Part shown: in pieces, positions 1 to 64,000 of the stretch
Layout of the letters: each line of letters begins with the position of its first letter
Position numbering within the stretch: the first letter of the stretch is position 1
Assembly: GCF_005670685.2 (NCBI RefSeq)
Contig: NZ_CP062008.1
Span: 2,418,001 to 2,482,000, forward strand
Reading direction: 5' to 3'
Source of the DNA: Mycolicibacterium mucogenicum DSM 44124
GTDB taxonomy: Bacteria > Actinomycetota > Actinomycetes > Mycobacteriales > Mycobacteriaceae
DNA: 64,000 nucleotides
Notes under the pieces: model-generated
What the model was told of the DNA's origin: nothing
What the model saw: the letters and a program-made list of their open reading frames with translations, nothing else
The model's database searches: none
Program-made: the position numbers and the translations under genes

Positions 1-664
1 CGGGGAACGCCGAGCCGAGCGGGAAGAACGGCACCCAGGCGATGCCCTCTTCGGCGCACAGGCGCAAGGTGTCCTCCTGTGCGCGGGCCAACAAGCTGTA
101 GGCGTTTTGGACGCAGGTGATGCCGGCCGGCAGCGCGTGCCGCACCAGCTCGACCGGCGCGGCGCTGAGCCCGATAGCGCCGATTTTGCCTTCGTCACGC
201 AATGCGATCATCTCGGCCAACTGATCGTCGACATCGACGATCTGATCGCCTTCGGCTTGCAGGCCTGGTCCCAAGTCCAGCCGACGCAAGTTCACCACCG
301 GAATTTGTTCCAGCCCAAGCTGATTCAGGTCCGCCTCGACCGCAGCACGCAGCTCCGCCGGTTTCTGCGCGGCCGCCAGCGGCGCAGGCCCGTCCGGGAC
401 GTGGACGGCTCCCACCTTGCTGACGATGACCAGCTCATCGCGGTACGGCCGCAGTGCCCGCCGGATCAGGGTGTTCACCGCTCCGCCGCCGTAGAAGGAC
501 GCGGTGTCGATGTGATTGATGCCGAGTTCGACAGCGCGGCGCAGCAGCGCAACCGCGTCGGCCGGGGAGCCGGCATCTTGCAGCTGCATGGCCCCGTAGC
601 CGATGCGGGCTACCGGCCGGCCGCCGATCGAACCGAATCCGCCGGGGCGTGTTGTATCGGGCAT
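1..664 (-). CDS. Aldo/keto reductase, 3' end cut by window edge
   Basis: NAD(P)H-dependent aldo/keto reductase of the TIM-barrel superfamily, probably reducing or oxidising a small aldehyde or sugar. Translation of the reverse strand starts at an ATG (664-662) and runs open to the window edge, giving about 221 residues of a usual 280-320. The N-terminus has the GYGAMQL strand, then HIDTASFYGGG, which carries the catalytic Asp and Tyr, then ELVIVSKVG with the catalytic Lys. It is transcribed away from the TetR gene at 757, with two palindromes between them, so that regulator probably controls it. Substrate cannot be read from the sequence. Confidence 0.88.
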   Translation of the reverse strand, partial: MPDTTRPGGFGSIGGRPVARIGYGAMQLQDAGSPADAVALLRRAVELGINHIDTASFYGGGAVNTLIRRALRPYRDELVIVSKVGAVHVPDGPAPLAAAQKPAELRAAVEADLNQLGLEQIPVVNLRRLDLGPGLQAEGDQIVDVDDQLAEMIALRDEGKIGAIGLSAAPVELVRHALPAGITCVQNAYSLLARAQEDTLRLCAEEGIAWVPFFPLGSAFP

Positions 665-705
665 CGTCGCTCCTCAGCTGTGGTTTCTGCGATACTCGAG
701 TAATT

Positions 706-754
706 CGGAGGAACCTCCGCTTAGTTCAAGATAACAAAAACGGAGGAGCCTCCG
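706..754. promoter_or_regulatory. Paired TetR operators between aldo/keto reductase and TetR gene
   Basis: Two 14-bp palindromes of the form CGGAGG-N2-CCTCCG lie at 706-719 and 741-754, with centres 35 bp apart. The second also supplies the GGAGG ribosome-binding site and ends two bases before the ATG at 757. Both copies are followed by CT. The repeat of the same palindrome between divergent genes is what one expects for an autoregulating TetR protein. Binding is inferred. Confidence 0.7.
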
Positions 755-756
755 CT

Positions 757-1308
757 ATGGCCGACGGTATTCGTGCCGACGCCCGCCGTAACCGGGAACG
801 CATTCTGGAAGCAGCAGCGCTCGCGTTCGGCGCCGCCGACGGTCCGGCGTCGCTCGAGGCGATAGCGCGCGACGCCGGTGTTGGAATCGGCACTCTCTAC
901 CGACATTTCCCCAGCCGTGAAGCGCTGGTCGAGGCGGTCTACCGCGCTGAACTTGCCGAGGTGGCCGCCACGGCCCAGGAACTGTTGCGGAGCCATCCGC
1001 CGGTCGAGGCGCTACGGCTCTGGATGGACCGCTACGCGATGTTCGTCGCCGCCAAGAGGGGCATGGCCGAATCTCTGCGAGCGATATTCGATTCTGGTGC
1101 GGTGACGGCGAGCGATACCCGTGCCGGGGTGGTCGGAGCGGTCGGCACATTGCTGGCCGCCGGCGCCGGCGACGGGACCCTGCGCTCCGACGTAGCGGCG
1201 GATGATGTCGTCACCGGGTTGCTCGGCATCATGCTCGCGAGCTCGTCGCCCGAGCAGTGCGGTCGGATGTTCGACCTGCTGCTGGCCGGGTTGGTGACTA
1301 CCCGCTGA
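757..1308 (+). CDS. TetR-family regulator with SbtR-like C-terminal domain
   Basis: A 183-residue TetR repressor. Residues 10-60 form the helix-turn-helix, with the typical GIGTLYRHFPSREAL recognition-helix segment. The rest resembles the SbtR-like ligand-binding domain. The ATG at 757 is chosen because a GGAGG lies 10 bp upstream and the HTH then sits at its normal distance from the start; longer in-frame openings would run through the operator region. It is divergent from the aldo/keto reductase and probably represses both genes through the CGGAGG palindromes. The ligand is unknown. Confidence 0.9.
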   Translation: MADGIRADARRNRERILEAAALAFGAADGPASLEAIARDAGVGIGTLYRHFPSREALVEAVYRAELAEVAATAQELLRSHPPVEALRLWMDRYAMFVAAKRGMAESLRAIFDSGAVTASDTRAGVVGAVGTLLAAGAGDGTLRSDVAADDVVTGLLGIMLASSSPEQCGRMFDLLLAGLVTTR

Positions 1309-1312
1309 CCGG

Positions 1313-2029
1313 TCAGGCGACGACCCAGATCGCTTCGGCCGCAGGGCTTCCCAGGTCGACGGTCGTCTCCGAGGACACGGCGCCGAGCGCTTCGGGGCCA
1401 GTGACCGCCACGGAGATCATCCCGGCGAAGTCGCGCCGGGCCACCACGCGCAGATGTGAATCGAGCGTGATCCCGACGCTGTCGAAGTACCGCAGCATCT
1501 CGGGGTCGTGATCGGAAATCCGGGCCACCGTGCCGGCGTCGCCATCCGAACAGGCGGACAGCTGCCGGGCAGGGGGAGTGGGCACCTGGCCGTCGGCCGC
1601 GGGGATCGGATCGCCGTGCGGGTCGCGGGTGGGGAAGCCGAGCTTGGCGTCGATGCGGTCCAGCATCCGGTCCGACACCGCGTGCTCGAGCACCTCGGCT
1701 TCGTCGTGCACCTCGTCCCAGCCGTAGCCGAGCTCGCGCACCAGGAACGTCTCCATCAGGCGATGCCGGCGGACCATGGCCAGCGCCGCGCTGCGGCCGG
1801 TGTCGGTCAGCGTCACCGCGCCGTACTTCTCGTGGTGCACCAGGCCCTGATCGGCGAGCTTGCGAATCGACTCGGACGCCGTCGAGGCCGAGACCCCGAT
1901 GCGCTCTGCCAGCATTTTCGTGCTGACTTTCTCGCGCGACCACTCCTGCGCGGTCCAGATGACTTTGAGGTAGTCCTGGGCAACCGGGGATAGATCCGGC
2001 GGGTTGCCACCGTCTTCTGCAGGACTCAC
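1313..2029 (-). CDS. mntR: Manganese-responsive DtxR-family regulator MntR/SirR
   Basis: A 238-residue metal-dependent repressor matching M. tuberculosis Rv2788 (SirR/MntR). An N-terminal winged helix (VSTKMLAERIGVSASTASESIRKLADQG) is followed by the dimerisation and metal-binding domain (RRHRLMETFLVRELGY, EVHDEAEVLEHAVSDRM), then a C-terminal FeoA/SH3-like domain. GTG 2029 is preferred over the longer TTG at 2047: a TAAACT -10 hexamer lies 7 nt before it on the reverse strand, which fits leaderless transcription, and it matches the M. tuberculosis N-terminus. It is divergent from ribF. It is expected to repress Mn import when Mn is plentiful. Confidence 0.9.
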   Translation of the reverse strand: MSPAEDGGNPPDLSPVAQDYLKVIWTAQEWSREKVSTKMLAERIGVSASTASESIRKLADQGLVHHEKYGAVTLTDTGRSAALAMVRRHRLMETFLVRELGYGWDEVHDEAEVLEHAVSDRMLDRIDAKLGFPTRDPHGDPIPAADGQVPTPPARQLSACSDGDAGTVARISDHDPEMLRYFDSVGITLDSHLRVVARRDFAGMISVAVTGPEALGAVSSETTVDLGSPAAEAIWVVA

Positions 2030-2036
2030 AGCACAA

Positions 2037-2042
2037 AGTTTA
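2037..2042 (-). promoter_or_regulatory. Putative -10 hexamer of mntR (leaderless)
   Basis: TAAACT reads on the reverse strand 7 nt upstream of the GTG at 2029, the distance expected for a leaderless mycobacterial transcript. No clear -35 is seen. The overlapping sequence could also hold a metal-regulator box, but no symmetrical site is evident. Confidence 0.4.
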
Positions 2043-2109
2043 GGCAATCGTCACCTCATCCGGGGATCTCACGGTGCCTGCCGCGGCGGCGCGCCGTAGG
2101 CTTGCGGTC

Positions 2110-3084
2110 GTGCAACGCTGGCGTGGGCAGGACGAGATCCCCACGGATTGGGGCCGATGTGTGCTCACCATCGGGGTGTTCGATGGCGTACATCGTGGAC
2201 ATGCAGAACTGATCAGCCACGCGGTGAAGGCCGGCCGGTCCCGCGGCGTACCCACGGTGCTGATGACGTTCGATCCGCATCCGATGGAAGTGGTCCTCCC
2301 GGGCAGCCATCCCGCGCAGCTGACGACGCTGACCCGCAGGGCCGAGCTCGTCGAGGAACTCGGCGTCGACGTGTTCCTGGTGATGCCGTTCACCACCGAC
2401 TTCATGAAGCTCACGCCCGAGCGCTACGTGCACGAGCTGCTCGTCGAGCGCCTGCACGTCCTCGAGGTCGTGGTCGGCGAGAACTTCACCTTCGGCAAGA
2501 AAGCCGGCGGTAACGTGCCGCTGCTGCGCAAGGCCGGCGAACGCTTCGGCTTCGCCGTCGAGGGCATCTCGCTGGTGGCCGAGCACCACCAGGCCGAGAC
2601 CGTCACCTTCTCTTCCACCTACATCCGGTCCTGTGTGGACGCCGGTGACATGGCTGCCGCGACCGAGGCCCTGGGCCGGCCGCACCGCGTCGAGGGCGTC
2701 GTCGTCCGGGGTGACGGTCGTGGCCGCGGGCTGGGTTTCCCGACCGCGAACGTCGCCCCGCCGATGCACTCGGCGATCCCCGCAGACGGTGTCTACGCCG
2801 CATGGTTCACCGTCCTCGGGCACGGCCCGTCGGTCGGCACCGTGACGCCGGGGGAGCGCTATCAGGCCGCGGTGTCGGTCGGTACCAATCCGACGTTCTC
2901 CGGACGCACCCGCACCGTCGAGGCCTTCGTGCTCGACACGGAGGCCGACCTCTACGGGCAGCACGTGGCGGTCGATTTCGTCTCGCGGATCCGCGGCCAG
3001 GAGAAGTTCGAGTCGGTGGACGACCTGGTCGTGGCCATGGACCGCGATACCAAGCGGGCTCGCACGATTCTCGCTGCGCCGTAG
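2110..3084 (+). CDS. ribF: Bifunctional riboflavin kinase/FAD synthetase
   Basis: Makes FMN from riboflavin and ATP, then FAD from FMN and ATP. The 324-residue protein has an N-terminal nucleotidyltransferase half with GVFDGVHRGHAEL (the HxGH-type signature) and FSSTYIRSCV, and a C-terminal riboflavin kinase half with GRGLGFPTANV and the conserved VSVGTNPTFSG. GTG 2110 is chosen because the protein then begins QRWRGQDEIPTDWG, as in Rv2786c; an upstream start at 2074 would add 12 unconserved residues. It is followed by rpsO, as in M. tuberculosis. Confidence 0.96.
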   Translation: MQRWRGQDEIPTDWGRCVLTIGVFDGVHRGHAELISHAVKAGRSRGVPTVLMTFDPHPMEVVLPGSHPAQLTTLTRRAELVEELGVDVFLVMPFTTDFMKLTPERYVHELLVERLHVLEVVVGENFTFGKKAGGNVPLLRKAGERFGFAVEGISLVAEHHQAETVTFSSTYIRSCVDAGDMAAATEALGRPHRVEGVVVRGDGRGRGLGFPTANVAPPMHSAIPADGVYAAWFTVLGHGPSVGTVTPGERYQAAVSVGTNPTFSGRTRTVEAFVLDTEADLYGQHVAVDFVSRIRGQEKFESVDDLVVAMDRDTKRARTILAAP

Positions 3085-3174
3085 CTTCCTGATAAACTGC
3101 CCGACGCGCGTGCTGCAGTTCGCGGCGGCCGCGCCCTCGTTGTTCTTCGCGGACCGAATTGATGGAGTTGTTTC

Positions 3175-3444
3175 GTGGCACTCACTGCCGAGCAGAAAAA
3201 AGAGATCCTGGGTCAGTACGGCCTGCATGAGACCGACACCGGCTCGCCGGAGGCTCAGGTCGCCCTGCTGACCAAGCGCATCTCGGACCTGACCGAGCAC
3301 CTCAAGCAGCACAAGCACGACCACCACAGCCGGCGCGGCCTGCTGCTGCTGGTCGGCCGTCGCCGCCGGCTGCTCAAGTACGTCGCTCAGGTCGACGTCG
3401 CGCGGTACCGCTCGCTGATCGAGCGTCTGGGTCTGCGTCGCTGA
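3175..3444 (+). CDS. rpsO: 30S ribosomal protein S15
   Basis: An 89-residue primary rRNA-binding protein of the small subunit central domain. It contains the conserved [22 protein letters not shown] segment and the DTGSPEAQ motif. The GTG start at 3175 has GGAG about 10 bp upstream. It is located between ribF and gpsI as in other mycobacteria. A strong hairpin follows at 3463, so the gene probably ends its own transcription unit. Confidence 0.98.
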
Positions 3445-3462
3445 CGCACCACTGATTCACGA

Positions 3463-3498
3463 CCGTCGCCAGGTCTGCTCCGGCAGGCCTGGCGATGG
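3463..3498 (+). terminator. Strong hairpin terminator after rpsO
   Basis: A 16-base left arm (3463-3478) pairs completely with 3483-3498, including two G-U wobbles, around a 4-base TCCG loop. There is no T-run after it, which is common for mycobacterial terminators. It lies 19 bp after the rpsO stop. Confidence 0.75.
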
Positions 3499-3775
3499 CT
3501 GTTGGTACGGGTAGTAACATGAAACTGTTTTGGGCCTAGTGCTCAAGACGTCGGAACGTCACACAGCGTCCGCCTGAACCTCGTGGGGCGGTCTTCGGTA
3601 GTGGCTGTCGGGTTTGACTCCCGGCCGCTTCGATCGACGGCCGTCAGCAGTTAGCGGGATGGTTTTCGGGTTTTCTGGATGCGCGCGTGTGACGATGCGA
3701 CAGCTGTAACAAAGAGGAACCAGAAAATACGGAATCCCGCATAGGGCGGGCCCGAGAGAGGTAATTGCGACATAC
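3499..3775 (+). other. gpsI leader region, no gene
   Basis: This stretch between the rpsO hairpin and the gpsI ATG holds no credible coding sequence; the lppU lipoprotein gene found here in M. tuberculosis is absent. A TAACAT hexamer at 3515-3520 is a weak promoter candidate. A short hairpin with 5-bp arms (3736-3740 and 3746-3750) sits just before the GAGAGAGG ribosome-binding site. PNPase leaders are often autoregulated through RNA structure, which is a possibility here. Confidence 0.4.
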
Positions 3776-6061
3776 ATGTCTGCAGTTGAAATTGAAGACG
3801 GCATTTTCGAGTCGACCGCCGTCATCGACAACGGGAGCTTCGGCACCCGCACCATCCGCTTCGAGACCGGCCGCCTCGCACGTCAGGCCGCCGGTTCCGT
3901 CGTCGCCTACCTGGACGACGAGACCATGCTCCTGTCGGCCACTACGGCGAGCAAGAGCCCCAAGGACCACTTCGACTTCTTCCCCTTGACGATCGACGTC
4001 GAGGAGCGGATGTACGCCGCCGGCCGTATCCCCGGCTCGTTCTTCCGTCGTGAGGGCCGCCCCTCCACCGACGCGATCCTGACCTGCCGCCTGATCGACC
4101 GGCCGCTGCGCCCGTCGTTCGTCTCGGGTCTGCGCAACGAGATCCAGGTCGTCGTCACCGTGCTGAGCCTGGACCCCAAGGACCTGTACGACGTCGTGGC
4201 TATCAACGCCGCGTCGGCGTCCACCCAGATCTCCGGCCTGCCGTTCTCCGGCCCGGTCGGTGGCGTCCGCGTCGCGCTGATCGAGGGTCAGTGGGTGGCG
4301 TTCCCGACCATCGAGCAGCTCGAGAAGGCTGTCTTCGACATGGTCGTCGCCGGCCGCAAGGTCGAGGGTGACGTCGCGATCATGATGGTCGAGGCCGAGG
4401 CCACCGACAACGTGATCGACCTGATCGCCGGTGGCGCCGGTGCCCCCACCGAGGCCGTCGTGGCCGAGGGCCTGGAGGCCGCCAAGCCGTTCATCGCCGC
4501 GCTGTGCACCGCCCAGGCCGAGCTGGCCGAGGCTGCTGCCAAGGAGACCGGCGAATTCCCGCTGTTCCCCGATTACGCCGACGACGCCTTCCAGGCCGTT
4601 GCCGCCGTGGCGACCGACGCGCTGTCGCAGGCGCTGACCATCGCCGGCAAGCAGGAGCGCGAAGAGCGCACCGACGAGATCAAGGTCGAGGTGCTTTCCC
4701 GCCTCGCCGAGACCTACGCCGGCCGCGAGAAGGAGATCGGCGCGGCGTTCCGCTCGCTGACCAAGAAGCTGGTTCGCCAGCGCATCCTGACCGACCACTT
4801 CCGCATCGACGGCCGTGGCATCACCGACATCCGCGCCCTGAGCGCCGAGGTCGCCGTGATCCCGCGGGCGCACGGCAGCGCGCTGTTCGAGCGCGGTGAG
4901 ACCCAGATCATGGGTGTCACCACGCTGGACATGATCAAGATGGCTCAGCAGATCGACTCGCTCGGTCCCGAGACCACCAAGCGCTACATGCACCACTACA
5001 ACTTCCCGCCGTACTCGACCGGTGAGACCGGCCGCGTGGGCTCGCCCAAGCGTCGCGAAATCGGCCACGGCGCGCTCGCCGAGCGGGCCCTGATGCCGGT
5101 GCTGCCGAGCGTCGAGGAGTTCCCGTACGCCATCCGTCAGGTCTCGGAAGCGTTGGGCTCCAACGGTTCCACCTCGATGGGTTCGGTCTGTGCCTCCACC
5201 CTGGCGCTGCTGAACGCCGGTGTGCCGCTGAAGGCCCCGGTCGCCGGTATCGCCATGGGCCTGGTGTCCGACGAGGTCGACGGCGAGACCCGCTACGTCG
5301 CCCTGACCGACATCCTGGGCGCCGAGGATGCCTTCGGCGACATGGACTTCAAGGTCGCCGGCACCAAGGATTTCGTCACCGCCCTGCAGCTGGACACCAA
5401 GCTGGACGGCATTCCGTCCAAGGTGCTGGCCGGTGCCCTGGCCCAGGCCAAGGACGCGCGTCTGACCATCCTGGACGTGATGGCCGAGGCCATCGACGAG
5501 CCGGACGAGATGAGCCCGTACGCGCCGCGCATCACCACCATCAAGGTGCCGGTCGACAAGATCGGTGAGGTGATCGGGCCCAAGGGCAAGGTGATCAACC
5601 AGATCACCGAGGAGACCGGTGCGAACATCTCCATCGAGGACGACGGCACCGTGTTCGTCGGCGCCTCGAACGGTGAGGCGGCGCAGGCGGCGATCGACAA
5701 GATCAACGCCATCGCCAACCCGCAGCTGCCCAAGATCGGTGAGCGGTTCCTCGGCACCGTGGTGAAGACGACGGACTTCGGTGCGTTCGTCTCGCTGCTG
5801 CCGGGCCGTGACGGTCTGGTGCACATCTCCAAGCTCGGCAAGGGCAAACGCGTCGCGAAGGTCGAGGACGTCGTGAACGTCGGCGACAAGCTGCGCGTGG
5901 AGATCGCGGACATCTCCGCCGACAACCGTGGCAAGGGTCAGAAGATTTCGCTGATCCTGGTGGACGAGGGAGATGACGCAGGCGCCTCCGCGACGCCAGC
6001 CGACTCCGCTCCCGCCGAATCGGAGACTGCACCGGCAGATGCCGCGCCTGCAAACTCCTAA
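3776..6061 (+). CDS. gpsI: Polynucleotide phosphorylase
   Basis: A 3'-5' phosphorolytic exoribonuclease of RNA turnover, also able to add 3' tails. The 761-residue protein has two RNase PH-like domains around a helical domain. The second core contains [23 protein letters not shown] active-site sequence and [18 protein letters not shown] domain ([20 protein letters not shown]) and an S1 domain ([26 protein letters not shown]) follow, then an acidic, Ala/Pro-rich tail. Start ATG 3776 has a GAGAGAGG site upstream. Its 3' end overlaps pepR, suggesting translational coupling. Confidence 0.98.
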
Positions 6062-7391
6062 TCCCACACTGCGCAACGGCCGGGGTCCTGCAGCGACATC
6101 GCTGCAGGCCCCGGCCGCTGTGCGCAAGACCAATCTCCCCGGCGGGCTGCGGGTCGTCACCGAACACCTGCCGCACGTGCATTCGGCGTCGGTCGGCGTG
6201 TGGGTCAACGTCGGTTCACGCGACGAGGGCCCCAGTGTCGCCGGCGCCGCGCACTTCCTGGAACACCTGCTGTTCAAGTCGACCCCGACGCGCAGCGCTG
6301 TCGAGATCGCCCAGTCGATGGACGCCGTCGGCGGTGAGCTGAACGCCTTCACCGCGCGCGAGCACACTTGCTACTACGCCCACGTGCTGGACAGCGATCT
6401 CGGGCTGGCCATCGACCTGGTCTCGGACGTCGTACTCAACGGCCGTTGTGCCGCAAGCGATGTCGAGCTGGAACGTGACGTGGTGCTCGAAGAGATCGCC
6501 ATGCGCGACGACGATCCCGAGGACACCCTCGCGGATGTCTTCCTCGGCTCCATGTTCGGTACGCACCCGGTGGGTCGTCCGGTGATCGGCAGCGTCGAAT
6601 CCATCGCGTCGATGACCCGCAACCAGCTGCACTCGTTCCACGTTCGCCGGTACACCCCGGACCGGATGGTGGTCGCGGTCGCCGGGAACGTCGACCACGA
6701 CGAAGTTGTGTCCATGGTGCGCAAGCACTTTCGGCCGCATCTGGTTCGTGGCCGCAAGCCCGTGCCGCCGCGTAAGGGTGCCGGCCGCGTGCCCGGCACC
6801 CCGACACTGCAGTTCGTCAAGCGTGACTCCGAGCAGGCCCACATGTACCTGGGTGTGCGTACGCCCGGCCGTAACTGGGAACACCGCTGGGCGCTGTCGG
6901 TGCTCAACACCGCGCTCGGCGGTGGCCTGAGTTCGCGGCTGTTCCAGCAGATCCGCGAGAACCGCGGCCTGGCCTACTCGGTGTACTCCACGATCGACAC
7001 GTTCTCCGATGCCGGTGCCCTGTCGGTGTACTCGGCATGCCTGCCGGACCGCTTCGACGAGGTCGTCCGCGTCACCACCGACGTGCTGGAAGACGTTGCG
7101 CGCGAAGGCATCACCGCCGACGAATTGCGCATCGCCAAGGGCTCGATGCGCGGCGGTCTGGTGCTCGGGCTCGAGGATTCCGGTTCCCGGATGCACCGCA
7201 TCGGCCGCGCCGAGCTCAACTACGGCAACCACAAGTCGATCTCGGACACGCTCGCGTCGATCGACGCCGTGACGCTCGAAGAGGTCAATGCCGTTGCGCG
7301 CGAACTGCTGACGCGGCCCTTCGGCGCCGCGGTACTGGGCCCGCACCGGTCCAAGCGCTCACTGCCGAAGCAGCTGCGCGCCATCGACTAG
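6039..7391 (+). CDS. pepR: M16-family zinc metalloprotease PepR
   Basis: A 450-residue M16 peptidase like mycobacterial Rv2782c and the processing-peptidase family. The inverted zinc motif HxxEH is HFLEH at residues 72-76, with the downstream Glu region in [18 protein letters not shown]. The C-terminal half has the conserved [24 protein letters not shown] substrate-binding segment. ATG 6039 overlaps the last 23 bp of gpsI; an upstream start at 5973 is deeper inside gpsI and adds unconserved sequence. A perfect 22-bp-arm hairpin follows the stop. Confidence 0.94.
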
Positions 7392-7392
7392 C

Positions 7393-7441
7393 GATTTGTG
7401 CACGAAAATCCGCGCGGACCGCGGATTTTCGTGCACAAATC
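7393..7441. terminator. Perfect 22-bp-arm hairpin, bidirectional terminator
   Basis: Arms 7393-7414 and 7420-7441 are exact reverse complements around a 5-base CGGAC loop. It begins 1 bp after the pepR stop, and its right arm reaches into the stop codon of the converging gene at 7440, so it can terminate both transcripts. The arms include an AAAATC/GATTTT stretch near the loop side. Confidence 0.85.
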
Positions 7442-7976
7442 ACCCTTCCCGGCGCAGGACGAAGAAGTACGGCTGCGTCTCGCCGCGGAGATCCATGGCG
7501 CCCAGGACGGCGTCGTCGGTCAGCTTGCGGAAGACGTCGTTGATAGGCAGTTGGTCGTAAACCATTGTCGCGGTGTCGACTCCGCGATAGCGCGTGGTGC
7601 GCAGTCGGGCCTTGGCCGAACGGGCCTGCAGTAGCGGGCGGAGCGCGGTGATGACCCTCGCGACGGGAAGCCGGTGCAGGGGCACCTTGTTCGCCAGTCC
7701 GGCGCCGGAGAATGCCAGCACCGGGTTGAGGGGCCACAGCGTTGCGCCCGAGGCATCGGGAAACAGCAGCGGGTGGACCGTCTCGGCGTCGACGAACTGC
7801 TTGCCCCACCAGCCGCTGGCTTCCAGTAGCCCGTCCATCGGATGTCCGGTGGGCACTTCCGCCCCGTGCCACGTGCCGATCATGAAGTCGGTTTCGACGG
7901 CCGGCGCGGCATCGAAAATCTCGAGGGCTTCGGCCGTCGTGGTCGGCGGGGCGGGCAGTAGTTCCTGCAAGAGCAT
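7440..7976 (-). CDS. GXWXG/DUF4334-type protein
   Basis: A 178-residue protein with an N-terminal GxWxG-like stretch (FMIGTWHGAEVPTGHPMDG) followed by WWGKQFVDAE and a C-terminal part ending in the TMVYDQLPINDVFR and DLRGETQPYFFVLRR segments, matching the GXWXG plus DUF4334 pair. The fold is probably a small beta-rich ligand-binding domain; no biochemical function is established to my knowledge. ATG 7976 is preferred over the GTG at 7997 because the latter lies inside a perfect palindrome. It converges on pepR through a shared hairpin. Confidence 0.75.
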   Translation of the reverse strand: MLLQELLPAPPTTTAEALEIFDAAPAVETDFMIGTWHGAEVPTGHPMDGLLEASGWWGKQFVDAETVHPLLFPDASGATLWPLNPVLAFSGAGLANKVPLHRLPVARVITALRPLLQARSAKARLRTTRYRGVDTATMVYDQLPINDVFRKLTDDAVLGAMDLRGETQPYFFVLRREG

Positions 7977-7986
7977 GGCCACGACG

Positions 7987-8008
7987 ATACTTGACACCTG
8001 TCAAGTAT
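7987..8008. promoter_or_regulatory. Perfect 22-bp palindrome upstream of the DUF4334 gene
   Basis: Arms ATACTTGACA (7987-7996) and TGTCAAGTAT (7999-8008) are exact reverse complements with a 2-base centre. It sits 10 bp before the ATG at 7976 and contains a TTGACA hexamer in each direction. It looks like a repressor operator; no adjacent regulator gene is obvious, so the binding protein may be encoded elsewhere. Confidence 0.65.
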
Positions 8009-8088
8009 GGCAGTGCCGGGCTCGGAAAAGTCATCGCCCGGCCAGCGCGACGCTGCGCTGACCGGGCGATGGGTATCGGGTTCGGGGG

Positions 8089-9195
8089 TTACAGGGCGAC
8101 GCGACCGAGCGGAATGTCGAGGTCCGCGGCGACCTGGCTGCACAGCAGCTCGCCGTCGTGCGTCGATAGGCCCTTGGCCAGTGCGGCGTCGTTCCGGCAG
8201 GCCGCCTGCCAGCCCTGGTCGGCGAGCTTGAGCACGTACGGCAGCGTGGCATTGGTCAGTGCGTAGGTCGAGGTGCGCGGCACGGCGCCGGGCATGTTGG
8301 CCACGCAGTAGAAGACCGAGTCGTGCACGGTGAAGGTCGGGTCGTCGTGCGTGGTGGGCTTCGAGTCCTCGAAGCAGCCGCCCTGATCGATCGCGATGTC
8401 GACCAGCACGGAACCCGACTTCATGTGGGCCACAGTCGAATTGGTCACGAGCTTCGGTGCCTTGGCGCCGGGGACCAGCACCGCGCCGATCACCAGGTCG
8501 GCCTGCTTGACGGCTTCGTCCAGGTCCAGGCTCGATGAGTAGCGGGTGTGGATTCGGCCGTTGAACTCGGCGTCGATGCGGCGCAGGGTGTCCAGGTTGA
8601 CGTCGAAGACGGTGACCTGCGCGCCCATGCCGCTGGCGATCTGTGCCGCGTGGAAGCCCGCGGTGCCACCGCCGATGACGACGACGTTGGCGGGGGCGAC
8701 GCCGGGCACGCCGCCCATCAGGACGCCGCGGCCACCGTGGCTGCGCATCAGGTGGTAGGCGCCCACCTGGGCCGACAGCCGGCCTGCCACTTCGCTCATC
8801 GGGGCGAGCAGAGGCAGGCGGCCGTCGGCAGTCTGAACGGTTTCGTAGGCGATCGAGGTGGTGCCCGACGCCAGGAGCGCGTCGGTGCACTCGCGCGAGG
8901 CGGCCAGGTGCAGGTAGGTGAACAGGGTCTGGCCCTTGCGCATGCGGTGGTATTCGGCCGCGATGGGCTCCTTGACCTTCAGGAGCAGGTCGGCCTCGGC
9001 CCACACCTGGTCCGCGGTGGTGACGATCTGTGCGCCGGCGGCCTTGAAGTCGTTGTCCGTGATCGCGGATCCTTCGCCGGCCCCGGCCTGGATCAGCACC
9101 TCATGGCCGTGCTTGATCAGTTCGGCGACACCGGCCGGGGTGATGGCCACCCGGTACTCGTTGTTCTTGATTTCGGTCGGGATACCGACGTGCAT
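8089..9195 (-). CDS. ald: L-alanine dehydrogenase
   Basis: A 368-residue NAD-dependent enzyme interconverting alanine with pyruvate plus ammonia; mycobacterial Ald also acts on glyoxylate. It begins MHVGIPTEIKNNEYRVA as in Rv2780. Catalytic Lys75 (LLKVKEP) and His96 (TYLHLAA) are in place, and a Rossmann NAD site follows (VVIGGGTAGFHAAQIASGMG). It is divergent from aldR, its known regulator in mycobacteria, with about 89 bp between the starts. Induction by alanine and by respiratory inhibition is known for the family. Confidence 0.98.
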   Translation of the reverse strand: MHVGIPTEIKNNEYRVAITPAGVAELIKHGHEVLIQAGAGEGSAITDNDFKAAGAQIVTTADQVWAEADLLLKVKEPIAAEYHRMRKGQTLFTYLHLAASRECTDALLASGTTSIAYETVQTADGRLPLLAPMSEVAGRLSAQVGAYHLMRSHGGRGVLMGGVPGVAPANVVVIGGGTAGFHAAQIASGMGAQVTVFDVNLDTLRRIDAEFNGRIHTRYSSSLDLDEAVKQADLVIGAVLVPGAKAPKLVTNSTVAHMKSGSVLVDIAIDQGGCFEDSKPTTHDDPTFTVHDSVFYCVANMPGAVPRTSTYALTNATLPYVLKLADQGWQAACRNDAALAKGLSTHDGELLCSQVAADLDIPLGRVAL

Positions 9196-9260
9196 CTGGG
9201 GTTCTCCTCAGGGCGGATCAGGTGGTGCCCTAAGTGTGAATAAACGTCGACTGACCTGCA

Positions 9261-9286
9261 ATATCTGTGACTATAATTCTCGATAT
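9261..9286 (+). promoter_or_regulatory. aldR promoter (TATAAT, leaderless) inside an inverted repeat
   Basis: A consensus TATAAT at 9272-9277 lies 7 nt before the ATG at 9285, so transcription would start at or next to the start codon. An ATATC (9261-9265)...GATAT (9282-9286) inverted repeat encloses the -10 box and the start codon. AldR, an Lrp/AsnC protein, is known to bind the ald control region; this site would allow autorepression, which is inference. Confidence 0.6.
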
Positions 9287-9809
9287 GGCGCCTGCTAGTG
9301 AACGATCTTCGAATTCGACGGTCCAGGAGGGGGTTCAGCCGAAGGATGTTCAGCCCGTCGAACTCGACGACGTCGACCGGCAGATCGTGACCGCGCTACA
9401 TGCCGACGCACGCATGCCCAACAGCGCGTTGGCGGAGCTGGTCGGCATCGCCGCATCGACCTGTCACGGCCGGGTCCGCCGGTTACAGCAGCTCGGGGTG
9501 ATCCGTGGTTTCCATGCCGACATCGATCCGGCAGCCATCGGCCTGGGCCTGCAGGCGATGATCTCGGTGAGCCTGCAGTCAGGGGCCCGGGCGCGCATTC
9601 GCGACTTCATCGCCCACATGCGGCGGCTGCCGCAGGTGATGGACGTCTACTTCCTGGCCGGCGCCGACGACTTCATCCTGCACGTCGCCGCGCGCGACAC
9701 CCCACATCTGCGTGCGTTCGTGGTCGAGCACCTCAACGCCGACGCCGATGTGGCCGGCACCCAGACGTCCCTGATCTTCGAGCACCTGCGCGGCGCATCC
9801 CCGCTGTAA
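9285..9809 (+). CDS. aldR: Lrp/AsnC-family regulator of ald
   Basis: A 174-residue feast/famine regulator. An N-terminal winged helix (VELDDVDRQIVTALHADARMPNSALAELVGIAASTCHGRVRRLQQLGVI) is followed by the RAM/AsnC effector domain that assembles octamers and binds alanine. The divergent position beside ald is that of Rv2779c, the established alanine-responsive activator/repressor of ald. ATG 9285 is chosen over the GTG at 9267 because the latter lies upstream of the TATAAT box. Confidence 0.93.
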   Translation: MAPASERSSNSTVQEGVQPKDVQPVELDDVDRQIVTALHADARMPNSALAELVGIAASTCHGRVRRLQQLGVIRGFHADIDPAAIGLGLQAMISVSLQSGARARIRDFIAHMRRLPQVMDVYFLAGADDFILHVAARDTPHLRAFVVEHLNADADVAGTQTSLIFEHLRGASPL

Positions 9810-9823
9810 CCGGTTGCCGCGGT

Positions 9824-10384
9824 TCAGGATTGCGTCGCGGACTTGAGTTCGGCGAGCGCCTCGCGAATGTGCTCGGCGAGGCTGCGGTCGGCCGGATCGG
9901 TGAGCCACTGGTCGAATGCCACCTTGAATACCGCGATACCGGTCTCCGCGACCAGGCCGGCCGCGGGATCGGCGACGCCGCGTCGGCGCAGCGCGTCGGC
10001 GATGCTCGTCGCCAGTGACGCGAGCTTGATGAGTTCGCGCTCCTGCAGGCTGGGGTTGGCATTGATCACCGTCTGGCGCCGGCGCGCGTGCGGGCGGCGC
10101 TCGGCGAAGAAATCCGACACGGATTCCAGCGCCGCGCTGACGGCGTCGAGTGGCGCGGCGGCCGCCGGGGCGTCGTCGATGGCTGCCTCGAGCGCGTCGG
10201 CGAGTTCGCGGCCCCGGAACAGCACCTCGCGCTTGTCGGTGAAGTGCCGGAAGAACGTGCGCTCCGTGAGGCCGGCGCGAGCGGCGATCTCGGCGACCGT
10301 CGTCTCGTCGAAGCCCTGCTCCAGGTACAGCTCCAGAGCGGCCTGTTCCAGGCGGCCCTGCGCGTTCGGTTCCCATCGGCCCAC
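9824..10384 (-). CDS. TetR-family regulator
   Basis: A 186-residue TetR protein. The GTG at 10384 gives the common actinobacterial opening GRWEPNAQGRLEQAALELYLEQGF, followed by the HTH TTVAEIAARAGLTERTFFRHFTDKREVLF. In-frame GTG codons further up (10420) would place the start in the operator region. It is divergent from an SDR gene, with two matching palindromes between them, so it probably represses itself and that SDR. The C-terminal domain gives no clue to the ligand. Confidence 0.9.
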   Translation of the reverse strand: MGRWEPNAQGRLEQAALELYLEQGFDETTVAEIAARAGLTERTFFRHFTDKREVLFRGRELADALEAAIDDAPAAAAPLDAVSAALESVSDFFAERRPHARRRQTVINANPSLQERELIKLASLATSIADALRRRGVADPAAGLVAETGIAVFKVAFDQWLTDPADRSLAEHIREALAELKSATQS

Positions 10385-10423
10385 GGGCGGATTGTAGGCG
10401 ATGTCAGTGACTGTCACCACGAC

Positions 10424-10478
10424 TGATGACAGTGGCTGACATCAGGTGTACGTTCGGTGATGTCGTGGACTGACATCA
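10424..10478. promoter_or_regulatory. Paired operators, TGATGWC-N7-GACATCA
   Basis: Two sites of identical architecture, TGATGAC-N7-GACATCA at 10424-10444 and TGATGTC-N7-GACATCA at 10458-10478, are spaced 34 bp. A degenerate third half-site GATGTCAG occurs near 10400. They fill the intergenic region between the divergent TetR and SDR genes, and the second ends 18 bp before the SDR ATG, overlapping its expected promoter. Confidence 0.72.
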
Positions 10479-10495
10479 GTTGAGGAGTTGAAACC

Positions 10496-11404
10496 ATGCG
10501 CATATTCGTTACCGGCGCCAGCGGACACATCGGATCGGTCGTCGTCCGCGACCTGCTGGAAGCCGGTCATCAGGTCACCGGACTCGCCAGATCCGACGCC
10601 TCGGCCGCCGCCGTCGCCGCCGCGGGGGCGCAGGTGCACCGCGGCAGTCTGGATGACCCGGACGGGCTCGCTGCCGCGGCCGCCGACTCGGACGGCGTCG
10701 TCCATCTGGCCTTCAAACACGACTTCGCCAATTACGCCGACTCGCTCCAGTTGGACCTGCGCGCCGTAGAGGCCATGGGCGAGGCCCTGGCGGGCTCGGG
10801 CAAGCCGTTCGTGAACACCTCGGGCACCCTCATGCTGGCCTTCGGTGAGCCGGGCCGGCTCGGCACCGAGGACACCGACGTGAACAGGGACGCGCCGCGG
10901 GGCGCATCGGAACGGGCCACGCTCGCGCTGGCCGACCGGGGCGTGCGGTCATCAGTCGTCCGGCTCGCCCCGACGGTGCACGGCGACACCGATCACCACG
11001 GCTTCATCCCCAGTCTCATCGAATTCGCCCGTGCGGCAGGACGATCCGGGTATCAGGGTGACGGCTCGAACCGATGGCCGGCAGTGCACACCGTCGACGC
11101 CGCGCGGCTCTACCGGCTCGCGGTGGAGTCGGCGCCCGCCGGTTCGGTGTTGCACGGAGCGGCTGAACAGGGCATCGCCTTCCGTGACATCGCGCAGGCG
11201 ATCGGCGACGGGTTGGGCGTGCCGGTGCACCCGATTCCCGCGGACGAAGCCGCGGCGCAGTTCGGTTTTCTCGCGGGCTTTGCCGCGCTGGACAACCCGA
11301 CCTCGAGTGCTCGCACGCGGGCCCTGCTCGGCTGGGAGCCCGTACAGCCGACCCTGCTCGAAGACCTCAAGGCCGGTCACTACTTCGCGCCTGCGGGAGG
11401 CTAA
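10496..11404 (+). CDS. NAD(P)-binding SDR-like protein, atypical active site
   Basis: A 302-residue extended-type short-chain dehydrogenase/reductase fold. The nucleotide-binding loop GASGHIG is at residues 7-13, and the SGTLM strand and LAPTVHG segment are typical. The usual Tyr-x3-Lys catalytic pair is not visible: the aligned segment reads RGASERATL, which has neither the Tyr nor the Lys. It may be an atypical reductase, isomerase or NAD(P) sensor. The ATG has a GAGGAG site upstream, and the gene is controlled from the paired operators. Its stop overlaps that of the next, convergent gene by 4 bp. Confidence 0.82.
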   Translation: MRIFVTGASGHIGSVVVRDLLEAGHQVTGLARSDASAAAVAAAGAQVHRGSLDDPDGLAAAAADSDGVVHLAFKHDFANYADSLQLDLRAVEAMGEALAGSGKPFVNTSGTLMLAFGEPGRLGTEDTDVNRDAPRGASERATLALADRGVRSSVVRLAPTVHGDTDHHGFIPSLIEFARAAGRSGYQGDGSNRWPAVHTVDAARLYRLAVESAPAGSVLHGAAEQGIAFRDIAQAIGDGLGVPVHPIPADEAAAQFGFLAGFAALDNPTSSARTRALLGWEPVQPTLLEDLKAGHYFAPAGG

Positions 11405-12303
11405 GCGCCGATCAGCTCCGGGTGGAACTTGGTCACCAGCCGGCGGATGCCGTCGCGCCAGTCGACCGACGTGCCGCCGATCAGCTCGTGCATGCGGGTG
11501 GTGTCGGTCGGGCCGCCGCGCAGCGCATTCGGGTCCTCGGTGAACATCGGCTCACGGCCGACCAGTTCGCCGATGTAGGTGCACCAGTCCTGCAGGCTGA
11601 CGGTCTGATCGCCGCACCAGTTCACGGTCGTGGCGGGCACCGACGCCACCTCCAGCAGCTTGGGCAGGGTGGCCAGGATGTCGTCTTCGTGAATCGGGTT
11701 GTACTGCGCCGGCCCGCCCGGCGGCACCTGGATCGGGATCCCGGCCAGGATCATCTCCATCTGGTAGTACGGCCAGCCGCCGTTGTCGCCGTAGGGCACG
11801 TTGAACCGGGCGATGGTGGCCGGCAGACCCAGCGCGCGGGACATGGTGCGCACGACCGTCTCGCCGGCGATCTTGGAGATCGAGTAGGTGGGGAAGAGGT
11901 GCTTGTGGTTGTCGCCCAGCGCCGCCGACTCGGCGCGCGGCTCGTCGCCGGGTGGGTCGTACACCGCGGCCGACGACGTGTGCAGGAACGCCTTGGCCTC
12001 GCGACAGTGCGCCATCAGCAGACCCACCGACTCGGCGTTGGCCGCGAGGTCCTTGTCCCACCGGCCGGTCTTGGCCACCGCGAGGTTGACGACATAGTCG
12101 AAATCGGTTGGCAGGGCGTCGAAGTCGCCGACCGCCAGGTTGAGCGCCGCGCACTGGACGCCGGCCTGCTCCAGGTGCTGCCGGGCCTGCGGGTTGTTGA
12201 ACCGGGCGACGCCCCACACCTCGTTGTCGGCCGCCAGGGCGGTGGCGATCGGGGTGGCCACCTGGCCGGTGACTCCGGTGATGAGGATCTTGGCGCCGCG
12301 CAT
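11401..12303 (-). CDS. NAD-dependent epimerase/dehydratase (extended SDR)
   Basis: A 300-residue extended SDR with the NAD-binding motif TGVTGQVA near the N-terminus, the HTSSAAVY strand carrying the catalytic Ser, and YSISK as the Tyr-x3-Lys pair. The RFNVPYGDNGGWPYYQ segment belongs to the substrate-binding half. It probably acts on a nucleotide sugar or similar polyol, but the substrate is not readable. It is transcribed divergently from dapB with only 35 bp between the starts, so the two promoters must overlap. Confidence 0.88.
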   Translation of the reverse strand: MRGAKILITGVTGQVATPIATALAADNEVWGVARFNNPQARQHLEQAGVQCAALNLAVGDFDALPTDFDYVVNLAVAKTGRWDKDLAANAESVGLLMAHCREAKAFLHTSSAAVYDPPGDEPRAESAALGDNHKHLFPTYSISKIAGETVVRTMSRALGLPATIARFNVPYGDNGGWPYYQMEMILAGIPIQVPPGGPAQYNPIHEDDILATLPKLLEVASVPATTVNWCGDQTVSLQDWCTYIGELVGREPMFTEDPNALRGGPTDTTRMHELIGGTSVDWRDGIRRLVTKFHPELIGA

Positions 12304-12317
12304 GGGGCTGATAGTAG

Positions 12318-13073
<756 letters not shown>

Positions 13074-13083
13074 CGGGCCGGTG

Positions 13084-13554
13084 ATGACGAAACCGAGCTC
13101 GCAGGTACTCCGCATTCAACTGGTCGTCGCATTCCTGTGCGTCGCGTTGGTGGTGTACTTCGTGATGCTCGGGCGCTCCGGCGTCATCCTCATGCAGTCG
13201 GGGGAGGCCGCGGCGATCGGGCTCGGCATCGGCATCTTCGTGTTGCCGCTGATCGGTCTGTGGGCCATGGTCGCCACGCTGCGCGCCGGTTTCGCGCACC
13301 AGCGGCTGGCCCGGCTGGCCCACGAGGAGGGCGTCGAGCTCGACGTCAGTGACCTGCCCAAGCGCCCGTCGGGCCGCATCGAACGCGACGCCGCCGACGC
13401 GTTGTTCGAGTCGGTGCGTGACGAGGTGGAGGCCAGCCCCGACGATTGGCGCGGCTGGTACCGGCTGGCGCGGGCCTACGACTACGCGGGGGACCGGACC
13501 CGGGCCCGCGAGACCATCCGCAAGGCCGTCCGGCTGGAACAAGCATCGCGATGA
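13084..13554 (+). CDS. Two-helix membrane protein downstream of dapB (Rv2772c-like)
   Basis: A 156-residue protein with two hydrophobic segments (about residues 12-30 and 44-64) and a C-terminal cytosolic part ending in a TPR-like stretch (WRGWYRLARAYDYAGDRTRARETIRKAVRL). By position it corresponds to Rv2772c. The ATG at 13084 is chosen over a GTG one codon earlier. It lies 10 bp after dapB, and its TGA overlaps the next ATG (ATGA), so it is part of a dapB operon. Function unknown. Confidence 0.82.
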   Translation: MTKPSSQVLRIQLVVAFLCVALVVYFVMLGRSGVILMQSGEAAAIGLGIGIFVLPLIGLWAMVATLRAGFAHQRLARLAHEEGVELDVSDLPKRPSGRIERDAADALFESVRDEVEASPDDWRGWYRLARAYDYAGDRTRARETIRKAVRLEQASR

Positions 13555-14000
13555 AACTCCTTGTCGTGCACCATACTCCGTCTCCGCACTGTCAGGAGAT
13601 GTTCGAGGCGGTGCTCGCCGGAGCCACCGATCCCGAGATCGAGGGCGTCGACGTCGTGCGCCGTCCGGCGCTCACGCTGTCGGCCGCCGACGTCCTGGAG
13701 GCCGACGGCTACCTGCTGGGCTCGCCGGCGAACCTGGGCTATATGTCGGGCGCCTTGAAGCACGCGTTCGACCAGATCTACTACCCGTGCCTCGACGCGA
13801 CACGTGGCCGGCCGTTCGGTCTGTGGCTGCACGGCAACGAGGGCACCGAAGGCGCCGAGCGGGCCGTCACCTCCATCACCACAGGTCTGGGGTGGGTGAA
13901 AGCGGCTGACTACGTGGTTGTTTCGGGCAAGCCCAGCAAGGTCGACGTGGAGGCCTGCTGGAACCTGGGCGCGACGGTCGCGGCGACGTTGATGGGCTGA
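13551..14000 (+). CDS. Flavodoxin/FMN-reductase-like protein (Rv2771c-like)
   Basis: A 149-residue protein with a flavodoxin-like fold. The N-terminus MKLLVVHHTPSPHCQEM resembles the phosphate-binding loop of flavoproteins, and LLGSPANLGYMSGALKHAFDQIYYP matches the NADPH-dependent FMN reductase pattern around the second flavin loop. It overlaps the preceding gene by an ATGA, indicating translational coupling within the dapB operon. A quinone or FMN reductase role is plausible but not shown. Confidence 0.82.
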   Translation: MKLLVVHHTPSPHCQEMFEAVLAGATDPEIEGVDVVRRPALTLSAADVLEADGYLLGSPANLGYMSGALKHAFDQIYYPCLDATRGRPFGLWLHGNEGTEGAERAVTSITTGLGWVKAADYVVVSGKPSKVDVEACWNLGATVAATLMG

Positions 14001-14018
14001 GTCAGATCGAGGTCTACG

Positions 14019-14210
14019 TCATTGGCCCGCCGCCCGCACTTCGGCGAGGCTGAGGTAGCCGAAGTTACGCAGCTTCAGGAGTTCGTCGTCGCTGGCCGCC
14101 TGCACGTCGGCGAGGCAGCGATAGCCCTCGCGGACCAGCACGCGGGCGGTGCGGGGCGTGAACTGCTCGAATTCGGCAGGGATCGGTGGCAAGTCCTGAT
14201 CTTCGCTCAT
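14019..14210 (-). CDS. RNA polymerase alpha-CTD-like miniprotein
   Basis: A 63-residue acidic-start protein whose residues 16-60 align with the C-terminal domain of RNA polymerase alpha: TARVLVREGYRCLADVQAAS then DELLKLRNFGYLSLAEVRA, against the RSANCL...LLxIRNFGxKSLxEVK pattern. The residues corresponding to E. coli alpha Arg265, Gly296 and Ser299 are present (Arg20, Gly51, Ser54), while those for Asn268 and Lys298 are changed (Arg23, Leu53). It may bind DNA or a transcription factor on its own, or be a helix-hairpin-helix protein of another use. It converges on the dapB operon. Confidence 0.7.
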   Translation of the reverse strand: MSEDQDLPPIPAEFEQFTPRTARVLVREGYRCLADVQAASDDELLKLRNFGYLSLAEVRAAGQ

Positions 14211-14412
14211 TCGGCTACCCCGTCTCGAAACTCAGGCATTGGCGGCGGAACGTGTAGGTCGAGGATGCACGGTCAACTCGGTTTCTGTGCCCAGAACCAT
14301 TGACCCTGACGTGACGGCGCACCGCACTCGAACAAATGCGCCCTGGATTCAGGATCAAATGTGAAAACGCCGTATGGTGATTGACGTTTGCGTCGATCAG
14401 TGAGGAGCCGAC

Positions 14413-14892
14413 ATGGGAATCGCGGACCTGGCGCTGGGCGCCGCGCCGTTGGCCGGAGGCGCGCTGCTCGGGGCCGTCGCGGGCAACCTGAAGCCACCGG
14501 ACGTGCGCGCCGCGATCAAGGCCGACATGGACCTGCTGGACCGCATCCCGGCCGAGCAGACCGAGCGTCGCGCCGAGCTGCAACGCACCATCGACATGCG
14601 GATCGACGAGGTGATCGCAGCCGTCGACCGCAGCCGCCAGCTCAAGTCGTCGGCGATCGGCTACGCGTTCAACCGCGAGGGCCGGCTGCGCGACATCCTG
14701 GTCTTCATCATGGCGGTGCTGTTCTGCATCATCTGGTGGAACCTCAAGCACTCGCGCACCGGCTGGCTGCCGATGTTCATCGCGCTGATCGTCTTCACAG
14801 CGCTGTCCGGCTGGTACGCGCTGCGCGGCATCGTCCGGGCGTTCTCGTCAGTGCTGCGCCGGAACAAGAAGGCCGGGGACGCCGCTCAGTAG
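14413..14892 (+). CDS. Membrane protein of unknown function
   Basis: A 159-residue protein with a Gly/Ala-rich hydrophobic N-terminus (residues 4-25), a charged helical middle part (DVRAAIKADMDLLDRIPAEQTERRAELQRTID style) and two membrane segments near residues 96-112 and 118-140, then a basic tail. I do not recognise the family. The ATG at 14413 follows a GAGGAG. The 200 bp before it (14211-14412) contain no gene. Its stop overlaps the convergent CitE-like gene by 7 bp. Confidence 0.72.
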   Translation: MGIADLALGAAPLAGGALLGAVAGNLKPPDVRAAIKADMDLLDRIPAEQTERRAELQRTIDMRIDEVIAAVDRSRQLKSSAIGYAFNREGRLRDILVFIMAVLFCIIWWNLKHSRTGWLPMFIALIVFTALSGWYALRGIVRAFSSVLRRNKKAGDAAQ

Positions 14893-15803
14893 TGGTAGGT
14901 GTCCGACGGCGCCGACACGTGGTCGGGGTCGTCGCCGAACATCGACGGGTGAATGCCGTACGCCTTCGCCAGATCGAGGATCTTGTTGGCGCGCGCGATA
15001 CGCGGCAGGTCCGAGCCGTTGCGGATTTCGCCGCCGTCGCGCTCGAACTCCGCGAAAAACTCCTGCGCCCAAGCGATCTCGTCGAGTGACGGGGACAGGC
15101 CCTCGTTGACCGTCCCGCACTGCTCCGGGGTCAGACAGATCTTGCCGGTCATGCCGAACTCGAGAGACACCGCGGTGGCTTCGCTGAGCTTGCGCGAGCT
15201 GGAACCGATGGTCGGGCCGTCGATGGCGCCCGGCAGGTGCGCGGCCTTGGCGGCGATGGTGAACCGAGAACGGGCGTAGGCCAGCGTCGCCGGGTTGTCG
15301 CCGAAGCCGGTGTCGCGGCGGAAGTCACCGATACCGAACGCCAGCCGGAACGTGCCCTTGGCCGACGCGATCTCGGTGATGCGCTCGAGCCCGCGGGCGG
15401 TCTCCACCAGCGCGACGATCGGCACGTTGGGCAGCCGCTTGGCGGTCTCGGTGACATGGTCGACGGACTCGACCATCGCCAGCATGATGCCGCCGACAGA
15501 GGTCTTCGACAGCATCTCCAGGTCGTCGGCCCACCACGGGGTACCGAAGCCGTTGACGCGCACCCAGTCGGTGTTGCCGTCGCCGAGCCAACGCGCCGCG
15601 TTGTCGCGGGCGGAGTCCTTGTCCTTGGGCGCTACCGCGTCCTCGATGTCGATGATGACGATGTCGGCGCTGGAGCGCGTCGCCGGCGAGAAGCGGTCGA
15701 ACTGCGATCCGTTGACCAGCAGCCAGCTGCGCGCGAGTACCGGGTCCAGTCGGGCTCCGTGCTCGTTGGCATCAGGTTCATAGGTGCTGGTCTGGTCATA
15801 CAC
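14886..15803 (-). CDS. HpcH/HpaI aldolase / CitE-like lyase
   Basis: A 305-residue TIM-barrel protein of the citrate-lyase beta-subunit-like family. The segments ADIVIIDIEDAVAPKDKDSAR, RVNGFGTPWWADD and PIVALVETARGLERI hold the usual acidic metal ligands (Asp and Glu) and the Arg that binds the substrate carboxylate. Stand-alone CitE-like proteins in mycobacteria cleave or hydrolyse acyl-CoA substrates such as malyl- or citramalyl-CoA; which one this uses is unknown. No citrate lyase alpha or gamma subunits are nearby, consistent with a stand-alone enzyme. Confidence 0.87.
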   Translation of the reverse strand: MYDQTSTYEPDANEHGARLDPVLARSWLLVNGSQFDRFSPATRSSADIVIIDIEDAVAPKDKDSARDNAARWLGDGNTDWVRVNGFGTPWWADDLEMLSKTSVGGIMLAMVESVDHVTETAKRLPNVPIVALVETARGLERITEIASAKGTFRLAFGIGDFRRDTGFGDNPATLAYARSRFTIAAKAAHLPGAIDGPTIGSSSRKLSEATAVSLEFGMTGKICLTPEQCGTVNEGLSPSLDEIAWAQEFFAEFERDGGEIRNGSDLPRIARANKILDLAKAYGIHPSMFGDDPDHVSAPSDTYHY

Positions 15804-15847
15804 CCGTCAATCGTCCCGCACAGCGGGAGCAGCCCCCGCCCCGGGGG

Positions 15848-16588
15848 TTACTTCAGCGCCGCGCCGAACACCCGCTGCATCGCATCCCAGTGCCGCTTCG
15901 CCGCCGCTTCGTCGTAGGCGCCGACGTTGTCGGGTACCGCGAAGCCGTGCGCGGCCGGGTAGAACTCGACGGTGTGCTCGACGCCGGCGTCGGTGAGCGC
16001 GCGGTCCAGAGTCTCGCCCTGCTCGGCGGTGAAGGACCCGTCGTTCTCGGCGGCGCCGACGTAGACGACGGCGCTGATCCGGTCGGCGCGCAGGTGCGGG
16101 CTGTCGTCGGTATCGGTGACCAGGCCACCGCCGTGGAACGACATCGCCGCGGCGACGCGTTCGGGCAGCTTGCCGGCGACGACGAACGACGTCCGTCCAC
16201 CCATGCAGTAGCCGGTGGTGCCGAAGCTCTCGCCCGCCACATCGGGCCGGGCCGCCAGGTAATCGAAGAAGGCGCCGGCGTCGGCGACCATGACGTCCTG
16301 TGTGACGTTGCGCATCATCCCGAACAGCCGCGCGCGCTCGTTCTCGTCGGAGAAGGCGGTGGCCATGTCGAACGGTGCCCAGCCGGCCTCGCGGTAGTAG
16401 ATGTCCGGTACCAGCACGACGTAGCCCAGCCCGGCGAGTTGTGCGGCCATGTCGTCGAAGGTCTGCCGGGGGCCGCCCGCGTCGGGGTACATGACGACCG
16501 CGGGCCAGGGGCCGGTGCCTTCGGGAGTGGCGACGGTGACGGCACAGCTGCCGTCGGCGGTGGTGATGGTGTCCTTTGCAATTGGCAT
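15848..16588 (-). CDS. Dienelactone hydrolase family protein
   Basis: A 246-residue alpha/beta hydrolase with a cysteine nucleophile: GYCMGG places it at Cys128, with Asp183 (ENDGSF) and His214 (AAHGFAV) completing the triad as in dienelactone hydrolase. It corresponds to Rv2765, which also sits divergently beside thyA. The natural substrate is unknown; hydrolysis of lactones or esters is expected. It lies 73 bp from the thyA start. Confidence 0.9.
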   Translation of the reverse strand: MPIAKDTITTADGSCAVTVATPEGTGPWPAVVMYPDAGGPRQTFDDMAAQLAGLGYVVLVPDIYYREAGWAPFDMATAFSDENERARLFGMMRNVTQDVMVADAGAFFDYLAARPDVAGESFGTTGYCMGGRTSFVVAGKLPERVAAAMSFHGGGLVTDTDDSPHLRADRISAVVYVGAAENDGSFTAEQGETLDRALTDAGVEHTVEFYPAAHGFAVPDNVGAYDEAAAKRHWDAMQRVFGAALK

Positions 16589-16661
16589 GGCTTGGTCCTC
16601 TTCCCGTCGCTTCGCTCGCCCATTACGTTCTACTCCTCGGCCCAGAACGTAAGCTGGCAGT

Positions 16662-17462
16662 GTGGCTGTGCCGACTCCCTATGAAGACCTGCTGCGCCTC
16701 GTGCTGGAACAGGGCACGCCCAAATCGGATCGCACGGGGACCGGCACCCGGAGCCTCTTCGGCCATCAGCTGCGCTACGACCTGGCCGCGGGTTTCCCGT
16801 TGCTGACCACCAAGAAGGTGCACACCAAGTCGGTGATCTACGAACTGCTGTGGTTCCTGCGCGGCGACTCGAACGTGCGGTGGCTGCAGGAGCGCGGCGT
16901 CACCATCTGGGACGAATGGGCCTCGGAGACAGGCGAACTCGGGCCGGTGTACGGCGTCCAGTGGCGGTCGTGGCCGACGCCGTCCGGCGAGCATGTCGAC
17001 CAGATCAGCGCCGCACTCGAGATGCTGAAGACCAACCCGGATTCGCGCCGCAACATCGTGTCGGCGTGGAACGTCGGCGAGATCGCCCAGATGGCGCTGC
17101 CGCCGTGCCACGCGCTGTTCCAGTTCTACGTCGCCGACGGCAAGCTGAGCTGCCAGCTGTACCAGCGAAGCGCTGACCTGTTCCTCGGCGTGCCGTTCAA
17201 CATCGCCTCCTACGCACTGCTGACCCACATGATGGCCGCGCAGGCGGGCCTCGAGGTCGGTGACTTCGTCTGGACCGGTGGCGACTGCCACATCTACGAC
17301 AACCACGTCGAGCAGGTGCAGCTGCAGCTGTCCCGCGAGCCCCGGCCGTACCCGGAACTTGTTCTCGCGCCGCGTGATTCGATCTTCGACTACCAGTACG
17401 AGGACATCGCGATCGTCAACTACGACCCGCACCCGGCCATCAAGGCGCCCGTTGCGGTCTGA
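16662..17462 (+). CDS. thyA: Thymidylate synthase (folate-dependent, ThyA type)
   Basis: A 266-residue enzyme converting dUMP to dTMP with methylenetetrahydrofolate, releasing dihydrofolate for DfrA. Nucleophile Cys149 is in [27 protein letters not shown] and [13 protein letters not shown] are the phosphate- and folate-site signatures. The GTG at 16662 gives AVPTPYED, close to the Rv2764c start. A long hairpin separates it from dfrA, so co-expression may be attenuated. Confidence 0.98.
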
Positions 17463-17503
17463 CGCCGTGGGGCCCGGAGCTCTGGTGACATGTTCGATCT
17501 GGA

Positions 17504-17545
17504 CCGGTCAACTTTCCCTGACCCGTCAAGGAAAGTTGACCGGTT
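17504..17545 (+). terminator. Long hairpin between thyA and dfrA
   Basis: Arms 17504-17518 and 17531-17545 are perfect 15-base complements (ACCGGTCAACTTTCC on the left). The 12-base loop can extend the stem with TGAC/GTCA pairing past one C-A mismatch. It sits 42 bp after the thyA stop and 61 bp before the dfrA start, so it acts as a terminator, an attenuator or an RNA-processing signal. Confidence 0.7.
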
Positions 17546-17606
17546 CAATTCGCAAGTGCCACAGGAGAGCCGACACGCCGACTACGACACGCGGAGGAAC
17601 GGCGCG

Positions 17607-18071
17607 GTGAAGCTGATCTGGGCCCAGGCCAACGGCGGCGTCATTGGCCGCGACAACGACATTCCGTGGCAGCTGCCCGAGGACATGGCGCATTTCAAAG
17701 ACCTGACGCTCGGCTCCACCGTGGTGATGGGCCGACTCACCTGGGAGTCGCTGCCGCCGCGGTTCCGGCCGCTGCCCGGCCGCCGCAACGTCGTGGTCAG
17801 CCGGGACGCGGGCTATATCGCCGAGGGCGCCGAGGTCGTGACGGCATTGCCTGCCGAGGTCGACGGCTGGGTGATGGGCGGGGCGCAGCTGTACGCGCTG
17901 GCGCTGCCGTCGGCGACGCTGTGCGAGGTCACCGAGATCGACGTCGACGTGCCGGACGGTGACGCCTTCGCGCCGACGTTGGACGACTCCTGGACGGTGA
18001 CGTCAGGGCAGTGGCAGACCAGCAAGACCGGCCTGCGCTACCGCTTCTGCAGCTACCGGCGTCGGCAGTAG
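17607..18071 (+). CDS. dfrA: Dihydrofolate reductase
   Basis: A 154-residue NADPH-dependent enzyme regenerating tetrahydrofolate, target of trimethoprim-like antifolates. [30 protein letters not shown] carries the Trp21 and Asp26 active-site pair, [12 protein letters not shown] the cofactor site, and [13 protein letters not shown] the third signature. The GTG at 17607 follows a GGAGG at 17593; an upstream ATG at 17490 would read through the hairpin and add unconserved residues. Partner of ThyA in the same pathway. Confidence 0.96.
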
Positions 18072-18108
18072 CCTGCCGACCGTCGCTCGTGCTGGCATCA
18101 TCTGTCGC

Positions 18109-18912
18109 ATGAAGCGACTCGTGAGCGCCGAACTCAACGTCGACGTGACCGAACCGACCACGCTCGAGTTTCAGATCGCGGTCGCCCCGCACCCCGGCGC
18201 CACGGTCGTCGAGTCGTTGTCCTTCATGTTGAACGGCAACGCGGTAATTCCCCACGAGGTATCCGGGGCACATGGAACCCGTATTCATACCTTCGATTCA
18301 GCCCCGGGCAACCTGAGCGTCCACTACTCGGCGACGATCGACGGGCGCAGCGACGCGGCTTCGGTTACGGAATACGACAAGACGATGTACCTGCGGCCCA
18401 GCCGGTACGCAGAAGCGGACAGGCTCTACGGCTTCGCCGCAGCCGAATTCGGCCAGTATTTAGACGCCGCAACCCTGTTGGAGAAAATCTCCTACTGGGT
18501 CGGGTACCGGCTCAACTACGTTCCCGGCTCCAGTGATCCCATCGACGGCGCCGTCGACACCCTGCTGGCCGGCAGGGGGGTCTGCCGGGACTACGCCCAC
18601 TTGGTCGTAGCGCTACTGCGCGCCGTGAAAGTCCCGGCTCGCCTGGTGGCCGTATATGCGCCCGGGTGTGTTCCCATGGACTTCCACACCGTCGCCGAGG
18701 CGCTCGTCGACGGACAATGGCGTGTCGTCGACGCAACCGGGCTGGCGCCACGACAATCCATGGTGCGCATCGCCACCGGGCGCGATGCCGCTGATATCGC
18801 CTTCTTGGACAATCACAACGGTGCCATCAACCTGAACCGCGTCGCGGTCACCGCCGCGACTGATGCCGATCTGCCGATTGACTCGGTCCACGAATTGGTA
18901 TCGATCACCTGA
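18109..18912 (+). CDS. Transglutaminase-like cysteine protease-fold protein
   Basis: A 267-residue protein with an N-terminal beta domain (residues 1-100) and a transglutaminase core. GRGVCRDYAHL has Cys159, MDFHTVAEA has His193 and WRVVDATGLAP has Asp208, a complete triad. There is no signal peptide, so it is probably cytoplasmic. Such proteins cleave or cross-link peptide amide bonds. It begins an accessory block lying between dfrA and dapA; the next gene converges on it from the other strand. Confidence 0.87.
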   Translation: MKRLVSAELNVDVTEPTTLEFQIAVAPHPGATVVESLSFMLNGNAVIPHEVSGAHGTRIHTFDSAPGNLSVHYSATIDGRSDAASVTEYDKTMYLRPSRYAEADRLYGFAAAEFGQYLDAATLLEKISYWVGYRLNYVPGSSDPIDGAVDTLLAGRGVCRDYAHLVVALLRAVKVPARLVAVYAPGCVPMDFHTVAEALVDGQWRVVDATGLAPRQSMVRIATGRDAADIAFLDNHNGAINLNRVAVTAATDADLPIDSVHELVSIT

Positions 18913-18934
18913 CCGTTCACGTGAACCCCGCGGG

Positions 18935-21082
18935 TCACGCCTCCGCGGGCGACACGTCCGAACCGGTGCCCTTCACCGACGACTTCGCGCGCTTCTCGGC
19001 GCGCACCGCCTTGCCGTTGCGCACGAACCCGGTGGGGGAGACCGCCGCCGACAGCAGCGCGTCCTCGCCCGCCACGAACGGATGGAAACCGACGCCGGCG
19101 CCGCCGCGGCCCTTGACCGGGATGTCGGCGACTTCGGTTACCTTCCAACCCTTTTCAGAGGTCGATAGGATCGCTTCGCCGTTGCCGCACGAAATTGGTA
19201 AGGCCGCGATCACAGCGTCTTCCGGGTCGCCTGCCACCAGCTTCACACCGGCCACGCCATTGCCAGCCGCGCCCTGCGGGTTCACCGCCGCCGGGTCGAT
19301 GCGCAGAATCTTGCCGCGCCGCGTCACCAGCGCCAGGTGGTAGCCCGGCGTCAGCACACCCGAGCGCAGCAGCCCGGTGATGTCCGGGGCGACCGGGATG
19401 TCGCGGGTCTTGGACGGCAGGCCGTTGCCGTTCGTGAACTTGATGCGGCCATCGGTCCACACCGCCCAGCCCAGCCCGGCGGAGAGCAGGTCGCCGTGAG
19501 TGTCGGAGAACACGCCGCGATCGTCAAGGCGCCAGTTGGCGTTGACCTTCTTCTCCCGCGGGCCGTCGTCGTCGGAGCTCGACGCCGTCGGGGTGCCCTC
19601 GAAGTCCAGGACCGTCCGGCGGTCGAATTCGGGCCCGGCGAACAGCTTCGCCGTCTCCTTCAGTTCGTTGTCGATCACCACGCGGCGGGCGTCCGGGTTC
19701 GACACCAGCTCGGTGAGCTCCGCGAACTCCGCGTCGAGCTTGTCCGCCTCGGCCTGCAGCTCGATGACGTCGAGCTTCGTCAGCCGCCGAAGCTGCAGGG
19801 CCAGAACGTAGTTGGCCTGCTCCTCGTCGATGCTGAACCGTTCCTGCAGCCCGCGCCGGGCGTCGTCGACGGTGTCGGAGCCGCGGATGACCGCGACGGC
19901 GGCGTCGATGTCCAGGTGGATCTTCATCAAGCCGGCCACCAGATGCCTGCGGGCGGTGACCTTCTCGAGCCGGTACTGGCTGCGATGCAGCACCACGGAG
20001 TCGCGCAGGTGCAGGAACGCGCCGATCAGCTCGCGCACCGTCCACCAGCGCGGCACGCGGTCCTCGTCGAGCGCCACCAGGCTGGCGGCGAACGTCGACT
20101 CCAGCGGGGTCAGCGCGAGCAGCTGGTCGCGGATGGTCTCGGCGGCGTGCCCGCGTTTGGCAGTGACGACGATGCGCAGCCCGTTCCGGCGGTCGGTCAG
20201 GTCGGACATGTCGGCCACACCGGCCAGCTCGCCGGACTCGACGAGCGCCCGAATCCGGTCCTGCACAGTGTTACTCGCGACACCGGGCGGCAGTTCGGTG
20301 ATGACGACGTTCTTGCCGTCGATCGACAGGGTGCCGCGCACCGTGAGCGCACCGCGGCCGGTGGTGAGGTACTCGCGCAACCCGGCCGTGCCGACCACCG
20401 TCGCCCCGCAGCCCCAGTCCGGGCCGGGAATGAGCTTGGCGAGCCGGTCGTCGGTCATGTTCGGGGTCTTCAGCAGCGCGCGACAGGCCGCCATGATCTC
20501 GCGCGGATTGTGCGCGGGCACCTTGGTGGCCCAGCCTTCGGCGATGCCGACGGCGCCGTTGCAGAGGAGCACCGGCCACTGGGCCGGCAGCATCGTGGGC
20601 TCGATCCACTCGCCGTCGAACGTGGGCACCATGGGCACCGCGTGGTCGTCGAGTTCGGCGGTCAGCGCCGCACCGGGGGCCGACAGCCGCATCTCGGTGT
20701 ACCGGTCGGCGGCCGGAATGTCACCCTGGATGCGCGGGAAAGCGCCTTGTCCGTCAATGACTTTCACGCGCTGGAACTCGGCGGCCATCAGCGCCGCGGC
20801 GCCGTACATCGACGCGCCGCCGTGCGGGTGCAGGTTGCCGGTGACGGCCGAGCAGACCTTCGAGGACTTCTGCGGCTTGTTGCCGGGCAGCAGTTTCGAG
20901 TCGTGCATCTGGTACAGCAGGCGGCGCTGGCCCGGCTTGAGGCCGTCGAACGCCGACGGGATGGCGCGGTCGCTGACGCTGTAGAGCGCGAACGTCAGCT
21001 GGTAGTGGTTCCAGTAGTCGTCGGCGCTCTGGTCGAGCACCAGGTCCGGATTCTGTTCGGGAAGGTCCAGTGGGGAGGTCAC
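18935..21082 (-). CDS. GyrA/ParC-like subunit of atypical type II topoisomerase (TopoM-like)
   Basis: A 715-residue DNA breakage-reunion subunit, shorter than GyrA (about 840). DGLKPGQRRLLYQM and the catalytic-tyrosine motif AADRYTEMRLS (Tyr128) are present. In the loop HPHGGASMYG (85-94) the two Asp residues of housekeeping GyrA (89 and 94 by M. tuberculosis numbering) are both Gly. The C-terminal pinwheel-like region has VKGRGGAG where GyrA has its GyrA box. It lies 12 bp after the GyrB-like gene, so one operon. M. smegmatis has a described atypical enzyme of this kind, TopoNM. Start GTG 21082. Confidence 0.9.
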   Translation of the reverse strand: MTSPLDLPEQNPDLVLDQSADDYWNHYQLTFALYSVSDRAIPSAFDGLKPGQRRLLYQMHDSKLLPGNKPQKSSKVCSAVTGNLHPHGGASMYGAAALMAAEFQRVKVIDGQGAFPRIQGDIPAADRYTEMRLSAPGAALTAELDDHAVPMVPTFDGEWIEPTMLPAQWPVLLCNGAVGIAEGWATKVPAHNPREIMAACRALLKTPNMTDDRLAKLIPGPDWGCGATVVGTAGLREYLTTGRGALTVRGTLSIDGKNVVITELPPGVASNTVQDRIRALVESGELAGVADMSDLTDRRNGLRIVVTAKRGHAAETIRDQLLALTPLESTFAASLVALDEDRVPRWWTVRELIGAFLHLRDSVVLHRSQYRLEKVTARRHLVAGLMKIHLDIDAAVAVIRGSDTVDDARRGLQERFSIDEEQANYVLALQLRRLTKLDVIELQAEADKLDAEFAELTELVSNPDARRVVIDNELKETAKLFAGPEFDRRTVLDFEGTPTASSSDDDGPREKKVNANWRLDDRGVFSDTHGDLLSAGLGWAVWTDGRIKFTNGNGLPSKTRDIPVAPDITGLLRSGVLTPGYHLALVTRRGKILRIDPAAVNPQGAAGNGVAGVKLVAGDPEDAVIAALPISCGNGEAILSTSEKGWKVTEVADIPVKGRGGAGVGFHPFVAGEDALLSAAVSPTGFVRNGKAVRAEKRAKSSVKGTGSDVSPAEA

Positions 21083-21094
21083 GATCGCGTCCTT

Positions 21095-23128
21095 CTAGTC
21101 CAGGTCCAGCGCAAGGGTGTCGACGACGGCGGCCACCTCGGCCATCCACGTGCGCCGGCCCTCGGGCGGCCCGCCGAACAGGGTGTGGTGCAACTTCTTC
21201 TCGGCGTCGTCGAGGTGCACCCGAATCACGGTGCGCCGCTGCGGATCCAGCACGGTGTTCCAGAAGTCGTCGGCATCCATCTCACCGAGACCCTTGTTGC
21301 GCTGGACTTCCACCCGGCGCTTCGAGCGCGCCTTCAACTCGGCGACGGCGGTGTCGCGCTCGGACTCGTCCTGACAGTAGATGCGCTCCTGACCGTCCTT
21401 CACCACGAACAGCGGCGGCAGCGTCACGTAGACCATGCCGGCCGCGACGAGCGGGCGGTAGAAGTCCAGGAACATCGAGATCAGGCTCGAGTTGATGTTG
21501 CCGCCGTCGGGGTCGGCGTCGGAGGCGAACAGGATCCGGTCGTAGCGGCACTGCTCCGGGTCGCAGTTGTCGCGCACGCCGCAACCCAGGATGCGCTCGA
21601 TGGAATCGAACTCGTCCTTGACCCGCGCCTTGTTGACGGTGAAGCCATAGACGTTGGGCGGCTTGCCTTTCAGCGGGAAGGCCGCCTGGAACGTCGCGTC
21701 GCGGGCCGCCTTGATGGTGCCCAGCGCCGAGTCGCCCTCGCACAGGAACAGTTCGGCGCCCGACCCGCGGCCGGTCTCCCGGCTGGGCAGCAGCTTCGGC
21801 GGCAGCGACAGGTTCGTGCCCAGGCCCTTGGCCTTCGATGCCGCGCGGGACCGCGCCTTGGCGCCCTCGGCGCTGCGGCGCGCCCGGGCCGACTCCAGCG
21901 CCAGCTGCGTCCACAACGTCACAGTGTCGGCGTTGGCGGGGTTCGCCGCCCACACGTTGACACTGCGCGTCACATCGGGGGCCATCGCGACGTTCAGCGA
22001 GCGCGACGAGACGGCGGTCTTGGCCTGCGAGTCCCAGCCCACGTCGGGCGCACGGGTGTCGACGGCCAGCGCGGTGACCGCGGCGAAGTCCTGTGGCTCG
22101 GGTCCGTCCTCGCCCTTGGCCAGGCCCAGGTCGCGAATGCGGGACGCGCGGTCGGCCAGGGCCTCCGACAGCCCCTTGATGGCGGCGGTCAGGTGCGACC
22201 CGCCGCCGGGGGTGCGCACGGTGTTGCAGAACGCGGCCACCGTGGTCGGCTCGGCCGGACCGGCCGTCAGCGACCACCGGAACGGGGTGGGGCCGCGGCC
22301 GGTGGTGTATTCACCGCGGCCTTCGACCACCGCGCGCACCGTGGGCAGGGGAGTGCCCGCCGACGTGCACATGAGCTCCAGGAGCGCCTCGGTGCCCCAC
22401 GGGCCGTTGAAGGGCTGCAGCAATGCGGGCGGGACGTCTTCGCCGGGCCAGCCCTCGTCGACGACGGTCAGGTGTACGCCGGGGCACATGCGGGCCGCGG
22501 CGTGGGCGCGCAGCAGGACCTCACCGATGTCGACGGTGGCGTCCGGCACGACGGCCTGGTCGAACAGGATCCGGACGGTGGTGCCGTGCGCGTCGGGTTT
22601 GCGGTTGCCGGTGCCGCGCAGCTTCTGGGTGTCGGCGCGGGTGAACTCGGCGTTCGGGTCGAATTCCTTGCCCTCGAATGTGCCGGGGTAGCCGTGGCCG
22701 AAGCTCTGCAGGTAGGTCTTGCCGGCGCGGCGCACGGTGACGTCGGTGCGGGCCGAGATGAACACCGCGGCCGCGGCGCCGATGCCGTTCAGGCCGGCGC
22801 CGGTGCTGGTGGCATCGCTGTGGGCGGAGAACTTGCCGCCGGCGCGTGCGGTCCCGAGGGTCTTGACGATGCCGTTCTTGCCGGTCACGGGGTCGGAGTC
22901 GATGGGCAGGCCGCGGCCGTCGTCGGCGACGCTCACCGAGCCGTCGGCATGCAGGGTGATGGTGACGGTGGAGCCGCCGTGGCTGGGGTCGGCGACCTCC
23001 TCGACCGCGTTGTCCACCAGCTCGCGCAGAGCGGTGTTGAGCACATCCAGGCCCAGGTTGACCGCCGGGCGCAGGCGGGTGTGCTGAACATCGTCGAGTT
23101 CGGTGATGTCCGCAGCGTTGTAGCTCAC
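21095..23128 (-). CDS. GyrB/ParE-like subunit of atypical type II topoisomerase (TopoN-like)
   Basis: A 677-residue ATPase subunit. GHKL motifs are ELVDNAVEEV (36-45), ADDGRGLPID (68-77) and GLNGIGA (112-118). A QAK loop (368-370) replaces the usual QTK. The TOPRIM domain has EGDSALG (464-470), PLKGK where GyrB has PLRGK, and ASDADPDGGN (535-544) where GyrB has TDADVDGSH; RNKGLGEM follows. All catalytic acids (Glu464, Asp537, Asp539, Asp541) remain. It is the first gene of the topoNM-like operon, and its 5' side faces a DNA-glycosylase gene. Start GTG 23128. Confidence 0.9.
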   Translation of the reverse strand: MSYNAADITELDDVQHTRLRPAVNLGLDVLNTALRELVDNAVEEVADPSHGGSTVTITLHADGSVSVADDGRGLPIDSDPVTGKNGIVKTLGTARAGGKFSAHSDATSTGAGLNGIGAAAAVFISARTDVTVRRAGKTYLQSFGHGYPGTFEGKEFDPNAEFTRADTQKLRGTGNRKPDAHGTTVRILFDQAVVPDATVDIGEVLLRAHAAARMCPGVHLTVVDEGWPGEDVPPALLQPFNGPWGTEALLELMCTSAGTPLPTVRAVVEGRGEYTTGRGPTPFRWSLTAGPAEPTTVAAFCNTVRTPGGGSHLTAAIKGLSEALADRASRIRDLGLAKGEDGPEPQDFAAVTALAVDTRAPDVGWDSQAKTAVSSRSLNVAMAPDVTRSVNVWAANPANADTVTLWTQLALESARARRSAEGAKARSRAASKAKGLGTNLSLPPKLLPSRETGRGSGAELFLCEGDSALGTIKAARDATFQAAFPLKGKPPNVYGFTVNKARVKDEFDSIERILGCGVRDNCDPEQCRYDRILFASDADPDGGNINSSLISMFLDFYRPLVAAGMVYVTLPPLFVVKDGQERIYCQDESERDTAVAELKARSKRRVEVQRNKGLGEMDADDFWNTVLDPQRRTVIRVHLDDAEKKLHHTLFGGPPEGRRTWMAEVAAVVDTLALDLD

Positions 23129-23239
23129 TGCTGGTCCTTTCCGTCAGGGCCGGCCGGGAACAGCCGAAGCCCCAATACAGGGTGTGCCGCAGGAATGGTA
23201 GGCGGTTCGGCCGACAACGTTGCAGAACCATGCGCGAGT

Positions 23240-23262
23240 TTGTCGGTGGCCTGCGCCACGAT
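23240..23262 (+). promoter_or_regulatory. RecA-NDp-like (PafBC-type) promoter before the DNA glycosylase
   Basis: TTGTCGGTG at 23240-23248, 8 bp, then CACGAT at 23257-23262. This matches the LexA-independent DNA-damage promoter consensus tTGTCRgtg-N8-TAnnnT fully in the upstream element and spacing. In the -10 box it keeps the A at position 2 and T at position 6 but has C instead of T at position 1. The GTG at 23269 is 6 nt downstream, the leaderless distance. Confidence 0.6.
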
Positions 23263-23268
23263 GTGACT

Positions 23269-24465
23269 GTGGCAGCACTCACCATGGTCCAGGCCCGTCG
23301 CATCGCCGTCGCCGCCCAGGGCCTTCACGAACCCAAGCCGTCCGGGGCGGTAACCCGGGCGCACCTGAAGCGTTTGATGTCCAGAATACAAGTGCTGCAA
23401 TTGGATTCGGTATCGGTCTGTGTACGGGCGCACTACGCGCCGGTGTTCAGCCGGCTCGGCCCCTACGATCGGGACGCGCTCGACGCGCTGGCGTGGAGCC
23501 ACAGTGCCCGGTCGCCGCGGCAATTCATCGAGTACTGGGCGCACGAAGCGGCGTTGTTGCCGGTCGACGACTGGCCGCTGCTGCGCTGGCGCATGCGTGA
23601 GTACACCCACGGCCGCTGGGGCACCGAGATCGTCAAGCGCAACGGTGAGCTGGCCGAGAAGATCGTCGCCGCTGTTGCCGAACTCGGGCCGTCGACCGCC
23701 GGACAGATCGAGGCCCACCTCGAGGCCGAACCTCGCGGCGCGAAAGGGCCCTGGTGGGGGCGCAGTGACACCAAGTGGGTCGCAGAGGCGCTGTGGTCGT
23801 CGGGCGTGCTCACCACCGCCACCCGGGCCGGATTCGCGCGGCACTATGACCTGGTCGAGCGGGTGCTGCCGGCGGAGGTGCTGGCCCGGGAGGTCTCCGA
23901 CGAAGAGGCGGTCCGGCAGTTGGTGCTCAAGGCGGCCAGGGCGCTGGGCGTGGGGACCGAGGCCGACATCCGCGACTACTTCCGGCTGGGCGCCCGCCAG
24001 GCGAAACCCGCGTTGGCGGCGCTGGTGGCCTCCGGAGAGCTGGAACCCGTCACGATCGACGGGGTTCCGGCCTACCTGCGCGCCGGGCAGAAAGTGCCTC
24101 GCGCGGACCGGGGCACCGCACTGCTGTGCCCGTTCGACCCGCTGATCTTCTTCCGGCCCCGAGTCGAGCGGCTGTTCGGCTTCCACTACCGGATCGAGAT
24201 CTACACCCCGGCCCCGAAGCGCCAATTCGGTTACTACGTCTGGCCTTTCCTGCTCGACGGCCAGTTGGTGGGGCGCGTCGACCTGAAACGCACCGCCGAC
24301 TCCTTGAATGTCGTGGGCGCGTTCGCCGAGGACGGCCAGGACCGCGCGCGGGTGGCCGCGGCCCTGGTGCCGGAACTCAGATCGATGGCGACGTGGCTCG
24401 GCGTCGACGACGTGACGGTCGGGGATCGCGGGGATCTGGTGACCGAGTTGCGACGACGGGTCTAG
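23269..24465 (+). CDS. YcaQ-type winged-helix DNA glycosylase
   Basis: A 398-residue member of the HTH_42 family, which in E. coli YcaQ unhooks DNA interstrand crosslinks. The catalytic Q-hydrophobic-D motif of the YcaQ branch is QLD at residues 44-46 (IQVLQLDSVSV). WSHSARSPRQFIEYWAHEAALLP and the winged-helix repeats follow, then the C-terminal PFDPLIFFRPRVERLFGFHYRIEIYTP signature. Start GTG 23269 fits a leaderless transcript from the promoter at 23240; GTG 23263 and ATG 23230 are alternatives. The role is repair of bulky or crosslinked lesions by family inference. Confidence 0.85.
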   Translation: MAALTMVQARRIAVAAQGLHEPKPSGAVTRAHLKRLMSRIQVLQLDSVSVCVRAHYAPVFSRLGPYDRDALDALAWSHSARSPRQFIEYWAHEAALLPVDDWPLLRWRMREYTHGRWGTEIVKRNGELAEKIVAAVAELGPSTAGQIEAHLEAEPRGAKGPWWGRSDTKWVAEALWSSGVLTTATRAGFARHYDLVERVLPAEVLAREVSDEEAVRQLVLKAARALGVGTEADIRDYFRLGARQAKPALAALVASGELEPVTIDGVPAYLRAGQKVPRADRGTALLCPFDPLIFFRPRVERLFGFHYRIEIYTPAPKRQFGYYVWPFLLDGQLVGRVDLKRTADSLNVVGAFAEDGQDRARVAAALVPELRSMATWLGVDDVTVGDRGDLVTELRRRV

Positions 24466-24471
24466 CGCCGG

Positions 24472-24864
24472 CTAGTTCGCGGCGTGGTACGCCTCGACGA
24501 TGTCTGCCTTGATGCGGCCGCGGGCCGCGACGTCGTAGCCGTTCTCCTGTGCCCACTCGCGGATGGCGGCGAGCTGCTCCTTCGAGGACGCGGCCTTCTT
24601 GCCGCGGCGGCGCGCCGTGCCGCTCTTGGGGGCCCGAGTGCTCGGCTCGGCGACTTTCTGGGTCCGGGTGCGACGGCCGCCGACGCGGGTCGCGGCGTCC
24701 AGATACGGTGCCAGCGCCTTCTCGAACTTCGCCACGTTCGCAGCGGAAAGATCGATCTGGTAATCAACCCCACGTACCGAGAAGTTAATCCGCTCACCCG
24801 TGTCGTCGGTGATTTCAGTGCCGTTAATATCGTCAACAAGTTGGACGACAATGCGTTCGGCCAC
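24472..24864 (-). CDS. Lsr2 paralogue (nucleoid-associated protein)
   Basis: A 130-residue Lsr2-type DNA-bridging protein that binds AT-rich minor grooves. The N-terminal dimerisation domain is [18 protein letters not shown]...[18 protein letters not shown] long basic linker follows, and the C-terminal domain [30 protein letters not shown] holds the RGR AT-hook-like core. It is longer than the housekeeping Lsr2 (112 residues) and lies outside that locus, so it is a second copy. Start GTG 24864 with AAGGAG 7 bp upstream. Its own upstream region is AT-rich, suggesting self-binding. Confidence 0.9.
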
Positions 24865-25067
24865 GAATGATCTCCTTTATCGGGGGTGTTCGGCCGGAAG
24901 TGTAACGATAAAAAATAAGAAGGGCACTCCGGAGTCTCCATTGCCGGTAGTAGTGTGCCGGTTCACAGCTTTTTAGCGGCAATCCGACTGAATATCGAAA
25001 ATTCAAAAAGGGGCGGTAATTGCCACGGCCCCAAGCTGATTCGCCCCGCGTCCCCATGCGAACCTGA
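24865..25067. other. AT-rich intergenic region upstream of the Lsr2 paralogue
   Basis: About half A+T by eye, against roughly one third in neighbouring genes, with runs such as GATAAAAAATAAG (24907 on) and GAATATCGAAAATTC near 24990. It holds the ribosome-binding site and probably the promoter of the Lsr2-like gene (a TACACT -10 candidate on the reverse strand at 24899-24904). No coding sequence is seen. Confidence 0.5.
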
Positions 25068-25469
25068 TCACTGCGCGTCGTGATGGCACACCGCTTCCAG
25101 CATGATGCCGAACGGGTCCAGCCAGAACATGGCGAAGTAGGGCGGCGGATATTGCGGGAACGACTGCGGTGCATGCAGCACCTCGCCGCCGGTTCGCTGC
25201 ACGAACTCGTGGACGCGCTCGACCGCGGATCGCGTCTTGACCATAAAAGCGAGGTGTTGCAGCCCGGTGCGATGTCGCGAGTGATCGCCGGGCGCTGCGG
25301 TCGGATAGAAAAACAGGTAGGTGCCAGGTTTGCCGCCGGCCGGGCGAAAGGCGAACTCGTCGTCGGCGGCAATGAAAGACTCGAAACCTACCAATGGCAT
25401 GAATTCGTCGTAGTAATTCTTCGCCGCCCCGAGATCGGGCACGTTGATGCCGAGATGGCCGAGCATCAT
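25068..25469 (-). CDS. VOC-family (glyoxalase-like) protein
   Basis: A 133-residue vicinal-oxygen-chelate fold protein with two beta-alpha-beta-beta-beta modules. It starts MLGHLGINVPDLGAAKNYYDEF, with the first metal-ligand His, then LQHLAFMV with a second His, and ends WLDPFGIMLEAVC with the conserved Glu. It could be a lyase, isomerase or dioxygenase-like enzyme, or a binding protein. Start ATG 25469, with a second ATG at 25466. The permease gene lies just upstream. Confidence 0.83.
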   Translation of the reverse strand: MMLGHLGINVPDLGAAKNYYDEFMPLVGFESFIAADDEFAFRPAGGKPGTYLFFYPTAAPGDHSRHRTGLQHLAFMVKTRSAVERVHEFVQRTGGEVLHAPQSFPQYPPPYFAMFWLDPFGIMLEAVCHHDAQ

Positions 25470-25488
25470 CCGACTCTAATGCCGGATG

Positions 25489-26898
25489 CTAACCGGCCAC
25501 CTCCAGTTGTGGTTCGTCACCGAGCGTCGGCACGCCGCGGCCGCGCAGCTTGTTGACCAGGAACACCACCGCGCCGATGCCCAGCCACACGATGCCGCCG
25601 ATCTTGGCCAGCGAATCCGCGTTGAACAGCACATAGCCGATGATCAGGAAGCCCAGCGTCGGCACCACGAGGTGCAGCAGATAGTTCCGCGACTTCTTGC
25701 GGCCCAGGTAGTACCAGACCACCGATACGTGCAGCAGGCAGAAGGCGAACAGCGCGCCGAAGTTCACCAGTGACGAGATCAGCGCGATCTGGCCGACGAA
25801 GAACAGCACGAGGACCACGCTGATCGCGCTGACCAACAGGATCGCGGCGTACGGCACCTTGCGTGAGCTGACATTGGACAGGAAAGCGGGTAGCTGTCGG
25901 TCCCGGCTCATCGAGAACAGCAGCCGGCTGGTCGCGGCCTGCGCGGCCATCGCGTTGGCGAATCCCACGGCGAGCACGTTGACGACGAAGAATGCGTTCA
26001 TCCACCCCGTGCTGGACGCTGCCTCGACCAGTTTGAAGAATGCGTTGCCCGCCTCGTCGTCGCTGAATGATGCCCGGCCGCCGGCCAACAGGCTGGCCAA
26101 CCACGTCTGGCCGATGAACAGGAGCGCCACGATGAACAACGCGCCGACCATGGCTTTGCCGGCCGGATTGCGCGTGCCGGTGGATTCCTCGGCGAGTGTC
26201 GAAATACCGTCGAAGCCAAGGAAACTCAGGACGGCGATCGACAGTGCGGCGGCGATCAGCGGAGCGCTGACGGCGTCCGGATTCCAGATCGGCGTCGTGC
26301 TCCAGTGCACATTCGGCAGCGAGTCACCGTTGATGGCCCGCACCGCGATGATGACGAAGATCGCGAGGAAGACCAGCTCGAGCACCAGGAAGAGCCGGTT
26401 GGCCATCTTCAGCGAGTCGACGCCGAGCAGATTGATGACGGTGTTGACCAGGACGAACACCAGCGCCCACAGCCATCGCGGCGTCCCGGGGAAGAGGCCG
26501 ATCATCGATTCGGCGGCCAGTACGTACAGCAGCGTCGGGATCAGCAGGTAATCCAGGAGGATCGCCCATCCCGCGAAAAAGCCCGCGCCGGGATGGATTC
26601 CGCGGCCGACATACGAGAACACCGATCCGGCGAGCGGGAACGACTTGGCCATCTGCGCATACGCCGTCGCTGTGAACACCATCGCGATCAGGCCGATGAG
26701 GTAAACCAGGGGCACCATGCCGCCGGCGCTGTTGTACACGACGCCGAAGATGGTCCACGGTGCGATCGGCACCATGAACACCAACCCGTAGACGATGAGG
26801 TCGACGGTCGAGACGGAACGATTGAGTTCCTGTTTGTAGCCGAATGATTCGAGGGCGCGCTGGCCTTCGCCGGTGGCGAGGCGGGTGGTGGTTGCCAT
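25489..26898 (-). CDS. APC-family amino acid permease
   Basis: A 469-residue transporter with about 12 hydrophobic segments. The first-helix region VDLIVYGLVFMVPIAPWTIFGVVY and the downstream SFLGFDGISTLAEE motif are typical of amino acid/polyamine/organocation permeases. Start ATG 26898, 29 bp after the stop of the peptidase gene, so the two form an operon. Co-expression with a proline iminopeptidase-like enzyme suggests uptake of amino acids or small amides whose peptides are also hydrolysed. Probably under the FadR-type regulator at 27959. Confidence 0.9.
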   Translation of the reverse strand: MATTTRLATGEGQRALESFGYKQELNRSVSTVDLIVYGLVFMVPIAPWTIFGVVYNSAGGMVPLVYLIGLIAMVFTATAYAQMAKSFPLAGSVFSYVGRGIHPGAGFFAGWAILLDYLLIPTLLYVLAAESMIGLFPGTPRWLWALVFVLVNTVINLLGVDSLKMANRLFLVLELVFLAIFVIIAVRAINGDSLPNVHWSTTPIWNPDAVSAPLIAAALSIAVLSFLGFDGISTLAEESTGTRNPAGKAMVGALFIVALLFIGQTWLASLLAGGRASFSDDEAGNAFFKLVEAASSTGWMNAFFVVNVLAVGFANAMAAQAATSRLLFSMSRDRQLPAFLSNVSSRKVPYAAILLVSAISVVLVLFFVGQIALISSLVNFGALFAFCLLHVSVVWYYLGRKKSRNYLLHLVVPTLGFLIIGYVLFNADSLAKIGGIVWLGIGAVVFLVNKLRGRGVPTLGDEPQLEVAG

Positions 26899-26927
26899 GG
26901 CAGTCCTATCGGGTCGAGCGGATGGGG

Positions 26928-27869
26928 TCAGACCAGGGCGTCGGTGGCCAGATCGTGGTTGGCGTCGTGGTTGGCGAGGAACGCGGCGACGAAAGCGCGG
27001 AATTCCCTTGGCTTCTCGAGGTGCGAGCAGTGGCTGGTGCCGGGGAAGACGTGCCCGACGGCACCGGGGATGTGGTCGAGGAACGGCTGCCAGGAGTCGG
27101 GGGTGGCCTCGTCGAACTCGCCGGCGACGATCAGTGTGGGCGCGTTGATCGCGGGCAGCCGGTCGATGATGCTCCATGCGCCCAACGTGCCCATGACGTG
27201 AAACTCGTTGGGCCCGTTCATCGTGTGATAGACGGTGGGTTCCGCCTCCATCTGCGCGATGGTGTCGACGAGATCCTGTGGCATGGGTACGACGCGGCAC
27301 AGGTGGCGCGCGTAGAACTCGTCGGTCGCGGCCAGGTACTCAGGATCGTCGACCGTCCCCGCGTCCTCATGCCGGGTCAGTGCGGCTTGGATGTCCGGTG
27401 GCAATTGCGTGCGCAGCTGTGCGCAGCCGGCCATCCAGAGTTCCATCGACGCGGGGGAGTTGCAGATGACGAGCGATGCGAGCCCCGGCGGTCGGCGCAC
27501 TGCGATCTCCGCGCCCAGCATGCCGCCCCAGGACTGGCCCAGCAGGTGGTACTCGTCGATGCCCAGGGCAGCGCGGACGGTGTGGAATTCCTCGACGAAG
27601 AGCGCTGGCGTCCAGAACGCGGCGGGCGCATCGGGCAGGTGAGTGCTGTTGCCGCAGCCGATCTGGTCGTAATGGATCACCGTGCGGCCCGTTTCGGCGG
27701 CCAGTTCGGCGATGTTGCGTACGTAGTTGTGTGCCATGCCCGGCCCGCCGTGCAGCACGAACAGCGGAAGTGCTCCCGGCTCCGGCGACGACGGCGTGGT
27801 CACCTGGACCCAGGTCTCGTAGTCGCGGAACGGCACATGGTGGCTGGTGGTCGGCATGTCGGCCAGCAT
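26928..27869 (-). CDS. Proline iminopeptidase-like alpha/beta hydrolase (S33)
   Basis: A 313-residue hydrolase of the prolyl aminopeptidase branch. The oxyanion-hole HGGPGM, the HYDQIGCGNST segment and GQSWGGML (nucleophile Ser113) are all family hallmarks. Asp in GEFDEATP and His in TSHCSHLEKP complete the triad. It may cleave N-terminal proline, or amino-acid amides and esters. The first ATG at 27869 directly abuts an 11-bp-arm palindrome; ATG 27857 is an alternative. First gene of an operon with the APC permease. Confidence 0.87.
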   Translation of the reverse strand: MLADMPTTSHHVPFRDYETWVQVTTPSSPEPGALPLFVLHGGPGMAHNYVRNIAELAAETGRTVIHYDQIGCGNSTHLPDAPAAFWTPALFVEEFHTVRAALGIDEYHLLGQSWGGMLGAEIAVRRPPGLASLVICNSPASMELWMAGCAQLRTQLPPDIQAALTRHEDAGTVDDPEYLAATDEFYARHLCRVVPMPQDLVDTIAQMEAEPTVYHTMNGPNEFHVMGTLGAWSIIDRLPAINAPTLIVAGEFDEATPDSWQPFLDHIPGAVGHVFPGTSHCSHLEKPREFRAFVAAFLANHDANHDLATDALV

Positions 27870-27874
27870 GTTTC

Positions 27875-27903
27875 ATTAATGGTCTCATCACAAGACCATT
27901 AAT
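27875..27903. promoter_or_regulatory. Operator palindrome for FadR-type regulator
   Basis: Perfect arms ATTAATGGTCT (27875-27885) and AGACCATTAAT (27893-27903) around 7 bp. The TGGTCT/AGACCA core is the kind of sequence bound by FadR-subfamily GntR proteins. It lies between the divergent peptidase-permease operon and the regulator gene and covers the peptidase promoter. Confidence 0.72.
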
Positions 27904-27958
27904 CGAGATTTAACAATCCGTGTCGATACTCTGTGTGGCGACAGGAAGGGAGCCGGCG

Positions 27959-31385
<3,427 letters not shown>

Positions 31386-31454
31386 CTCCGCGACAATAAG
31401 CCGGTGTAACGCATCGGTGCGAGGGAAACCCCCATCTGGGTCGCTCCGTACCAC

Positions 31455-31460
31455 TAAACT
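31455..31460 (+). promoter_or_regulatory. -10 hexamer of the tandem TetR operon
   Basis: TAAACT lies 7 nt before the GTG at 31468, which fits a leaderless transcript. No good -35 hexamer is seen. It supports choosing the start at 31468. Confidence 0.4.
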
Positions 31461-31467
31461 CGGCCCG

Positions 31468-32166
31468 GTGTCTTTGCCACGGGGGGGTCAAGCCTCCGAG
31501 CGCCGTGCGCGCGGCCGGCCGGCCAACGCCGATTTGCGAGCTGCCAGGCGCAAGGAGATCGTGCGATCTGCCTATGCCGTGCTGACCGATCGCGGCTATG
31601 ACCAGACGACGATGGCGGATATCGCCCGTCACGCCAACGTCGGGCAGGGCACTCTGTACCGGTACTACCCGAGCAAGCGAGAGCTGCTCGACGACGTTTT
31701 CGATTACGCGGTCACGAAAGCTGCACGGGCACTTCGCATCGGCTCGCTGGCCAGCCTGGACCTGAGCGACTACCACCAGGCGATGGAGCTCATCACGGTA
31801 TTCGGTACCCGCCTGTTCGACCTCGTCGATGAGGATCCTGCGATCGTCCGGCTGCTCACGGTGGAAAGCAGCGCCATCGACCCCGAACTGCGCTTCCGGG
31901 TCAGCGGGCTCCTGTCGACGCTGGATGTCGCGTTCGCGCGGCTGTTCGAGACGGCAAACCCCGACTACGCCTCGGTGGATCACCGTGCCACGTGGGCGTT
32001 GCTGGGCCGCCTGGTGATGGGACTGTCCGGCCCGGGGTTGCTGATGTCCATGCGGGGGGACAGGACGGCCGAGTCGCGTGCCACGTTCCTGGCGTCGATC
32101 TCGGCGATCGCCGATCAGGGATTGCTGGCCGAGGAGCCCGCCGATGGGGAGATCGGCGATGCCTGA
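31468..32166 (+). CDS. TetR-family regulator (first of a tandem pair)
   Basis: A 232-residue TetR protein. Basic N-terminal stretch (RRARGRPANADLRAARRKEIVRS), then the HTH TTMADIARHANVGQGTLYRYYPSKRELLDDVFDYAV. GTG 31468 follows a TAAACT box by 7 nt; a GTG at 31417 is upstream of that box. Its last 8 bases overlap the next TetR gene in another frame, so the two are translationally coupled and may form a heterodimer or act on related ligands. No target gene is obvious nearby. Confidence 0.86.
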   Translation: MSLPRGGQASERRARGRPANADLRAARRKEIVRSAYAVLTDRGYDQTTMADIARHANVGQGTLYRYYPSKRELLDDVFDYAVTKAARALRIGSLASLDLSDYHQAMELITVFGTRLFDLVDEDPAIVRLLTVESSAIDPELRFRVSGLLSTLDVAFARLFETANPDYASVDHRATWALLGRLVMGLSGPGLLMSMRGDRTAESRATFLASISAIADQGLLAEEPADGEIGDA

Positions 32167-32764
32167 AAGAGCTGCCCAGTTGTACGCGGCGGCCACCGAG
32201 TTGTTCATCGAGCGTGGATACCGCGACGTCGACGTCGCCGACATCACCGCCCGGTGTGGCGTCGGCCACGGCACTTTCTATAACTACTTCCGCAATAAGC
32301 GGGACCTCCTCGAGTCCATCCAGTCCCGGACGGTCGAAGAACTTTCGGCCGCGGTCGCCGGCGAGCGGCCGCCGTCCGACTGGACCTGTCGCGCCGAGTA
32401 CGTCGCCGAGTTCACCGACCGGGCGCGCCGGGCCGTGACCTACATCGCGAAAAACCGTGCGCTGGTGTCGTTCGTGGTGATCGCCGCGCCTGGCGTGGAT
32501 GAACAGGCCTACGAATCAGTGCTCGCCGCGTACGACCAACTCGGTGCGCAGGCGACGGAATTCCTGGAGGTGGGACGCCGGCAGGGATGGATTCGCGACA
32601 GTGTGGACGTGCGCATCGCCGGGCAGGCGGTGGTGTCGTGTGTGTTGATGGCGACGTTCCCGATGCTCGTCGGTGACGGCGCCGACGTCGACCCGGAGCC
32701 CATCGCGCAGGCATGTGCGGCGTTTCTGCTGGGCGGGATGCGCCGGGTACTACCGGATTCGTGA
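32159..32764 (+). CDS. TetR-family regulator (second of a tandem pair)
   Basis: A 201-residue TetR protein with HTH VDVADITARCGVGHGTFYNYFRNKRDLLESI near the N-terminus and an all-helical C-terminal domain. ATG 32159 lies within the end of the preceding TetR gene, an 8-bp overlap. The protein is only modestly similar to its neighbour, so this is not a recent duplication. Its stop overlaps the convergent ABC1 kinase gene by 15 bp. Confidence 0.86.
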   Translation: MPERAAQLYAAATELFIERGYRDVDVADITARCGVGHGTFYNYFRNKRDLLESIQSRTVEELSAAVAGERPPSDWTCRAEYVAEFTDRARRAVTYIAKNRALVSFVVIAAPGVDEQAYESVLAAYDQLGAQATEFLEVGRRQGWIRDSVDVRIAGQAVVSCVLMATFPMLVGDGADVDPEPIAQACAAFLLGGMRRVLPDS

Positions 32765-34144
32765 GCGCCAGCGGGCGATCTGCTGTCCCATCTCGGTCGC
32801 GGGCGCAGCGTCCAGGGCCCATTCCGAAGCGATATCGTGCCAGCGACCCTGCGCTTGCAGCGTGCCCAACAGTGCACACACGCTCATCTCCGTCCGGCGC
32901 GAGAACGCGTGTGCGCTGTGCATGCGCTGCTTGAATATGCCTGACCGGTAATCGGATTGGGGCAGCATCGCCTGCGACAGCGCCTTGTACGCGACCTTGT
33001 CGGTCACTTGGCTCAGGCCCGGAGTGAGATACCACCCGGCGACGGCCCGCATGTATTCCAACGCCATCACCGGGGGCAGCGCCTCGGCATCGACGATGAA
33101 TCCGGCCACGCTGGCCAGGCGATGTGCGGTCGCGGCGTCGCCGCGCATGACCGCCTTCAGTACGGACCGTTCCAGATCGACTTCGGCTCGGCTCATCCGT
33201 ACATACAGGCCGAAATCGACGAAACCGATTCGGTTGTCCGGCAGATGCAGGATGTTGCCCGGGTGCGGGTCGGCGCAGAACTCGCCGCTGGTGTAGATGT
33301 TGGCGCAGTAGAAGCGGAAGACCGCCTCGCCGATGTGGTCGCGCACCGTCTGGTCGACGTCGGTGAGGTGATGAAGTTGGGTGCCGTCCAGATACTCGGT
33401 CACCAGGACGCGGTCGGTGCACAATTCGTCGATCGGCTCGGGTATCACGAACACCGGATGTTCGCGATGAGCTTCGAAGACCGCGCGATGGTTGGTCAGC
33501 TCCCGGCGGTAGTCGAGCTCGGCCGTGATCTGCCGGCTGACCTCGGCCACCACCGCATTCAGTCCTCTGACCGGATAGGCCCCGGCGCGTAGCCGGACCA
33601 GCAGGGCCAGGTTCTTCAGGTCTGCGCGGACCGCGCTACGCGCCCACGGGTATTGGACCTTGACTGCCACGTCGCGTCCGTCGGTGAGGCGGGCCCGGTA
33701 GACCTGACCGAGCGACGCCGTCGCCACGGGCTCGGGTTCGATCGTGCGCACCCGGCCGCGCCGTGCACCCCACTCGGAGTCCATCAACCGAAACATGACG
33801 GCGTTGTCGACGGCGGGGGCCCTGCTGAACAACGGAGATAGCCGGCGGGAGAATTCATCTCGGGTCTGTGCGGAGCTCAGGCCGAAATTCAGCAGCGAAA
33901 GCAGTTGGCCGAGCTTCATCGCCGCACCCTTCATGGTGCCCAAGGTGGCGGCGAGGTCGTCGGCCAAGCGCAGCATCTGTTCGTCGCGGGCTTGCGCTTT
34001 CTGCTCCTCGGACAGAAAAGGCTGACGGACAGCGCTCGTTGCCGCCCGTGCCGCGGCGCGGGCGGCGACCTGCCCGACGCGTGCGCCGCGCGCGGCGCGG
34101 TCGGTGGGTTGATCACCAGGCGTCAATGTGGCCTGCCTTGACAT
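32750..34144 (-). CDS. ABC1/UbiB (ADCK) atypical kinase-like protein
   Basis: A 464-residue UbiB-type protein kinase-like ATPase. The N-terminal KxGQ motif region is MKGAAMKLGQLLS; ATASLGQVYRA replaces the glycine-rich loop, then VAVKVQYP gives the ATP-site Lys, ADPHPGNI the catalytic loop and GFVDFGL the metal-binding Asp. Family members support isoprenoid quinone or lipid metabolism. ATG 34144 overlaps the end of the EspR-like gene by 32 bp, so the kinase is expressed together with that regulator. Confidence 0.89.
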   Translation of the reverse strand: MSRQATLTPGDQPTDRAARGARVGQVAARAAARAATSAVRQPFLSEEQKAQARDEQMLRLADDLAATLGTMKGAAMKLGQLLSLLNFGLSSAQTRDEFSRRLSPLFSRAPAVDNAVMFRLMDSEWGARRGRVRTIEPEPVATASLGQVYRARLTDGRDVAVKVQYPWARSAVRADLKNLALLVRLRAGAYPVRGLNAVVAEVSRQITAELDYRRELTNHRAVFEAHREHPVFVIPEPIDELCTDRVLVTEYLDGTQLHHLTDVDQTVRDHIGEAVFRFYCANIYTSGEFCADPHPGNILHLPDNRIGFVDFGLYVRMSRAEVDLERSVLKAVMRGDAATAHRLASVAGFIVDAEALPPVMALEYMRAVAGWYLTPGLSQVTDKVAYKALSQAMLPQSDYRSGIFKQRMHSAHAFSRRTEMSVCALLGTLQAQGRWHDIASEWALDAAPATEMGQQIARWRSRIR

Positions 34145-34622
34145 CAATGGCTATCGCGCTGACCAGGATCCCTTGTGTTTGGTCTACAACCGGTTCGCCC
34201 AGCCTGGCAAGGGAACCCGCCGAGTCGAGCAGGGCCTCACGGACGCTTGGCCGCAGCGTCATGAGAGCAGTGGTGATCTCACGCACGGACTCGTTGCGGG
34301 CGAGACGGAGCCAGTCCAATTCGCTTTCGAGCGCACGGGTGTACATGGAGTCCCGGCCCTCGAGGTATTCGGTTCGGACGCCGAAGAATTCGGCCAGCAT
34401 CTGCACAGTCAGGCGTGACGGGCGAGTCCGCAGGCCACGGCGCAGCTGCGACAGATAGGGGTCCGACAAGTCGTAGCCGCGGCGGGCCAGCGCTTGCGTC
34501 ACTTCGCAGTTCCGGTACGGGCCTCGTGTCGGTGGATAGATGGCGGTGAAGAGATTGTTGAGCCGCTCGGCGAACAAGGTGATGTTTCCCGCGGGCTTCT
34601 GCGGGTGCTTCCTGCTGAACAT
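34113..34622 (-). CDS. EspR-like HTH transcriptional regulator
   Basis: A 169-residue Xre-type regulator resembling EspR. FAERLNNLFTAIYPPTRGPYRNCEVTQAL aligns with the EspR N-terminus, and YDLSDPYLSQLRRGLRTRPSRLTVQMLAEFF forms the HTH, followed by LESELDWLRLARNESVREI and a C-terminal helical dimerisation part. EspR (Rv3849) is a nucleoid-associated regulator of ESX-1-linked and cell-wall genes. This copy is longer and sits in another locus, overlapping an ABC1 kinase, so it is a paralogue. Start ATG 34622. Confidence 0.87.
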   Translation of the reverse strand: MFSRKHPQKPAGNITLFAERLNNLFTAIYPPTRGPYRNCEVTQALARRGYDLSDPYLSQLRRGLRTRPSRLTVQMLAEFFGVRTEYLEGRDSMYTRALESELDWLRLARNESVREITTALMTLRPSVREALLDSAGSLARLGEPVVDQTQGILVSAIAIDVKAGHIDAW

Positions 34623-35191
34623 GTCGTTCCCCCAAATGGTGTTGCCAGGTCCTGACGTGACGTGCTGCGCACGTGCGGGAACCAGATGGCCGGGTATTAG
34701 CCGCTTGGGGGAGCGTTCCGGGTCCGTTGGCGATGTAACAGATGTTCGCCAACGTACCCGGAGCGAGTACGTTAGCTCACGGCCGTCAACTTCGCTAGAG
34801 CTGTCGGAGAATGAAATGTTGACACGTCAGTCCGCTATATGTAATCCTCGGCTCGGAAAGCAGAATCCGGTCAACTTGGGGGAGTGTGCGCCGTATTTGC
34901 GCTGGAAGGGGGCGATTGCATGGTGAACTGCGGGGTGTTCACCACGCTGGACGTTCGTAGCTGTGTGTTCGCTGTGAGGAACAGTGGGGAATACCGCTAA
35001 TCGGCGTCAATTGTTGCTGAAACGTTGAATCCGCGGCGCTGTCGGGACGGGGGATGTCGGCAGCCACCGAATGGGCCGGCGAGGTCTCAGTGCTGAGACG
35101 CTCCTCGGCAATTCGATGAGCCCAGGCCGCACAAAGTGACATTGGAACCGAGGGGACGCCCGCCACATGTGGCGGCGGAAGGGGTTTCGCT
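34623..35191. other. 569-bp intergenic region without a convincing gene
   Basis: No reading frame here looks coding. It holds an AACGTAC-N9-GTACGTT inverted repeat (34751-34773), an ACGTGC-N3-GCACGT hairpin (34660-34674), and a perfect TTGACA at 34819-34824 followed 17 bp later by TAATCC. The 34780-35010 part is less GC-rich than its surroundings. It could contain the EspR-like promoter and a small RNA or long leader for the gene at 35192. Confidence 0.45.
34751..34773. promoter_or_regulatory. Inverted repeat upstream of the EspR-like gene
   Basis: AACGTAC (34751-34757) and GTACGTT (34767-34773) are perfect 7-bp complements separated by 9 bp, about 130 bp upstream of the EspR-like ATG. It is a candidate operator or transcript hairpin for the regulator/kinase pair. 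Confidence 0.4.
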
Positions 35192-35824
35192 GTGGGGGTC
35201 ACGACGAACAAGGTGCTGTGCGATAGCGAGATCGCACCTGACGGCAGCGTGGTGGTGATCGAAGATGTTGGCGCCGGCGGTGTTTCCGGCGTCTACGTGC
35301 ACCCGGATGTGCGCGGTGACGGGGGTGTTGTGCGAGCGCTGTGGGTGCACACCATGAACGTCCACGAATGCGACCTCGTCGGCAGGATGGTGCGCGTGCG
35401 GGTGTATTCGGGTACGGAAACCCGCGGAATGGGAGTGCCTGCGTTCGACGGGCATCTCGACATCGCCACCGGTGTCCTGGCCGTGGGCGATCGTCATAAC
35501 CGGAACCGGCAGCTGCTTTTCGGTACACCGAAGGTCGTCCGCGTCACCGTCTTCCTCGGCAACGAGATCGAGACCGTTCAATTCGGCGATTCCGACAGCC
35601 GTTATCCCCTGTCAGGCCCGAGTGAAATCAACGTGCTGCTGCACGGTGAAACCGACTTCGTTCATGCGCTCGGATACCCGATGCCGCGGTGGGGCGGACT
35701 TCGCCGGTTGCGCCGGCGCAGTCGCAATCTCGTTCGGCGCACACACGTCGACGTGCAGCAGCCGGCGACAACCCGCCGCGCACCCGAAGAACGGGAGCCG
35801 GCCCTACCTGGCGTCGCGCCGTGA
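35192..35824 (+). CDS. Hypothetical protein
   Basis: A 210-residue protein I do not recognise. It looks beta-strand rich through about residue 155 (VVVIEDVGAGGVSGVYVHPDV, VRVRVYSGTETRGM, VVRVTVFLGNEIETVQFGDSD) and ends in a basic Arg-rich tail (RWGGLRRLRRRSRNLVRRTH). There is no signal peptide or membrane segment. GTG 35192 is the first start. Codon use is like the neighbours. It stands alone after a long non-coding stretch and converges on an SDR gene. Confidence 0.6.
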   Translation: MGVTTNKVLCDSEIAPDGSVVVIEDVGAGGVSGVYVHPDVRGDGGVVRALWVHTMNVHECDLVGRMVRVRVYSGTETRGMGVPAFDGHLDIATGVLAVGDRHNRNRQLLFGTPKVVRVTVFLGNEIETVQFGDSDSRYPLSGPSEINVLLHGETDFVHALGYPMPRWGGLRRLRRRSRNLVRRTHVDVQQPATTRRAPEEREPALPGVAP

Positions 35825-35851
35825 CCGGGTTTCGAACCGAAATGGGTCGCG

Positions 35852-36670
35852 TCAGCGCTTGTTGACGAAGCCGGCGTCCACCGGCAGCGTCACGCCGGTG
35901 ATGTACCGTCCGGCGTCCGACACCAGCCACGCCACGGTGTTGGCGATGTCCTCGGCCTCGAGCACCTGCACGGGCAGTGCATTCGTCATGTCGGGGCCCG
36001 CTTTGGTTTCTTCGGTCAACTGGCTCAACCACTTCCGGGTGAACTCGTTGTCGATCATCGGGGTGTTGACCCCGGCCGGATGGATCGAGTTGACCCGGAT
36101 GTTCTGCGAGGCCAGCAGGTTCGAGTACACCCGCATCAGGCCGACCATGCCGTGCTTGGCGGCGGCGTAGCCCACCGACCCGGCCATCGGCGAGGACAGC
36201 CCGACCAGTCCGGCAACCGAGCTGATCAGCACGATCGACCCGCCGTTGCCGGCCTTGACCATCGGGCGCATCGCCACATCGAGGGTGTTGTAGACGCCCG
36301 TGAGATTGACGTCGATGACGTCCTGCCAGGCGTCTTCACCGGCCATCGGGGCGATCCCGGCGTTGGCGATCACGATGTCCAGCCGGCCACCGAGCTCTTC
36401 GACGCCGGCCTTCAGTGCGGTCTTGAGGGCGCCGCGGTCGCGGACGTCGGCCTGACTGGCGACGATTCGCGCGCCGTTGTCCTCGACCAGCTTGACCGTC
36501 GCGGCCAGATCGTCGGGCGTGGCCATGGGGTAGGGGACCGACGCGATCTGGTCGCACAGGTCGACGGCGATGATGTCGGCGCCCATCGACGACAGCTTCA
36601 CCGCGTGCGCGCGGCCCTGGCCACGCGCCGCGCCGGTGATGAAGGCGACCTTGCCGCTCAGCTCACCCAT
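35852..36670 (-). CDS. Mycofactocin-coupled SDR family oxidoreductase
   Basis: A 272-residue short-chain dehydrogenase of the mycofactocin-linked type seen in Rv2750. The NAD site is [12 protein letters not shown], the catalytic set is SSVAG with Ser and YAAAK with Tyr and Lys, and the family insert ([30 protein letters not shown]) that buries the cofactor is present. Such enzymes keep NAD bound and pass electrons to mycofactocin. Start ATG 36670 is 2 bp from the stop of the monooxygenase gene, so they form an operon. Confidence 0.92.
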
Positions 36671-36672
36671 GG

Positions 36673-36993
36673 TCAGTTCCCTCGCAACTGGCCCTTGGCC
36701 GGATCGCCGGCGACCACGGGAGCGAGCATCTTGATGTCGGGCGCACCGTCGAGGTGCTCGCCGATGGCGCCGAACAGCTTGCCGATGGCCGGGGCGGTGC
36801 TGTGGGCCTTGATGGCGTCGGCGTCGGCCCACTGCTCGACGAACACGAAAGTGCCGCCGTCGGCCTCGTGCAGCGAGTAGAGCTCACAGCCCGGTTCCGC
36901 GTGGACGGCGTCGACGGCCTCGACGCACGCGGCGCGGACCACGTCGACGGACTCGGGCTTGGCTTTCATGGTGGCGACGACAACGACGGGCAT
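36673..36993 (-). CDS. ABM-domain (antibiotic biosynthesis monooxygenase-like) protein
   Basis: A 106-residue ferredoxin-like-fold protein, like Rv2749. [23 protein letters not shown] starts the domain and [29 protein letters not shown] is the typical core. Family members oxidise quinones or remove haem-like compounds, or simply bind ligands; no cofactor residues can be assigned here. ATG 36993 is chosen over an upstream GTG-type opening at 37035. First gene of a two-gene operon with the mycofactocin-type SDR. Confidence 0.86.
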
Positions 36994-37160
36994 GAACGAC
37001 TCCTCGATAGCTAGCTGACCTAGACAGGTGTCCACGTTAGACCGGGCTCCGCGGCGCGTGTGACGTGGCTCCCACTGCTGCGTGACCAGCGGATATGTGG
37101 ACGGGGTCGTGACCCAAGCGTTACTTGTGTGGCAGATGGTGCAGATGGGGTAATTGCGAC

Positions 37161-37166
37161 TAGGCT
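37161..37166 (+). promoter_or_regulatory. Putative -10 hexamer of ftsK
   Basis: TAGGCT lies 7 nt before the ATG at 37174, consistent with leaderless transcription of ftsK. A -35 element is not clear. Confidence 0.4.
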
Positions 37167-37173
37167 GGCAGCC

Positions 37174-39807
37174 ATGGCGAGTAAAACCGCAACGAGCTCA
37201 GCTAACCGGGCCAAGGCCGGGTCGGCGAATCGTGGCGCAGCCGGTTCGGGGGCGCGTTCATCGAAGTCAGGCAGTGCAAAGTCGGGCCGGTCGGCACGTC
37301 CGCCGGCCCCGAAATCGCCCGCCCGCAAGCCGGCCCGCAAACCCGCACCGCATCCGTCGCCCGTCGCCACCGCCGGTGCCGCGGTCGGTCGTGGCGCCCG
37401 CGCCGGCTGGCTGATGCTCGCCAAGGGCGCCGGAACCACCGCCCGCAGCGTCGGCCGCGCGCGCGAACTCGAGCCCGGACACCGCCGCGACGGCATCGCG
37501 CTGGCGCTGCTCGGCGTCGCCTTCCTGATCGCGGCGAGCTCGTGGTTCGACGCGGCCCGGCCGGTCGGTGCATGGATCGACTACGGCGTCCGCACCGTCA
37601 TCGGCTCCGCGGTCGTGGTGCTGCCCGTGCTGCTGCTCGCGCTGGCCGTCACCCTGATGCGCACCCATCCGAACCCCGACGCCCGGCCCCGGCTGATCCT
37701 CGGCGCCGCCATGATCGGTCTGCCCGTGCTGGGCCTCTGGCACATCTGGGCCGGCGCGCCCACCGAGCCGGGGGAGCGCCGCGGCGCCGCCGGCTTCGTC
37801 GGTTTCGTCATCGGCGGGCCGCTCTCCGACGGACTCACCGTCTGGATCGCCACGCCGCTGCTCATCATGGGCGTGCTGTTCGGCCTGCTGCTCGTCACCG
37901 GCACGACGATCCGCGAATTGCCGGACACCTTGCGCTACATGGTCTCCGGCCGCCTGCACGGCGAGCATGACGAGGACTACGACGCACCGGCCGGTTTCGT
38001 CGACGACTTCGCCGATGACTTCGCCGACGGCTACTACGACGACCCGACCTACTCGCGCGACGAGCCCGAAGCGTGGCCGGGTTCGGACCAGACCACCGCG
38101 GCGATGACGCGGCCGCTGGGCCGCACGCCGATGGACAACTACCCGGTCGAGCCGGCCGCAGACGAGGCGCCGACCGCGCCCGAGCCGGCGGCCAAGGCAC
38201 CGCGCCGCCGCAAGGCGCAGAACGTCGCGGACCCGGTGCCCGCCAAGGCCAAGGCGCTCGAGAAGGCGCAGGACGACGGTTTGTCGATCGACCGAGTCAT
38301 CGAGGGCGACTACACTCTGCCGCCGCTGGACCTGCTGTCCGACGGCGACCCGCCGAAGCGGGTCGGCCGCGACAACGACCGCATCATGAATGCGATCGGC
38401 GAGGTCATGGAGCAGTTCAAGGTCGACGCCACCGTCGTCGGTTTCCAGCGCGGCCCGACCGTCACCCGGTACGAGATCGAGCTCGGGCCCGGCGTCCGCG
38501 TCGAGCGGTTCACGCAGCTGCAACGCAACCTCGCCTACGCGGTGGCCAACGAGCACATCCGCCTGCTGGCGCCGATCCCGGGCAAGTCGTTGGTCGGTGT
38601 CGAGGTGCCGAACAGCGACCGCGAGATGGTGCGGCTCAAGGACGTGCTGAACGCGCCGAGCACGCGCAAGGACCACCACCCGATGGTGTTCGGTATCGGC
38701 AAGGACGTCGAAGGCCACTTCATCAGCTACAACCTGGCCAAGATGCCGCACCTCCTGGTGGCCGGCTCCACCGGTTCGGGTAAGTCGAGCTTCATCAACT
38801 CGATGCTGGTGTCGCTGCTGCAGCGGGCCACCCCGGACGAGGTCCGGATGATCCTGGTCGACCCGAAGATGGTGGAATTCCCGCCGTACCAAGGCATTCC
38901 GCACCTCATCACGCCCGTGATCATCGACCCGAAGAAGGCCGCGGCCGCGCTGGCCTGGCTGGTCGAGGAGATGGAGCAGCGCTACCAGGACATGAGCGCC
39001 AGCGGTGTGCGGCACATCGACGACTTCAACAAGAAGGTGCGCTCGGGCGAGATCACCGCGCCGCTGGGCAGCGAGCGGGTCTACAAGACCTACCCGTACA
39101 TCCTGTGTGTCGTCGACGAGCTGGCCGACCTGATGATGCAGGCGCCGCGCGACGTCGAGGACGCCATCGTCCGCATCACCCAGAAGGCGCGCGCCGCGGG
39201 CATCCACCTGGTGCTGGCGACCCAGCAGCCCGTGGTGTCGGTGGTGACCGGCCTGATCAAGGCAAATGTGCCGTCCCGCATGGCATTCGGCGTCACCAAC
39301 GCGACCAACTCGCGCGTCATCCTCGACCAGATCGGCGCCGAGAAGCTCACCGGCAAGGGTGACGGCCTGTTCCAGCCGTCGGAGGCGCCCAAGCCCATCC
39401 GTGTGCAGGGCGCGTTCGTCAGTGACGACGAAATCCAGGCCGTCGTCGCCTTCACCAAGCAGCAGGCCCAGCCCGAGTTCATCGACGGCGTCACGGTCAA
39501 GACCGTCGAGAAGCGCGACATCGACAGCGACATCGGCGACGACATGGACGTCTTCCTGCAGGCCGTGGAGCTCGTCGTATCGAGCCAGTTCGGGTCGACC
39601 TCGATGCTGCAGCGCAAGCTGCGGGTCGGGTTCGCCAAGGCCGGCCGTCTGATGGACCTCATGGAGACGCGCGGCATCGTCGGCCCGTCGGAGGGGTCCA
39701 AGGCCCGCGAGGTCCTGGTCAAGCCCGACGAACTCGCCGGCACGCTGATGCTGATCCAGGGCGGTTCCGACGCCACCGGCTCGATGGGCGACGACCCGGG
39801 CTTCTGA
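37174..39807 (+). CDS. ftsK: DNA translocase FtsK/SpoIIIE
   Basis: An 877-residue septal DNA pump that clears chromosomes from the division plane and activates XerCD recombination. The Lys/Ala/Pro-rich N-terminus leads into about four membrane segments (roughly 110-250), then an acidic/Pro-rich linker. The motor has Walker A GSTGSGKSS near residue 530 and Walker B VDELADLMM. A C-terminal winged-helix gamma domain (STSMLQRKLRVGFAKAGRLMDLMETRGIVGP) reads KOPS-type sites. ATG 37174 matches a leaderless start; an upstream opening at 37060 adds no conserved sequence. Confidence 0.97.
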   Translation: MASKTATSSANRAKAGSANRGAAGSGARSSKSGSAKSGRSARPPAPKSPARKPARKPAPHPSPVATAGAAVGRGARAGWLMLAKGAGTTARSVGRARELEPGHRRDGIALALLGVAFLIAASSWFDAARPVGAWIDYGVRTVIGSAVVVLPVLLLALAVTLMRTHPNPDARPRLILGAAMIGLPVLGLWHIWAGAPTEPGERRGAAGFVGFVIGGPLSDGLTVWIATPLLIMGVLFGLLLVTGTTIRELPDTLRYMVSGRLHGEHDEDYDAPAGFVDDFADDFADGYYDDPTYSRDEPEAWPGSDQTTAAMTRPLGRTPMDNYPVEPAADEAPTAPEPAAKAPRRRKAQNVADPVPAKAKALEKAQDDGLSIDRVIEGDYTLPPLDLLSDGDPPKRVGRDNDRIMNAIGEVMEQFKVDATVVGFQRGPTVTRYEIELGPGVRVERFTQLQRNLAYAVANEHIRLLAPIPGKSLVGVEVPNSDREMVRLKDVLNAPSTRKDHHPMVFGIGKDVEGHFISYNLAKMPHLLVAGSTGSGKSSFINSMLVSLLQRATPDEVRMILVDPKMVEFPPYQGIPHLITPVIIDPKKAAAALAWLVEEMEQRYQDMSASGVRHIDDFNKKVRSGEITAPLGSERVYKTYPYILCVVDELADLMMQAPRDVEDAIVRITQKARAAGIHLVLATQQPVVSVVTGLIKANVPSRMAFGVTNATNSRVILDQIGAEKLTGKGDGLFQPSEAPKPIRVQGAFVSDDEIQAVVAFTKQQAQPEFIDGVTVKTVEKRDIDSDIGDDMDVFLQAVELVVSSQFGSTSMLQRKLRVGFAKAGRLMDLMETRGIVGPSEGSKAREVLVKPDELAGTLMLIQGGSDATGSMGDDPGF

Positions 39808-39808
39808 C

Positions 39809-39858
39809 CGGTGTTGCCGAGATCACACCCGGGCTGATCGGCGGTGCGGATAACACCG
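39809..39858 (+). terminator. Imperfect hairpin after ftsK
   Basis: Outer arms CGGTGTT (39809-39815) and AACACCG (39852-39858) and an inner stem GCCGA-ATCA with TGATCGGC (39816-39825 and 39835-39842, one bulged base) fold into a long interrupted stem that begins 1 bp after the ftsK stop. A probable terminator. Confidence 0.5.
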
Positions 39859-39916
39859 ACGATCGGTCGCTGACGGCGCCGACTGTGGGAGGCTGGACTC
39901 CTAAGGAGGCTTTGCC

Positions 39917-40435
39917 GTGGTTGACATTTCGCGCAGCGCAGCAACGGAATCGGAGCTCGACGCCGACTTCGAATCCGGTGGCCGTAGCTGGCCCGCGCTG
40001 ACGGCGTTCACCGACTTCGGGTTCCGCAAGTCGGCGGCGCAGCACGTGGTTCCGCTGCTGTACGGACTGGTCATCGCCGGTGCGGTGGTGCTGTATCTGA
40101 CGGGCGCTGTGGTGGCGTTCGAGTTGTCCGCGTTGCTCGGTGTCTTCTGGCTGGTGCTCGCCGGCCCGGTCACCTGTATCGCGATCGTGTTGGTGGCGCG
40201 CGTGGTCCTCGAGTCGCTGAGCTCGTTCATGGCGATGGGTCAGCAGGTCGACGAACTCAACGAACTGGTGCTGGAGATCGCCGAGCTGATGATCGGCGTG
40301 TCGGACAAGATCGAGGTCATCCCGACGCTGCCGTCGTTCGGCCGGGGCGGGCGGTCCCGCCGGCGGGCCGCGATCATGGACATGCGGGACCGCATCGTCG
40401 CACGCCGCAACGCCGCGGCCGACAGCGCCGATTAG
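39917..40435 (+). CDS. DUF4282-type membrane protein
   Basis: A 172-residue protein with two membrane segments (about 47-67 and 70-96) preceded by FTDFGFRKSAAQHVVPLLYGL and followed by RVVLESLSSFMAMGQQVDEL, the pattern of the DUF4282 family of small inner-membrane proteins. The C-terminal tail is basic. GTG 39917 has an AAGGAGG ribosome site 8 bp upstream. Its stop directly abuts the convergent argA stop. Function unknown. Confidence 0.75.
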   Translation: MVDISRSAATESELDADFESGGRSWPALTAFTDFGFRKSAAQHVVPLLYGLVIAGAVVLYLTGAVVAFELSALLGVFWLVLAGPVTCIAIVLVARVVLESLSSFMAMGQQVDELNELVLEIAELMIGVSDKIEVIPTLPSFGRGGRSRRRAAIMDMRDRIVARRNAAADSAD

Positions 40436-40957
40436 CTACAACGTGACCAGCATCCGGGTGTTGCCCAGGGTGTTCGGCTTGACGTAGGAGAGGTCGAGGA
40501 ACTCCGCCACACCGGTGTCGTACGAGCGGCACATCTCCTCGTACACCTCGGCGGTGACGGGTGTGCCCTCGATCTCCTTGAAGCCGTGCCGGCTGAAGAA
40601 GTCGGTCTCGAAGGTCAGCACGAAGACGCGCTGCAGCTGCAGTTCCCGGGCCACGTCGAGCAGTTTTGCGACCACCGCGTGCCCGACGCCCATGCCGCGG
40701 ACCTTGGGGTGGGCCGCGACGGTACGCACCTCGCCGAGATCGGCCCACAGCACGTGTAATGCGCCACAGCCGACGATCTCGCCGTGCAGGTCGGCGACCC
40801 AGAACTCCTGGACCGCCTCGTAGAGGGTCACCAGGTTCTTCTCCAGCAGGATCTTTCCCGCGTAGATGTCGACGAGGGCCTTGATTCCCGGCACGTCGGA
40901 CGTCCGGGCGCGGCGAACCACCAGCCCTGTGGTGGCGGGTTTCGGTGCGTCGCTCAC
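40436..40957 (-). CDS. argA: N-acetylglutamate synthase (GNAT type, Rv2747-like)
   Basis: A 173-residue GNAT acetyltransferase that makes N-acetylglutamate (or acetylglutamine) for arginine synthesis, as established for the orthologue Rv2747. The acetyl-CoA loop is VRTVAAHPKVRGMGVGHAVVAKLL, and FVLTFETDFFSRHGFKEIEGTPV and CRSYDTGVAEFLDLSYVKPNTLGNTRML match the orthologue closely. GTG 40957 aligns with the M. tuberculosis start; longer openings to 41074 run through the pgsA3 start region. Divergent from pgsA3. Confidence 0.94.
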   Translation of the reverse strand: MSDAPKPATTGLVVRRARTSDVPGIKALVDIYAGKILLEKNLVTLYEAVQEFWVADLHGEIVGCGALHVLWADLGEVRTVAAHPKVRGMGVGHAVVAKLLDVARELQLQRVFVLTFETDFFSRHGFKEIEGTPVTAEVYEEMCRSYDTGVAEFLDLSYVKPNTLGNTRMLVTL

Positions 40958-41012
40958 ATGTGGAGGGTATCGGCTGCGTATCGCCCGGTAGGTGACCGGA
41001 TATCCTGTGTCG

Positions 41013-41597
41013 GTGACAGGCCAGTCAGATACCGATCCGCGCGCCTCCCGCGCCGGCGTGGCGAACATCGCCAATCTGCTGACCGGCCTGCGTATCGTGC
41101 TGGTGCCCGTGTTCCTGGCGGCGCTCTTCGCCGGTGACGGTCACGAAACCCGTTGGCGGATCGCCGCTTTCGTCGTGTTCGCGGCCGCCGTCATCACCGA
41201 CCGGTTCGACGGCGAGATCGCCCGCAGCTTCGACATGGTCACCGAATTCGGCAAGCTGGCCGATCCGATCGCCGACAAGGCCCTGATCGGGGCCGCACTG
41301 ATCGGACTGTCGATGCTCGGCGACCTGCCGTGGTGGATCACCGTCGTGATCCTGGCCCGCGAGCTCGCGGTGACGCTGCTGCGCTTCGCGGTGATCCGGC
41401 GCGGCGTCATTCCCGCCAGCCGTGGCGGCAAGCTCAAGACGTTGGTGCAGGCCGTCGCGATCGGCCTGTTCGTCCTGCCCCTGCATGCCTGGCCCTCGCC
41501 ATGGCTGACCACCGCCTGGGTGTTCATGTGGGCCGCGGTGGTGCTGACGGTGCTGACGGGCATCGACTACGCCGTCTCGGCGTTTCGCCGACCCTGA
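41013..41597 (+). CDS. pgsA3: CDP-alcohol phosphatidyltransferase PgsA3
   Basis: A 194-residue membrane enzyme of phospholipid synthesis, probably CDP-diacylglycerol-glycerol-3-phosphate phosphatidyltransferase. The complete family signature DG-x2-AR-x8-G-x3-D-x3-D is seen in [26 protein letters not shown]. Several membrane segments surround it. GTG 41013 is preferred; 40992 is an in-frame alternative. Gene order ftsK-argA-pgsA3-clgR is as in M. tuberculosis. Confidence 0.93.
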
Positions 41598-41608
41598 ATC
41601 TCCGCCTC

Positions 41609-41636
41609 GGGAACCAAAGCGGTGCGTCGCCACGTT
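41609..41636 (+). promoter_or_regulatory. SigE-like promoter of the clgR-psp operon
   Basis: GGGAACC at 41609-41615 and CGTT at 41633-41636, spaced 17 bp, match the mycobacterial SigE pattern (GGGAAC then CGTT). They lie about 80 bp before clgR. In M. tuberculosis this operon is known to be induced by SigE during envelope stress, so the position supports the call. Confidence 0.7.
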
Positions 41637-41715
41637 GGTGCCTACAAGACCGTGTAGAACGGGTGGTCCGGCCGGGCTGCGCGGCTGTGTTACTTCAGGG
41701 CGAAGGGGAAACGCG

Positions 41716-42039
41716 ATGACGACATTACTTCGTGAGGTCATCGGCGACGTGCTGCGTCAGGCCCGTACCGGGCAGGGACGCACACTGCGCGAGGTGTCCG
41801 ACGGTGCTCGGGTGAGCCTGGGTTACCTGTCCGAGGTCGAGCGGGGCCGCAAGGAGCCGTCGAGTGAGCTGCTCGGTGCCATCTGCGGCGCCCTGGACGT
41901 GCCGTTGTCGCAGGTGCTGGCCGACGCCGCCGAGCAGATGCTGCACACCGAGCGCGCCGAGGCCGACCGCACGGTCGCCAACATCGACGTCGCCACCAAG
42001 GTCGTCATCCCGCAGCCGCTCGCCATGGCGGTTGCCTGA
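41716..42039 (+). CDS. clgR: Transcriptional activator ClgR
   Basis: A 107-residue HTH activator of clp protease and psp genes. The Xre-type HTH is [41 protein letters not shown]. The C-terminus ends in a hydrophobic ...PLAMAVA tail much like the VSLAVA-type end of M. tuberculosis ClgR, the region through which ClgR is degraded by Clp protease. ATG 41716; an upstream opening at 41635 is not conserved. It heads the clgR-pspA-pspM operon behind a SigE-like promoter. Confidence 0.96.
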
Positions 42040-42220
42040 GCCATCGGGGCCTGAACCGCAGCACGACGCGTATGGCATTCGCCGCGCCGCAATACTGCAT
42101 GCGGGCTGCGTCCAGCTGTCCATACCCACTAGGTTGGCTCTAGACGCGCTGCCACCGACGTGGCCGGCAACCTGACAACCGATCCCGAATCAACGAACGA
42201 CACGAAGGCGGACCGATCTC

Positions 42221-43030
42221 ATGGCCAATCCCTTTGTCAAAGCCTGGAAGTACCTCATGGCGCTGTTCAGCTCCAAGGTTGACGAATACGCCGACCCGAA
42301 GGTGCAGATTCAGCAGGCGATCGAGGAGGCCCAGCGTCAGCACCAGGGCCTGACGCAGCAGGCGGCCTCGGTCATCGGCAACCAGCGTCAGCTCGAGATG
42401 CGCCTGAACCGGCAGCTCGCCGACATCGAGAAGCTGCAGGCCAACGTCCGCCAGGCTCTGACCCTGGCCGACCAGGCCACTGGTGCCGGTGACGTCGCCA
42501 AGGCCACCGAGTACAACAACGCCGCCGAGGCCTTCGCGGCCCAACTGGTGACCGCCGAGCAGAGCGTCGAGGACCTCAAGGCGCTGCACGACCAGTCGCT
42601 GCAGGCCGCCACCCAGGCCAAGAAGGCCGTCGAGCAGAACGCCATGGTGCTGCAGCAGAAGATCGCCGAGCGCACCAAGCTGCTGTCGCAGCTCGAGCAG
42701 GCCAAGATGCAGGAGCAGGTCAGCGCCTCGCTGCGCTCGATGACCGAGATCGCCGCGCCGGGCAACACCCCGAGCCTCGACGAGGTGCGCGACAAGATCG
42801 AGCGTCGCTACGCCAACGCCATGGGCTCCGCCGAGCTGGCGCAGAACTCGGTTCAGGGCCGCATGATGGAGGTTCAGCAGGCCAGCGTGCAGATGGCCGG
42901 GCACTCGCGCCTGGAGCAGATCCGCGCTTCGATGCAGGGCAACTCCCTGCCGTCCGGCGGCGCTGCCGCACCGGCGACTCCCGCGGCCCCGGCAGCCAAC
43001 CCGGCTCCGGAAAACCCGCTGTCGCAGTAA
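42221..43030 (+). CDS. pspA: Phage-shock protein A / 35-kDa antigen
   Basis: A 269-residue PspA/IM30 protein that lines and repairs stressed membranes. The amphipathic N-terminus [37 protein letters not shown] is followed by long coiled coils to about residue 235, then an Ala/Pro-rich tail. It matches Rv2744c, which binds ClgR and holds it inactive until envelope stress. It lies 181 bp after clgR; that gap has a weak TAGGTT -10 candidate (42130-42135) and no gene. pspM follows. Confidence 0.97.
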
Positions 43031-43054
43031 CTTTCGAGATGTGAGGGGGCAGCG

Positions 43055-43879
43055 GTGAACGCCCAATCGGCCGGCCGTCCCGGGGAGACCCGGGGCTGGC
43101 AGGCGGTCCTGCAACGCAGCATCGACACCGCTGCCGAATTGTCCGACCTGGTGGCCCAGCGCCTCGGCGCGGCCGCCGACCCGCGGGCCCGGCTGCTGCG
43201 CAAGCGGCGCTGGGCGCTGCGGCTGGGCTGGCTGTTCGCCGGTGCCAGCGCCTTCTGGATCGGGCTGACGGCACTCCTGGCGGCGTGGAGCACGCCGTTC
43301 TGGGTGCTGATCATCACCGGCCCCATCGCCGGCGGCTCCGCCTTCCTGGCCACCCTGTGCTTCCTGCGATACCGGTGGCTCCGCGGCGAGCCCCTGCCGC
43401 CCGCACGGACGTCGCGGCTGCTGCCGCCCCGGGGATCGGCGGCGCGGCGTCCGATGGAGACCCTGGCATCGGCCGAACGCGGGCTGTACTCGCTGCTCGG
43501 CCTCATCCAGCGCGGCCAGTTGCTGCCGGCCGGCGAGATCGCCGAGGTGACCGCCGCGGCAAACGTGTCGGCTGCGGCGCTGGCCGGTACGGCCGGGGAA
43601 GTGGTGTCGATGGAACGCGCGGCCCGCTCGGTGCCGCAGTCTCGCGGGCATCTGGCCCCGACCATCAAGGCCTACACGGCCCAGCTCGAGGCCGGCGTGC
43701 GGCAGTACACCGACATCGCCACGGCCGCAGCGCAATTGGTGTCAGCGGCGAACAGTGGTGCGGGCTCGGCGCGCTCGATGTCCGAGCAGCGCTACCGCAG
43801 CGAACTGGTCGCTGCCACGGACCGGCTCAGTGCCTGGGCGCAGGCCTTCGACGAACTCGGACGGCTGCGCCAGGCCTGA
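43055..43879 (+). CDS. pspM: Psp-operon membrane protein PspM (Rv2743c-like)
   Basis: A 274-residue protein with two adjacent membrane segments (residues about 55-75 and 79-100) and helical cytosolic parts on both sides. It corresponds to Rv2743c, the membrane partner of PspA in the mycobacterial phage-shock response. GTG 43055 lies 24 bp after the pspA stop. The fourth operon gene of M. tuberculosis (Rv2742c, pspN) is absent; a DUF5313 gene converges instead. Confidence 0.88.
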   Translation: MNAQSAGRPGETRGWQAVLQRSIDTAAELSDLVAQRLGAAADPRARLLRKRRWALRLGWLFAGASAFWIGLTALLAAWSTPFWVLIITGPIAGGSAFLATLCFLRYRWLRGEPLPPARTSRLLPPRGSAARRPMETLASAERGLYSLLGLIQRGQLLPAGEIAEVTAAANVSAAALAGTAGEVVSMERAARSVPQSRGHLAPTIKAYTAQLEAGVRQYTDIATAAAQLVSAANSGAGSARSMSEQRYRSELVAATDRLSAWAQAFDELGRLRQA

Positions 43880-43886
43880 CGAGCCG

Positions 43887-44327
43887 CTAGATCGTGGTGC
43901 TGCCGGTGCCGTCGTCGGACCGGCGGCCGTACCGCTCTTCGTAGGCCGCGTGGATGTGGGCGTTCTTCTGCCGCAACGACTCTTCGAGGAGTTTCGGGTC
44001 GATGCCGTGCTTCACCAGCATGTGGCGGCGCCAGATCTTGTTCAGGGCGTGCGAGAAGTAGATCACCGGGATCAGGATCGGCACCGTCGCACTGAGGCGG
44101 ATGACGAGGTCCTGCCCGCCGGTGATGCCGAGGATCTCGGGCAGGAACCAGATCGGGATCAGGATCAGAAATGCCGGGACGAACATGCGGATGACGATCC
44201 GCAGCGTCGCGCCCTGGCCGATGAGGTCCTCGGTCACCCACGCCCGCATCGAGTCGGGCAGCCGGCCGCCGTAGCTGTACTTGATGTACTGCCAGGCGTT
44301 GGGCTTCGGGCGATTCTCATTGGCCAT
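43887..44327 (-). CDS. DUF5313-type membrane protein
   Basis: A 146-residue protein with a polar N-terminus (RPKPNAWQYIKYSYGGRLPDSMRAWVTEDL), two membrane segments (about 46-62 and 78-96) and a charged C-terminal helix. This is the DUF5313 pattern common in mycobacteria; no function is known. Start ATG 44327, just upstream of the ephG stop. It converges on pspM with 7 bp between the stops. Confidence 0.8.
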   Translation of the reverse strand: MANENRPKPNAWQYIKYSYGGRLPDSMRAWVTEDLIGQGATLRIVIRMFVPAFLILIPIWFLPEILGITGGQDLVIRLSATVPILIPVIYFSHALNKIWRRHMLVKHGIDPKLLEESLRQKNAHIHAAYEERYGRRSDDGTGSTTI

Positions 44328-44348
44328 GGTGGCCGATTTTACCGGTGA

Positions 44349-44786
44349 CTACATGGTCGGACGCAGGGCCGGGATGACGGCGCCGACGAGGCCGCGCAGC
44401 GTGGCCTTGGCCATGTCGAACATGTCGAAGTAGTCGCGCCACAGCGTGATCTTGCCGTCGTGCACCTCGAAGACCCCACAGACCCAGAACTGCAGGCGCA
44501 CGGGCCCGATGACCAGCGCGTCGGTGCGCTCGTTGAGCACCGTGGTGCCCTCGCCGACGATGCGGTGGAACTTGACCTCGAAACTGACGGGGCTCTTCTT
44601 CATGGGACGGAACAGCTTCATCGCGCGGGAGCGGCCGTGAATGGTGGGCAGCCCGACGTTCTCGTAGACGAGGTTGTCGTCGAGCAGGCGGTCGGCGGTG
44701 TCCATGTCCTCGGCCTGCAGGGAGTACAGGAAGGACTCGACGATCTCGGCGTTGGTCTGGGTCAATGCCGGTGTGCTCTGTGTCAT
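44349..44786 (-). CDS. ephG: Limonene-1,2-epoxide hydrolase family protein EphG
   Basis: A 145-residue epoxide hydrolase of the NTF2-like fold, orthologue of Rv2740. The catalytic Arg-Asp-Asp elements are visible as NERTDAL (Arg, Asp) and WRDYFDM (Asp). The M. tuberculosis enzyme accepts bulky epoxides including steroid or fatty-acid types. ATG 44786 gives the family-length protein; upstream openings to 45056 are not conserved and overlap the divergent glycosyltransferase gene. Confidence 0.92.
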   Translation of the reverse strand: MTQSTPALTQTNAEIVESFLYSLQAEDMDTADRLLDDNLVYENVGLPTIHGRSRAMKLFRPMKKSPVSFEVKFHRIVGEGTTVLNERTDALVIGPVRLQFWVCGVFEVHDGKITLWRDYFDMFDMAKATLRGLVGAVIPALRPTM

Positions 44787-44847
44787 AGAGCCCACCGTAA
44801 TGTCCCTTGACTCCGGCGCACAGGGGCCGGTGTGACAGGGTGACCCG

Positions 44848-46020
44848 ATGCGCGTCGCCGTCGTTGCCGGGCCGGACCCCGGCCATGCCTTTCCGGCCAT
44901 CGCGCTGTGCCTCCGGTTCCTGGCGGCCGGTGACCATCCGGTGCTGTTCACCGGCCGGCAATGGCTCGACACCGCCCGGGAGGCGGGCGTCGACGCGCGG
45001 GAACTGCTCGGGCTGGATCCCGAGGATGGCGACGACGACCTCGATTCGGGCGCCAAGATTCATCAGCGCGCCGCGCGGATGACGGTCCTCAACGAACCGT
45101 CGCTGCGGGAACTCGCGCCTGACCTGGTCGTGTCCGACGTCATCACGGTGTGCGGCGGGATGGCCGCCGAACTACTGGGCGTGCCATGGGTCGAGCTGAC
45201 CCCGCACCCGCTGTACCTGCCGTCGAAAGGACTGCCGCCTTTGGGCAGTGGCCTGGCACCCGGCGTCGGTGTGCGCGGCCGGCTGCGGGACGCGACGCTG
45301 CGGTTCCTCACGGCCCGTTCGGTGCGCCAGGGGGAGCGGCAGCGGTCCGCGGCGCGCATCGGAATCGGTTTGCCCGCAACCGATCCCGGGCCGGCGCTGC
45401 GGCTGATCGCGACCCTGCCCGGGCTGGAGGTGCCGCGGCCGGACTGGCCGGCCGAAGCCGTCGTCGTGGGGCCGTTGCACTTCGAGCCGACGGCGGCGGT
45501 GTTGGACGTACCGCCCGGCTCGGGGCCGGTCGTGGTGGTGGCGCCGTCGACCGCGACGACGGGGATGCAGGGCCTCGACGAGCTGGCACTGGAGGCGCTG
45601 GTCCCGGGGCAGACGCTGCCCGACGGCGCGCGCGTCGTCGTGTCGCGGCTGCGCGGTCCCGACGCGCTGGTGCCGCCGTGGGCGGCGGTCGGGCTCGGGC
45701 GGCAGGACGAACTGCTGAAGCAGGCCGACGTCATGATCTGCGGCAGCGGTCACGGGATCGTGTCCAAGACGCTGCTGGCCGGGGTGCCACTGGTGGTGGT
45801 GCCCGGTGGTGGCGACCAGTGGGAGATCGCCAATCGGATTGTGCGGCAAGGCAGTGGCGAGCTGATCCGGCCGTTGACCGCGGAATCGTTGACGGCGACC
45901 GTGGGCCGCGTGCTGGCGACACCGTCCTACCGGGAGGCGGCGCGTCGTGCCGGTGCCAGCGGAGCGGACGTCGCCGACCCGGTGGCCGTATGCCGAGCGG
46001 CGCTCGGTGCCGCCGCTTAG
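44848..46020 (+). CDS. GT1/MGT-like glycosyltransferase (Rv2739c-like)
   Basis: A 390-residue GT-B fold transferase. The N-terminal domain begins MRVAVVAGPDPGHAFPAIAL. The donor-binding C-terminal motif reads GSGHGIVSKTLLAGVPLVVVPGGGDQWEIANRI, the counterpart of the HGGxGT...P...DQ motif of UDP-sugar transferases, with GSGHG in place of HGGxG. It corresponds to Rv2739c and sits between ephG and the DUF3046 gene as there. Acceptor and sugar are unknown. Confidence 0.88.
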   Translation: MRVAVVAGPDPGHAFPAIALCLRFLAAGDHPVLFTGRQWLDTAREAGVDARELLGLDPEDGDDDLDSGAKIHQRAARMTVLNEPSLRELAPDLVVSDVITVCGGMAAELLGVPWVELTPHPLYLPSKGLPPLGSGLAPGVGVRGRLRDATLRFLTARSVRQGERQRSAARIGIGLPATDPGPALRLIATLPGLEVPRPDWPAEAVVVGPLHFEPTAAVLDVPPGSGPVVVVAPSTATTGMQGLDELALEALVPGQTLPDGARVVVSRLRGPDALVPPWAAVGLGRQDELLKQADVMICGSGHGIVSKTLLAGVPLVVVPGGGDQWEIANRIVRQGSGELIRPLTAESLTATVGRVLATPSYREAARRAGASGADVADPVAVCRAALGAAA

Positions 46021-46032
46021 TAGGTTGGTGCG

Positions 46033-46227
46033 GTGCGACTGACCGAATTCACCCTGCTGATCGAAGAGCAGTTCGGTGCGGCGCGCGGCGCTGCGTTGGT
46101 GTCGGACCACGTCCTGGCCGTTCTGGGCGGCCGTACCCCGGCTCAAGCGATCGAAGCCGGCGTCGAACCCCGTGATGTCTGGCGGGCCCTGTGCGCGGAC
46201 TTCGACGTCCCGCGCGATCAGTGGTGA
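46033..46227 (+). CDS. DUF3046 protein (Rv2738c-like)
   Basis: A 64-residue protein of the DUF3046 family: RLTEFTLLIEEQFGAARGAALVSDHVLAVLGGRTPAQAIEAG...VWRALCADFDVP. The family is found upstream of recA in actinobacteria. The GTG at 46033 lies 12 bp after the glycosyltransferase stop, so they are probably co-transcribed. Function unknown; the conserved neighbourhood suggests a link with recA expression or DNA metabolism. Confidence 0.9.
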   Translation: MRLTEFTLLIEEQFGAARGAALVSDHVLAVLGGRTPAQAIEAGVEPRDVWRALCADFDVPRDQW

Positions 46228-46352
46228 CCGCCGTTTAGTCTCTGCGCACTGATCGCGCTTCGGTGTTTGTCGGCCGGCGACATGGTGTTCGCCGAGCCTG
46301 TCCCGATAACGTCGTTCGTGAACCCCCACGATGGAAGGACGACATCACGCCG

Positions 46353-47147
46353 ATGAGCGCCAGCATTGCCGTAGTCACCGGAGCTGGGCGGGGAATCGGC
46401 CTCGCCATCGCGAAAGCCCTTGCCGCGGCGGGACACCGCGTACTGATCACCGACGTTGACGGGGACGCCGCGCAGCGCGCCGCCGAGACCGTCGGGCGCG
46501 GCGCGTGGGGCGTGGCCCAGGATGTGCGTGACGTCGCGGGCCATGAGGCCGTTGCGGCACTGGCCGCGCAGGAGGGCCGAGTTGCGGTATGGGTCAACAA
46601 CGCCGGCGTGCTGCACGCCGGTAACTCCTGGGAGCAGCCCGCCGAGCACGTCGTCCAGACCCTCGACGTCAACGTCCGCGGGATGATGGCGGGCTGCATG
46701 GCGGCCGTCAACGCCATGGGTGCGCGCGGCGGCGTCATCCTCAACATCGCGTCGATCTCGGCGCTGACGCCGGTGCCCGGCCTGGCCGTGTACGCCGCGA
46801 GCAAGGCCGCCGTGCTGTCGTACACCACGTCGCTTCAGGGCGAGCTGCGCGCCGCCGGTCTGCCGATCAAGGCGCGTGCGCTGTGCCCCGATGTGGTGAA
46901 CACCGAGATGGTCACCACCCGCGCGCACGATCCCGGTGCGGCCCTGCTGTTCTCCGGACCCAAGCCCCTGGCTGCGGAGGACATTGCGCGGGCCGCGCTG
47001 GAACTCATGGACTCCCACCAGATTTTCCGCGTCGTACCGCGCTGGCGGGGCGTGATCGCGCGCGGCACCGATGTGGCGCCTGCCGTCGGTCTGCGCGCCC
47101 TGTCCCTGATGAGAGCACTGGGCCTGCGGCGCCAGCGGTCGCTGTGA
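46353..47147 (+). CDS. Short-chain dehydrogenase/reductase
   Basis: A 264-residue classical SDR. GAGRGIG is the NAD(P) loop, NNAGV and SISALTPVPGLAVYAASKAA carry the catalytic Ser, Tyr and Lys. The C-terminus (HQIFRVVPRWRGVIARGTDVAP) resembles membrane-linked mycobacterial SDRs. ATG 46353; an ATG at 46263 would add an Arg-rich stretch without support. It is inserted between the DUF3046 gene and recA, which are adjacent in M. tuberculosis. Substrate unknown. Confidence 0.88.
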   Translation: MSASIAVVTGAGRGIGLAIAKALAAAGHRVLITDVDGDAAQRAAETVGRGAWGVAQDVRDVAGHEAVAALAAQEGRVAVWVNNAGVLHAGNSWEQPAEHVVQTLDVNVRGMMAGCMAAVNAMGARGGVILNIASISALTPVPGLAVYAASKAAVLSYTTSLQGELRAAGLPIKARALCPDVVNTEMVTTRAHDPGAALLFSGPKPLAAEDIARAALELMDSHQIFRVVPRWRGVIARGTDVAPAVGLRALSLMRALGLRRQRSL

Positions 47148-47224
47148 CCTCGACGCGCAGCATGACCACGAAGACCGCGGCGATCACGGTGTGACCGGTC
47201 ATGGATCGGCGTGTCTGCTTGAAG

Positions 47225-47240
47225 TCGAACATCTGTTCGC
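47225..47240 (+). promoter_or_regulatory. LexA SOS box of recA
   Basis: TCGAAC-ATCT-GTTCGC matches the mycobacterial SOS box TCGAAC-N4-GTTCGA in all but the last base. It lies 105 bp before the recA ATG and would place the upstream recA promoter under LexA. Confidence 0.85.
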
Positions 47241-47264
47241 TACTGTGGTGTCAGTTCGAAAAAC

Positions 47265-47287
47265 TTGTCGGTGGCCTCATCTAGCGT
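47265..47287 (+). promoter_or_regulatory. RecA-NDp (PafBC-dependent) promoter of recA
   Basis: TTGTCGGTG (47265-47273), 8 bp, TAGCGT (47282-47287) is a full match to the RecA-independent DNA-damage promoter consensus tTGTCRgtg-N8-TAnnnT. It is downstream of the SOS box and nearer to recA, the same order as the two promoters in M. tuberculosis. PafBC is the known activator of this class. Confidence 0.88.
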
Positions 47288-47344
47288 CACGGCCAACCGA
47301 TCGGAAACCCGATCAACGGACATCCACGAGGACGGAGACCACCC

Positions 47345-48397
47345 ATGGCAGCACAGGCCCCGGATCGCGAGAAGGCACTCGAACTCGCGCTGGCACAGAT
47401 CGACAAGAGCTTCGGCAAGGGCTCGGTGATGCGGCTGGGAGAAGAGACCCGCCAACCGATTTCGGTCATCCCGACCGGGTCCATCGCCCTGGACGTCGCC
47501 CTCGGCATCGGCGGTCTGCCGCGTGGCCGCGTCATCGAAATCTACGGCCCGGAATCCTCGGGTAAGACGACGGTGGCCCTGCACGCGGTGGCCAACGCGC
47601 AGGCGGCCGGCGGCATCGCGGCGTTCATCGACGCCGAGCACGCGCTGGACCCCGAGTACGCCAAGAAGCTCGGTGTCGACACCGACGCGCTGCTGGTGTC
47701 CCAGCCGGACACCGGTGAGCAGGCCCTGGAGATCGCCGACATGCTGGTGCGCTCCGGCGCCATCGACATCCTGGTCATCGACTCGGTCGCCGCCCTGGTG
47801 CCGCGCGCCGAGATCGAGGGCGAGATGGGCGACAGCCACGTCGGTCTGCAGGCCCGCCTCATGAGCCAGGCGCTGCGCAAGATGACCGGTGCGCTGAACA
47901 ACTCCGGTACCACCGCCATCTTCATCAACCAGCTGCGCGAGAAGATCGGCGTGATGTTCGGTTCGCCCGAAACCACCACGGGTGGTAAGGCTTTGAAGTT
48001 CTACGCCTCGGTGCGTATGGACGTGCGCCGCATCGAGACGCTCAAGGACGGCACCGACGCGGTCGGTAACCGCACCCGCGTCAAGATCGTCAAGAACAAG
48101 GTGGCGCCGCCGTTCAAGCAGGCCGAATTCGACATCCTCTACGGTCGCGGTATCTCGCGTGAGGGCTCGCTCATCGACATGGGTGTCGAGCACGGCTTCA
48201 TCCGTAAGTCGGGTTCGTGGTTCACCTACGACGGTGAGCAGCTGGGGCAGGGCAAGGAGAACGCCCGCAATTACCTGCTGCAGAACGTGGACGCCGCCAA
48301 CGAGATCGAGAAGAAGATCAAAGAGAAGCTCGGTATCGGTGCGGTGCTGACCGATGGTGCGGCTGATGACGTCCTTCCCGCCCCGGTCGACTTCTGA
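47345..48397 (+). CDS. recA: Recombinase A
   Basis: A 350-residue strand-exchange ATPase and LexA coprotease. Walker A GPESSGKT is at residues 68-75, Walker B is [10 protein letters not shown], and [28 protein letters not shown] covers the L2 DNA-binding region. The protein is continuous: the intein of M. tuberculosis RecA is absent. ATG 47345 with GAGGACGGAGAC upstream. It is driven by both a LexA box promoter and a RecA-NDp promoter and overlaps recX by 32 bp. Confidence 0.99.
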
Positions 48398-48899
48398 GGC
48401 TGAGCCGGCCGACGCGCCGCGGCGTGAGGAGCAGGCGCGGGACGTGTGCCTGCGTCTGCTCACCACCCGGGCGCGCAGCCGGGCCGAACTCGAAGCCCAG
48501 CTGACCAAGCGCGGTTTCCCCGAGGACGTCAGCGCCCGGGTGCTGGATCGGCTCACCGAGGTCGGCCTCGTCGACGACGTGGCCTTCGCCGAGCAGTGGG
48601 TGCGCGAACGTCGTACCAATGCGGGAAAAGGCAAGCGTGCCTTGGCTTCTGAGTTGCGAACCAAGGGCATCGACGCCGACGTGATCGCCGAGACGCTCGA
48701 CAGTGTCGACGCGGGTGAGTGGCGGGTGCGCGCCGAGGAACTGGTCGCCACGAAGCTGCGGCGGGAGAACCTCGACGACGAGATGAAGGTGACCCGGCGC
48801 CTGGTGGCGATGTTGGCGCGCCGCGGGTACAGCCAGGGCATGGCCTTCGATGTGGTCAATACCCAGCTCACGCAGGAGCGGCAGCGCCGCGCGGTCTAG
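48366..48899 (+). CDS. recX: Regulatory protein RecX
   Basis: A 177-residue inhibitor that binds RecA filaments and limits their activity. The three-helix repeats are seen in [74 protein letters not shown] and [25 protein letters not shown] 48366 overlaps recA by 32 bp, the arrangement that keeps RecX production coupled to RecA; 48354 is an alternative GTG-type start. Its stop overlaps the convergent secreted-protein gene by 4 bp. Confidence 0.95.
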
Positions 48900-49831
48900 T
48901 CCTTGGCCGGCCCCTTGGGTTGCGGATGATTGACCTTGGGCAGGGACAGCTTCGGTACCGACAGCTTGGGCGCGGAGAATTTCGGCGCCGTGAACTTGGG
49001 TGCCGGCAGCTTGGGTGCCGCGAACTTCCCGGCCGGGGGGTTGCCGACGTCGCCAGCTGCCGCGTCAAGGAGTTGCCGGGGCTTCTTTGGCGGCGCCGGG
49101 AGCTTGGGCGGCTTCGGGCTGAACGTCGAGGCAATCGAATCCTGTTGCGTCGTAGGTGTATTCGGCGAGACCAGAGTCTTCGGCGGAGCCGGGACGTCGA
49201 CCGCCGAGGCCGGCTTCGCGGCGGTGGTGAGTGGCACCGGGGTATGCAGCACATTGTGGGTGAACTGCTCCACTGACGTGATCACGGCTCGTGCGAAGTT
49301 CGCCATCTGCTGCGTGACGTTGAGGCCGAACGCGGTGGTGTCGACGACGAATTGCTGACCGGGTCCCGAATTGAACGGTGGGAACGCCGACAGGGTGGTG
49401 GCTCTGAATTGCAGCTGGAACACCGCGATGTCCTGGGCGAACCCTACGAGATCGCGTCCGGCTTCGAACTCGACGTCGGCGAACGCGCTCAGGGCCTGCG
49501 CGGCGGCGGTGGGAGGTGGCGTGCCAGAACTGATGGCCGCCACGAAGTTTCCGGGTATCTGCGCCTGGCGCTGGAACAGTGCGGCGCCGGTCGTGACCCA
49601 GTCGACGAACAGCCCGACGTTGAACACCACCTGCTGGTTGAGCAGATCGAGGGGCAGCGGCAACCGCTGCGCCGTCAGCGAGATGCTCGGCTCGGTGAGG
49701 ACGGGCACCGCGTGGGCGGCGGCTCGCCCTGGCGACGGTGCCGCGGTGAGAACCAGGCACGCGGTGCACAGTGCCGCGACGGTTTGGGTTGGAGCTGGAA
49801 CTGCTGTGAACGCACGTACCGCGGCACTCAT
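48896..49831 (-). CDS. Secreted protein with Pro-Lys pentapeptide repeat tail
   Basis: A 311-residue protein with a likely signal peptide (hydrophobic [23 protein letters not shown], cleavage near residue 38). The middle part (residues 50-210) is helical and hydrophobic-patterned. The tail consists of Pro-Lys-rich repeats, with pentapeptides such as [10 protein letters not shown] and FSAPK encoded by imperfect 15-bp repeats at 48936-49029. I do not recognise the family. It is probably exported and may use the basic tail to bind cell-wall polymers. It converges on recX with overlapping stops. Confidence 0.68.
48936..49029 (-). repeat. Imperfect 15-bp tandem repeats encoding xxxPK pentapeptides
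   Basis: About six units of 15 bp, each encoding Leu or Phe, one or two small residues, then Pro-Lys. Forward-strand copies contain CAGCTTGGG or GAACTTGGG. Unit number is the sort of feature that varies between strains. Confidence 0.7.
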
Positions 49832-49933
49832 GACGCCTCCCGGATCGAGTGAACCTCCATCAGAGACACGACATGCACGTCCGCGAGGTTCACCGGGAAG
49901 GCGAACCCCGCGGAGTGCTGAGGTGATTCGGCG

Positions 49934-50689
49934 TCAGATCACGAAGCCGCCATCGATGTTCCAGGTGACGCCCGTGATGAACCCCGACTCGGGATGGGCC
50001 AGGTAGGCCACCGCGCTGGCGATGTCACGCGGCTGCCCGTACTGGCCGGTCGCGATCAGCGGCCGGAGCTCGTCGGCGAAGTCGCCGGTGTCGGGATTCA
50101 TGTCGGTGGCGACCGGGCCTGGCTGGATGGTGTTGATGGTGATGCCGCGCGGGCCGAGCTCGCGTACCAGGCCGCGGGTCAGTCCGGCGACGGCGGCCTT
50201 GGTCAGGGCGTACACCGAGAAGCCGACGGTCGGCACGCGGTCGGCGTTCACGCTGCCGATGGTGATGATCCGGCCGCCGGTGCCCAGGTGGGTCACGGCA
50301 CGCTGGATCGCGGCGAACACTGCCTTCACGTTGATGTCCAGCATCCGGTCGAAGTCTTCCAGCGGGAACGACTCGATCGGCGCGCCCTGTGCGACGCCGG
50401 CGTTGTTGACCAGGATGTCGAGTCCACCGAGCCGCTCGGCGGCTTCGTCCACCGCCGCGGCGACGGCCAGCGCGTCGGCGCTGTCGGCCTTGATGGCGGC
50501 CACTTTGGCGCCGGTCGCCTCGAGTTCGTCGACCAGGTTCTGCGCGGCGTCGGGCGACGACTGGTAGGTGAACGCGACGGCGGCGCCGTCGGCGGCGAGC
50601 CGGCGCACGGTCGCCGCGCCGATGCCGCGCGAACCGCCGGTGACCAGTGCGCGTCGGCCGGCAAGTGGTGCTTCCGAGGTGGTGCTCAT
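49934..50689 (-). CDS. Short-chain dehydrogenase/reductase
   Basis: A 251-residue classical SDR of the FabG-like group. The cofactor loop is TGGSRGIG, NNAGVAQG follows, and the catalytic residues are in TIGSVNADRVPTVGFSVYALTKAAVAG (Ser, Tyr, Lys). It ends GFITGVTWNIDGGF as in many 3-oxoacyl reductase-like enzymes. Divergent from a TetR gene with a perfect palindrome between them, so it is probably the regulator's target. Substrate unknown. Confidence 0.9.
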   Translation of the reverse strand: MSTTSEAPLAGRRALVTGGSRGIGAATVRRLAADGAAVAFTYQSSPDAAQNLVDELEATGAKVAAIKADSADALAVAAAVDEAAERLGGLDILVNNAGVAQGAPIESFPLEDFDRMLDINVKAVFAAIQRAVTHLGTGGRIITIGSVNADRVPTVGFSVYALTKAAVAGLTRGLVRELGPRGITINTIQPGPVATDMNPDTGDFADELRPLIATGQYGQPRDIASAVAYLAHPESGFITGVTWNIDGGFVI

Positions 50690-50721
50690 GGCGTCTCCAA
50701 GTCGTGGGGATGATTCTTTCG

Positions 50722-50733
50722 AACCGATCGGTT
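50722..50733. promoter_or_regulatory. TetR operator palindrome AACCGATCGGTT
   Basis: A perfect 12-bp palindrome between the divergent SDR and TetR genes, 32 bp from the SDR start and 76 bp from the TetR start. ACCGATCGGT-type sites are common TetR operators. A TTACTAAGT stretch next to it could be a -10 element. Confidence 0.65.
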
Positions 50734-50809
50734 ACTAAGTACGCTCAGCACAAGCCGCTACGGCCGGACTTCATTCCGGGCTGTGGCCCGGATCACACCA
50801 GGAGGGCTG

Positions 50810-51427
50810 ATGGCGATCGGCAGACCTCGCATGTTCGATCCGGAGTGCGTTCTGGACATCGCGATGCGGTTGTTCTGGGCGCACGGCTATGACGGAGTGT
50901 CCATCAGTGATCTCACGGCCGCCACCGGTGTCAACCGGCGCAGCCTGTACGCCGAATACGGTTCCAAGGCCGACCTCTTCCGGGCCGCGGTGCGGCGCTA
51001 CCAGGCCGGGCCCGGTGGGTACGCGGAACGAGCGCTGGCCCTGCCCACCGCATGGGATACCGCGTACGCCATGGTGCACGGCGCCGTCGACGCGTCATCC
51101 GGGGCAGCGGGTCCGCGCGGCTGCCTGCTGGTGCAGAGCGCGCTGGCCGCCGGCGATGAGGCGACGGCACTGCACGCCGAACTGGCGCAGCTCCGCGAAG
51201 ACGGGATCGCCGGGCTGGCCGAACGGTTCACGGCCGCGCAGCTGGCGGGCGAACTACCCGGAGCGGACCCGAAGTTGCTGGCGCGCTGGATCTCGGCGGT
51301 GTGCCAAGGCCTGGCGGTCCAGGCCAACAGCGGTGCCGAGCGCGACGAGTTGCACGCAGTCGCCGATCAAGCCCTGCGCGCCTGGCCCGAACCGCGTCAC
51401 GCTGGGGTTCCCGGCGCGTCCTCCTGA
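50810..51427 (+). CDS. TetR-family regulator
   Basis: A 205-residue TetR protein. It starts MAIGRPRMFDPECVLDIAMRLFWAHGYDGVSISDL, then the HTH TAATGVNRRSLYAEYGSKADLF, a form common in regulators of SDR or reductase genes. ATG 50810 has GGAGGG directly upstream. Divergent from the SDR at 49934. Its 3' end overlaps the convergent permease gene by 31 bp. Confidence 0.9.
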   Translation: MAIGRPRMFDPECVLDIAMRLFWAHGYDGVSISDLTAATGVNRRSLYAEYGSKADLFRAAVRRYQAGPGGYAERALALPTAWDTAYAMVHGAVDASSGAAGPRGCLLVQSALAAGDEATALHAELAQLREDGIAGLAERFTAAQLAGELPGADPKLLARWISAVCQGLAVQANSGAERDELHAVADQALRAWPEPRHAGVPGASS

Positions 51428-52275
51428 ACGCCGGTCGTCACCGGCAGCGGGTCGGGGCTGCGCCGAGACTGTCGCAGCCGGGCTTCGAGCCGGGTTGCGA
51501 GTGATGACAGCGCGAAGTTGAGGCTGATCATCAGCGCCGCGATCACCAGCAACGCGGGGATGTAATTGCTGTACGCCGAACCGATGTTCGTGCCCTGACG
51601 GACCATCTCGACAAAGGTGATCTGGTAGCCGATCGCGGTGTCCTTGAGCACCACCACCATCTGGGACACCAACACCGGCAGCATCGATGTCACGGCCTGC
51701 GGGAGCAGGATCAGCCGCAGCGTCTGACCGGGCCGCAGGCCCAGCGCGACGGCGGCCTCGCGTTGTCCGCGGGGCAGCGCGTGCACGCCGGCCCGCACGA
51801 TCTCCGCGATGACCGCGCCGTTGTACAGCGTCAGGCCGGTGATCACGCCGGCCAGTGCCAGTTGGCGCGACGGGAAGACGTCGTACAACGCGAACAGGAA
51901 GTACGCGAACAACATCATGATCAGCACCGGGACGGCGCGGAAGAACTCGACGAACACCGAGCAGACCCACCGCACCGCGCGGGCATCCGACAACCGGCCC
52001 ATGCCCAATGCCAGACCGAGCACCAGCGCCAGCACGATCGAGACCGCGGCCGCCGTCAACGTGCCGGCCACGCCGGGCAGCACGTACGTCGTCCACAGGT
52101 TCGCGGTCAGGAATGGATGCCATTTCGCTTCGGTCAGTTGGCCTTTGGACTCGAACTGCCACAGCACCCAGCCGGCCATCGCGATGATCACCGCGACGAT
52201 GACGGCCGCGAACAACAGGTTGCGCCGCTGCGCCCGCGGTCCCGGGGCGTCGTAGAGGACGGAAGCTTCGCTCAT
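51397..52275 (-). CDS. Amino acid ABC transporter permease (GluD-like)
   Basis: A 292-residue polar-amino-acid transporter permease with about five or six membrane segments. The ATPase-coupling EAA loop is VHALPRGQREAAVALGLRPGQTLRLILLPQA. ATG 52275 is preferred over an in-frame opening at 52326, which would include the tandem repeat. With the fused binding-protein/permease and the ATPase upstream it completes an importer resembling the Corynebacterium glutamate system GluABCD. It is the last gene of the operon. Confidence 0.9.
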   Translation of the reverse strand: MSEASVLYDAPGPRAQRRNLLFAAVIVAVIIAMAGWVLWQFESKGQLTEAKWHPFLTANLWTTYVLPGVAGTLTAAAVSIVLALVLGLALGMGRLSDARAVRWVCSVFVEFFRAVPVLIMMLFAYFLFALYDVFPSRQLALAGVITGLTLYNGAVIAEIVRAGVHALPRGQREAAVALGLRPGQTLRLILLPQAVTSMLPVLVSQMVVVLKDTAIGYQITFVEMVRQGTNIGSAYSNYIPALLVIAALMISLNFALSSLATRLEARLRQSRRSPDPLPVTTGVQEDAPGTPA

Positions 52276-52280
52276 CTGGG

Positions 52281-52371
52281 TCCGCCCTTCGCGCAAGCGC
52301 TCAATCGGTGTCCGCCCGTCGCGCAAGCGCTCAATCGGTGTCCTCTGTTCTTCGCGCGAGCGCTCATCACC
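52281..52371 (-). repeat. Tandem repeat of about 30 bp between permease genes
   Basis: Units at 52281-52310 and 52311-52340 differ at one base, and a third at 52341-52371 is degenerate. Each holds GCGCAAGCGCTC or GCGCGAGCGCTC, itself a partial palindrome. It fills the spacer between the fused importer gene and the second permease and reaches the end of the former. Confidence 0.8.
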
Positions 52372-53902
52372 GCACCACCGCGTATCGCTTACCCAACCAA
52401 CCGAACAACAGCCCCAACGGCAACGTCAGGACCACGAAACCAGCGGCGAAGATCGAGCCGACCGCCAGCAGTGCCGCGGTGTTCTCGATCATCTCCTTCA
52501 TCAGCAGCGCCGCCTCGGCCACGCCGATGGCCGACGCGATGGTGGTGTTCTTCACCAGGGCGATCAGCACCGAACCCAGCGGATTGATCACCGCGCGAAA
52601 AGCCTGCGGCAACAGGATCAACCGCAGGTTCTGGCCGAAGCTCAGGCCCAGCGAGCGCGCGGCCTCGGCCTGCCCCAGCGGCACGGTGTTGACGCCCGAA
52701 CGCAGCGTCTCGCACACGAACGACGCGGTGTAGACCGTCAACCCGAGCGCCGCGAGCCGAAAGTTGCTGTCCACCACGGCCGTCGGTGAATGTGGATCGA
52801 CCAGGGTGATCCGCAGGGTGTTCCCGATGCCGAACGAACAGAACAGGATGATCAGCGTCAACGGGGTATTGCGCACCACGTTGACGTACGCCGTGCCCAG
52901 CCAGCGCAGCACCGGCACCGGCGACAGCCGCATCGCGGCCAGCACGGTGCCCAGGATCAGTGCTCCGACGGCGGCGAGCAGCGTCAGCTGGATGGTCGTC
53001 CAGAACGCCTTCACGATCTTGCCGCCGTAGGTGCCCCACAGATCGACGCGCTTCGCGCCGCCGGCGGCGTTGATGTTGGTATCCAGCGGGGGAGGCGGCG
53101 GCGCCGTCAGACCGGCCGGACCCAGGTTGCGGTCGAAGGCGGCCTGCCACTCGCCGCTCTTCTGCATCTTCTCGATGGCGTCGTTGATCTTCTGGCGTAA
53201 TTCCTTGTCGCCCTTGAGCAATCCGATGCCGTACTTCTCCACCGAGAAGGGCTTGCCGACCAGTTTGAAGGCGCCCGGGGTCTGCGCGGCGTAGCCCGCC
53301 AGGATCACCTCGTCGGTGCTGAGCGCGTCGATGGCGCCGGTCTTCACCGCTTCAAGGCACGCCGAGTAGGTGTCGTACTGCTGCAGCTGCACGCCCGGGT
53401 ACTTGTCCTTGATGCGTTGTGCCGGTGTGGAACCCGACACCGAGCACAGCTTCTTGTGGTTCTGCAGCGATTCGACGCTGGTGATCTCGTTGTTGTCGGC
53501 CCGTACCAGCAGGCTCTGGCCCGTGACCAGATACGGTCCGGCGAACGACACCTTCTGCTTACGGGCGTCGGTGATCGAGTAGGTGGCGACGATGAAGTCG
53601 ACCTGGTGGTTCTGGATCAGGTTCTCGCGCTGACCCGACGGTGCTTCTTTCCACTCGATGTCGTCGGGTTTGTAGCCCAGCTGCCCGGCCACGTAGGTCG
53701 CGACGTCGATGTCGAAGCCGGCCAGCGTGCCGTCGGGCTTCTTCGCGGCGAGGCCGGGCTGGTCGAACTTGGTGCCGATGGTGATCTTCTTGCTGTTCGC
53801 GCCGCACGCGCTCAGCGACAGCAGCGCCACGATCAGCACCGTGACGGCGGCCAGGCGGCGGAGAGTGCGCGTCACGAACCTCTGCCCAATCGATCGTTCC
53901 AC
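52367..53902 (-). CDS. Fused substrate-binding protein and permease of a glutamate-type ABC importer
   Basis: A 511-residue fusion. Residues 1-33 form a lipoprotein signal ending in lipobox LSAC with Cys33. Residues 38-265 are a family 3 solute-binding domain (GFDIDVATYVAGQLGY, VDFIVATYSIT). A Pro-rich linker (PPPPP, 268-272) leads to a permease domain from about 290 with the EAA loop TVPLGQAEAARSLGLSFGQNLRLILLPQAF. In Corynebacterium these are separate GluB and GluC. The substrate is probably glutamate or glutamine. Start GTG 53902, 2 bp from the ATPase stop. Confidence 0.9.
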   Translation of the reverse strand: MERSIGQRFVTRTLRRLAAVTVLIVALLSLSACGANSKKITIGTKFDQPGLAAKKPDGTLAGFDIDVATYVAGQLGYKPDDIEWKEAPSGQRENLIQNHQVDFIVATYSITDARKQKVSFAGPYLVTGQSLLVRADNNEITSVESLQNHKKLCSVSGSTPAQRIKDKYPGVQLQQYDTYSACLEAVKTGAIDALSTDEVILAGYAAQTPGAFKLVGKPFSVEKYGIGLLKGDKELRQKINDAIEKMQKSGEWQAAFDRNLGPAGLTAPPPPPLDTNINAAGGAKRVDLWGTYGGKIVKAFWTTIQLTLLAAVGALILGTVLAAMRLSPVPVLRWLGTAYVNVVRNTPLTLIILFCSFGIGNTLRITLVDPHSPTAVVDSNFRLAALGLTVYTASFVCETLRSGVNTVPLGQAEAARSLGLSFGQNLRLILLPQAFRAVINPLGSVLIALVKNTTIASAIGVAEAALLMKEMIENTAALLAVGSIFAAGFVVLTLPLGLLFGWLGKRYAVVR

Positions 53903-53904
53903 GA

Positions 53905-54666
53905 TCAGTGGTCCAGGATCTTGCCCAGGAAGTCCCGGGCCCGGTTGGACTTCGGCGCCGTGAAGAACTCGTCGGGCTCGGCGTCCTCGACGATGGTGCC
54001 GTCGGCCATGAACACCACCCGGTTCGACGCGCGGCGGGCGAAGCCCATCTCGTGCGTCACCACGATCATGGTCATGCCCTCGGTCGCCAGCGACGTCATC
54101 ACCGACAGCACCTCGTTGACCATCTCGGGGTCCAGTGCGCTGGTGGGCTCGTCGAACAGCATGACCTTCGGGCCCATGGCCAGGGACCGGGCGATCGCGA
54201 CGCGCTGCTGCTGACCGCCCGACAGCTGCGCCGGGTACTTGTCGGCCTGGTTGGCGACGCCGACCCGCTCCAGCAGTTCCAGCCCCTTCTTGCGGGCCTC
54301 GTCCTTGTTCTTCCGCCGCACCTTCATCGGCGCGAGCGTGACGTTCTCGAGAATTGTCTTGTGCGCGAACAGGTTGAACGACTGGAACACCATGCCGACC
54401 TCGGACCGCAGCGTGGCCAGCTTGCGGCCCTCTTCGGGCAGGAGCTCACCGTCGATGTGGATCGAGCCGGAGTCGATGGTCTCCAGCCGGTTGATGGTGC
54501 GACACAACGTCGACTTACCCGAACCTGACGGCCCGAGCAGCACGACCACCTGTCCGCGCGGGACTTCGAGATTGATGTCCTTCAGCACATGCAGTGCGCC
54601 GAAGTGCTTGTTGACCCCCTTGACCGAGATCATCGGGGTGGCAGGTGACGGCTCGCCGGTGACCAT
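53905..54666 (-). CDS. Amino acid ABC transporter ATP-binding protein (GluA-like)
   Basis: A 253-residue ATPase of the polar amino acid uptake family. Walker [11 protein letters not shown]-loop FQSFNLF, signature [16 protein letters not shown], Walker B VMLFDEP and H-loop VVTHEM are all present. ATG 54666 is used; 54678 and the ATG at 54633 are alternatives. It is the first gene of a three-gene importer operon with the fused binding-protein/permease and a second permease. Confidence 0.94.
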
Positions 54667-54738
54667 GCGCACAGACACTACCCAGGTAAGCCTCGGCGCG
54701 CGGATCAGTCACAGAAACCCGGAAACCCTTCGGCAAAT

Positions 54739-54766
54739 TTGGTATAAACCGCGCCGCCCGTACGAT
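54739..54766 (+). promoter_or_regulatory. Promoter of miaB (leaderless)
   Basis: TTGGTA (54739-54744), 16 bp, TACGAT (54761-54766); the GTG at 54773 is 6 nt after the -10 box. This supports a leaderless miaB transcript and the start chosen for it. Confidence 0.6.
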
Positions 54767-54772
54767 TGGCAC

Positions 54773-56362
54773 GTGATTTCGACAGCGACCCCGGACGTGG
54801 AAGCTGACGCCACGGAGTCCGCTACGGGTTCCGGCGCGGGACGCACCTACCAGGTCCGCACCTACGGGTGTCAGATGAACGTCCACGATTCCGAGCGGCT
54901 CGCCGGTCTGCTCGAAGACGCCGGCTACCGGCGTGCCGAGGACGGCGACGACGCCGACGTCGTGGTCTTCAACACCTGCGCGGTGCGCGAGAACGCCGAC
55001 AACAAGCTCTACGGCAACATCAGCCACCTGGCGCCGCGTAAGCAGACCGACCCGAACATGCAGATCGCCGTCGGCGGCTGCCTGGCGCAGAAGGACCGCG
55101 ACACGGTGCTGAGCAAGGCGCCGTGGGTCGACGTGGTGTTCGGCACGCACAACATCGGCTCGCTGCCGGTGCTGCTGGAACGCGCCCGCCACAACCGCGA
55201 AGCCCAGGTCGAGATCGTCGAGGCCCTGCAGGAATTCCCCTCGGCACTGCCGGCCACGCGTGAATCCTCTTACGCTGCTTGGGTTTCCATCTCGGTGGGC
55301 TGCAACAACACCTGCACGTTCTGCATCGTGCCGTCGCTGCGCGGCAAGGAGGTCGACCGGCGTCCGGGCGACATCCTGGCCGAGGTGCAATCCCTCGTGG
55401 ATCAGGGCGTCCTGGAGATCACGCTGCTGGGCCAGAACGTCAACGCGTACGGCGTCTCGTTCTCGCAGGACGAACGACTCCGCGAAAATCCGGACGCCTG
55501 GACCGACATCGAGCGCGATCGTGGCGCGTTCGCCAAACTGCTGCGCGCCTGCGGCGACATCGAGGGCCTCGAGCGGGTCCGGTTCACCTCGCCGCACCCC
55601 GCCGAGTTCACCGACGACGTCATCGAAGCCATGGCGGCCACCCCGAACGTCTGCCCGACGCTGCACATGCCGCTGCAGTCGGGATCGGACCGCATCCTCA
55701 AGGAGATGCGCCGCTCCTACCGGGCCGAGAAGTATCTCGGCATCATCGAGCGGGTGCGCGCCGCGATCCCGCACGCGGCCATCACCACCGACATCATCGT
55801 CGGGTTCCCGGGGGAGACCGAAGAGGACTTCCAGGCCACGCTCGACGTCGTCGAGCGCGCCCGGTTCTCCAGCGCCTTCACCTTCCAGTACTCCAAGCGG
55901 CCCGGCACCCCGGCCGCCGAGCTGCCCGACCAACTCCCCAAAGAGGTTGTCTCCGAACGCTATATGCGGCTCATCGAGTTGCAGGAGCGCATCTCCTGGG
56001 AGGAGAACCTGGCGCAGGTCGGCCGCGAGGTCGAGCTGCTGGTGGCCACCGGCGAAGGCCGCAAGGATTCGGCCACCGAGAGAATGTCGGGCCGGGCGCG
56101 CGACGGCCGCCTGGTGCACTTCACCCCGGGCTTCGGCGACAATCGGGCTGCCGACATTCGCCCCGGCGACATCGTCACCACGACCGTCACCGGTGCCGCG
56201 CCGCACCACCTGATCGCCGACGCGCCGATCATCAGCCACCGCCGCACCCGCGCGGGCGACGCGCACGCCGCGGGCCGCAAACCCACCACCGGCGTCGGGC
56301 TGGGCATGCCGCAGATCGGCGCGCCCCCCGTCACGCCCGTAGAGCAGGGATGTTCACGATGA
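54773..56362 (+). CDS. miaB: tRNA-2-methylthio-N6-dimethylallyladenosine synthase MiaB
   Basis: A 529-residue radical-SAM methylthiotransferase acting on i6A37 of tRNA, the product of MiaA. The N-terminal UPF0004 domain is [18 protein letters not shown] with two further cluster Cys ([16 protein letters not shown]). The radical SAM triad is C177-x3-C181-x2-C184 (CNNTCTFC), and a TRAM domain ends the conserved part. GTG 54773 fits the promoter; an open frame reaching back to 54239 is antisense to the ATPase and not conserved. Overlaps the next gene by ATGA. Confidence 0.97.
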
Positions 56363-56958
56363 ACGACACCAAGCCCGAACAGCCGACCGGCGGCTCGAAC
56401 GGCGAATTCGAGGAATTCAAAGGCGACATCGACGCCGCCGAACAGCGCATCGCCCGGGAGATCGATCCGGGCGGGCGCGCCATGGTCGTGGCGATCTGCG
56501 TCTTCGTGATCCTGCTGTCGTTCGTGCTGCCGCACACCGGCGGCGTCAAGGGCTTCGACGTCTTGCTGGGCGATCAGGTCGCCCTCGACGCGAAGATCCT
56601 GCTGCCGTCGCGCGTGTTCGTCTGGCTGATCCTGGTGTTCAGCGTCGGCTTCTCGATGCTGGCGCTGCTGACCCGCCGCTGGGGCCTGGCCTGGATCGCG
56701 CTGGCCGGCTCCGCCGTGTCGTGCTTCCTCGGCATGCTCGCCATCTGGTCGCGCAACACCGTCGTCAAGCCGTACCCGGGACCCGGATTCGGGCTCTACC
56801 TGGCGTGGATCGCCGTCATCCTGCTGACGTTCCACTGGGCCCGCGTGGTGTGGTCACGCACCGCGGTGCAGCTGGCCGCCGAGGCGCAGCGCCGCGAGTC
56901 CACCGCCGAGCAGCAGAAACGCGGGCTGCTCGACGGCCCGGACTCACCTACTTCTTGA
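56359..56958 (+). CDS. Four-helix membrane protein (Rv2732c-like)
   Basis: A 199-residue protein with an acidic N-terminus ([25 protein letters not shown]) and about four membrane segments (roughly 45-62, 88-106, 113-130, 145-160), then a charged tail. It corresponds to Rv2732c by position after miaB. ATG 56359 overlaps the miaB stop; ATG 56350 is an alternative inside miaB. Translation is probably coupled to miaB. Function unknown. It converges on the DUF349 gene with an 11-bp overlap. Confidence 0.87.
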
Positions 56959-58276
56959 TCGCGGCGTCCGCCGCCGAAGCCCACTCACGCCACTGTGCCG
57001 CACTGGCCCGCGCCTTCTCGGCATCCTTTGTCTTGCCGGCGGCCTCGGCCTTCTCGGCCTGACGCTCGAACTGCTCGGCGCGCTCGCGGAACTGGTCGGC
57101 CCGGGCCTGCGCCTCCGGGTCGCTCCAGCCGCTCTGCGCGGCGTCGCGGATCTTCTTCTCGACGGCCCGCAGCCGGCGCTCCAACTCCGCGGTGCGGTCG
57201 CGCGAGGCCTTGCCGATGGCGTCCCACTTGTCGCCGATGGCCCGGAATGACGCGCGTGCGGCGTCGACATCGCTGATGTCGATCTTCTCGGCCTCGGCCA
57301 GCAGCTCGGCCTTGGCGTCGGCGTTGGCGTTGAACTCGGCGTCCTTCTCGGCGTTGACCGCGTTGCGGGCGCTGAAGAACGTGTCCTGGGCGGCCTTGAA
57401 CCGCTTCCACAGGGCATCGTCGACGTCCTTGGCGGCGCGGCCCGCGGCCTTCCACTGCGTCAGCAGATCGCGGAACGTCGCGGAGGTGGCGCCCCAGTCC
57501 GTGGAGCTGGACAGCGCTTCGGCGCGTTCACACAGCGCCTCCTTGGCCTGTCGCACGCCGACGCGCTCGCGATCGAGCTCGGCGAAGTGCGAGCCCCGGC
57601 GTCGGTTGAACGCCTCGCGGGCCGCCGAGTAGCGCTTCCACAACGCGTCGTCGACCTTGCGGTCCAGGCCGGTGATGGTCCGCCACTCGTCGAGGATCGC
57701 GCGCAGCCGGTCGCCGCTGGCCTTCCACTGCGTCGAGTTGGCGCCGATCTCCTCGGCCTCGGCGGCCAGGGCTTCCTTGCGGGCGGTCTGGGCGGCCCGG
57801 TGCTCGTCGCGCTTGGCCCGCTCCTCCTGCGCGCTGGCGCCGGCCTGTTCGACGATCGTGGTCAGCCGGGCGGTCAGGGCATCGACATCGCCCAGTACCG
57901 AGGCCTCCGGCAGCGATTCCAGCAGCGTCGCGGCGGCCGACTTGATCTTGCGGGCGTCGCCACTGCCGCTGCCGAGCCGGTGCTCCAGCAGCGCCACCTC
58001 GGTGCTCAGATCGTCGTAGCGGCGGCCGAAGTGGGCGTACGCGGCCTCGGCGTCGCCCGCCTGCCACGACGCGATCTTGCGCTCGCCGTCGGCGGTGATC
58101 AGCCACACCGTGCCGTCGTCGTCGACGCGGCCGAAGCGGTGCGGATCGCACGTCGGCGGGGCGGCCACCGGTGGGGCCGGAGGATGGTGCGCGATGGCGC
58201 TCGGTTTGGGACCGGGGCGCGGCGGACCGGGCCGAGGAGTCGGTTTCGGGGTGTTGCCGGGTTCGGTGGTGGTCAT
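56948..58276 (-). CDS. DUF349 repeat protein (Rv2731-like)
   Basis: A 442-residue, largely alpha-helical protein. After a Pro-rich N-terminus (residues 1-45) it has helical DUF349-type repeats, seen as [18 protein letters not shown]...[19 protein letters not shown], a second [27 protein letters not shown] and a third, weaker [17 protein letters not shown] unit, followed by coiled coil. It corresponds to Rv2731. The role is unknown; charged coiled-coil proteins of this kind are often linked to cell-envelope or stress tasks. Confidence 0.88.
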
Positions 58277-58416
58277 CTCGTGCTCCTCATGCCCGCGCGT
58301 GGGTGACCCACGCTTCTGCCGCGCGACGCGGCGCCGTCATCTGGTACTCGCACGCTATTCAAACAGGTCGACCCGCCGTCTGCGCAGGCGTTTGCCGGAC
58401 TCGTTAGCGTGGACGC

Positions 58417-59112
58417 GTGCGTAGCGCCGGCCTGACACATATCGCCATCGTCCCGTCGGCCCCCATTCTGGTGCCTGAACTGGCGTCCGGCGCGGCGGCC
58501 GAACTGGCCGACCTGACGGCCGCGGTGCGGTGCGCGGCACAGGACCTCCCGGCGCGTTGGGTGGCGATCGGCGTCGGTCCGGACGACGACCGGGTGTCCT
58601 CCGACGCGGTCGGCACCTTCGCCGGTTACGGCGCCGACGTCCGGGTCACCTTCACGCCGGACTCGTCCGGTGAGGTACGACCACTGCCGTTGTGCGCGCT
58701 GATCGCCGGCTGGGTGCGGGGGAATGTGACCGCGGGAGCGACGGTCGACGTGCGGGTTTTCGCCGACGACCTGGCTCCGGACATCGCGCTGGAGCGCGGT
58801 CGTGCCTTGCGCGCCGAGCTGGAATCGGCCGCTGACCCCGTCGGCGTGCTCGTGGTTGCCGACGGCGCGAACACCCTGACCGCCGCGGCGCCCGGCGGCT
58901 TCGATCCGGATTCGGTTGCGCGACAAGCACAGTGGGACGAGGCGCTGGGCACCGGCGACGTCGCCACGATCGCCGGCCTGTCCGGCGCACTCGGCCGCGT
59001 CGCCTACCAGGTGCTGGCCGGGCTGGCCGGACCGGACCCGAAAGCGACCGAGCTGTACCGCGGCGCGCCCTACGGCGTCGGCTACTTCGTCGGCACTTGG
59101 ACCCCGCAGTGA
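58417..59112 (+). CDS. Conserved Ala-rich protein (Rv2728c-like)
   Basis: A 231-residue protein upstream of miaA, in the place of Rv2728c. The N-terminus [16 protein letters not shown] and the strand-rich pattern recall the LigB/extradiol-dioxygenase-like fold, but no complete metal site can be assigned. GTG 58417 is 6 nt after a TAGCGT hexamer (58405-58410), suggesting a leaderless transcript. Its TGA overlaps the miaA GTG (GTGA), so both are co-translated. Confidence 0.85.
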
Positions 59113-60032
59113 GGCCCATCGCGGTTGTCGGCCCCACCGGAAGCGGCAAGTCGGCCCTGGGACTCGACCTCGCCGAACAGCTGGGTGGCGAGATCGTGAA
59201 CGCCGACGCCATGCAGCTCTACCGCGGCATGGACATCGGCACCGCCAAGCTGACGGTGCCCGAGCGGCGCGGCATCGTCCACCATCAGCTCGACGTCCTC
59301 GAGGTCACCGACAACGCGACCGTCGCGAAGTACCAGGCGGCCGCCGCGGCCGACATCGAGGACATCGTTGCGCGCGGCGCCGTGCCGGTGATCGTCGGCG
59401 GATCGATGATGTACATCCAGGCACTGCTCGACGAATGGTCGTTCCCGGCGACCGATCCCGCGGTGCGGGCCCGGTGGGAGGACCGGCTGGCCGAGGTCGG
59501 GGTCACGGCCCTGCACGGCGAGCTGGCGCGCGTCGATCCCGAGGCCGCCGCGTCGATCCTGAACACCGACGGTCGGCGCATCGTGCGGGCGCTGGAGGTC
59601 GTCGAACTCACCGGCCGGCCGTTCGCGGCCTCGGCGCCACAGATCGGGGCCCCGCGCTGGGACACCCTCATCGTCGGATTGGATTGGGACACAGAGGTTC
59701 TCGATGACCGGCTGCAGCGGCGGACCGACCTGATGTTCGCCTCCGGGCTGGTCGACGAGGTCGTCGCCCTGCGCGCCCGCGGCCTGCGCGACGGGGTGAC
59801 GGCGGCCCGGGCCCTGGGCTACGCGCAGGTGCTGACGGCGCTGGACGCCGGCGGCGACGCGGCCGCCCTGGCCGAGGCGCAGGAACGCACATTCATCGGC
59901 ACCCGGCGCTACGTACGGCGGCAGCGGTCCTGGTTCCGCCGCGATCACCGGATCGTCTGGCTTCCGGGGGACGCCTCGGACAGCGGGGCCAATGCGGCCG
60001 AGACCATCCGTCGGTGGCGCCACGTATCCTGA
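59109..60032 (+). CDS. miaA: tRNA dimethylallyltransferase MiaA
   Basis: A 307-residue enzyme that prenylates A37 of tRNAs reading UNN codons, giving i6A that MiaB then thiomethylates. P-loop GPTGSGKS is at residues 8-15; [29 protein letters not shown] and the C-terminal [14 protein letters not shown] are family signatures. GTG 59109 overlaps the upstream stop; a longer opening at 58932 is an out-of-frame reading of the previous gene. dapF begins 4 bp after its stop. Confidence 0.97.
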
Positions 60033-60036
60033 AGCT

Positions 60037-60927
60037 GTGCGGTTTTCGAAAGGGCACGGCACCCAGAACGACTTCGTGGTGCTGCCCGACGTCGACGCCG
60101 AACTGAAGCTGACCCACTCGGTCATCGCCGCGCTGTGCGACCGGCGCCGCGGACTGGGGGCCGACGGCCTGCTGCGGGTCACCAAGGCGGGGGCCGCGCA
60201 GGAAGCCGGCGTGTTCGACCGGCTTCCCGACGGCGTCGCCGCCGACGACTGGTACATGGACTACCGCAACGCCGACGGCTCCATCGCCCAGATGTGCGGC
60301 AACGGCGTCCGCGTCTTCGCGCACTACCTGCGCGCCTCCGGGCTCGAACACCGCGACGAATTCGTCGTCGGCTCCCTGGCCGGGCCGCGTCCGGTGGTCC
60401 TGCACGGCGCCGACGCCGTCAACGCCGAGGTCACCGTCGAGATGGGCAAGGCCCGTTCGTTCGGGCACGGCAAGGCGGTCATCGCCGGCCGCACCTTCGA
60501 GGGCCTGGCAGTCGACGTCGGCAATCCGCACCTGGCCTGCGTCGATCCGTCGCTGAACATGGCCGGGCTCACCGCACTGGACGTCGCGGCGCCGGTGTCC
60601 TTCGACGCCGACCAGTTCCCCGAGGGCGTCAACGTCGAGGTGCTGACCGCGCCCGCCAACGGGGTGGTGGCCATGCGGGTGCACGAGCGCGGGGTGGGCG
60701 AAACCCGCTCCTGCGGAACCGGAACCGTCGCTGCCACGTTGGCAGCACTGAACCACACCGGCGCGGACACCGGCACCATGCGGGTGGTGATCCCCGGCGG
60801 TGAGGTCAACGTGACCATCACCGCGGACACCAGCTTCCTGCGCGGGCCGTCGGTGCTGCTGGCGCACGGTGAACTGGCCGCCGAATGGTGGCACGAGAAC
60901 GAAGGAAATTCAGATGCGGCCCGCTGA
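60037..60927 (+). CDS. dapF: Diaminopimelate epimerase
   Basis: A 296-residue cofactor-independent racemase converting LL- to meso-diaminopimelate. The two catalytic cysteines are Cys87 (MCGNGVRVF) and Cys226 ([12 protein letters not shown]), at the same positions as in M. tuberculosis. GTG 60037 gives [17 protein letters not shown] at the N-terminus. It lies 4 bp after miaA, so one operon. Third enzyme of the diaminopimelate pathway in this window, besides DapA and DapB. Confidence 0.98.
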
Positions 60928-60954
60928 CATTGCGGGCACCATCGATAACTACCT

Positions 60955-62355
60955 ATGACCTATCCCGAAACACCCAGCGTCGGTGAACTAGCCCTCGAAG
61001 ACCGTGCGGCACTGCGCCGCGTTGCCGGTCTGTCGACCGAACTGGCCGACATCTCCGAAGTCGAATACCGCCAGCTGCGCCTCGAACGCGTGGTGCTGGT
61101 CGGCGTGTGGACCGACGGCACGTCGGCCGACGCCGACAACAGCCTGGCCGAACTCGCCGCCCTCGCCGAGACCGCCGGCTCCGAGGTCCTCGAAGGCCTC
61201 ATCCAGCGCCGCGACAAACCCGACGCCTCGACCTACATCGGCTCCGGCAAGGCCCAGGAGCTGCGGGAGATCGTGCTCGCCACCGGCGCCGACACCGTCA
61301 TCTGCGACGGTGAACTGAGCCCCGCGCAGCTGAACTCGCTGGAAAAGGTGGTGAAGGTCAAGGTCATCGACCGCACGGCGCTGATCCTCGACATCTTCGC
61401 CCAGCACGCCACCAGCCGCGAGGGCAAGGCCCAGGTGTCGCTGGCCCAGATGGAGTACATGCTGCCGCGACTGCGCGGCTGGGGTGAGTCCATGTCCCGG
61501 CAGGCCGGTGGTCGTGCCGGTGGTGCCGGTGGCGGTGTGGGTACGCGTGGTCCCGGTGAAACCAAGATCGAGACCGACCGGCGACGCATCCGCGAGCGGA
61601 TGTCGAAGCTGCGCCGCGAGATCAAGGACATGAAGAAGATCCGCGACACCCAGCGGCACAGCCGCCGGGCCAGTGACACCCCGTCCGTCGCCATCGTCGG
61701 CTACACCAACGCCGGCAAGTCCAGCTTGCTCAACGCCCTCACCGGCGCCGGCGTCCTGGTGCAGAACGCGCTGTTCGCCACCCTCGAACCCACCACACGC
61801 CGTGGCCAGTTGGACGACGGCCGGCCCTTCACGCTGACCGACACCGTCGGATTCGTCCGGCACCTGCCGACCCAGCTGGTCGAGGCGTTCCGGTCGACGC
61901 TGGAGGAGGTCGTCGACGCCGACCTGCTCGTCCACGTCGTCGACGGCTCCGATGCCGATCCGCTGGCGCAGATCAACGCGGTGCGCAAGGTCGTCGGGGA
62001 AGTCGTCGCCGAGTACGACATCGCCGCTCCACGAGAGTTGTTGGTGGTCAACAAGATCGACGCCGCCGGCGACCTGGCGCTGGCCCACCTGCGGCGCGCG
62101 TTGCCGGACGCCGTGTTCGTGTCAGCGCACACCGGTGAGGGGCTGGACCGGCTGCGGCTGCGCATGTGCGAGCTGGTCGAGCCGACCGACGCCGCCGTCG
62201 ACGTGACCATTCCCTACGAGCGGGGCGACCTCGTGGCCCGCGTGCACGCCGAAGGACGGGTCGAGGCCACCGAGCACACCGCTGACGGCACCCGGATCAA
62301 GGGCTGGGTGCCGATGGCGCTGGCCGCCAGCCTCGGCGAGTTCGTCACCGCCTAG
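60955..62355 (+). CDS. hflX: Ribosome-associated GTPase HflX
   Basis: A 466-residue GTPase that splits stalled or hibernating 70S ribosomes. The N-terminal HflX domain includes RRDKPDASTYIGSGKAQEL and a Gly-rich linker (GGRAGGAGGGVGTRGPGETKIETDRRRI). The G domain has G1 GYTNAGKS, G3 DTVGF and G4 NKID. In M. tuberculosis the orthologue is Rv2725c; mycobacterial HflX affects macrolide tolerance through 50S binding. ATG 60955 is 27 bp after dapF, continuing the miaA-dapF-hflX operon. Confidence 0.97.
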   Translation: MTYPETPSVGELALEDRAALRRVAGLSTELADISEVEYRQLRLERVVLVGVWTDGTSADADNSLAELAALAETAGSEVLEGLIQRRDKPDASTYIGSGKAQELREIVLATGADTVICDGELSPAQLNSLEKVVKVKVIDRTALILDIFAQHATSREGKAQVSLAQMEYMLPRLRGWGESMSRQAGGRAGGAGGGVGTRGPGETKIETDRRRIRERMSKLRREIKDMKKIRDTQRHSRRASDTPSVAIVGYTNAGKSSLLNALTGAGVLVQNALFATLEPTTRRGQLDDGRPFTLTDTVGFVRHLPTQLVEAFRSTLEEVVDADLLVHVVDGSDADPLAQINAVRKVVGEVVAEYDIAAPRELLVVNKIDAAGDLALAHLRRALPDAVFVSAHTGEGLDRLRLRMCELVEPTDAAVDVTIPYERGDLVARVHAEGRVEATEHTADGTRIKGWVPMALAASLGEFVTA

Positions 62356-62356
62356 T

Positions 62357-63958
62357 TCAGGCGGCAGCCTTGGCCGGCTTGTCGGCCTTCTCGGCAGCCG
62401 GCTTCACGGCCTTGGGGGTCTTGACCTTCTTGTCCTTCTTCGGCTTCTTGGTCTTGTCGCCGGCCTTCTCGCCGCCCTTGTCGGTGGCAGAGGTCTGACC
62501 GTCCTTCGCCGGGCCCTGATCGGAGGTCGGATCGGTGCCGGGCTTCGGGTCCTGCTTCGGGCCGGTCGTGTCGGTGGTCTTGGGGTCGGTCACCTTGGTA
62601 TCGGGTGTCTTCGTATCCGGGGTCTTCGTATCCGAGGTCTTGGTGTCGGTGGCCTTGGTGTCGGTGTCCTTGGGATCCGAGGTCGTCGACAGCTTCGGGG
62701 CGGTGGCGGGCGCGAGCTTGGTGTCACCGGTCGGCGTGGCGGACACCGCGGTCGGCGTGCTCGACGTGTTGCGGGCCGCCACCGTCGTCGGCGTCGGGGC
62801 CGGAGTGGTCGCGGCGATCGGAAGCTGCACCTTGCCGCCGGTGATGTCGCTGATCGCGGCCTTGACGCCCTGGCCGGCCGCGTTGATCAGGTCCACGGTC
62901 AGCGTGATGGGGTTGAGCAGCGGGATCAGCCGGAACGGCGCCGGGACGCCCGGGCTGAGGCTGCGGTCGTAGCCGGTGTCGATGAGCACGCGGAGCACGG
63001 GGGAGACCAGGTCGACGATCGGCTTGATGATGAAGCTGGTGTGGGTGAAGCCGCCGAATTCCAGGAACGGCCGGACGATCGGCAGGGTCTTGGTCGGGAT
63101 GGTGATGTAGGTGGTGTCGCCGTACACGGTTTGATTCTTCGGATCGGTGAGCGCGGCGTTCAGTTCCGGAGCCGTGTATTCGAGGTCGGGGATTTCGCCG
63201 ACGTCGCTGTTGGCGTTCGGCGCCAGGTAGGTGCCGTGGACGTACCAGAAACCGGCGATGGCGTTGAGGTCGGCGAGCAGGTTGATCGGGTACAGCGGGA
63301 AGTCGGCGACGCCGTCGTACTCGAACGCGATGTCGGTGGTCTTGATACCGGTGTTGGTGGGTGCCGGCAGGCCGAAGGTGACGTCCCAGATCGGCACCGT
63401 GCCGAGGAGCGCCAGCCGTTCGAACAGGCCGCCGTTGGGCCGGTTGGTGTTGCCGATCATGACGAACGCCAGTGCGTCCTTCTGTGCCTGGGTCAGGCCG
63501 CCGAGTGTGGACTTCTCCCGGCTGACGATGTTGCCGCCCTGGGAGTAGCCGAAGATGATGACGGGATTCTGGGGCGTCGCTGTCGGCAGGGCCAGCTGTA
63601 GCGCCGTATCCAGCGCTTGGATGCCCTGGCCCGTCGAGTCGTTCCACTTGGCGCCGGACAGTCCACCCCAGCCGGGCAGGGGGATCGGCCAGAACTGGGC
63701 GGGATAGTTGATGCCTTTCAGCGTGCAGGTCGGCTGAGTGCACAACGGGTTGAACGGTGCGATGTAGTAGTTGTCGGCGTTCTCGCGGTAACCGGCCACG
63801 ATGTTGGCATTCGGCGTGCCGGTGCCCGGGACGATCAAGGCGGTCGCGGCGAGGGTGAACGCGGCGGTCACCATGGAAACCACGCCCAGCAGAACGGTGC
63901 TCAGCACCGTCAGCATCACGGCTGCGGCTGCGGGGATGGTGCGTCCGAATGTGCGCAT
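62357..63958 (-). CDS. Secreted PE-PPE-domain esterase with Lys-rich repeat tail
   Basis: A 533-residue exported protein. Residues 10-45 form a signal or anchor helix (AAAAVMLTVLSTVLLGVVSMVTAAFTLAATAL). A PE-PPE domain (alpha/beta hydrolase fold) follows: VPGTGTPNANIVAGY, then FGYSQGGNIVSRE with the nucleophile Ser. No PE or PPE leader is attached. The tail has tandem DTK-type pentapeptides and a Lys-rich end (KTKKPKKDKKVKTPKAVKPAAEKADKPAKAAA region). Family members are esterases on cell-envelope lipids. ATG 63958; it converges on hflX with 1 bp between the stops. Confidence 0.9.
   Translation of the reverse strand: MRTFGRTIPAAAAVMLTVLSTVLLGVVSMVTAAFTLAATALIVPGTGTPNANIVAGYRENADNYYIAPFNPLCTQPTCTLKGINYPAQFWPIPLPGWGGLSGAKWNDSTGQGIQALDTALQLALPTATPQNPVIIFGYSQGGNIVSREKSTLGGLTQAQKDALAFVMIGNTNRPNGGLFERLALLGTVPIWDVTFGLPAPTNTGIKTTDIAFEYDGVADFPLYPINLLADLNAIAGFWYVHGTYLAPNANSDVGEIPDLEYTAPELNAALTDPKNQTVYGDTTYITIPTKTLPIVRPFLEFGGFTHTSFIIKPIVDLVSPVLRVLIDTGYDRSLSPGVPAPFRLIPLLNPITLTVDLINAAGQGVKAAISDITGGKVQLPIAATTPAPTPTTVAARNTSSTPTAVSATPTGDTKLAPATAPKLSTTSDPKDTDTKATDTKTSDTKTPDTKTPDTKVTDPKTTDTTGPKQDPKPGTDPTSDQGPAKDGQTSATDKGGEKAGDKTKKPKKDKKVKTPKAVKPAAEKADKPAKAAA
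62570..62671 (-). repeat. 15-bp tandem repeats encoding DTKxx units
   Basis: About seven imperfect 15-bp units (forward-strand form GTCTTGGTGTCGG or GTCTTCGTATCCG) encode DTKAT, DTKTS and DTKTP-like pentapeptides in the esterase tail. The repeats give a low-complexity, charged, probably unstructured linker. Confidence 0.8.
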
Positions 63959-64000
63959 CCCTCGCCCCCTTTCGACGTCGCCGACCCCGGTCATCGGCAC

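Follow-up and report, generated by a model that had tools for sequence, protein, structure and literature searches.

Conserved PafBC-type promoter motifs lie back to back between an AlkX/YcaQ-type DNA glycosylase gene and TopoNM-like topoisomerase genes in Mycolicibacterium mucogenicum

The region analyzed was a stretch of 64,000 nucleotides (hereafter, the window) from the genome of Mycolicibacterium mucogenicum DSM 44124, which consists of one contig of 6.1 Mb. A gene encoding a 398-aa DNA glycosylase of the AlkX/YcaQ type, with a predicted leaderless GTG start, occupies positions 23269 to 24465 on the plus strand and was assigned by open reading frame, Pfam, and a match to a solved structure. 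The protein has the Pfam AlkZ-like (HTH_42) domain (E value of 2.3e-65, passing the cut-off), and the sole solved structure that it matched was 9ZD6 (E value of 4.9e-88), T. fusca AlkX with DNA (PMC13303869). The Q-aliphatic-D motif is present as QLD at residues 44 to 46 (Q44-L45-D46; codons at 23398 to 23406, plus strand), aligned with the QxD of 9ZD6, and a catalytic role is predicted for it from PMC13303869. An earlier note, made from the letters alone, had read the gene as a YcaQ-like glycosylase with a QLD motif, and this reading was borne out. T. fusca AlkX is reported to unhook crosslinks (PMC13303869), and both unhooking of N7-alkylguanine crosslinks and excision of 7-methylguanine are in print for T. 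fusca and other enzymes (PMC13303869, PMC9040887). The latter source separates a YcaQ-like class, with a general role on N7-alkylguanine and crosslinks, from an antibiotic self-resistance class; by its definitions the window glycosylase, judged from its sequence, belongs to the YcaQ-like class and not to the self-resistance class. ycaQ is named among protective functions in a damage transcriptome of M. smegmatis (PMC12027616), and the M. smegmatis glycosylase may already be listed in the regulons tabulated by Muller 2018 and Adefisayo 2021. The genome also has a second AlkZ-like gene (C1:3444499-3445521, locus L090), in which Q-x-D was not seen at the expected place, and a weak third AlkZ-like match at C1:4262297. 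A gene for an Lsr2-family nucleoid protein (24472 to 24864, minus strand) lies just past the glycosylase gene in convergent orientation.

A candidate promoter at 23240 to 23262 precedes the glycosylase gene, with the layout TTGTCGGTG-N8-CACGAT, followed by six bases and the in-frame GTG at 23269 to 23271. Its −26 element, or PafBC box, is TTGTCGGTG (23240 to 23248, plus strand), identified by motif match and by the conservation of TGTCGG upstream of orthologues, and its −10 element is CACGAT (23257 to 23262, plus strand), identified by motif match and from the orthologue sites. One published form of the PafBC promoter is TGTCGG-N10-TA-N3-T (PMC8151990). The glycosylase site has the TGTCGG/TGTCAG-type −26 element and the N10 spacing from TGTCGG to the −10 element that characterize PafBC (RecA-NDp) promoters, but its −10 element is of the type VACGAT and not TANNNT, with C in place of the first T. 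The earlier claim that the RecA-NDp upstream element and spacing were reproduced exactly holds as far as the −26 element and spacing go and fails for the −10 element. The GTG placed 6 nt downstream was found as described. The pattern of that first reading has a single match without mismatches in the window, which is the glycosylase site; with up to three mismatches there are 15 matches against 2.32 expected, so loose matches are common in the window. A search of the whole genome gave 24 sites for TGTCRGTG-N8-TANNNT and 102 sites for the relaxed form TGTCGGTG-N8-NANNNT. With 102 such sites, one relaxed match says little on its own, and we rejected a lone match in one genome as proof of a promoter. 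The case for the glycosylase promoter thus rests on conservation.

Orthologues were taken as the best 80 of 219 loci from a scan of named genomes, the nearest being Mycolicibacterium and Mycobacterium strains at 94%, including M. llatzerense. The motif TGTCRG-N10-NANNNT was present within 220 bases upstream of 40 of these best 80 of 219 loci; dinucleotide shuffling gave 0.23 on average and at most 3 over 200 rounds. Together with the window, the 40 motif-bearing loci make 41 sites. In 40 of the 41 an in-frame start codon (31 GTG and 9 ATG) follows the −10 element at six bases, and this fixed distance is the ground on which a leaderless start is predicted; locus L021 is the sole site with seven. 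The distance is constant although the N-termini vary between lineages. The −10 element is VACGAT at 39 of the 41 sites, T occupies its first place at none, and at all 41 the bases of TGTCGG, and A..AT within the −10 element, are invariant. The motif is retained across loci with differing neighbor genes. These are counts over related genomes, which are not independent. No PafBC-type motif with a TANNNT or NACGAT −10 element on the gene strand was found upstream of the 40 motif-less orthologues, in 3.5 kb of upstream DNA for most and in shorter stretches for two (820 bases in L046 and 1765 in L081). Since half of the best 80 of 219 orthologues lack the motif, the link between this promoter and the glycosylase is not genus-wide. 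At least seven changes of promoter state are required by a protein tree of 81 rows, with gain and loss not told apart, and few independent pairs on it bear on whether the promoter accompanies departure from dfrA. A glycosylase match, in some cases weak or in pieces, is present in 282 of 297 genus genomes.

The genes on the other side of the promoter region encode an atypical topoisomerase pair on the minus strand. topoN, identified by open reading frame, Pfam, and comparison, specifies a GyrB/ParE-like subunit (21095 to 23128, with a GTG start at 23128), and topoM, identified by open reading frame and Pfam, a GyrA/ParC-like subunit (18935 to 21082). Both subunits are distinct from the cell's gyrase, and another GyrB in the genome, at C1:7087, is 35% identical to the topoN product over the matched part. 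From these sequences the divergent topoisomerase is TopoNM-like. Close full-length copies were found in 38 of 98 genus genomes. A PafBC-type promoter motif, TTGTCGGCC-N8-TACCAT, faces topoN at 23195 to 23217 (minus strand), separated by 22 bases from the −26 element of the glycosylase; on this side the sequence, TGTCGGCCGAACCGCCTACCAT on the minus strand, conforms to TGTCGG-N10-TANNNT. Five close relatives that have sequence at this position all retain TGTCGG and TACCAT; the spacer has changed in three of them. Over the best 30 loci of the genus search, the window's genome included, strict TGTCRG-N10-TANNNT was found upstream of topoN in 11 and missing in 19 (shuffled maximum of 1), and the form with one mismatch was found in 24 and missing in 6 (shuffled maximum of 2). 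The function of TopoNM is described as unknown in PMC8084294, which reports positive supercoiling and reduced fluoroquinolone sensitivity. A figure legend of PMC8223512 already names TopoN as a member of the PafBC regulon; what is added here is the site and its conservation.

The genome has the presumed regulator and other promoters of this kind. Genes resembling pafB and pafC, with WYL, WCX, and HTH_PafC domains, are located downstream of a gene of the Pup-ligase family. In print, single-stranded DNA activates PafBC, which brings RNA polymerase-sigma A to promoters bearing the −26 motif (PMC11804915). recA (350 aa; 47345 to 48397, plus strand, with an ATG at 47345), recognized by reading the sequence, is preceded by a promoter motif of the same type, TTGTCGGTGGCCTCATCTAGCGT, with TAGCGT as −10 element (47265 to 47287, plus strand). 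Its first 13 bases are identical to those of the glycosylase promoter, in agreement with the earlier note, which had assigned both genes to one promoter type. Reading 20 of the 24 strict sites, plus recA, gave uvrA, uvrB, polA-type and dnaE-type polymerase genes, a GIY-YIG exonuclease gene, DUF222 and HNH genes, a metallophosphatase gene that reads as sbcD, and genes without a known repair role. A second back-to-back PafBC-type pair (L159, C1:1974527 and C1:1974603) separates a GIY-YIG exonuclease gene from a small open reading frame. At four DUF222 genes of the window's genome (L158, L160, L163, and L168), the spacer of the PafBC-type promoter contains TTCGAAC. This sequence resembles half a LexA box, and, given that resemblance, both damage pathways may meet at the DUF222 promoters.

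The unusual −10 element was pursued by a blind search for TGTCGG-N10-VACGAT-N6-RTG across 297 genus genomes, which gave matches in 207. Among the first 20 matches listed, 18 begin a gene and 2 do not. The 18 comprise 7 holA, 3 ycaQ, 2 lhr, 5 AbiEi/DUF559-like genes (two passing the Pfam cut-off, two below it, and one by likeness), and 1 glyoxalase-like gene, so that holA, ycaQ, and lhr, named by Pfam for some members and by likeness for others, account for 12 of the first 20. At other spacings, a sample of 20 taken in row order, skipping repeats of families already taken (three being copies of a transposase start), contained 2 recognizable gene starts, with two open reading frames too short for the scan; strictly in order, 5 of 20 rows were gene starts by likeness, four of them of one transposase. 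In a scan over spacings, N10 accounted for 44 of the 150 rows listed, and N4 (29), N7 (27), N13 (14), and N16 (11) were also raised among them, which looks like coding periodicity. The reversed-pattern control used for both the blind and the spacing searches alters composition and is weak. Because the blind matches mostly mark the leaderless starts of a small set of genes that includes holA, lhr, and ycaQ, VACGAT looks like a real −10 subtype of PafBC-type promoters, and with TANNNT as the consensus and VACGAT promoters recurring, we provisionally filed the glycosylase promoter as a variant of the class. The variant motif also recurs in the genus before Eco57I-like methylase genes, beside holA, lhr, and AbiEi/DUF559-like genes (L098-L116 and L188-L207); the 20 regions of recurring families were chosen by eye and are not a fair sample.

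We consider it quite probable that 23195 to 23262 comprises two back-to-back PafBC-dependent promoters that would induce the glycosylase and TopoNM after DNA damage. Once activated by single-stranded DNA, as described in print, PafBC would bind here and make promoters that carry TGTCGG near −26 usable by the housekeeping RNA polymerase. Rightward transcription would begin at the GTG of 23269 or beside it, giving a leaderless glycosylase message, and leftward transcription would make TopoNM. The glycosylase, if it acts as other AlkX/YcaQ-type enzymes do, would free N7-alkylguanine crosslinks and monoadducts for base excision repair. The proposal that a PafBC-type promoter precedes the glycosylase gene had been made in the earlier note, and it gains support from footprinting across the orthologues, from the leaderless geometry, from the common promoter class, and from the presence of genes for PafB and PafC in the genome. 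The suggestion that the divergent topoisomerase shares the response is strengthened by its own conserved motif and by the place of TopoN in the published regulon (PMC8223512); most likely, PafBC induces both genes after DNA damage.

Other explanations of the conserved bases were weighed against this one. They might be kept as protein, in an N-terminal coding extension of the glycosylase starting, for example, at the in-frame ATG at 23230; in the window the frame is indeed open from 23182 or 23230 through the motif into the gene. At 12 of the 41 sites, however, reading the frame back through the −26 element and beyond meets a stop codon before any start, so the conservation cannot be wholly protein coding, and coding conservation was rejected as a whole account of the motif. 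The invariance of TGTCGG and A..AT as bases and the fixed start distance beside varying N-termini likewise speak against an extension, which we regard as very improbable. An unlikely but weightier alternative is that the promoter is real and serves another regulator, or SigA constitutively. ClgR, once proposed for this motif, is reported to recognize the RecA-independent motif (cited in PMC5656591), and the unusual −10 element would suit such a reading; PafBC, on the other hand, is in print as the activator at the motif (PMC8223512, PMC11804915), pafBC is present in the window's genome, and a conserved −26 box would have no place in a plain SigA promoter.

The neighborhood of the orthologues bears on a further possibility, that the glycosylase is mainly a constitutive gene of a dfrA operon and that the motif in the window is a nonfunctional remnant left by chance. 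dfrA precedes the glycosylase gene in 39 of the 40 motif-less loci (that is, 39 of the best 80 of 219 orthologues), locus L085 being the exception, and in many of them the two genes overlap by an ATGA start/stop. These counts come from the listing of open reading frames and recounted marks, with two dfrA genes checked by Pfam. Among the motif-bearing loci, 14 or 15 of 40 (L029 is uncertain) are still behind dfrA and the rest are relocated, as in the window. Among named loci where the gene does not follow dfrA, by contrast, 25 or 26 have the motif and L085 alone is without it, and read-through from dfrA is impossible in the window because the upstream neighbor is divergent. We give this possibility very little credence and retain the reading as two PafBC-dependent promoters. 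L032 is one of the 39 named loci counted above in which the glycosylase gene lies behind dfrA (DHFR).

A 34-bp tandem repeat was noticed upstream of ycaQ in the M. fortuitum group. At 11 named loci (L018-L026, L034, and L039), the −26 box of that gene forms the last part of the repeat unit, which consists of the core CCAATCCGCTYCGCT followed by ACTTGTCGG, is present in one to five copies, and ends in TTGTCGG. An exact 20-mer of this repeat was found in 5 of 118 genus genomes, with 5 of its 6 places at an adnA-like gene and the sixth at an exonuclease gene. A search for the core in 24 chosen genomes, mostly near kin by ycaQ, located it in 16 of them at 29 places, 28 of which are at three DNA-repair promoters: ycaQ accounts for 10 (by coordinates), the adnA-like gene for 14, and the exonuclease gene for 4; the remaining place, elsewhere, holds a degraded copy. 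Repeat copies at genes other than ycaQ are those of L169-L179 and L181-L187, and one adnA-like (UvrD helicase) and one exonuclease member were checked by Pfam. The −10 element of the adnA-like gene, TGTCAT, fits neither TANNNT nor VACGAT. AdnAB is up-regulated by PafBC (PMC8151990). No copy of the core was found in the window's genome, and a single search of open-access papers showed none on such a 34-bp repeat. As a speculation that we rate as possible at best, the repeat may be a movable promoter module, spread and multiplied at the PafBC promoters of the adnA-like, exonuclease, and glycosylase genes in the M. fortuitum group and tuning repair genes together, beside a separate VACGAT −10 class, overlooked by searches for TANNNT, that would serve leaderless PafBC genes such as lhr, holA, and ycaQ.

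If the proposed induction is true, crosslink unhooking by an AlkX-type glycosylase would be linked with the principal damage response of mycobacteria, next to the Lhr-Nei2 pathway. The glycosylase promoter, with its fixed leaderless geometry and a −10 form missed by TANNNT searches, is sharply testable. For TopoNM, a conserved PafBC-type topoN promoter in many species suggests a role in DNA damage or gyrase poisoning as the first to test.

The window system shares features with several known ones. With the YcaQ-like (YQL/AlkX) enzymes, namely, E. coli YcaQ and the AlkX proteins of A. baumannii and T. fusca, the window protein has the AlkZ-like fold family and the QxD motif in common; unlike their genes, the window gene lies under a PafBC-type promoter, and other mycobacterial copies lie behind dfrA. 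RecA-NDp/PafBC promoters such as recA P1 share with it the −26 element TTGTCGGTG, the N8 spacer (N10 from TGTCGG), and A in second and T in last place of the −10 element, whereas the ycaQ sites carry VACGAT instead of TANNNT (39 of 41) and have a start codon fixed at six bases. TopoNM of M. smegmatis, like the window pair, combines GyrB/ParE-like and GyrA/ParC-like subunits outside the gyrase locus; in the window the pair is divergent from the glycosylase gene, and TopoNM, called absent from even related bacteria in a passage of PMC8084294, has copies in the 38 genus genomes noted above. Another related system is Lhr-Nei2, a damage-induced mycobacterial operon for crosslink repair in which deletion of lhr sensitizes cells to crosslinkers (PMC11323726). 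In the matches read, lhr has the same VACGAT leaderless promoter as the glycosylase gene, and the C-terminal domain of Lhr is AlkZ-like (PMC9040887), as is the glycosylase family, but Lhr-Nei2 pairs a helicase with a Nei-type enzyme, whereas the window enzyme is a QxD glycosylase.
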